Below are positions 1 to 37,073 of a DNA stretch of 37,073 nucleotides, in pieces. Within the stretch, counting starts at the first letter, position 1. Each line of letters starts with the position of its first letter. Location of the stretch: assembly GCA_021300495.1 (NCBI GenBank), contig JAJTDK010000011.1, forward strand, positions 1 through 37,073. The letters run 5' to 3'. Under the pieces are notes generated by a model. That model made no database searches. It was not told where the DNA came from and was given only the letters and a program-made list of their open reading frames with translations. Both the position numbers and the translations under genes were made by a program. Source of the DNA: Limnohabitans sp. (GTDB lineage: Bacteria; Pseudomonadota; Gammaproteobacteria; Burkholderiales; Burkholderiaceae_C).

Positions 1-1
1 T

Positions 2-1495
2 GGCATGGGCTGTCATTCGGGTGGAGAAAAAATGTTGGCTGCTGCCAAGGCCTCCGGCAAGTCTGAAGTGTTGGCGCAATATGCCAAAGACTACCCGGTA
101 GATCCCAAAGCCGGTCCCCACGATCAACCGCAAAGCATGTGCCCTGCGTTTGGTTCATTGCGTGTGGGTCTTCGCATGCGCCGCACGGCCACCATTTTGT
201 CTGGTTCTGCATGCTGTGTGTATGGCTTGACATTCACTTCCCATTTCTACGGCGCTCGTCGCAGTGTGGGCTACGTGCCGTTTAACTCAGAATCATTGGT
301 CACTGGCAAGTTGTTTGAAGACATTCGCGAGTCTGTGTATGACCAAGCCGATCCTGAAAAATACGACGCCATTGTGATCATCAATTTGTGCGTGCCCACA
401 GCCAGTGGTGTGCCACTTCAGTTGTTGCCCAAAGAGATCAACGGTGTTCGAATCATTGGCATCGACGTGCCTGGATTTGGTGTGCCTACGCATGCAGAAG
501 CCAAAGATGTTTTGGCCGGCGCCATGCTGAAATATGCGCGTGAGGAAATTGTGGCAGGCCCTGTTCAAGCGCCGCGCACAGGTCGTTCTGACAAGCCCAC
601 CATCACCATGATTGGTGAAATGTTCCCCGCCGATCCCATCATCATTGGCCGCATGCTCGAGCCCATGGGCCTTGCAGCCGGTCCTGTGGTGCCCACACGC
701 GAATGGCGCGAACTTTATGCAGCGCTCGATTGCGCAGCGGTCGCTGCCATCCACCCGTTTTACACCGCAAGCATTCGCGAATTTGAAGCAGCAGGTCGAC
801 CTATTGTGGGCTCTGCCCCAGTGGGTCATGACGGCACCGAGGCTTGGTTGCAAGCCATCGGCAGTGCAGCCAATGTGCCGCAAGCCAAAATCGACATGGT
901 GAAAAACATCATGCTAGGCGCCATCAAAGGTGCCTTGGCCAAGTCACCCATCAAAGGCCGCATCACGCTCAGTGGCTACGAAGGCTCGGAGTTGTTGGTG
1001 GCGCGTTTGTTGGTAGAGAGTGGTGCCGATTTGCGCTACGTTGGCACTGCCTGCCCTCGCACACCTTGGAGCGCACCCGATTGTGAATGGCTTGAAGCGC
1101 ATGGCGTGCATGTTCAATACCGCGCTTCGCTTGAACAAGATTTGGCGGCCATGCATGAGTGGAAGCCTGACTTGACCATTGGCACCACACCGATCGTGCA
1201 AGCGGCCAAAGAACTCAGCATTCCAAGCTTGTATTTCACCAACCTCATTTCTGCACGACCCTTGATGGGTCCTGCAGGTGCAGGCTCCTTGGCGCAAGTG
1301 ATCAATGGTGCCATTGCCAACAAGTCGCGCTTTGATGAAATGAAAGCCTTCTTTGGCGACACTGGCTCAGGCCATGCATCTGGCGTTTGGGAAGCCTCGC
1401 ACGGCGTGCCGCAAAACCGCCCCGAGTTTGAAGCCGAAACACGCAGACAGCTCGAGAAGTTAGCCAAAAAACGCAAAGCGGAGGCGATGATCTGA
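2..1495 (+). CDS. bchY: Chlorophyllide a reductase subunit BchY (5'-truncated)
   Basis: BchY is one half of the catalytic BchY-BchZ component of chlorophyllide a oxidoreductase. With the BchX iron protein it reduces the C7=C8 bond of ring B, turning chlorins into bacteriochlorins. The frame is open to the left window edge. The first Met (position 5) precedes GCHSGGEKM, which in the family lies a short way inside the protein, so I read the gene as missing roughly its first few tens of codons. Typical BchY signatures follow: a Cys-containing stretch [15 protein letters not shown] near residue 46, [31 protein letters not shown] and [13 protein letters not shown] near the C-terminus. Its stop overlaps the bchZ start by one base (TGATG), indicating translational coupling. 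bchX and bchC are expected just upstream, outside the window. The identification is firm; only the true start is unseen. Confidence 0.96.
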
Positions 1496-2961
1496 TGCTA
1501 GTTCTTGACCACGATCGCGCAGGTGGCTATTGGGGAGCGGTGTATGTGTTCACCGCCATCAAAGGCTTGCAAGTTGTCATTGACGGCCCGGTGGGCTGCG
1601 AAAACTTGCCTGTCACTTCGGTCTTGCATTACACCGATGCATTGCCCCCTCATGAGTTGCCCATTGTGGTCACAGGTTTAGCCGAAGAACAGTTGGGCCG
1701 CGAAGGCACAGAGGGCGCCATGCGCCGTGCGCACGCCACACTCAACCCCGACCTGCCCTCCGTGGTGGTGACTGGCTCCATTGCCGAAATGATTGGCGGC
1801 GGCGTAACGCCCGAAGGTACCAACCTGCAACGCTTCTTGCCGCGCACCATCGACGAAGATCAGTGGCAATGCGCCAACCGTGCCATGTACTGGCTGTGGC
1901 AGCAATACGGCATGAAGCATGTGCCCAAGCGCGAACGCAAAGAGGGCGAGCGCCCTCGCGTCAACATCATTGGACCCAGCTACGGCACCTTCAATTCGCC
2001 CAGTGACTTGGCTGAAATTCGCCGCTTGGTACAAGGCATCGGCGCCGACGTCAACATGGTCTTCCCCTTAGGTTCACACCTGGCCGATGTGTCGCGTTTG
2101 GTTGAAGCCGATGTGAACATTTGCATGTACCGCGAATTTGGCCGAATGCTTTGCGAAGCCTTAGAGCGCCCTTATTTGCAAGCGCCCATTGGCTTGCACA
2201 GCACCACCAAATTCTTGCGCTCTTTGGGCGAATTGCTTGGCCTCGACCCAGAGCCCTTCATCGAAAGAGAAAAGCACAGCACCATCAAACCGATTTGGGA
2301 TTTGTGGCGCTCTGTGACACAAGACTTTTTTGGTACCGCCAACTTTGGCGTCGTGGCCAACGAAACCTACACACGCGGCATTCGCCATTTCTTAGAAGAT
2401 GAAATGGGCCTGCCTTGCAACTTTGCCATCTCGCGCATCGCGGGTGCCAAAACAGACAATGCAGAAGTGCGCAGGCTGGTCACTGAAAAAACGCCGCTCA
2501 TTTTGTACGGCAGCTACAACGAGCGCATCTATTTGGCCGAGTGTGGTGGCGGCGGCATGATGAAAACCAGTTTCATTCCTGCCAGCTTTCCCTTGCCCAT
2601 CATTCGGCGTCATACCGGCACGCCATTCATGGGTTATGCCGGCGCCACTTACATCATTCAAGAGTTTTGCAACGGCCTGTTCGACGCGCTGTTCCACATC
2701 CTGCCATTGGGCACCGAGATGGACAAGATTGAAGGCACCTTGGGTCGCTCTGCGCCCAACACCACTGTGCCGTGGGAGCCAGAAGCACAAGACAGATTAG
2801 AGGCTTTGTTGGAGCAACAACCGGTGTTGGTTCGAATTTCAGCAGCCAAAAGAATGCGCGATCAAGCAGAGCGAGATGCACGGGAAACCGGCCGCTCTCA
2901 TGTTGAAGCGGAAAGATTCACAGAATTGTTCGGTCAAGCGAATGAAGGAGCACATGCATGA
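1495..2961 (+). CDS. bchZ: Chlorophyllide a reductase subunit BchZ
   Basis: BchZ is the partner of BchY in the nitrogenase-like, oxygen-sensitive chlorophyllide a reductase that makes the bacteriochlorin ring. The 488-residue length is normal for the family. The N-terminus [20 protein letters not shown] and the early motif [20 protein letters not shown] carry the conserved cluster-region Cys and the helix typical of BchZ. Later motifs include [19 protein letters not shown] and [16 protein letters not shown]. The start ATG overlaps the bchY stop by one base. Its 3' end overlaps a possible 52-codon reading frame (2958-3116), and pufB follows 147 bases further on, the usual bchZ-puf arrangement in which puf transcription can begin upstream within bch genes. 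The identification rests on whole-protein similarity to the known family. Confidence 0.97.
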
Positions 2962-3116
2962 AAGATGTGAACTTGAATTCGTTGGGTCGTCCAATCTCTC
3001 GGCCAGTCCGAGGGTTCACCTGTTGCGGTGTCAAAGCCACAACAGTCCGTCCTGTATCTGCAAGGGTACAGGGAGTCGCCGAAAGGCATTTAGAAAGAGG
3101 CACAAACTATGACTGA
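2958..3116 (+). CDS. Possible small ORF in the bchZ-pufB leader (52 residues, unrecognised)
   Basis: A 52-codon frame starts with ATG inside the bchZ stop (ATGA overlap). A GGAG sequence at 2947-2950 lies seven bases upstream, so ribosome access is plausible. The predicted peptide begins [14 protein letters not shown], is rich in Arg and Val, contains a Cys-Cys pair and has no membrane segment. It ends just inside the pufB start region, overlapping pufB by eight bases. It occupies the position that pufQ holds in Rhodobacter but shows no resemblance to PufQ that I can see. The same DNA contains two RNA hairpins, so it may be only a structured leader, perhaps with translation as a regulatory device. 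Treat it as doubtful. Confidence 0.25.
3020..3045 (+). promoter_or_regulatory. Leader hairpin 1 upstream of pufB
   Basis: An inverted repeat CTGTTG (3020-3025) and CAACAG (3040-3045) encloses 14 bases that can extend the stem by G-C, G-C and G-U pairs after one C-A mismatch. It lies in the transcribed gap between bchZ and pufB and is followed at once by a second, stronger hairpin. Known puf mRNAs carry 5' stem-loops that slow decay of the pufBA segment; a similar role here is inferred. The stem is short and could be chance. Confidence 0.35.
3051..3072 (+). promoter_or_regulatory. Leader hairpin 2 with GCAA tetraloop upstream of pufB
   Basis: CCTGTATCT (3051-3059) pairs with GGGTACAGG (3064-3072) as nine consecutive pairs: six Watson-Crick, a U-G, a C-G and a U-G. 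They close a GCAA loop (3060-3063), a GNRA-type tetraloop known to stabilise RNA hairpins. The pufB ribosome-binding site (AGAAAGAGG, 3092-3100) and ATG (3109) remain free downstream. The most likely role, by analogy with 5' hairpins of Rhodobacter puf mRNA, is protecting the antenna message from degradation. The same bases also read TGT-N12-ACA, but the hairpin explains that symmetry better than a PpsR site. Confidence 0.55.
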
Positions 3117-3252
3117 TGCAGCTAACCCTTCAGGGCTGTCAGACGAAGAAGCCCAAGAGTTTCACCAGTACTTCATACAGGGCTACCTGTTGTGGGCTGT
3201 GGGAGCTTTCTTCGCCCACAGCTTAGTGTGGATCTGGCGTCCCTGGTTCTAA
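3109..3252 (+). CDS. pufB: Light-harvesting 1 beta polypeptide PufB
   Basis: This 47-residue antenna polypeptide of the LH1 ring binds bacteriochlorophyll a in the inner membrane around the reaction centre. The translation from ATG 3109 starts [20 protein letters not shown] and ends WRPWF. It has the family pattern: an acidic soluble N-terminus with a conserved His19, then one membrane helix (about residues 22-43) with the BChl-ligating His37 in the AFFAHSLVWIW context. The C-terminal WRPWF is typical of LH1 beta chains. A ribosome-binding site AGAAAGAGG lies eight bases before the ATG. The usual next gene would be pufA, but an extra 74-codon gene intervenes here. Confidence 0.95.
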   Translation: MTDAANPSGLSDEEAQEFHQYFIQGYLLWAVGAFFAHSLVWIWRPWF

Positions 3253-3276
3253 AAAAACCATTCAACGGAGGTAAGT

Positions 3277-3501
3277 ATGACCCACCCGAACGATCGCATG
3301 ACAAAGGTTCAATCTCACGACCATTTTGATGGTTATGGGGTCACCTATGTTTTGCTGTTTTTAGTGTTCATGGTTCTCGCTGTAGCGGGACAGTTGCTGG
3401 TCCTTGACTGGCGTAGCTGGCTCCCTGGAGCCGAGGGTTCAACGGGCACTTTGGACGGCGTGAAGTCTTCTGTCTATACCGTTATTTCTCAATTGAGTTA
3501 A
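3277..3501 (+). CDS. Unrecognised small membrane protein between pufB and pufA
   Basis: This 74-residue protein starts MTHPNDRMTKVQSHDHFDGY, has one strongly hydrophobic helix at about residues 22-44 (YVLLFLVFMVLAVAGQLLVL) and then a loop DWRSWLPGAEG followed by an amphipathic tail ending VYTVISQLS. A good GGAGG ribosome-binding site sits at 3266-3270. The helix has no His, so it is not an ordinary bacteriochlorophyll-binding alpha or beta chain. Its size and single-helix topology resemble accessory LH1 polypeptides such as PufX or the gamma subunit, but I see no sequence match to these and do not assign it. The place between pufB and pufA, in the same transcript and spacing, strongly suggests a part in the LH1-reaction-centre core (inference). 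Confidence 0.8.
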   Translation: MTHPNDRMTKVQSHDHFDGYGVTYVLLFLVFMVLAVAGQLLVLDWRSWLPGAEGSTGTLDGVKSSVYTVISQLS

Positions 3502-3515
3502 GAAAGGAAATTACT

Positions 3516-3713
3516 ATGTGGCGCATGTGGCGTGTGATAGATCCCCGCAAGGCAATAGTTCTAACTGGACTTTTGATTGCCTTTATTTCAACATCGATTC
3601 ACCTGATTCAAATCAGTGGCGATCGGTACAACATCAACAGCTGGCATCCCGATACGGCCAAGGCCGCAGCGGCGAAAGCACAGCCACAAAATGCGGCTTT
3701 GCCGCAAAAATAA
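3516..3713 (+). CDS. pufA: Light-harvesting 1 alpha polypeptide PufA
   Basis: This is the alpha chain of the LH1 ring, which pairs with PufB and coordinates bacteriochlorophyll a. The 65-residue product begins MWRMWRVIDPRKAIV, the standard alpha-chain start (MWRxWxxxDPRxA). One membrane helix follows, with the BChl-ligand His29 in the STSIHLIQ context. The C-terminal extension after the helix is unusually long and rich in Ala, Lys and Gln (residues 44-65). The ribosome-binding site AAGGAAA lies just before the ATG. A strong hairpin follows the stop, separating the antenna part of the message from pufLMC. The identification is firm. Confidence 0.96.
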   Translation: MWRMWRVIDPRKAIVLTGLLIAFISTSIHLIQISGDRYNINSWHPDTAKAAAAKAQPQNAALPQK

Positions 3714-3733
3714 GGACCACTGGTCTTTATGTC

Positions 3734-3790
3734 GACAGACGCACCTCGCTCAATTTATTTGAACGATGCGTCTGTCCTTTTATTTTTTAA
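3734..3790 (+). terminator. pufA-pufL intercistronic hairpin (partial terminator / mRNA stabiliser)
   Basis: GACAGACGCA (3734-3743) pairs perfectly with TGCGTCTGTC (3767-3776). The pairing continues inward through TCG/CGA and TCAA/TTGA with a small bulge and one mismatch to a 5-base loop. A T-rich run follows (about 3778-3788). It looks like an intrinsic terminator placed inside the operon, after the antenna genes and before the reaction-centre genes. In Rhodobacter a hairpin at this same place protects pufBA mRNA from 3' decay, giving many more LH1 than RC subunits; the same role is inferred here. Confidence 0.8.
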
Positions 3791-3841
3791 TTTGAAGCCT
3801 ACAAGACCTCACAAACAGTCAATCGGTCGGAGGATGCAACC

Positions 3842-4669
3842 ATGTCCATGCTGAGTTTTGAACGCAAATACCGTGTACGCGGCGGTACTATTTTTGGGGG
3901 CGACCTGTTTGATTTCTGGGTCGGTCCTTTCTATGTCGGATTTTTCGGAATCACGACGATCTTTTTTGCCCTCATGGGCACCATGATGATTTTGTGGGGC
4001 GCAGCAATGGGCCCTACATGGAATGTTTGGCAAATTAACATTGCCCCACCCGATATCTCTTATGGCTTGCGTTTCGCTCCCATGATGGAAGGTGGGCTTT
4101 GGCAATTGATCACGGTCTGTGCCATTGGTGCATTTGTATCGTGGGCATTGCGTGAGGTTGAAATTGCCCGCAAATTAGGCATGGGCTTGCATGTGCCCGT
4201 GGCTTTTGGCATGGCCATTCTTGCGTATGTGAGTTTGCAAGTGATTCGTCCCGTGCTGATGGGTGCTTGGGGTCATGCGTTCCCCTACGGCATCTACAGT
4301 CACCTTGACTGGGTTAGTAACACGGCTTACCAGTACTTGCACTTCCACTACAACCCGTGGCACATGATTGCTGCCAGCTTGTTCTTTGCTGCCACGCTGG
4401 CCCTCTCGATGCACGGTGGCTTGGTGTTGTCAGCCACCAACCCGGGCAAGGGCGAAGTGGTGAAGTCACCTGAACACGAAGACACCTTCTTCCGAGACCT
4501 CATTGGTTACTCGGTCGGTACTTTAGGCATTCACCGCTTGGGCCTGTTCTTGGCACTGGCAGGTGTTTGGTTCGGCATTGTTTGTATTGTTGTCAGCGGC
4601 CCGTTCTGGACCGGCGCTTGGCCTGAATGGTGGAGCTGGTGGCTCAACATGCCCATCTGGCGCACCTAA
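3842..4669 (+). CDS. pufL: Photosynthetic reaction centre L subunit
   Basis: PufL is the L chain of the type II reaction centre, a five-helix inner-membrane protein that holds bacteriochlorophylls, a bacteriopheophytin and the QB site. The 275 residues begin [20 protein letters not shown], aligning exactly with the usual [12 protein letters not shown] start, and a GGAGG precedes the ATG. The functional histidines sit one position later than in Rhodobacter: His154 (accessory BChl), His169 and His174 (special-pair region), and His191 and His231 (non-haem iron ligands). The length and the [10 protein letters not shown] ending are normal. pufM follows 19 bases later with its own ribosome-binding site. 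Confidence 0.98.
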
Positions 4670-4688
4670 TTAAAGAGAGGAAATTGAA

Positions 4689-5663
4689 ATGGCCGAATAC
4701 CAAAATCTTTTCACCTCGGTGCAGCCCGTCGGGCCTTTGCACCATGGCGTTGACTTACCCCGCGGCGACGACAAGCGCACGGGAGAGCCTTTTCTGGTGC
4801 ACCTTTTGGGTCGCATTGGCAATGCCCAAATTGGTCCTGTTTATCTTGGCTCGCTCGGTGTAGCGTCCCTGATTTTCGGCATCGCAGCTTTCAACATCAT
4901 TGGCTTTAACATGTTGGCTTCGGTTGACTGGAATCCCATTCAATTGTTGCGTCAGTTGTTCTGGCTGGCACTAGAGCCGCCACCGCCTGCATATGGATTG
5001 GGCATTCCACCGCTGGCTGAAGGCGGTTGGTGGCTCATCGTGGGCTTCTTGCTCACGATATCAATTATGTTGTGGTGGGCTCGCACCTACAGACGAGCCA
5101 GGCAACTCGGCTTGGGCACGCATGTGGCCTGGGCCTTTGCAGCAGCCATTTGGCTTTACTTGGTTTGCGGCTTCTTCCGCCCCATCATGATGGGCAGCTG
5201 GTCAGAGGCGGTTCCGTTTGGAATCTTCCCGCACCTAGACTGGGTCTCGGCTATCTCACTGCGCTACGGTAACTTGTTCTACAACCCGTTCCACGCCTTG
5301 TCGATTGTGTTTTTGTATGGCTCTGCACTGTTGTTTGCAATGCACGGTGCCACCATCTTGGCCGTCGGCCGTTATGGCGGCGAGCGAGAGATTGAACAAA
5401 TTGTAGATCGCGGTACAGCGTCTGAGCGTGCGGCCTTGTTCTGGCGCTGGACCATGGGCTTTAACGCCACCATGGAATCCATTCACCGCTGGGCCTGGTG
5501 GTTCGCAGTGTTGTGTCCCCTGGTTGGCGGTATCGGTATCTTGCTCACAGGTACCGTCGTTGACAACTGGTACCTCTGGTCTGTCAAACACCATGTTGTA
5601 CCTGCCTACCCATTGGTCACCCCTCTTGTGGTCGATCCAGCTATTTTGGGAGTGAAACCATGA
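4689..5663 (+). CDS. pufM: Photosynthetic reaction centre M subunit
   Basis: PufM is the M chain of the reaction centre, partner of PufL, and it houses the QA site. The 324-residue protein keeps the Rhodobacter numbering at the key positions: His182 (accessory BChl), His202 (special pair), Tyr210 (electron-transfer tyrosine), His219, Glu234 and His266 (iron ligands), and Trp252 (QA pocket). An AGAGAGGAAA ribosome-binding site precedes the ATG. The C-terminus ([19 protein letters not shown]) is longer than in species without a bound cytochrome and fits docking of PufC. Its last four bases overlap the pufC start (ATGA), so the two are translationally coupled. Confidence 0.98.
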
Positions 5664-6679
5664 AAATAATTTTAAAAACTGCACTTTGCCTGATGGCTGC
5701 TGTGATGTTGGCGGGCTGTGAAAGACCGCCCATTGAAACAGTTCAAACTGGATTCCGTGGCACGGGCATGGAGCAAATTTACAACCCACGCACACTGGCC
5801 AAACAGGCGTCTTTGAACGCAGCACCTGCTGCGCCAGACGCTGCTGACGCAGAGGGACCCAAGGCCAAGGACGTTTACAAAAACGTTCAAGTTTTGGGCG
5901 ATCTGAGCGTGGGTCAGTTCAACCGCCACATGGCCTCCATTACCCAATGGGTTGCGCCAGAAGCGGGTTGTGCTTATTGCCACAATGTTCAAAATTTTGC
6001 AGATGACGACAAGTACACCAAGGTGGTGGCGCGGCGCATGATTGAGATGACGCAAAAGGTCAATCAAGACTACAAGGCTCACGTGGCCGATACCGGCGTC
6101 ACGTGCTACACCTGCCACCGTGGTAACAACGTCCCAACGCAAGTTTGGACAGCGCCCAAAGATCGCCTTTATGCCAACAGCTTATTGGGTGATTTGGCAG
6201 GGCAAAACATTGCCACCCAAGCAGCTGGTTTAACGTCTTTGCCGTTTGACCCCTTTACACCTTACCTGAAGGATGCACAGCCTATTCGTGTCAATAGCGA
6301 TACAGCCATGACTGGTGCAGGCGCTCATGCCAATCGCGCATCGACCAAGCAAGCTGAGTTCACCTATTCGCTGATGGTGCACATGTCGGAATCTTTGGGT
6401 GTGAATTGCACTTATTGCCACAACACGCGCAACTTTGCATCGTGGGAAGAGTCTCGGCCGCAACGCGTCACAGCGTGGCACGGCATTCGGATGGCGCGTG
6501 ATTTGAACAACGAGTACATCATTCCGCTCACCGACAAGTTCCCGGCAAATCGCCTCGGACCCAAAGGTGATGTGGCCAAGGTGAATTGCAGCACCTGCCA
6601 CCAAGGCGCTTACAAACCGCTTTATGGTGCTCAAATGGCGAAAGACTTTCCAGAACTTCAGGCCCTCGCAAAGCCTTAA
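5660..6679 (+). CDS. pufC: Reaction-centre tetraheme cytochrome c subunit PufC
   Basis: PufC is the periplasmic tetraheme cytochrome that re-reduces the photo-oxidised special pair. The 339-residue product has a lipoprotein signal with lipobox LAGC, so Cys20 should be the lipidated N-terminal residue anchoring it to the membrane. Four haem-binding CxxCH motifs occur: C104AYCH, C149YTCH, C250TYCH and C310STCH, in the two-plus-two arrangement of the family. The segment between about residues 45 and 75 is Ala/Asp-rich linker. The start overlaps the pufM stop by four bases. A strong terminator follows, so this is the last puf gene. Confidence 0.97.
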
Positions 6680-6693
6680 GCTCTGACTCTCAC

Positions 6694-6728
6694 AAGGCCT
6701 GCACCCGCTGCGGTTCAGGCCTTTTTTT
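6694..6728 (+). terminator. Intrinsic terminator after pufC
   Basis: AAGGCCTG (6694-6701) pairs with CAGGCCTT (6716-6723). The 14-base loop can itself form a small CCG/CGG stem, and a run of seven Ts follows (6722-6728). This is a typical rho-independent terminator 14 bases past the pufC stop. It closes the bch-puf transcript and separates it from crtADC, although the crtA start is so close that some read-through may feed it. Confidence 0.85.
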
Positions 6729-6743
6729 ATGGGGTATTCAGAC

Positions 6744-7454
6744 ATGAGCACGCCGCTATCAACAGTTGACAATGGCCAAGTGGTCGTGCTGTTGTTGGCG
6801 GACATTTCCCAATCATCGAGGCTATGGGGTTGGTCGCGCATCGTCAAAGGACCCCAAGCTTTGCAAGGCATTCCTGGCTTGCTTTTTTCAAAAGTATTGG
6901 GCAGTGGTTATGAGGGCGGCTTTGGACTTCGTCCCAGCCCTTCGCGCCAAGGCATGTTTGGCTTGTTTGAGTCTTTGCAAACAGCTCAAGATTTCATTGA
7001 AAACTCCAATGTGCTGCAAGCCTACCAAGAACGCTCTGACGAATTTTGTTGGGCCCTTCTAAAAACCTGGTCATGCCGAGGCAGTTGGGATGGCCAACTG
7101 CTTGATGTTTGCGCGGCGCAACCCATCAAGGGGCCTGTGGCGGCGCTGACGCGCGCCTCTATCAAACTGGCCAAAGCACCTGCGTTTTGGCGACATGCAC
7201 CGCCTTCACAAATCGCACTGGCAGATGCCAAGGGTTGCCAATTGGCTGTGGGTTTGGGCGAAGCACCCTTTGTGCGGCAAGCCACTTTCACAATTTGGGA
7301 CAGCGTGGCCGACATGAATGCTTATGCGCGTTCTGGCGCGCACCTAGAAGCCATTCAAGACGCAGCACAAAACGACTACTTTTCTGAATCCATGTTTGCA
7401 CGATTTGTCCCTCTGCAAGTGCAAGGCCAATGGCATGGCAAAGTCTATGCTTAA
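6744..7454 (+). CDS. crtA: Spheroidene monooxygenase CrtA
   Basis: CrtA introduces the 2-keto group of spheroidenone and related carotenoids using molecular oxygen; the R. capsulatus enzyme is a haem protein. The sequence has family hallmarks including SSRLWGWSRIV, FGLRPSPSRQGMFGLF, CRGSW, GLGEAPFVRQATFTIWDS, MNAYARSGAH and FSESMFARFVPL near the end, with about 236 residues, the usual size. I chose ATG 6744 because the alternative ATG at 6729 abuts the terminator T-run and the homologous part begins about ten residues in. No strong ribosome-binding site is visible at either, so the start is uncertain. The 3' end overlaps crtD by eight bases. CrtA fits oxic growth, when spheroidenone replaces spheroidene. 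Confidence 0.93.
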   Translation: MSTPLSTVDNGQVVVLLLADISQSSRLWGWSRIVKGPQALQGIPGLLFSKVLGSGYEGGFGLRPSPSRQGMFGLFESLQTAQDFIENSNVLQAYQERSDEFCWALLKTWSCRGSWDGQLLDVCAAQPIKGPVAALTRASIKLAKAPAFWRHAPPSQIALADAKGCQLAVGLGEAPFVRQATFTIWDSVADMNAYARSGAHLEAIQDAAQNDYFSESMFARFVPLQVQGQWHGKVYA

Positions 7455-9000
7455 CCCAAGGCACACACCTAGGGTGGTTGTGGTGGGCGCAGGCATTGGG
7501 GGTTTGGTGAGCGCACTGGTCTTGGCACACCGCGGCTTAGACGTCACCTTGATTGAAAGCGCAGCAAGCCCCGGTGGCAAAATTCGCCAAGTACAAGTGG
7601 ATGGCGTGGGCGTTGATTCTGGTCCCACCGTGTTCACCATGCGCTGGGTCTTGGATCAAATGTTGCAAGAGATGGGCACCTCACTTGCCGATATTTTGAA
7701 ACTCGAAAACATTGGTGTATTGGCCAGACATGCATGGGACGGTAGCCCGCAGACACTCGATTTGTTGTCTGACACAGAACGCAGTGCTGATGCCATTGCA
7801 GCCTTTAGCAGCCCCCAAGAAGCAAAACGATTTTTGGGTTTCTGCAAGCAAGCGCGAAGTCTTTATGACACGCTAGAGAAGCCCTACATTCGCAGCGAGC
7901 GGCCCGATCTTTTGAGCATGGTGGGCGATCTGGGAATTCAAGGCATGGCCACACTCACGGGCCTGGGGCCTTTCGCCAGTTTGTGGCGCAGTTTGGGCAA
8001 ACACTTTCACGACCCCCGCTTACAACAATTGTTTGGCCGCTATGCCACTTACTGCGGTTCTTCGCCGTGGTCCGCACCGGCCACTTTGATGCTGGTGGCG
8101 CAAGTTGAATTGGATGGTGTGTGGTCGGTCTCTGGCGGCATGTTTGAAGTGGCCAAAGCTTTGGCGCAGGTGGGCGAAAAATGGGGGGTGAAACCGCGCT
8201 ACGGTCAGGCTTGCGCACGCATCCTTACACAGAACGGTCAAGTCAGTGGCGTGCAACTTGAATCAGGTGAAATGCTAGAAGCCGATCATGTGATCTTCAA
8301 TGGCGATGTGGCCGCATTAGCGCAGGGTCTAATGGGCCCTGCAGTGCAACCGAGCTTTGCCAAAGTACCAGCTCTCCATAGATCCTTGTCTGCTTTCACT
8401 TTGTCAATGCATGCTGAAAGCAGCGGCTTCCCTATGGTGCGGCACAACGTCTTTTTCAACCAAAATTACCAGCGTGAGTTTGATGATATTTTTCAACATC
8501 GCAGATTGCCTGAGCAAGGTACGGTGTATGTCTGCGCCCAAGATCGCAGCGACGACGGGTTGGCCCAGCCTGGTTTGGAAAGACTTTTGTGCCTTGTCAA
8601 TGCGCCCGCTGATGGCGATACTCATTCCTTCAATTCATCGGAGATACACGCATGCGAAACCAGCAGTCTGGCGCTGATGCGTCGCTGTGGCCTAGAAATC
8701 AAGGCCTCACCGCAACAAGTGGTTCGAACCTTGCCGCAGGACTTTGCGCGCCTGTTTCCGGGCAGTGGGGGAGCACTCTATGGCCAAGCAACACACGGAT
8801 GGATGTCGGCCTTCGCGCGCCCCTCATCGCGCAGCAAAGTGCTGGGTCTTTACACGGCGGGGGGCAGCGTGCACCCGGGGCCGGGCGTCCCCATGGCAGC
8901 CATGTCGGGGCGTTTGGCGGCCGCGACGCTGATGGCGGACCTCGGTTTGACCAAGTCGTCCCGCCGGGTGGTTATCTCTGGTGGTATGTCGACGCACTAA
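7447..9000 (+). CDS. crtD: Hydroxyneurosporene/methoxyneurosporene 3,4-desaturase CrtD
   Basis: CrtD is an FAD-dependent carotenoid desaturase that adds the C3-C4 double bond in the spheroidene pathway. It has the Rossmann motif GAGIGGL (about residues 14-20), then ALVLAHRGLDVTLIE and SPGGK. The C-terminus has the family flavin-binding signature GLYTAGGSVHPGPGVPMAAMSGRLAA. I call it CrtD rather than CrtI because it sits with crtA and crtC, matches the CrtD-type start (VVVGAGIGGLVSALVLAHRG), and a second paralogue next to crtB is the phytoene desaturase. ATG 7447 gives 517 residues and overlaps crtA by eight bases; ATG 7435, four codons earlier, is also possible. The 3' part overlaps the crtC frame. 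Confidence 0.92.
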   Translation: MLNPRHTPRVVVVGAGIGGLVSALVLAHRGLDVTLIESAASPGGKIRQVQVDGVGVDSGPTVFTMRWVLDQMLQEMGTSLADILKLENIGVLARHAWDGSPQTLDLLSDTERSADAIAAFSSPQEAKRFLGFCKQARSLYDTLEKPYIRSERPDLLSMVGDLGIQGMATLTGLGPFASLWRSLGKHFHDPRLQQLFGRYATYCGSSPWSAPATLMLVAQVELDGVWSVSGGMFEVAKALAQVGEKWGVKPRYGQACARILTQNGQVSGVQLESGEMLEADHVIFNGDVAALAQGLMGPAVQPSFAKVPALHRSLSAFTLSMHAESSGFPMVRHNVFFNQNYQREFDDIFQHRRLPEQGTVYVCAQDRSDDGLAQPGLERLLCLVNAPADGDTHSFNSSEIHACETSSLALMRRCGLEIKASPQQVVRTLPQDFARLFPGSGGALYGQATHGWMSAFARPSSRSKVLGLYTAGGSVHPGPGVPMAAMSGRLAAATLMADLGLTKSSRRVVISGGMSTH

Positions 9001-9872
9001 GCGACGACGGCGAATACGGCCTCTCCATCATTGCCTTTGTGGGCAGTGTGTTCTCGCCCTACTATGCCTTGGCACGCAGCCGTGCAGGCGGTGTTGCCGA
9101 GCCTGAAAACCATTGCGCTTTGAATGTGGCGCTGTATGGCAAAGGCGGTAAGCGCTGGACCATGACAGAGCGCGGCCGATCGCACATTTCGCGCAACGCA
9201 CAGCATTATCGAATTGGCCCCAGCAGTTTGCGCTGGGACGGTCAAGCGCTCACCATTGACATTGATGAAATCAATGTCCCTATCCCCATGAAAGTTCGCG
9301 GTCGTGTCACCGTCAGGCCTGAGGGGCTTTGCAACTTTGTCACACCGCTGGACAACGAGGGCTTGCACCGCTGGGGACCTATTGCACCGTGCTCGCGCGT
9401 TGAAGTTGAAATGGACAATCCACAGTTTAGTTGGCGCGGTCATGCCTACATGGATTCCAACGAAGGCGATGAACCCGTTGAAAACGGCTTCCAAGATTGG
9501 GATTGGGCGCGAGCAGAAATGGCCAATGGCGATACCAGCGTGGTCTACGATGTGCGGCCCAAACAAGGGCCTGGCAGAGTTGTAGCGCAACGCTTTTCAC
9601 CGGATGGTAGTTACACCGCGTTCACAGCACCAGTGCGACACAACTTGCCTTCTTCGGGCTGGCGGCTTTCGAGGGGCATGTGCAGTGAGTCGAGCCAAGC
9701 GCCAGAAGTGCTTAGCACCTTAGAAGACACACCGTTTTATGTTCGATCCTTGCTGCGCACTCAACTGCTGGGTGAGAACGTGACTGCGGTGCACGAGTCA
9801 TTGGACATTCCTCGGCTGGTGTCCTTGCCTGTGCGCTTCATGTTGCCTTTTAGAATGCCGCGACGTGCCTAG
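8799..9872 (+). CDS. crtC: Carotenoid 1,2-hydratase (hydroxyneurosporene synthase) CrtC
   Basis: CrtC adds water across the 1,2 double bond of acyclic carotenoids, the first step from neurosporene toward spheroidene. Recognisable motifs are VVPPGGYLWWYVDALSDDG, IIAFVGSVFSPYYA, CALNVALYG and NPQFSWRGHAYMDSNEGDEP. The conserved part starts only near position 8945. Upstream the frame lies inside crtD and looks like out-of-frame Ser/Gly/Arg-rich sequence. In-frame starts are ATG 8799 (357 residues, poor ribosome-binding site) and ATG 8652 (406 residues, preceded by CGGAGA). I give 8799, but the start is unresolved. Any choice overlaps crtD by at least 200 bases, unusual for this pair. The stop shares a CCTAGG palindrome with the convergent SDR gene. 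Confidence 0.85.
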   Translation: MDVGLRAPLIAQQSAGSLHGGGQRAPGAGRPHGSHVGAFGGRDADGGPRFDQVVPPGGYLWWYVDALSDDGEYGLSIIAFVGSVFSPYYALARSRAGGVAEPENHCALNVALYGKGGKRWTMTERGRSHISRNAQHYRIGPSSLRWDGQALTIDIDEINVPIPMKVRGRVTVRPEGLCNFVTPLDNEGLHRWGPIAPCSRVEVEMDNPQFSWRGHAYMDSNEGDEPVENGFQDWDWARAEMANGDTSVVYDVRPKQGPGRVVAQRFSPDGSYTAFTAPVRHNLPSSGWRLSRGMCSESSQAPEVLSTLEDTPFYVRSLLRTQLLGENVTAVHESLDIPRLVSLPVRFMLPFRMPRRA

Positions 9873-10783
9873 GTGAATTTTTTTCTGTGGCGTGCCAGGG
9901 TCCGCTCTCTCTCTCTGGGCCCAAAGCTAGAAGCCAAAGCACCCTCGGTCTTTAGGCCTTCAAGGTAAATGCTTTCAATCTCTGGCGCTGCACGGAGAAG
10001 TTCGCGCTCAGCAAAAGGCATGTGCAGCAAAGCTCTGAGTGCAAACAAAATACGCAACCAACCTGGCACCCAAACTCTGCGCTTACGCTGAAGCATACCT
10101 TGCACAATGACGCGAGCTGTTTCTTCTGGCGATGTTTCGCTGTTCAAAGGACCTGGCATGGTGGCGCGCAATCTCACAAAGCCGGGATGCAATGCACCTT
10201 CGGTGACCAATGGCGTGCGAACCCAGCCCGCATGCACTACCCCCACACCGACCCCATGCGCAGCCATCTCGATTCGCAATGAATTGCCCATGGCCTCTGC
10301 GGCAGACTTGCTGGCCGCGTAGGCGGACATCACTGGTGGATGTGCAAAGGAGGACGACGACGCATTGATAAGGACATAGCCGCATTGCTTCATGATGGCT
10401 GGCAAGGCAGCTCGAATGGTGTTGAAGACACCAAATACATTGACCTCAAAACACCGCTTCCATGCATCGGGGTCAATGTAGGCCATCGGCCCAAATGCAG
10501 CAACACCCGCGTTGGCAAAGACGATGTCGATACGGCCCAACTCGGCCAAGGTTTTTTCAACCACCACTTGCAAGGCTTGCAATTGCGTGACATCGGCTAC
10601 CCAGTGAAGCGTTTGAGGACCGCAGCGTTGGGCCATTTGCGCCAAGGGTTCTGCATCGCAATCCACCAAAACAGGAACGCCGCCATGGGCCAATACTTCA
10701 AGGGCAGTGGCGGCACCAATGCCTGAGGCTGCACCCGTGATTAAGACGACTTGGCCGTCGAGCGTTTTATTTGAAGTTGCCAT
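9869..10783 (-). CDS. Short-chain dehydrogenase/reductase at the end of the bch-puh-crt superoperon
   Basis: This is a classical SDR of 304 residues. It has the cofactor motif TGAASGIG (residues 16-23), NAG (91-93), Ser142-area and the catalytic Y155xxxK159. The Asp following the second strand (VLVDCD) suggests NAD(H) preference, which is inference. The substrate is unknown; the C-terminal half is typical of broad-substrate SDRs that act on hydrophobic alcohols or acyl chains. I chose ATG 10783 because the first 65 residues of the longer frame overlap the DUF2269 gene and do not resemble an SDR, and GGGATGAG lies just upstream. It is the last gene of the minus-strand block, 31 bases after the DUF2269 gene. 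Its C-terminal RERER run is encoded by a (CT)6 repeat. A role in pigment or lipid chemistry is possible but unproven. Confidence 0.85.
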   Translation of the reverse strand: MATSNKTLDGQVVLITGAASGIGAATALEVLAHGGVPVLVDCDAEPLAQMAQRCGPQTLHWVADVTQLQALQVVVEKTLAELGRIDIVFANAGVAAFGPMAYIDPDAWKRCFEVNVFGVFNTIRAALPAIMKQCGYVLINASSSSFAHPPVMSAYAASKSAAEAMGNSLRIEMAAHGVGVGVVHAGWVRTPLVTEGALHPGFVRLRATMPGPLNSETSPEETARVIVQGMLQRKRRVWVPGWLRILFALRALLHMPFAERELLRAAPEIESIYLEGLKTEGALASSFGPRERERTLARHRKKFT

Positions 10784-10814
10784 TTGCTCATCCCATCTAG
10801 GACGATCACGCGCG

Positions 10815-11267
10815 TCAAACCGACTTGGTGACCATGAAATACACAATGGGCAAGGGTAGCACGGTGGAGATGGCGCCGGCGATTTTCCAAATGCGGGACA
10901 AGCGCCAATACTCTTCAGTGATCTCTGAATATTGTTGCAACAAAGCGCGTTGTTTAAATTGAATAGGGACCAGAACAAACAGCCAAATCAAGCCTGAAAA
11001 AGTGAGCAACCAATAGGACCATTGAATCCAAGGATGGTTGGCACCTCCCCCATAATTTTCTGCCATGCCGTGTCCCGTCCACACCACACCCACTGCGCCT
11101 ACTAATGTGAACATGACATCCGTAATCAAAACCATCTTATTGCTGAATTGAACAATAGCATGATTGCGCGTGCGCTCAGCCAACAAGGCCCAAACACCAC
11201 TCACAATCACGTTGCCTAAAAACAAGCACGCGCACACCAAGTGAATGACCTTGAGGTTAGCCGTCAT
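10815..11267 (-). CDS. DUF2269-family integral membrane protein
   Basis: This 150-residue protein has four predicted membrane helices (about residues 5-28, 44-64, 83-104 and 128-147). It shows the pattern of DUF2269/COG5528 proteins: HLVCACLFLGNVIVSGVWALLAERTR at the start, ITDVMFTLVGAVGVVWTGHGMA in the middle and SGLIWLFVLVPIQ before a YWRLSRIW motif. The biochemical function of this family is not known. It overlaps the upstream small membrane gene by four bases (ATGA) and precedes the SDR gene, so all three belong to the superoperon tail. It may act in the membrane alongside the photosynthetic apparatus, but that is only inferred from position. Confidence 0.85.
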   Translation of the reverse strand: MTANLKVIHLVCACLFLGNVIVSGVWALLAERTRNHAIVQFSNKMVLITDVMFTLVGAVGVVWTGHGMAENYGGGANHPWIQWSYWLLTFSGLIWLFVLVPIQFKQRALLQQYSEITEEYWRLSRIWKIAGAISTVLPLPIVYFMVTKSV

Positions 11268-11461
11268 TTGGGGTCGCTTTGTTGGGAGGTCATCGAAGGT
11301 ACCTCATCAGACTTGGCATTGCGCTGCATGGCTTGATGTTTTTCTGCTTCACGTTGTTGGCGCGTGACTTCTTTGGCGCGACGCAAATCACGAAATTGCC
11401 ACGTTGCGAAAAAAACACCGGCAACCAGCAACACCACAACTTCAACAATTTTCAAGTCCAC
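11264..11461 (-). CDS. Small single-helix membrane protein after crtB (unrecognised)
   Basis: This is a short frame with one hydrophobic segment (IVEVVVLLVAGVFFATWQF) followed by a charged Arg/Lys/Gln-rich tail (RDLRRAKEVTRQQREAEKHQ) that may form a cytoplasmic helix. GTG 11461 gives about 65 residues and clears the crtB stop. ATG 11530 gives 88 residues but overlaps the crtB end by 55 bases. Neither has a clear ribosome-binding site, so the start is open. Its end overlaps the DUF2269 start by four bases (ATGA), which supports it being translated. No family was recognised. It might be an accessory subunit to the DUF2269 protein (inference). Confidence 0.6.
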   Translation of the reverse strand: MDLKIVEVVVLLVAGVFFATWQFRDLRRAKEVTRQQREAEKHQAMQRNAKSDEVPSMTSQQSDPK

Positions 11462-11475
11462 TGGCGTAGACCGTT

Positions 11476-12555
11476 TTAACGCGGTGTTCTCTCGCGTTGT
11501 TCTAAACGGCCGAACAAGTCCACCATCCATTCAACACGCTCGTCAAAACTTCGAACAGGCACCATCCAGGGTTTCTCATGGACCAAGGGATTGCGCTCTC
11601 TGCTCACAATGTCCACCAAGTAATGGATCGCGGGCACGGGGTTGAGTGTGACAGCCGGCACGGCTGGCGCCTTGACTGCCACAGCGGCTGCGCGTGCCAA
11701 AAGTGCCAGCTTGCGCGGGGTAGAAACCACGGTGCGGTGGTTCACAGAATCGAGGCCTTCACGTTCTAATTGTTTGCCAATTTCAGCATAGACCAACCGC
11801 GCAGCTTGAATTGCGGGGCGACAGTCCCATGGCAATTCTGCCAAACCAAATTCGCCGCGGCGGTACAAAGCATCTGCTCGCAACAGCAAGCGTTGGGTGA
11901 AGCCCGCAATGCGCGAATCGAACACAGGATCGGCCAACCATGCATCAGCGTCCATGCCAATTTCACGGAACCAAGCGCGGGGAATGTACAAGCGCCCCAT
12001 TTTCGCATCGGCGCCAATGTCTCGAGCAATGTTGGTCAGTTGCATGGCCACGCCCAGCTCGCTAGCGCGTGCAATGGCGGTGTCTGTACTTGCACCCATG
12101 ATGATGGACATCATGGCACCTACGGTGCCGGCCACTCTGGCGCCATAAGCTTCGACATCGGACAGTGTTTCGTAGCGGCGGCCTTGCGAGTCCCACAAGA
12201 AACCATCTAGCAAGGCTTCTAGCAAGCCACTGGGAATGCCATAGCGATGCACCACGATGGTCAATGCGCGGTCTGCGTCTTCGGCGCCAGGCCGCCCTGC
12301 ATAGATGGCCGCTAAGCGCGACTTCAAATCGGCCATGGCCAAAACCGGGTCATCGCCTTCGTCAATGGCGTCGTCTGCTAAACGGCAAAAAGCATAGAGC
12401 GCAATGGCGGGTGGCCGCAAACGGACCGGCAGCAAGCGCGAGGCCGCAAAAAAAGATTTCGAACCTCCGCGCATGAGCGCGGTGCAGGCCTCTAAGTCGT
12501 AGGGCAGAGACACCGGTGGCGAAATTAAGCTTGCATTAGGCAAATGATTTGACAT
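11476..12555 (-). CDS. crtB: Phytoene synthase CrtB
   Basis: CrtB condenses two geranylgeranyl diphosphates into phytoene, the first committed carotenoid step. Two aspartate-rich motifs bind the diphosphate-Mg substrate: D61DAID65 and N175IARDIGAD183. Other family landmarks are SKSFFAASRLLP, ALYAFCRLADD, GRLYIPRAWF and AELPWDCRPAIQAARLVYAEIG. ATG 12555 gives 359 residues, somewhat longer than many CrtB proteins because of the C-terminal part after residue 290. A second ATG six codons upstream is possible. The gene overlaps the crtI stop by about 20 bases, the usual crtI-crtB coupling. Confidence 0.95.
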   Translation of the reverse strand: MSNHLPNASLISPPVSLPYDLEACTALMRGGSKSFFAASRLLPVRLRPPAIALYAFCRLADDAIDEGDDPVLAMADLKSRLAAIYAGRPGAEDADRALTIVVHRYGIPSGLLEALLDGFLWDSQGRRYETLSDVEAYGARVAGTVGAMMSIIMGASTDTAIARASELGVAMQLTNIARDIGADAKMGRLYIPRAWFREIGMDADAWLADPVFDSRIAGFTQRLLLRADALYRRGEFGLAELPWDCRPAIQAARLVYAEIGKQLEREGLDSVNHRTVVSTPRKLALLARAAAVAVKAPAVPAVTLNPVPAIHYLVDIVSRERNPLVHEKPWMVPVRSFDERVEWMVDLFGRLEQRERTPR

Positions 12556-14119
12556 CGGGAACCACCGTTTCAAGCATTTTTGCAGACATTAAAACACTGG
12601 GCACACCAGCTCCCGGCTGGCTACTGGCACCCACCATGAACAAGCCATCGACATCTTGACTTCTGTTGTGCGGCCGAAACCATGCACTTTGAACCAAGAT
12701 GGGCTCAAGGCCAAAACCTGCGCCTTTATAAGACCACAAGCGGTCTTGAAAATCTTGCGGTGTAGTGACTTTAGAAGACACCACATGCTGCTTCAAATCG
12801 GGCAGCACACTTTCTTGCAGGACCGTGGCAATGGCATCGCGGTATTGCTCGGTGATGCCTGGCCAATCGGTCTCGCTGCTGAGATTTGGTACGACAGAAA
12901 GCGCATAAAAACTATCGCAACCTTCAGGGGCAAGCGAAGGGTCCGTGGCGGTTGGACGGTACAAATACAAACTGAAATCTTTGGACAGTTTGTGATTTTT
13001 GAAAATATCTTGCAGCAAACCTTTGTAGCGTGGGCCTAAGACCATCATGTGGTGCGGCACATCTTCGTACTTTCGATTGGTGCCGAAGTACCAAACAAAC
13101 AAGCCAGATGAGTATTTGCCCTTGGCAATGCGCTTGTCAGTCCAATGCTTACGGTGTTGCGGCTCAATCAGGTTGCGGTAAGTCCACGCGGCGTCGCCAT
13201 TGCTAACAACAATGTCAGCCGGCAAGTATTCTCCATTGGCCAACTCAACGCCTTGGGCACGGCCGCCCTCCACACGAATGCGCGTCACGGGTGCGTTGTA
13301 ACGAATGGGGACTTGGCGCTCATCGAGCAACTTCACCAGTTCGCGCACAATCGCGCCGGTGCCGCCCATGGCCGAGTGCACGCCCCAACGACGTTCCAAG
13401 GAATGAATGAGCGAGTAAACGCAAGTGACTGAATAAGGGTTGCCGCCAATGAGCAAGGGGTGAAAGCTCATGACGATGCGCAACTTGGGGTGCTGGATGT
13501 GCTGCGCCACCAAACTGTAAATAGAGCGCCAAGCTTGCATGCGCGCCAAATTGGGCATGGCCTTGATCACATCACCAATGGTTTCAAAGGGCACCATGCC
13601 CAGCTCGACAAAACCCAGCTGGAAACACTTCTCAGACGCCACCATCAGGTTCTTAAAACCTTGCACATCTTCAGGGCTGAATTTGGCAATTTGATCGAGC
13701 ATTTGCTCGTCGTTGTTGCTGTAGTCAAAGTGCGTGCCATCGTCAAACCGAATGCGGTAGAAAGGCGACATCAAGCGCAAATCAACATGGTCTTTCATTT
13801 CACGGCCGCACAATGTGAACAGCTCGGCAATGAGGTGCGGCAAGGTGATGATGGTTGGGCCTGCATCAAAGGTGAAACCATCTTGCTTGTGCACATAGGC
13901 GCGGCCACCAGGCGCATCGAGCTTTTCCAACATTTGAACGCGATATCCTTTGACGCTCAAACGAATGGCAGCGGCCAAGCCACCAAATCCTGTGCCGATC
14001 ACAATGGCTGTGGGTGCACGATGACTTAACTCGGAGGCTGTGTTCGCAGGGTGGTTTTGATCGCCACCGCCACCGCCTGCGCCACCGTCGGTGTTAATTG
14101 ACTTGAAGAGATTTGTCAT
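12536..14119 (-). CDS. crtI: Phytoene desaturase CrtI
   Basis: CrtI is an FAD-dependent membrane-associated desaturase that converts phytoene to neurosporene (three steps) or lycopene (four steps); the product cannot be told from sequence alone. The Rossmann motif GTGFGGLAAAIRL begins near residue 42, followed by EKLDAPGGRAY and DAGPTIITLP. The C-terminus carries VGASSQPGAGVPSVLMSAKM, the bacterial CrtI signature. ATG 14119 (MTNLFKSINTDGG) gives 527 residues. Before the Rossmann fold there is a Gly-rich stretch (residues 12-19) encoded by a short trinucleotide repeat, not typical of the enzyme. The start overlaps puhE by 26 bases. Confidence 0.95.
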   Translation of the reverse strand: MTNLFKSINTDGGAGGGGGDQNHPANTASELSHRAPTAIVIGTGFGGLAAAIRLSVKGYRVQMLEKLDAPGGRAYVHKQDGFTFDAGPTIITLPHLIAELFTLCGREMKDHVDLRLMSPFYRIRFDDGTHFDYSNNDEQMLDQIAKFSPEDVQGFKNLMVASEKCFQLGFVELGMVPFETIGDVIKAMPNLARMQAWRSIYSLVAQHIQHPKLRIVMSFHPLLIGGNPYSVTCVYSLIHSLERRWGVHSAMGGTGAIVRELVKLLDERQVPIRYNAPVTRIRVEGGRAQGVELANGEYLPADIVVSNGDAAWTYRNLIEPQHRKHWTDKRIAKGKYSSGLFVWYFGTNRKYEDVPHHMMVLGPRYKGLLQDIFKNHKLSKDFSLYLYRPTATDPSLAPEGCDSFYALSVVPNLSSETDWPGITEQYRDAIATVLQESVLPDLKQHVVSSKVTTPQDFQDRLWSYKGAGFGLEPILVQSAWFRPHNRSQDVDGLFMVGASSQPGAGVPSVLMSAKMLETVVPDVKSFA

Positions 14120-14945
14120 GTGAATCCAAGTGAGCAGGCAATACCGGAGGCACATGTGCGTCAAAGGCTGCAGGCGTTTCTGTGTGGTGATGTTTGCGAA
14201 TGGCCCAACGCCACAAGGCCGTTGTGTCTAGCGGCAGAACCAGCATGAAATGTTCGACAATGGCCAAGGCCAACATGGTACCCACCAAGACAGCGCCCAC
14301 CACTTGTGCGGGTGTGGTGATGGGTTGGTTTGCAAATTCAATTAAGAGCCACAAACAGACACTGGCTGTGAGCACTGCAAATGGAAAAAATGCATTCATG
14401 CGGCGACGCTTAAAGAAGCTTTCCAAATACGCCAAATGCGTAGGCAGAAATTCTTCACTCAAATTTCTAACCCCCAAAAATAAGTTCAATTTGGCGCTGG
14501 TGCGCATGACCCACAAGACCAAATAGGTGCCCGTACCCACTTGGTTGGGCGCATCCCAAGTGATAGCCACAATGACCAAGCCCACGACAAGAATGGACAA
14601 TTCGTGCCACGCTACTGCATTGAAGGACGCCATGAATCTAGGCCAGCCTGAAGTGCTTTTTAAGATAGCCGTTTTTTGCGGGCCTGTGATCCAACCGGTG
14701 AGAAAAGTTAACTCGTTCCAGCCCCAAGCTAACAAGGCACAAGTGAAAGCGCAGTAAGCGCCCATGACGCCTGTTTGTTGGGCTGTGTGAGACAAACCCG
14801 CCAAGGCACCCAGACCCAACGCAGAGGAGATGACCAAGCTCATGGTCACCGCAGTGCGTGACATGCGATTCAAAAGAATCACGATACCGGTGCTGAACCA
14901 CCAGATAAAAATCGCAAATCCTAATGCAACAAAGGTGTCGGTCAT
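14094..14945 (-). CDS. puhE: Photosynthetic complex assembly protein PuhE (DUF3623)
   Basis: PuhE is a polytopic inner-membrane protein found only in photosynthesis gene clusters. Genetic work in Rhodobacter links it to reaction-centre assembly and bacteriochlorophyll level, but the mechanism is not known. The 283 residues contain about seven hydrophobic segments and family motifs FIWWFSTGIVILLNRM, WHELSILVVGLVIV and KLNLFLGVRNLSEEFLPTHLAYLESFFKRRRMN. It lies 31 bases after acsF and overlaps the crtI start, an order (acsF-puhE-crtI) consistent with a betaproteobacterial PGC. The His-rich C-terminus (KHHHTE) is a local oddity. Confidence 0.9.
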   Translation of the reverse strand: MTDTFVALGFAIFIWWFSTGIVILLNRMSRTAVTMSLVISSALGLGALAGLSHTAQQTGVMGAYCAFTCALLAWGWNELTFLTGWITGPQKTAILKSTSGWPRFMASFNAVAWHELSILVVGLVIVAITWDAPNQVGTGTYLVLWVMRTSAKLNLFLGVRNLSEEFLPTHLAYLESFFKRRRMNAFFPFAVLTASVCLWLLIEFANQPITTPAQVVGAVLVGTMLALAIVEHFMLVLPLDTTALWRWAIRKHHHTETPAAFDAHVPPVLPAHLDSHDKSLQVN

Positions 14946-14976
14946 CCTTGGCTTTCAGTGTCTGTTGGCAGGCAAT

Positions 14977-16053
14977 TTACCAAGCAGGCACCATGCGCAC
15001 ATCTGCTGGCAAGGCATGGTGCTTGACAGGCAAGAAGTACAAGCGAAGGAAAGTGAGACCGCCCGAAATGGCCCAACGTGCGCGCTTCAGATTGCCGACC
15101 ACGCCGCCTTGCGCTTTGGCCGCATTCATTTGAGTTTGCACATGGAACAAGTGAGACAGACCTTCCCTGAAGGCTGGGTTGTCAATGTCCAAGCTAACCG
15201 GGAAAACTTGCTTGGTGATTTCGTTGGTGATTCGAAATACTTCATAGTCATAGGAGTCCGACTCCAGACCCATCTCATGGTGCAGCATGGGGCGCGTGTG
15301 ATCGCGAACATACATGGTGGCGTAGACAGCCAACAAGAAGAAACGAATCCAAAACACATTGCCGCCCCGCAGCAAATGCGGGTTGGCACGCATGATCAAG
15401 GCAAACGATTCGCCATGGCGAAACTCGTCATTGCACCAGCGCTCAAACCAGCGAAAGATGGGGTGGAAGCGCTTGTCTGGATTTCTTTCCAGTTGACGGT
15501 AGATGGTGATGTAGCGGGCGTAGCCAATTTTCTCGGACAAGTAAGTCGCGTAGAAAATGTATTTGGGTTTGAAGTAGGTGTAGGCTTTGGTGCGCTTCAA
15601 GTTACCCAAGTCAATGCCTAAACCAAAGTCCTTCAAAGCCTGATTGATGAAACTGGCGTGACGCGATTCATCACGCGCCATATAGCGCATCAGTTGCTTG
15701 ATGTCGGGGTTTTCAACATTTCTAAAAATTTCGTTGTACAGGATGCAACCCGAAAACTCGGAGGTGAGCGAGGAAATTAAAAAGTCCAAAAACTCTTGGC
15801 GCATTTCAGGGCTGACTTGGGAGAATCTTTCGGCCACTTCCCTGGTAAATTCTTCGTCGCGCTGGAAGTGATCGTGGTTGTTGTCGCCTTCGTATTCCGC
15901 CATCATTTTGTCCCATTCGGCACGCATCGGAGAGACGTCAAGCTTGTCCATGGCAGCAAAATCTGTTGTGTAAAAGCGCGGGCTGAGCATGGTGCTCTCA
16001 ACCGCTTTTTGGGATGCTTGTTCAGCGGTGTCAATGCTTGTATTGGCTTGCAT
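14977..16053 (-). CDS. acsF: Aerobic Mg-protoporphyrin IX monomethyl ester cyclase AcsF
   Basis: AcsF is the oxygen-dependent cyclase that forms ring E, giving divinyl protochlorophyllide. The 358-residue protein has the diiron-type helices: E99 in LTSEFSG, E129SRH132 in [11 protein letters not shown], and E210FRH213 in [11 protein letters not shown], matching two ExxH motifs. Typical blocks [14 protein letters not shown] and [21 protein letters not shown] are present. The N-terminal 22 residues are variable. It follows puhC by 46 bases. No bchE (the oxygen-independent cyclase) lies in the window, which supports aerobic pigment synthesis. Confidence 0.97.
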
Positions 16054-16093
16054 GAATGAAATACTCCGGCTTTAAAAGGTGTCTTGAATCAAT

Positions 16094-16108
16094 CCTGAAT
16101 CATTCAGG
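16094..16108 (-). promoter_or_regulatory. Short hairpin at the puhC stop codon
   Basis: CCTGAAT (16094-16100) and ATTCAGG (16102-16108) form a perfect 7-base inverted repeat with a single-base centre that spans the puhC stop codon. As RNA it needs the inner pairs to open to make a loop. It is not followed by a T-run on the minus strand, so it does not look like a terminator. A similar repeat sits at the puhA stop. It may affect mRNA stability between cistrons or may be chance. Confidence 0.3.
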
Positions 16109-16579
16109 TTGCATGGCTAAAAATCTAGCAAATTCCGCTGTATTCGTGGGTCCAAATGACTCTAAGTCGACACGCTGTCCTGTGCTTGGGTCCATCAAAG
16201 TGACCCTGCCATCGACACGGGCAATCAAATCAAAGGGTTGCGCTGATCCAATGCCTCTTGAAAAGCGTTCTCGCGCTAAAGCGCGCAGTGCACCGCGCAC
16301 AAAACCTTGTTCGCCGTACAACACCGTCAGGGTTTGTCCCGAGACGCCATCGGCAACGCGTACGCCCCCGTCTTTTTGATCTTCAAAAATCAATGAGCGC
16401 TGGACAGTGGGCGCGGCGGCTAGCTGATCAGGGCCGTTGCCAGTGATGCGGATCAAGCCCACTGAGATGAGTGAGAAAGCAATGATGCCCGCTGAGAAAT
16501 AAAGGATCCAGCGAGGGAAGCTGTCTGGCGCAATCGGCACGCCGGCTTGAGAAGACTGAACAAGTTGGGCTTGGCTCAT
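16100..16579 (-). CDS. puhC: Photosynthetic complex assembly protein PuhC
   Basis: PuhC is a single-pass inner-membrane protein needed for normal amounts of the reaction centre-LH1 core in Rhodobacter. The 159-residue product has a short cytoplasmic N-terminus, one membrane helix (about residues 25-45, WILYFSAGIIAFSLISVGLI) and a periplasmic domain. That domain contains the family pattern R-x-L-x-F-x-D-x-x-D-G-G-V-x-V-x-D (RSLIFEDQKDGGVRVAD), GFVRGALRALARER and LIARVDGRVTLMDPSTGQ. It overlaps puhB by four bases (ATGA). The puhA-puhB-puhC order agrees with the assignment. Confidence 0.93.
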   Translation of the reverse strand: MSQAQLVQSSQAGVPIAPDSFPRWILYFSAGIIAFSLISVGLIRITGNGPDQLAAAPTVQRSLIFEDQKDGGVRVADGVSGQTLTVLYGEQGFVRGALRALARERFSRGIGSAQPFDLIARVDGRVTLMDPSTGQRVDLESFGPTNTAEFARFLAMQPE

Positions 16580-17256
16580 GTTGCACTCACATGCATCAAG
16601 GCGCCATCACGGCGATCGTTTTGAACTGCGCTTGCAGCTGCCACGGCATTGGCAGCAAGGCCCGTGCTTTGTGTCCATGCATCCCTCAGCTTTTCAGCCA
16701 CCACTTGGACATCAGCCACCGCACGCAAAGTAGGCTCTGGCTTTGCAATGCGCCATGGCCGCACACTGGGCCACAAATGCACCCAACCTATGCGGTTTGC
16801 GCCGTTCAAGGCTAAAGTAATGTCACCAAATCCGTTTTGATGCGCGCGCACATCGGCAGACACTATTTGCTTGAAGGGCAGGTTAAAAGACACCGTCAAG
16901 ACAATGCCCAAGCGCATCACCACACGTTTATTGGTCACGGTATAGACCGTGGTACGCGCGGTGAAGTAGGCCAGCGCCCATAAAGTGGCCATGCCAATGA
17001 CCGCCAATGGCGCAATCCATTTGATGGCGGACAAAACAGCCATGAAGCCTGCACCGCTTTCTAAAGCGGGCCAGGCACACACCAAGATCAAAGCTGCAAA
17101 ATACAGCGCTAGTTTTTTGAAGTGAAAGGCTGAATAGGCCAAGGCAGCCACATCGGGTGAGCCCTGCCAAATAATGAACTCGTCGCTTGGCAAGCGTTCG
17201 GGCAAACCAAACTGCGGTTCAAACTCGTATTCATGACCCAAATTTTCGATCGCCAT
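16576..17256 (-). CDS. puhB: Photosynthetic complex assembly protein PuhB
   Basis: PuhB is an inner-membrane protein with a PH-like domain that assists reaction-centre assembly. The 226 residues begin MAIENLGHEYEFEPQFGLPE and include GLPERLPSDEFIIWQGSPD, typical of the family. Two or three hydrophobic segments lie around residues 48-68 and 75-95. A PH-like part follows (TTVYTVTNKRVVMRLGIVL and FKQIVSADVR), and GWVHLWPSVRPWRIAKPEP is the conserved C-terminal block. It lies 54 bases after puhA and is coupled to puhC by a 4-base overlap. Confidence 0.93.
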   Translation of the reverse strand: MAIENLGHEYEFEPQFGLPERLPSDEFIIWQGSPDVAALAYSAFHFKKLALYFAALILVCAWPALESGAGFMAVLSAIKWIAPLAVIGMATLWALAYFTARTTVYTVTNKRVVMRLGIVLTVSFNLPFKQIVSADVRAHQNGFGDITLALNGANRIGWVHLWPSVRPWRIAKPEPTLRAVADVQVVAEKLRDAWTQSTGLAANAVAAASAVQNDRRDGALMHVSAT

Positions 17257-17300
17257 TATCTTTTCCTCAACAGACTTTCAATTCAACTTCAATTGACACA

Positions 17301-17317
17301 GATCTGAAACTCAGATC
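17301..17317 (-). promoter_or_regulatory. Hairpin spanning the puhA stop codon
   Basis: GATCTGA (17301-17307) and TCAGATC (17311-17317) form a perfect 7-pair stem with a 3-base loop that includes the puhA stop codon (17311-17313). No T-run follows on the minus strand, so transcription probably continues into puhB. A 3' hairpin here could favour puhA mRNA over its downstream neighbours, as described for puf mRNA, but this is inference. Confidence 0.4.
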
Positions 17318-18072
17318 AGCGGTTCGCTGCGCTTTGCATCGGCGTAGAAAGTACCGCCACCGTAATAAGCACTGATCTTTTCCTCTTCCAGTTTGGTGAT
17401 CTGGTCAGGATTTCTCAGCGCTGGCACAGCCGCAAAATGACGCGCGTACACCGAATGCACTTCAACTTGGTTTCTGCGAATGACTGAAAACATCATGGGC
17501 AGCAAAACAGTTTTGCCACCGGCAATTTCCACTTCCAAATAGCGAAACATCATCTCAGCGGAATCGATCCAAATGTCTTTGACGGTTCCGCCTTGCTTGC
17601 CGTCGCCCGCCATCACTGGCAGACCACGTGGGTCCACATCTTGTGAGGCTACGGTGTAATCGCTGACCACACGAAGCGGTTGAATCAGTGGTTTGCCATG
17701 CCCAGTCATTTCTGGCACATCTTCACGGCTGGAATAAGCGCCGGGGCCAACAGCTGCCAGCATGGCATCACCCTTGGGCTCAATGGGCGCGCCAGAAGTA
17801 GGGCTGGTGGCCACAGCGTTGTAAGAAGGCTCTTTGCGCATCAGGTCAGGCACAGTGACACTTCTGCCACCTTCCAACAAGAATGTTTTCGGCTCAGGGA
17901 TTGGAAAGCCCTTGACCACAGCGCGGCCGCTGCTGCTGGACTCAAGGGGGTAACCCTCGCGGTGTCCTTCTTGAACAAGATAATAAATAAGGCCAGCGAA
18001 AAAGATCCAAAACACATACAACAGTATTTGCGCTAGATCGACGTAGCCAGTAATGTTTCCTACGGTTTGCAT
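17311..18072 (-). CDS. puhA: Photosynthetic reaction centre H subunit
   Basis: PuhA is the H chain of the reaction centre, with one membrane helix and a large cytoplasmic beta-barrel domain that caps L and M and helps proton delivery to QB. The 253 residues begin MQTVGNITGYVDLAQILLYV, with the single helix at about residues 12-34. Then come LVQEGHREGYPLE and PKTFLLEGGRSVTVP. The PRC-barrel part has DPRGLPVMAGDGKQGGTVKDIWIDSAEMMFRYLEVE. The ending EEEKISAYYGGGTFYA is typical. It is preceded by lhaA with a 30-base gap containing GGAG. The gene identity is firm. Confidence 0.97.
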   Translation of the reverse strand: MQTVGNITGYVDLAQILLYVFWIFFAGLIYYLVQEGHREGYPLESSSSGRAVVKGFPIPEPKTFLLEGGRSVTVPDLMRKEPSYNAVATSPTSGAPIEPKGDAMLAAVGPGAYSSREDVPEMTGHGKPLIQPLRVVSDYTVASQDVDPRGLPVMAGDGKQGGTVKDIWIDSAEMMFRYLEVEIAGGKTVLLPMMFSVIRRNQVEVHSVYARHFAAVPALRNPDQITKLEEEKISAYYGGGTFYADAKRSEPLI

Positions 18073-18102
18073 AACGACTTCTCCTTTTGAACAACTGAAT
18101 AA

Positions 18103-19533
18103 CTAAATACGAGACTCGGTCAAGCCGAGGGTTTGGGGAACTGCGGGTGAAATACTGCGCTTGACCAATGGGCCAACGGCAATCAGGGTTAAGAACAATA
18201 AAAGCATTTCGACGTGGTAAACCATGCTGTAACCCACAGAAGGATCCGTTAAAGCAGGGCCCAAGGCGCCTTGGCTGCTGAGCGTGGTCACGACATCGCG
18301 CAATGCACCCCCAATGAACATGGAAAGGCCCGCTGCAGCCGATTGCACGGCGCCCCAGGCACCCAAGGCCAAACCGATGTAGGCCGACTCCATGCGCATG
18401 GCTGTAAACAATGTTCCCACTGCAAACAAGCCACCGCCATAACCCACACCAAATGCGCCAAAGCGAAATAACCAACCCGCTTCAAGCGGTGCCGCGAAAA
18501 TGACAGCAGAAAAGGCTGGCAAGCCGGCCAAAGCGCCATAGGCTGCCAAACGCATCGGGTCAATGCCACTCGCCAACTTGCGACCTGCGACATAAAAGCC
18601 AAGAAGTCCCCCGCCCGCCAACATGGCCGTCAGTGCACTCGTTGCACCCACGCTCAGCTTCAGAATTTCTCCGCCATAGGGCTCCAAAATAATGTCTTGC
18701 ATGTTGAACGCCATGGTGCCCAGGGCAGTTGCCCACAAGAAACGACGTGCTTGTGGAAGGGCAATGAACTCTGCCCAGACTTCTCTGAAGGGTCTGCGAA
18801 TTTGAGTTTTCAATGCCGCCACACGCGCTGGGTTGCGAGGCTCTTGCTTCCACAGCGCAAAGCCATTGAGAATGAGCACCACCAAGGCAGTGCCTTGCAC
18901 CGTTTGAACCAAATATTCTGGCGTGAAGTTAGACAGCAAGACGCTGTAGACCAAACTGCCAAACACGGCACCCACCAACAGCATGGTGTACATCAGCGCC
19001 ACCACACGAGGGCGGGTTTCCTCACTGGCTTGGTCTGTGGCCAGCGCTAAACCAGCTGTTTGGGAAGTTTGTAAGCCTGCACCGACCAACAAGAATGCCA
19101 TGGCGGCTGCGCCCTGTCCTACCCAATCGGGCACAGGCACTTGGCCGCGACCCGATAGCACCAAAAGTGCAAAGGGCATCACGGCCAATCCTAAGAATTG
19201 AATCAAGGTGCCGCCCCACATATAAGGCACGCGGCGCCAGCCAAAAGCAGATACATGCACATCGGACTGATAACCAGTGACGGCACGAAACGGCGCAACC
19301 AACAGTGGGAGCGCTAACATCATGGCGACCAGCCAAGCCGAGACGCCCAGCTCCACAATCATCACCCGGTTCAGGGTGCCAATCATGAGGGCCGTTGTGA
19401 TGCCCATGGTGAACTTGAACAAAGACAAACGGAGCAAACGCGACATCGGTAAACCTGCGCTGGTCACGTCGGCAAACGGCAACCATGTTGCAGGAAGCTG
19501 CTTGACGAACTTGGAGAAAGTCTTGCCGCTCAT
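18103..19533 (-). CDS. lhaA: LH1 assembly protein LhaA (PucC/BCH1 major facilitator family)
   Basis: LhaA is a 12-helix inner-membrane protein of the PucC branch of the major facilitator superfamily and is needed for efficient LH1 assembly, probably bringing bacteriochlorophyll to the alpha and beta chains. Family motifs include LSLFKFTMGITTALMIGTLNRVMIVELG, AFGWRRVPYMWGGT, GLQTSQTAGLALATDQA, TRPRVVALMY and FNMQDIILEPYGGEIL. ATG 19533 gives 476 residues. I chose it over ATG 19545 because it overlaps the bchM stop by exactly four bases (ATGA). It precedes puhA, the usual lhaA-puhA order, which is why I call it LhaA rather than PucC. Confidence 0.93.
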   Translation of the reverse strand: MSGKTFSKFVKQLPATWLPFADVTSAGLPMSRLLRLSLFKFTMGITTALMIGTLNRVMIVELGVSAWLVAMMLALPLLVAPFRAVTGYQSDVHVSAFGWRRVPYMWGGTLIQFLGLAVMPFALLVLSGRGQVPVPDWVGQGAAAMAFLLVGAGLQTSQTAGLALATDQASEETRPRVVALMYTMLLVGAVFGSLVYSVLLSNFTPEYLVQTVQGTALVVLILNGFALWKQEPRNPARVAALKTQIRRPFREVWAEFIALPQARRFLWATALGTMAFNMQDIILEPYGGEILKLSVGATSALTAMLAGGGLLGFYVAGRKLASGIDPMRLAAYGALAGLPAFSAVIFAAPLEAGWLFRFGAFGVGYGGGLFAVGTLFTAMRMESAYIGLALGAWGAVQSAAAGLSMFIGGALRDVVTTLSSQGALGPALTDPSVGYSMVYHVEMLLLFLTLIAVGPLVKRSISPAVPQTLGLTESRI

Positions 19534-20219
19534 GAGCGAACCCACTCCATGGCTTTGGATTTATAGAAGCCACTTGAAACTTTGTGACTGCGTGCACATT
19601 GCCAGTTGCTCAATGTTGCGTGTGTTTTCATGAGCTGTGCAATGCGCATCTCTGCCATGGGTTCAAGCCAAGGTGCGCGATCACCGCGGGGCAACAAACG
19701 GCCCACTGAAATCATGAGTGCCAACAAGGGAGTGCGCGGTGCAAACGTAAACACAATCGATTGGCTGGTGCGCTCAGCCAGTTGCGCCAGTGCATTGACG
19801 GCATCTTCTGTGTCATAGTGAATGATGGAGTCCATGGCCACCACGTGGTCAAAGTGACCCAAGCGTTTGTCGAGCATGTCGCCACTGTGAAACTCAACCA
19901 AGTGCGCCACATCGGCTGGAATTCTTTCACGGGCCAAGTCCACCAAAGTGGGGGACAAATCGATGGCCACCACTTGAGCACCCAAGCGTGCAGCTTCTAC
20001 CGCCAAAGCACCCGTGCCACAACCTGCATCCAAAATGCGTTTACCCTTGAGGTCTTGGCCCAGCCAAGAAACCAAAGTAGCTCGCATTTGATCGCGGCCA
20101 GCACGCACACTGGCGCGAATGCGGCCAACAGGCGCGTCGGACGTGAGTTTCTCCCAAGCCGCGACAGCCGTCCGATCGAAGTAATGTTCGATCTGTCCGC
20201 GACGTTGTTCGTAAGTCAT
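19530..20219 (-). CDS. bchM: Mg-protoporphyrin IX methyltransferase BchM
   Basis: BchM methylates the 13-propionate of Mg-protoporphyrin IX using S-adenosylmethionine, preparing the substrate for AcsF. The SAM-binding motif DAGCGTG (residues 64-70) is followed by VVAIDLSPTLVDLARER, and the family N-terminus YFDRTAVAAWEKLTSDAPVGRIRASVRAG matches BchM. ATG 20219 gives 229 residues, the usual size; the longer frame to 20261 would overlap bchL. The C-terminal SSGFYKSKAMEWV block is typical (family SSGFYxSxxxE). It lies 19 bases after bchL and is coupled to lhaA. Confidence 0.95.
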   Translation of the reverse strand: MTYEQRRGQIEHYFDRTAVAAWEKLTSDAPVGRIRASVRAGRDQMRATLVSWLGQDLKGKRILDAGCGTGALAVEAARLGAQVVAIDLSPTLVDLARERIPADVAHLVEFHSGDMLDKRLGHFDHVVAMDSIIHYDTEDAVNALAQLAERTSQSIVFTFAPRTPLLALMISVGRLLPRGDRAPWLEPMAEMRIAQLMKTHATLSNWQCARSHKVSSGFYKSKAMEWVRS

Positions 20220-20238
20220 TTCGTTCACAGTCTTGGTC

Positions 20239-24944
<4,706 letters not shown>

Positions 24945-26550
24945 ACAGTGTCTCCGTCGTGATCAAAGTCACGCCGCGTTCGATGGCATATTTTTCGGTA
25001 TTTCGCCGGGCCTTACCGCGAACGAAAAATGGTATTTTTTTAAGTTCTTTCTCTGCGCCGGCATCCCATGCTGCACTCAGGATGCTGGCGGTACTTTGAG
25101 AAGCAGCCTGATTCAAAGCAGGTGCCACAATTTGTTCTGGCACAGCCGATGTTGAAGCTGATGTGACAGCAGCGGCTGCTTGCGCAGTTTGCACATGCAC
25201 ACCTCCACCCAAATGAGAGGGTGCTGCATCTTCGTGAAATTCTGAGTCACCGCGGAACATGCCAATGAGGTGCTCTTCCAAGCCCATCATCAATGGGTGA
25301 ACCCAAGTGTCAAACAGCACATTGGCACCTTCAAAGCCCATCTGGGGTGAATAGCGTGCTGGGAAATCTTGCACATGCACGGGGGCCGATATCACTGCGC
25401 AAGGTACGCCCAAACGTTTGGCAATGTGACGCTCCATTTGCGTGCCCAGCACCAACTCTGGATTCAATTCTGCAATGCGCGCTTCAATCTCTAAGTAGTC
25501 GTCGCTGATCAAGGCTTCAACGCCATACAGTTTGGCGGCATCTCGCACCTCGCGCGCAAACTCGCGGCTGTAGGTGCCAATGCCCACGACCGTAAAGCCC
25601 ATCTCTTGCGCCGCCACCCTGGCAGCAGCCACAGCATGCGTGGCATCGCCAAACACAAACACGCGTTTGTTGGTGAGGTAAGTGGAATCAACTGAACGCG
25701 CGTACCAAGCCGCGCGCAACTCTGCTTTGGTCAAGGCCGCTTCAGGGTCAAGCCCAGCCAGCTGCGCAACTTCACGGACAAAGTCGCGCGTAGCGCCAGT
25801 GCCAATTGGAATGGTTTTGGTAAACGCTTGGCCAAATTGACGCTGCAACCACTGTGCACTCAAATTCGCAATTTCGGGATACAGCACGACATTGAATTGC
25901 GCATCTGATAAGCGCGCAATATCAGCAGGTGTTGCAGTCAGCGGTGCCACCACATTGATTTCAATGCCCATGTCTGTGAGCAACTTGCGAATTTCAGTCA
26001 GGTCATCGCGGTGCCTAAAACCCAATGCGGCGGGTCCTAAGATATTGCAACGCGGTTTGCTGCTTGGTGTCTTTTCTATCTGATCCGCTGGCAAAGCCAA
26101 GTTGCGAACCAATTGGTAAAAAGTTTCGGAGGCGCCCCAGTTTTCTTTGCGCTGATACGACGGCAATTCCAAAGCCACCACAGGCACTGGCAAGTTAAGT
26201 GCTTTGCACAAACCACCTGGATCGTCTTGAATCAATTCAGCGGTGCACGATGAACCCACCAACATGGCTTTGGGCTGGAAGCGCTCATAGGCTTCGCGTG
26301 CTGCAGTTTTAAAAAGTTCTGCGGTATCACCACCCAAATCACGCGCTTGAAACGTGGTGTAGGTCACGGGCGGACGTTTTTGCAAACGCTCAATCATGGT
26401 GAACAACAAATCTGCGTAGGTATCGCCCTGCGGTGCATGCAACACATAATGAACATCTTCCATGGCCGTAGCGATACGCATCGCCCCCACATGGGGCGGT
26501 CCTTCGTATGTCCAGAGTGTGAGTTGCATGGCTCTGGTTCCTTTAAGCGG

Positions 26551-28304
<1,754 letters not shown>

Positions 28305-28380
28305 TTCAGAGCGTAAAACGGCTCAAAGAAGAAATGAACACGCTGCTGGGCTAAGTTCTTTCACCAAGCAGGAGACAGGA

Positions 28381-29307
28381 ATGGACAATTCAAATCAGAG
28401 CAATGGCAACAAGGCGGAGGCGCCCCATTTCCCTGAAAACGGTGAGGCGGGCCATTGGCGTGGCTTCGGTTCCCCGGCCAACAGCCGGTTTAATGGCACG
28501 CAAGGCCAGGAGACCATCACAGCAGCCCCAACCACCTCAACCGTGGCCGTTTTGGCGCGCACCATTCAAAGTGAAATCATTCCTCGTTTGATGATGGCCC
28601 ATCGCACACCGCCAGAATGTGCCATGCCCAACTTGGTGATCCCCTACAGCATCACCTCCACAGACGTCACGAACTTTGTCGGCCTGTTGCTAGAAGGCCG
28701 GCAAAATGATGGTCTTGATTGGATCAATGAAACTCGGACCAAAGGCGTCAGCATCGAGTCCATTTTTCTAAACCTATTAGCCCCTGCCGCCAGACAATTG
28801 GGCGAGCTCTGGGAAGATGACGAACGTGATTTCACCGAGGTCACGCTTGGCTTGGCTGAATTGCACAAAATTCTGCACCTGCTGCCCTCCATGAGTGAGC
28901 TGCACAAGCAATACGTTCCCAATGGCTTGACGATTTTGCTCATGCCCTCTCCTGGCGACCAGCACACTTTGGGCTTGGCCATGGTTGCCGAATTTTTCCA
29001 GCGCGATGGTTGGGCGGTCGATGGGGGCACATTTGCAGCCTCCGACAATCCGGCGCTCTTGGTCAAGGCCAAACACTACGATGCGGTCGGATTCTCGTTG
29101 GCTACGGGCCTGGGATTTAACCGCTTGCAAGATTGCATTTCAGACATTCGGAAAACGGTTAGCCCCAACAAATTGTGCATAATTGTTGGTGGTCCATATT
29201 TTGCGGCCAACCAAGACAAGGTCAGCTTGGTGGGAGCAGATCTCTTTGTTCAGGATGGTAACTTGGCGCCAGATTTGGTCCAAAAATACATTCAGGCCAA
29301 TGCCTAA
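28381..29307 (+). CDS. ppaA: B12-binding transcriptional antirepressor AerR/PpaA
   Basis: AerR/PpaA proteins bind cobalamin as light-sensing cofactor and relieve or redirect repression by PpsR/CrtJ. The 308-residue product has a variable polar N-terminus (about 1-50), a helical part with the LGELWEDDERDFTEVTLGL motif (residues 140-158; the W near the cobalamin) and a Rossmann-like B12-binding domain. That domain has D193QHTLG (His195 as the likely cobalt ligand), SLATGLGF and VGGPYF. ATG 28381 is preceded by GGAGACAGG; the longer frame upstream overlaps bchF and has no homology. ppsR follows 32 bases later. The direction of its effect here is inferred. Confidence 0.9.
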   Translation: MDNSNQSNGNKAEAPHFPENGEAGHWRGFGSPANSRFNGTQGQETITAAPTTSTVAVLARTIQSEIIPRLMMAHRTPPECAMPNLVIPYSITSTDVTNFVGLLLEGRQNDGLDWINETRTKGVSIESIFLNLLAPAARQLGELWEDDERDFTEVTLGLAELHKILHLLPSMSELHKQYVPNGLTILLMPSPGDQHTLGLAMVAEFFQRDGWAVDGGTFAASDNPALLVKAKHYDAVGFSLATGLGFNRLQDCISDIRKTVSPNKLCIIVGGPYFAANQDKVSLVGADLFVQDGNLAPDLVQKYIQANA

Positions 29308-29339
29308 ACCACTCAACTTAACTTTCTGAAGCAACCCTT

Positions 29340-30806
29340 ATGAACACCAGTTTTCAAACAGCATCGGAGCAATCGCCCGGGCGATTTGGAAATGCACAAC
29401 GTCTTTTGGGTCACTTGGATGCCAATGTCATCTCCAATTTGATCACCACCACGGCCGACGTGGTACTCGTCATGGACGAGAACGGCCTGATTGAAGACGC
29501 GGCATTTGCAAACGAGGAATTGCTCAACATTGGTCGGGCGCATTGGATTGGCAAGCCGTGGGGGCAAACAGTCACTGAAGAAAGTCGAAACAAAGTCAAC
29601 GCCTTGCTCAGAGACGTTGCCGACAACAAAGGCACCAAGTGGCGGCAACTGAACCAATCGGCAGAGAACGGCACTGACCTGCCTTTGTCTTATTCAGTCA
29701 TTTCAGTTCCTTCGGGCCATACAGATGGTCGCATGCGAGCCTTGGCTTTTGGCCGCGATCTGCGTCCCCAAGCCGCACTTCAACAAAAAGTAGTCAATGC
29801 GCAGCGCGCCATGGAGCGCGATTACTGGCACCTTAAAAACGTTGAGACGCGTTATCGCTTGTTGTTTCAAGTCTCTTCTGAGGCCATGCTCATTCTCAAT
29901 GCGGACACAGAAAAGTTGGAAGACAGCAACCCAGCCGCTTTTGAGTTGTTGGGAGGAGACCTGCACAAATCTGGTTGGTCTATCTCTTCCAGTTTGGACA
30001 AATCAAGCTCGGCGGCTTTGAGCAAGGCCTTTGCAGAACTTCTGGCCAGTGGCCAAACCGCCCCTGTCTCTTTAGTCTTGCCGCAAGGGGGCATCAAGGT
30101 ATCGGTGCACATTTCGCTTTTCAGGCAAGAAAAGTCCTCGCATTTTCTCCTCCGCCTCATTCCCAACCAGACACGTCCTGCCTTGTCGGCCAACAACCAA
30201 ACCCGTCAGTTGTTGTCAGAGGTCATGGAGAGCGCCCCCGACGCATTGGTTGTTACCGATCTGAATGGCTTTGTCCTGTCAGCCAATCGCTCCTTTTTGC
30301 AATTGGCCCAAGTCAGCAACGAAGCACTGGTACAAGGCGAGCCCCTAGACAGATGGCTGGGTCGGGCTGGCGTGGACATGAAAGTACTGCTGTCAAATTT
30401 GAAGCAACGCGATGTGGTCAGATTGTTTGCAACCCGCATGCGGGGCGATCTAGGCTCTGCCACCGAAGTTGAAATTTCTGCGGTGTCTGTTTCTAGCGGC
30501 GAGCAACCCTGTTTGGGATTCACCATCCGCGACATCAGTTTGCGCTTGGGCGCCGAGTCCAAATCTAGCAACGATGTGTTCAGATCCAAAGGCCAAATGA
30601 CCGAGTTGGTGGGCCGCGTTCCCCTCAAAGACATTGTGAGTGAAACCACCGATCTAATTGAACAAATGTGCATCGAAGCTGCACTTGAGTTGACTGGCGA
30701 CAACCGCTCTTCTGCCGCAGAGATGTTGGGGCTTTCACGTCAAAGCTTGTACGTGAAGTTGCGTCGTTTTGGTATCAGCGTGCCAGACATCGAGCCTGAG
30801 GCTTAA
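29340..30806 (+). CDS. ppsR: Photosynthesis gene repressor PpsR/CrtJ
   Basis: PpsR represses bch, crt and puc genes under oxygen or light by binding TGT-N12-ACA palindromes. The 488 residues read as an N-terminal PAS-like domain (about 35-140), a helical Q-linker (143-170), two PAS domains (about 172-275 and 290-400) and a C-terminal Fis-type helix-turn-helix (about 445-480, NRSSAAEMLGLSRQSLYVKL). Only two cysteines are present, Cys391 at the end of the last PAS domain and Cys444 at the start of the HTH region; in Rhodobacter a Cys in the HTH region takes part in redox sensing. It follows aerR closely. The gene upstream of bchG carries a matching box. Confidence 0.93.
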   Translation: MNTSFQTASEQSPGRFGNAQRLLGHLDANVISNLITTTADVVLVMDENGLIEDAAFANEELLNIGRAHWIGKPWGQTVTEESRNKVNALLRDVADNKGTKWRQLNQSAENGTDLPLSYSVISVPSGHTDGRMRALAFGRDLRPQAALQQKVVNAQRAMERDYWHLKNVETRYRLLFQVSSEAMLILNADTEKLEDSNPAAFELLGGDLHKSGWSISSSLDKSSSAALSKAFAELLASGQTAPVSLVLPQGGIKVSVHISLFRQEKSSHFLLRLIPNQTRPALSANNQTRQLLSEVMESAPDALVVTDLNGFVLSANRSFLQLAQVSNEALVQGEPLDRWLGRAGVDMKVLLSNLKQRDVVRLFATRMRGDLGSATEVEISAVSVSSGEQPCLGFTIRDISLRLGAESKSSNDVFRSKGQMTELVGRVPLKDIVSETTDLIEQMCIEAALELTGDNRSSAAEMLGLSRQSLYVKLRRFGISVPDIEPEA

Positions 30807-30866
30807 TCGCTCACATTTTCTTCCGGGCGCTTTTCCAACAGCGTCCTTGGTGTAAACCATAGTTTG

Positions 30867-30884
30867 TGTAAATTTAACTTGACA
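30867..30884. promoter_or_regulatory. Candidate PpsR-binding box upstream of bchG
   Basis: The sequence is TGTAAATTTAACTTGACA, a TGT-N12-ACA palindrome with extended arms (TGTAA and TTGACA) close to the known PpsR consensus TGTcAN8-10TGACA. It lies in the gap between ppsR and bchG and overlaps the -35 hexamer of the best promoter there, as a repressor site would. The bare TGT-N12-ACA pattern is expected several times per 37 kb by chance, so its location and extended symmetry are what support the call. Confidence 0.55.
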
Positions 30885-30907
30885 CCTGTATGTGTCATGC
30901 GTAAAAA
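30879..30907 (+). promoter_or_regulatory. Candidate promoter of bchG-bchP-orf-bciA
   Basis: TTGACA (30879-30884, a perfect sigma-70 -35 hexamer) is 17 bases from TAAAAA (30902-30907, four of six matches to TATAAT). The predicted start of transcription is about 30913-30915, one to three bases before the bchG ATG at 30916, implying a nearly leaderless message. The region also holds an inverted repeat TGACAC-N6-GTGTCA (30880-30897). A PpsR-type box overlaps the -35. Confidence 0.5.
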
Positions 30908-30915
30908 CACATTCT

Positions 30916-31797
30916 ATGACCCTCCCGCAACTTTCCGCAGTCACTGAGTTATTCAAACCTATCACTTGGTTTCCGCCGATGTGGGCGTTTGCTTGCGGTA
31001 TCGTGGCCTCTGGCGTTGCAATGGATGGGAAATGGTTGCTGGCTGCCATTGGGATTGCTTTGGCAGGCCCTTTTGTGTGTGCCACCAGCCAAGCAGTGAA
31101 CGATTGGTTTGACCGGCATGTCGATGCCATCAACGAACCGCATCGCCCTATTCCATCCGGTCGCATGCCTGGCCGATGGGGCCTGTACATCGCCATTCTG
31201 TGGACCTTGGTTTCTTTGGGTGTGGCCAGCCTCTTGGGCCCTTGGGGCTTTGCCGCCGCGGCGGTGGGATTGATCTTGGCCTGGGCCTACAGCGCACCCC
31301 CTTTTCGCTTGAAAGAAAACGGTTGGTGGGGCAATGCCGCTTGCGGCATCAGCTACGAAGGCATTGCATGGACCACCGGCGCCGCCGTCATGGCGGGCGG
31401 CCAAATGCCCGACAAACGCTCCTTGCTGCTGGCTCTTTTGTACAGCATTGGCACGCACGGCATCATGACTTTGAATGACTTCAAAGCGGTGCAAGGCGAT
31501 CGCCAAATGGGCGTGCGTTCGCTGCCCGTGCAACTGGGCGTTCAATCGGCAGCCGGCGTGGCCTGCTGGTGGTTCATGGGCTTGCCGCAAGTGGTGGTGA
31601 TCATTTTGCTGTTTGCATGGGGCTGCCCATCGCAAGCTTTGGCTGTGACAGTCTTGCTGGGCATTCAACTTTTGATGATGGATTATTTTTTGACGCGTGT
31701 GGTTCAACGCGCTCTTTGGTACAGCGGCTTTGGTGTGCCATTTTTTGTCGCAGGCATGATGGTCAGTGCCTTTGCCCTGCGCAGTTTAATTTCTTAA
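30916..31797 (+). CDS. bchG: Bacteriochlorophyll synthase BchG
   Basis: BchG is a UbiA-type membrane prenyltransferase that esterifies bacteriochlorophyllide a with geranylgeranyl diphosphate. The characteristic prenyl-diphosphate-binding block N62DWFDRHVDAINEPHRPIPSG is present, along with the second Asp-rich region TLNDFKAVQGDRQMG, and the protein is polytopic (about 8-9 helices). ATG 30916 gives 293 residues. The in-frame GTG 30892 would start upstream of the predicted transcription start, so I prefer the ATG, although no ribosome-binding site is visible. bchP follows nine bases later with GGTGATGAC as a modest ribosome-binding site. Confidence 0.95.
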   Translation: MTLPQLSAVTELFKPITWFPPMWAFACGIVASGVAMDGKWLLAAIGIALAGPFVCATSQAVNDWFDRHVDAINEPHRPIPSGRMPGRWGLYIAILWTLVSLGVASLLGPWGFAAAAVGLILAWAYSAPPFRLKENGWWGNAACGISYEGIAWTTGAAVMAGGQMPDKRSLLLALLYSIGTHGIMTLNDFKAVQGDRQMGVRSLPVQLGVQSAAGVACWWFMGLPQVVVIILLFAWGCPSQALAVTVLLGIQLLMMDYFLTRVVQRALWYSGFGVPFFVAGMMVSAFALRSLIS

Positions 31798-31806
31798 GGT
31801 GATGAC

Positions 31807-33015
31807 ATGAGCTCAATAGAAACATTCGATGTGGTGGTGGTAGGCGGTGGTCCTGCAGGTGCTACTGCAGCGCACACCTTGGCCAAACGAGGGCACTCGG
31901 TCTTGTTACTAGACAGGGCTGGGCGCATCAAGCCTTGTGGTGGTGCTATACCGCCGCGACTGATTAAAGACTATGACATTCCAGACCATTTGTTGGTGGC
32001 CAAAGCAAGGTCTGCGCGAATGATTGCACCCAGCAACCATGGCGTCGATATTCCAATTGACAACGGTTTTGTGGGCATGGTTGATCGGTCTGACTTTGAC
32101 GAGTGGCTGCGTGTACGCGCCGCAAGTGCCGGCGCTGTGAGGCGCATTGGCACCTTTGAAAAATTAACGCGCGACGAAGATGGTGTCAGCATTTTGCATT
32201 TTGAAGCCCGCGAGCACCAACAACGGGGTGTCGGCAAACCCGCCATGGTGAAGGCGCGTACCATCATTGGTGCAGATGGTGCAAAGTCTCAAGTGGCAAG
32301 ACATGCGGGCGTGACCGGAGCTGCAGAAACGCAATATGTGTTTGCGTACCACGAGATTGTGAAAGCCCCGGCCATCAAGCCTGCTGGGTATGACGACACA
32401 CGCTGCGATGTGTATTACCAAGGCAAGTTGTCACCTGACTTTTACGGTTGGGTGTTTCCCCACGGCAATACCTTGAGCATTGGCACAGGCAGTGCCGACA
32501 AAGGTTTTTCACTGCGCAATGCCGTTGGCGAATTGCGCAATGCCTCGGGTCTGGGCGATAGCGAAGTGCTCAGGCGCGAGGGCGCACCCTTGCCCATGAA
32601 GCCATTGAAGAAGTGGGACAACAACCGCGATGTGGTGTTGGCCGGTGATGCTGCGGGTGTGGTGGCACCTGCATCAGGCGAGGGAATTTACTACGCCATG
32701 TACAGCGGTGAATTGGCAGCCTATGCGGTTGAAAAAGTATTGCACACAGGCGATGCCAAGAATTTGCAAATGGCACGCAAGCAATTCATGAAAGAGCATG
32801 GCACCGTGTTTACGGTGCTGGGCATCATGCAATGGTTTTGGTACAGCAGCGAGAAGCGGCGCGAACGCTTTGTCAAAATGTGCGAAGACCGCGATGTGCA
32901 GCAACTCACGTTTGAGTCGTACATGAATAAAAAATTGGTGCGCAAAAAACCAATGGCACACGTGAAAATTTTCTTCAAAGACATGGCGCACTTGTTGGGC
33001 TTGGCGAAAGTGTGA
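31807..33015 (+). CDS. bchP: Geranylgeranyl reductase BchP
   Basis: BchP is a flavoprotein that reduces the geranylgeranyl tail of bacteriochlorophyll a to phytyl. The 402-residue product has an N-terminal dinucleotide-binding motif GGGPAGATAAHTLAKRG (from residue 13), a CGGAIPPRL motif (Cys44) and the second flavin motif VVLAGDAAGVVAPASGEGIYYAM, all typical of the family. The C-terminus ends in hydrophobic and basic residues. It overlaps the next small membrane gene by four bases (GTGA) and is co-oriented with bchG and bciA, forming a tail-finishing operon. Confidence 0.96.
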   Translation: MSSIETFDVVVVGGGPAGATAAHTLAKRGHSVLLLDRAGRIKPCGGAIPPRLIKDYDIPDHLLVAKARSARMIAPSNHGVDIPIDNGFVGMVDRSDFDEWLRVRAASAGAVRRIGTFEKLTRDEDGVSILHFEAREHQQRGVGKPAMVKARTIIGADGAKSQVARHAGVTGAAETQYVFAYHEIVKAPAIKPAGYDDTRCDVYYQGKLSPDFYGWVFPHGNTLSIGTGSADKGFSLRNAVGELRNASGLGDSEVLRREGAPLPMKPLKKWDNNRDVVLAGDAAGVVAPASGEGIYYAMYSGELAAYAVEKVLHTGDAKNLQMARKQFMKEHGTVFTVLGIMQWFWYSSEKRRERFVKMCEDRDVQQLTFESYMNKKLVRKKPMAHVKIFFKDMAHLLGLAKV

Positions 33016-33299
33016 ACCTCGAGGACATTTACCAATCGACCTTGGTGGTTGACATTGCGATTGGCTTTATCGTCATCGAAACTTTTGTCTTGTGGGCCTT
33101 TCACCAAATCACAAGGCGCGGCTTGGTGGTTCAAGATGTTTTGTTGACCATCCTTTCGGGCTTGTCACTCATGCTGGCGTTGCGCTGTGCACTCACACCT
33201 GGATTCTGGCCTGGCATGGCTTTGTTTTTAATCACGGCGGGCTTAGCCCACGGGGCTGATTTGCGTGCACGCGCGAAAGCCAAAAGAGATGACTACTGA
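33012..33299 (+). CDS. Small membrane protein between bchP and bciA (unrecognised)
   Basis: This 95-residue protein starts at GTG 33012, overlapping the bchP stop by four bases. It has about three hydrophobic helices: DIAIGFIVIETFVLWAF (residues 14-30), DVLLTILSGLSLMLALRC (42-59) and GMALFLITAGLAHGADL (68-84). It ends in a basic ARAKAKRDDY. Its end overlaps the bciA start by 11 bases. I recognise no family. Its tight coupling between bchP and bciA suggests a role with the membrane-bound late steps of bacteriochlorophyll synthesis, or simply a conserved passenger; both are inferences. Confidence 0.75.
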   Translation: MNLEDIYQSTLVVDIAIGFIVIETFVLWAFHQITRRGLVVQDVLLTILSGLSLMLALRCALTPGFWPGMALFLITAGLAHGADLRARAKAKRDDY

Positions 33300-34308
33300 C
33301 GCGCTATTGAATGCGCCGGCTAGGCAACGTGTCTTGGTGTTGGGCGCCACGGGCACCATTGGTCAAGCCGCAGTGAAATCGTTGCTGCGCGAAGGCCACG
33401 AGGTGGTGTGCTTCATTCGCGCTAAGGCAGGCGTGAATGGCAAACTCACCTTGCAAGATTGGCAAGCGAAATTGCCAGGCGCTGTTTTTCGCACAGGCGA
33501 TGTAACCGACTTAAATTCTCTGACCCAAGATGGTTTTGCAGGCGAGCAATTTGACACGCTCATGTCTTGTTTGGCCTCTCGCACCGGCAACCCCAAAGAT
33601 GCTTGGGCGATTGACCATGCAGCACACATGGTGGCCTTGAATGTGGCGCAGGCATTAGGTGTGAAACACTTTGTGTTGTTGTCTGCCATTTGCGTGCAAA
33701 AACCTTTGCTCACGTTTCAGCATGCCAAACTGGCTTTTGAAGACGCTTTGGTGAAATCGGGCATGCGCTATGCCATCGTCAGGCCCACCGCATTTTTCAA
33801 ATCGCTGTGCGGCCAAATTGAACGGGTTCGCAAAGGCAAGCCTTTTTTGTTGTTTGGCAATGGCCAATTGACGGCGTGCAAACCCATCAGCGACCAAGAT
33901 CTGGGCAACTATTTGGCGCAGTGCGTGACAGACCCCGCGCTGCACAACCGAATTTTGCCCATTGGCGGGCCAGGCCCTGCCATCACTCCCCTGCAGCAAG
34001 GCGAATACTTATTTTCATTGTTAGGCAAACCGCCCAAGTACAGCCATGTGCCCGTCAAAATGATGGACGTCATCATTGGCGCTTTGTCTTTGTTAGGCCA
34101 CTTCATACCGCCGTTGGCCAACAAAGCTGAATTGGCCCGAATTGGACGCTACTACGCCACCGAATCGATGTTGGTCTGGGATGAAACCCAAGGCCGCTAC
34201 GATGCCCACGCCACGCCTTCTACAGGCCAAGACACCCTTTGGGATTGCTACCAAGCCTTGGTGAGCGGCAAAACGTCCTTAGAACGCGGCGATCACGCGG
34301 TTTTTTGA
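33289..34308 (+). CDS. bciA: 8-vinyl reductase BciA (divinyl (proto)chlorophyllide)
   Basis: BciA is an atypical short-chain NADPH-dependent reductase that reduces the 8-vinyl group of divinyl chlorophyll intermediates. The 339 residues have the Rossmann motif GATGTIGQAAVKSLLREGHEV (from residue 19). Further features are LMSCLASRTGNPKDAWAIDHAAH and KHFVLLSAICVQKPLLTFQHAKL (typical BciA blocks), VRPTAFFKSLCGQIERVRKGKP and the CKPIS region. ATG 33289 overlaps the preceding gene by 11 bases. It is the last gene of the bchG-bchP operon. No other 8-vinyl reductase (BciB) is seen in the window. Confidence 0.93.
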   Translation: MTTDALLNAPARQRVLVLGATGTIGQAAVKSLLREGHEVVCFIRAKAGVNGKLTLQDWQAKLPGAVFRTGDVTDLNSLTQDGFAGEQFDTLMSCLASRTGNPKDAWAIDHAAHMVALNVAQALGVKHFVLLSAICVQKPLLTFQHAKLAFEDALVKSGMRYAIVRPTAFFKSLCGQIERVRKGKPFLLFGNGQLTACKPISDQDLGNYLAQCVTDPALHNRILPIGGPGPAITPLQQGEYLFSLLGKPPKYSHVPVKMMDVIIGALSLLGHFIPPLANKAELARIGRYYATESMLVWDETQGRYDAHATPSTGQDTLWDCYQALVSGKTSLERGDHAVF

Positions 34309-34316
34309 GTCTAGTA

Positions 34317-34345
34317 ACGACAGACTTGGCTTCTTTAGCGATAAT
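34317..34345 (+). promoter_or_regulatory. Possible uvrA promoter
   Basis: ACGACA (34317-34322) and GATAAT (34340-34345) are spaced 17 bases, four and five of six matches to the sigma-70 hexamers. Transcription would begin near 34352, about 128 bases before the uvrA ATG at 34480. A hairpin overlaps the same area. No LexA-type CTGT-N8-ACAG box was seen. Confidence 0.35.
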
Positions 34346-34374
34346 CGAGGGTTTTGTCTGGCACCTCGATTTTG
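34343..34374 (+). terminator. Possible weak terminator after bciA
   Basis: AATCGAGG (34343-34350) pairs perfectly with CCTCGATT (34364-34371) around a 13-base loop and is followed by two more Ts only. It would end the bchG-bchP-orf-bciA transcript before uvrA, but the T-run is short. It could instead be a leader structure of uvrA. Confidence 0.4.
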
Positions 34375-34479
34375 AACGCACCCAACGCCCCCGCAAGTCT
34401 CACTGAACTGGAAGCTGCCAGGGAAAAAGTTCGCCTGTTAGAAGCCGCTTTGGCAGCAGCACGGCACGAGGCGGGCCTC

Positions 34480-37073
34480 ATGACAGACGAAAACTCTGCA
34501 GAAGGTGCCTATTTGGCCAGCGCCCTGCGCCAAACGCACATCAGCGTGCGCGGGGCCCGCACGCACAACCTTCAAAACATCGACCTCGATATTCCCCGCA
34601 ACCAACTGGTGGTGATCACTGGCCTCAGCGGTTCTGGCAAATCGAGCTTGGCGTTTGACACCCTGTATGCCGAGGGTCAACGCCGCTATGTCGAAAGTTT
34701 GTCGGCTTATGCGCGTCAGTTTTTGCAACTGATGGACAAGCCCGACGTGGATTTGATTGAGGGCCTGTCGCCCGCCATTTCCATCGAACAAAAAGCCACC
34801 AGCCACAACCCGCGCTCCACCGTAGGCACCGTGACCGAAATTCACGACTACTTGCGCTTGCTGTTTGCACGCGCTGGCACCCCTTACTGCCCTGATCACA
34901 ACTTGGCGCTTCAAGCGCAAACCGTGAGCCAAATGGTCGACGCCGTTTTGGAGTTGCCCGAAGACACGCGACTCATGATCGTCGCGCCCATTGCGCGCGA
35001 ACGCAAAGGCGAATTTGAAAAAGTTTTTGAGCAAATGCAGGCACTGGGTTATGTGCGCTTTCGCATCAATGGGCAAACTTATGAAGTAGAAGATTTGCCC
35101 ACGCTTAAGAAAACCGAAAAGCACGACATCGATGTGGTGGTCGACCGTCTCAAAATTCGCCACGAAGCAGAAGCGCCTGCGCGCGATGCACTGCGTCAGC
35201 GCATTGCCGAAAGTTTTGAAGCCGCCTTAAGGCTGGCAGAACAACGTGCTATCGCCGTTGAAATGGACACGGGCAAAGAACACCTGTTCAATGCCAAGTT
35301 TGCCTGCCCTGTGTGTCATTACTCAATTGCAGAACTCGAACCGCGCTTGTTCTCTTTTAACTCGCCCATGGGCGCTTGCACCACGTGCGATGGTCTGGGC
35401 ACCACCGAAGTATTTGACATTGACCGCGTGGTGGCCTTTCCCAGCTTGAGCTTGGCCAGTGGCGCCATCAAGGGCTGGGACAGGCGCAATGGTTTTTACT
35501 TCAGCATGCTAGAGAGCTTGGCCAAGCATTACGCATTTGATGTAGAAGCCCCTTTTGAATCTCTGCCTGAGGCAGTGCGCCACAGTATTTTGTGGGGTTC
35601 GGGCGAAGAGGACATCAAGTTCAGTTACATCATGGAGTCGGGTGCTTCCAAGGGCAAAAAGGTGTCTAAAAAGCACCCCTTCGAAGGCATCATTCCCAAC
35701 CTGACGCGCAGGTACAAAGAAACCGATTCCAGCGTGGTTCGCGAAGACTTGGCGCGCATGCGCAGTCACCATGCGTGTGCAGATTGCAAGGGCACGCGTT
35801 TGCGCAGCGAAGCACGCCATGTGCGAATCGGCGAGGGCACGCAAGCGCGCGCCATTTATGAAGTGAACCATGTCACTTTAGGCGAAGCCCAAACCTATTT
35901 TCAAAACTTGAAACTGCATGGCGCCAAAGCCGAAATTGCCGACAAGGTGGTGTCTGAAATTGGCTCGCGCTTGAAGTTCTTGAACGATGTGGGCCTGAAC
36001 TACTTAAGCCTCGACCGCAGTGCCGACACACTCTCAGGCGGTGAATCACAACGCATTCGCTTGGCCAGCCAAATTGGCTCGGGCCTGACAGGTGTGATGT
36101 ATGTGCTCGATGAGCCCAGCATTGGTCTGCACCAACGCGACAACGATCGCCTCATTGGCACCCTGAAACATTTGCGCGACATTGGCAACAGCGTGTTGGT
36201 GGTCGAGCACGACGAAGACATGATTCGCATTGCCGACCATGTGATTGACATGGGGCCTGGTGCTGGCGTACATGGCGGCCGCGTGATGGCGCAAGGTACT
36301 TGCGCCGATATTTTGTTGGCGCCTGATTCATTGACCGGTCAATATTTGTCGGGTCGCAAAGCTATTGAAGTGCCGACCAAGCGCCATGCCCCTGGCAAAG
36401 ACTTTATTGAAATTGTGGGCGCACAAGGCCACAATTTGAAAAACGTGCGAGCGGCTTTCCCTGTCGGACTTTTAACTTGCGTCACAGGTGTATCTGGCTC
36501 GGGCAAGTCCACCTTGGTGAATGAAACTTTGTACACCGCGGCAGCGCGCAGCATTCACCGTGCGCACGACGAACCCGCAGCGCACGAAGACATTCTGGGG
36601 CTCTACCATTTTGACAAGGTCATCAACGTTGACCAGTCGCCCATTGGCCGCACACCGCGCAGCAACCCCGCCACTTACACCGGCATGTTCACGCACATAC
36701 GCGACCTCATGACCGAGGTACCCGCAGCCCGAGAACGCGGCTATGGCCCTGGTCGCTTCAGCTTTAACGTCAGCGCTTCTAACGGCGGCGGACGCTGCGA
36801 AGCCTGTCAAGGCGACGGTATGGTGAAAGTTGAAATGCACTTCTTGCCCGACGTGTATGTGCCTTGCGATGTCTGCCACGGCCAACGTTACAACCGCGAA
36901 ACTTTGGAAATTTTGTACAAGGGCAAAAACATTGCCCAAATGCTGGACATGACCGTTGAGGCGGCGTTTGAGTTTTTCAATGCGGTGCCCACCATTGCGC
37001 GAAAACTGCAAACATTGCTCGATGTAGGTTTGAGCTACATCCGATTAGGCCAAGCTGCCACCACCTTGTCGGG
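34480..37073 (+). CDS. uvrA: Excinuclease ABC subunit UvrA (3'-truncated by the window)
   Basis: UvrA is the damage-recognition ATPase of nucleotide excision repair, loading UvrB at DNA lesions. The visible 864 codons include two ABC modules: Walker A GLSGSGKS (residues 48-55) and a second GVSGSGKS, plus the signature [35 protein letters not shown] and, at the window end, TTLSG of the second signature. Zinc-binding Cys pairs are visible (CPVC, CTTC, CADC, CEAC, CDVC). ATG 34480 follows GAGG with an 8-base gap. The frame stays open upstream to 34345, allowing a TTG start at 34372 with a helical, charged extension. It is ordinary housekeeping DNA at the edge of the PGC. Confidence 0.96.

Follow-up and report, generated by a model that had tools for sequence, protein, structure and literature searches.

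What is the small gene that separates pufB from pufA, the LH1 beta and alpha genes, in the photosynthesis gene cluster of Limnohabitans sp., and from which protein was it derived? The cluster is located on contig JAJTDK010000011.1 (assembly GCA_021300495.1), of which positions 1 to 37,073 of the forward strand were analyzed; this stretch of 37,073 nucleotides is referred to as the window, and its genome as the window genome (G000). A preliminary description, made from the sequence alone, had reported a 74-codon gene with a GGAGG ribosome-binding site at this place, and the gene (3277-3501) was confirmed. The same description held that in known puf operons the genes for LH1 beta and LH1 alpha stand next to each other, which is incorrect, since exceptions have been published for Rubrivivax gelatinosus and Roseateles depolymerans. 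In the accessible text of the respective papers, ORF2 of R. gelatinosus (Nagashima 1994) lies directly upstream of pufA with no function given (PMC12817894), and the locus number of ORF74 of R. depolymerans falls between those of pufB and pufA (PMC10037100). By position, name, and group, these genes (ORF2/ORF74; Nagashima 1994; Suyama 2002, 2023) are probably the same as the window gene, and the name ORF74 is kept here.

The gene is therefore already known, and what is new is its proposed origin from beta, its loss of the ligand His, a reciprocal pattern of C-terminal tails, and a link to genes at the pufQ site. ORF2 was tested and rejected as the ancestor of pufA2 in PMC12817894, the accessible part of which does not raise a beta origin. 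In the literature surveyed (mostly without subscription journals), neither ORF74 as a beta paralogue nor an RC-LH1 structure from Burkholderiales was found among the matches listed.

Sampling of puf operons

Genomes were sampled by pufM, for which 48 of 399 in the order sample, 60 of 90 in the genus sample, and 62 of 399 in the family sample scored above the cut-off (the three samples overlap). The loci read exclude five pufM-positive genomes of the genus sample and a single fragment from each of the other two samples. A total of 161 loci from 161 genomes were read and 147 were classified; the other 14 were left out because their alpha or beta genes fall past the end of the contig or went undetected (one of these, G017, has a short PufB and ORF74 on a contig without pufA). 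Counts were taken from an HMM-based table with hand corrections for G902, G233, G1013, and G937.

ORF74 and its place in the operon

The features of the segment are provided in Table 1. The window PufB retains its His ligand and lacks a C-terminal tail, with 3 residues after WR. ORF74 has a single hydrophobic helix without His, and two His residues (14 and 16) precede this helix. An AlphaFold2 model, of low overall confidence (mean pLDDT 63), placed helices at 13-47 and 58-73 and contributes these two helices only. A charge rule was tried for topology and rejected, given that beta itself breaks the rule. Length was nearly constant, with 73-75 codons in 122 of the 129 operons in which starts were set and exactly 74 in 106.

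Table 1. Features of the pufB-pufA segment, numbered from the first letter of the window
Feature	Position	Strand	Basis
pufB, short LH1 beta, 47 aa, ends ...IWRPWF	3109..3252	+	NF040862, 70.5 bits (cut-off 61)
GGAGG ribosome-binding site of ORF74	3267..3271	+	sequence; 5-nt spacer to ATG
ORF74, predicted pigment-less LH1 beta paralogue, 74 aa, ATG start	3277..3501	+	homology, conserved position and length
ORF74 transmembrane helix, codons 20-44	3334..3408	+	conservation, AlphaFold2 model; F28 and A35 kept family-wide
ORF74 codon 39 (CAG, Gln), aligned with the His that ligates BChl in LH1 beta	3391..3393	+	alignments, residue tally
ORF74 WRSWLPGAE, codons 45-53, most conserved block of the family	3409..3435	+	pN/pS 0.088
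ORF74 C-terminal tail, codons 54-74, predicted helix 58-73, common to long PufB	3436..3498	+	conservation, AlphaFold2, profile
pufA, LH1 alpha, 65 aa	3516..3713	+	NF040861, 32.2 bits (just below cut-off 35); Pfam LHC, 23.3 bits
Hairpin in the pufA-pufL gap	3734..3776	+	fold of 3714-3841, -35.7 kcal/mol, z -3.1

The hairpin would bound an mRNA segment containing pufB, ORF74, and pufA; its placement resembles that of the element that delimits the stable pufBA transcript of other purple bacteria. Upstream, the bchZ-pufB gap contains a 52-codon frame (2958-3116) that overlaps the beginning of the pufB gene; it had no NCBIfam match and is probably not a gene, although its place corresponds to that of Rubrivivax ORF1, which lies directly upstream of pufB. 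In the window genome (86 per cent complete), Pfam LHC matches at E 0.1 were confined to pufB and pufA, and at this setting an LH2 (puc) gene was not found. According to a review, however, Limnohabitans is exceptional in having LH2 genes within its cluster (PMC12654162).

Homology to LH1 beta

ORF74 had been described as matching neither PufX, PufQ, nor the LH1 gamma chain. For PufX and gamma, and for protein W as well, this was borne out among PDB sequences, since these proteins were absent from the 43 matches (to E 10) of a 60-row ORF74 profile and were rejected as relatives. The protein can nevertheless be matched to LH1 beta and, more weakly, to genes that occupy the pufQ site in other purple bacteria. 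Searched alone, the window protein gave a sub-threshold Pfam LHC match (9.6 bits, E 1.5) and no NCBIfam match, and phmmer against PDB sequences returned the long-tailed LH1 beta chains 8z81_B (2e-7), 7xxf_B (3e-7), and 9m8m_B (3e-6). With the 60-row profile the best E value was 9e-17, and the 43 matches consisted of 40 light-harvesting chains followed by three cytochrome bc1 subunits; of the 40 chains, 30 are named beta, the other 10 bear a generic name, and none is named alpha. Of the 60 members, 28 matched the NCBIfam PufB model (E <= 1; best 2e-10) and 13 matched Pfam LHC (E <= 1; best 4e-6). Other models matched a few single members (best 4e-5 in NCBIfam and 5e-5 in Pfam), presumably through the hydrophobic helix.

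In a profile-profile comparison, ORF74 was aligned to 11 long beta chains over 72 of its 74 positions (probability 99.7, E 2e-25). An origin from alpha was rejected, with a probability of only 3.9 per cent in the comparison to a PufA profile, which agrees with the accessible text of PMC12817894. In a tree of 114 beta-like proteins, calculated from few columns, the 59 ORF74 rows formed one side of a branch with a support of 100/100. Judged by these comparisons, ORF74 is a paralogue of LH1 beta. No PDB sequence scored as ORF74 itself would, although a structure in which ORF74 was left unmodelled would not show up in such a search, and no match was found in a plasmid collection at E 1e-3.

The homology extends over the helix and the WRPW block. 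Long-tailed PufB (7xxf_B, 8z81_B, and 9m8m_B, and in Burkholderiales G203, G276, and G306) resembles ORF74 in a near full-length profile match, in the WRxWLPG block, and in a tail of about 28-30 residues. ORF74 differs in that the ligand His is replaced, the N-terminal SGLT..EAxEFH motif is lost, and the gene stands separately beside a normal short pufB. The motif is present in the 11 long beta chains, whereas positions 2-19 of ORF74 vary.

Lost pigment ligand and selection

Residue 39 of ORF74 aligns with the BChl-ligating His of LH1 beta. This His was absent from 131 of 132 ORF74 proteins and present in the PufB of all 147 operons, and so ORF74 lacks the ligand of a working antenna chain. 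The residues found at this position were Q (76), K (34), T (7), A (4), L (3), N (3), S (2), and G, C, and H (one each), with the Lys mostly confined to one clade of the genus of the window (32 of 34) and the sole His in G937. Two Curvibacter MAGs (L032 and L033; 5998-6225) keep His at the ligand position, L032 being outside the count of 132; the residue could be either ancestral or regained.

ORF74 is under purifying selection. Across 809 moderately diverged, non-independent pairs, mean dN/mean dS was 0.29 for ORF74, 0.15 for pufB, and 0.21 for pufA. Within ORF74 (794 pairs), pN/pS was lowest in WRxxLPGAE (0.09), higher in the tail (0.30) and the helix (0.41), and highest in residues 1-19 (0.58). 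In 59 sequences of less than 80 per cent identity, G51 and V62 were invariant and W45, R46, P50, A52, E53, V66, Y67, and S71 were kept in 54-58. F28 and A35, which were kept in 56 and 55 of the 59, have equivalents that presumably lie on the pigment-facing side of beta. Given that the N-terminal 19 residues are variable, in contrast to the strongly conserved N-terminal motif of beta, ORF74 may not pair with alpha.

Reciprocal distribution of the C-terminal tail

Among the 147 classified Burkholderiales operons, 132 had a short PufB and ORF74, 11 had a long PufB without ORF74, four had a short PufB without ORF74, and none had both a long PufB and ORF74. ORF74 was present in all 48 classified operons of the genus of the window and in 84 of 99 in other genera. 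The description of a real single-helix gene without the ligand His is thus supported, and the gene is conserved at the same place in 132 operons. Whether it always lies between pufB and pufA had been left as a question, and the 15 operons without it are the exceptions. Its absence from relatives with an intact puf operon, which had been named as a result that would refute a structural role, does occur in these 15, yet 11 of them have a tailed PufB and the other four a related gene upstream. Searches of the whole genomes of the 15 returned matches only at PufB or at the pufQ-site gene, and 20 of 20 family members without pufM had no ORF74 match.

After WR, 28 residues were counted in 129 of 130 measured ORF74 proteins and 27 in the other, compared with 3-5 in short PufB and 29-30 in long PufB (G1013, read by hand, is the eleventh long PufB). 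A tail-bearing puf protein was therefore encoded in all 138 Burkholderiales operons with enough sequence (123 with ORF74, 11 with long PufB, and four with a pufQ-site gene). Outside the class, a profile search that favours tailed proteins found 17 genomes, with a long PufB in 12 (G447 is a thirteenth) and a short PufB in three. Three genomes outside the order (G1334, G1541, and G688) had a short PufB with no pufQ-site match at E 0.01 and no ORF74-like second gene among the matches listed. The tail rule is not strict outside Burkholderiales, and some purple bacteria lack a tail-bearing puf protein.

On a pufL tree, the long-PufB operons sit among the ORF74 operons with five label changes, two of which are forced by well-supported branches, so that loss, recombination, or transfer must be added to any account of the pattern. 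The short-PufB operons without ORF74 require two changes on the same tree, at least one of them forced. The presence of pufC was rejected as an explanation of the three states, given that a four-haem cytochrome gene was located 3' of pufM in 20 of 20 loci (11 with long PufB, four with short PufB and no ORF74, and five with ORF74) and does not discriminate between them.

Relatives at the pufQ site

The four short-PufB operons without ORF74 (G092, G243, and G212 from one genus, and G959) all have an ORF of 75-90 aa between bchZ and pufB, here called the pufQ site. A pufQ-site gene was found in none of the 123 ORF74 operons in which at least 500 bases upstream were read and in none of the 11 long-PufB operons; G008 was left out of this count since its contig ends inside pufB. 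Similar pufQ-site genes were detected in other orders of the class (G1256 and G1346) and, elsewhere in the phylum, in seven genomes from other classes, presumably Alphaproteobacteria; each of these seven also has a long PufB.

An ORF74 profile matched a five-row alignment of pufQ-site proteins with a probability of 97 and an E value of 8e-11, and the best real pufQ-site protein scored 56 bits, compared with 13 bits for the best of 2000 region-kept shuffles. The score of ORF74 against long beta was higher (87 bits). Profiles also related pufQ-site proteins to long beta (E 1e-9), and the pufQ-site genes L295, L296, L298-L302, L304, and L305 are profile-related to LH1 beta. When pufQ-site proteins were included in the tree, they separated from beta and the ORF74 rows fell in between, which weakens the case for a straight descent of ORF74 from beta. 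ORF74 is thus homologous to proteins of the pufQ site without being located between bchZ and pufB.

The PufQ model PF05398 was not among the matches for ORF74 or for the pufQ-site proteins tried. Against the window ORF74 it gave nothing at E <= 10 (HMMER filters drop most weak matches), and a search of the window genome gave no match at ORF74. Across 32 genomes it passed its cut-off in G734 only. The G436 pufQ-site gene scored a sub-threshold 15 bits, and in the window genome a score of 20.5 bits fell on an unrelated place (C29); the G734 PufQ in turn scored only 5 bits against the pufQ-site profile. According to PMC5725709, PufQ, which is encoded in the puf operon, is small and has a single helix, and its C-terminus is conserved whereas its N-terminus varies; ORF74 is similar in each of these respects. 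ORF74 differs from PufQ in being located after rather than before pufB, in having no PF05398 match listed, and in being closer to beta, and its profile homology is to pufQ-site proteins outside the Rhodobacteraceae-type PufQ.

Expression signals

The suggestion that ORF74 lies in the most strongly expressed part of the transcript agrees with the accessible account of Roseateles depolymerans, in which pufA, pufB, and ORF74 are co-transcribed as the major 1-kb puf transcript and are the top three falling loci in an SP70 sigma-factor mutant (PMC10037100). In the window, the duplex energy of the Shine-Dalgarno (SD) sequence was -10.8 kcal/mol for ORF74, compared with -5.8 for pufB and -5.6 for pufA. 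Means over 129 operons were -7.9 for pufB, -7.7 for ORF74, and -7.1 kcal/mol for pufA, values that are biased given that the pufB and ORF74 starts were picked partly by SD sequence. Translation signals as strong as those of pufB and pufA suggest more than one copy of ORF74 per core. Synonymous divergence, tried as a proxy for expression, differed little between pufB, ORF74, pufA, and pufL.

Proposed role and alternatives

The reading that we favor, at roughly even chances and from sequence comparison, is that ORF74, having diverged from a copy of a long-tailed beta, would serve the RC-LH1 core as an accessory subunit without pigment. One ancestral long-tailed LH1 beta gene, a state that long PufB would preserve, may have been duplicated with complementary loss, so that the His stayed in the pufB copy, which gave up the tail, and the tail stayed in the ORF74 copy, from which the His disappeared together with the N-terminal motif. 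ORF74 would insert in the manner of beta, with its N-terminus in the cytoplasm and its tail in the periplasm, and would lie against LH1 chains through its retained helix face and the WRxWLPGAE block. Its tail helix might then be laid on the periplasmic side of the core, where ORF74 could shape or stabilize the ring, or a passage through it. As the tail belongs to a ring protein in long-PufB species, a tail that is carried separately should still act at the ring.

In the main rival, ORF74 would correspond in Burkholderiales to the pufQ-site proteins and would be a small membrane factor that supplies pigment or helps to assemble LH1 while remaining outside the finished complex. This is possible but less probable than the favored reading, and it is the main rival since a pufQ-site gene stands in for ORF74 in four operons, a replacement that would suit an assembly factor equally well. 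The profile match to the pufQ-site alignment, the mutual exclusion of the two genes in short-PufB operons, and the likeness to PufQ itself also favor it. ORF74 nevertheless scores higher against long beta than against any pufQ-site protein, PF05398 reached neither ORF74 nor, above threshold, the G436 pufQ-site gene, the 11 long-PufB operons have neither gene, and the seven genomes of other classes pair a pufQ-site gene with a long PufB. A broader and rather doubtful version of the split would build ORF74 into the Burkholderiales LH1 ring in several copies, as a third chain that lacks pigment (alpha, beta, and pseudo-beta); with the pufQ-site proteins it would then form an unrecognized, antenna-derived family without pigment, and PufQ-type factors too may descend from beta.

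As a special case of the accessory subunit, ORF74 might be a ring-gap subunit for quinone exchange by analogy with PufX or protein W, which we consider unlikely. PufX, protein W, and LH1 gamma are likewise small, pigment-less membrane subunits of RC-LH1, although they are likened to ORF74 by function and not by sequence; protein W has three helices, unlike ORF74, and a gamma-like chain of Rhodopila passes through the membrane in the opposite direction in the accessible description. PufX, protein W, and missing-gamma gaps occur at similar places in the accessible text of PMC7806223. A beta-like helix without a ligand would break the pigment chain, whereas the translation signals point to several copies per core and PDB sequences yielded no match to PufX or protein W. 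That ORF74 is a working variant of an antenna subunit, in which Gln or Asn has replaced His as the pigment ligand, seems improbable. Gln and Asn do ligate chlorophyll in plant antennae, these residues make up 79 of the 132, and F28 and A35 are kept, but 52 of the 132 have K, T, A, L, S, G, or C, variation at the ligand position contrasts with the constancy of the core block and tail, and the beta N-terminal motif is gone. A decaying, functionless duplicate would explain the missing ligand and the diverged N-terminus and yet is hardly credible, being contradicted by the selection on the core block, the near-constant length, the almost invariable tail, and retention of the gene in most operons.

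Should the favored reading be correct, an ORF known since 1994 without a function would be given an origin, and it would show clearly how one antenna subunit can be divided, with the pigment left to one half and the tail to the other. Three natural arrangements within one order (a long beta, a short beta with ORF74, and a short beta with a pufQ-site gene) make the role of the tail testable, and the design of the Burkholderiales RC-LH1 core becomes directly testable as well. The relationship may also bear on the origin of PufQ-like proteins. Chain 4 of PDB entry 8k5o, which the accessible text of PMC12817894 identifies as the RC-LH1 of Halorhodospira halochloris, is a single-copy, 105-aa beta-like chain in a solved complex and may offer a precedent for beta-like subunits that occur once per core.
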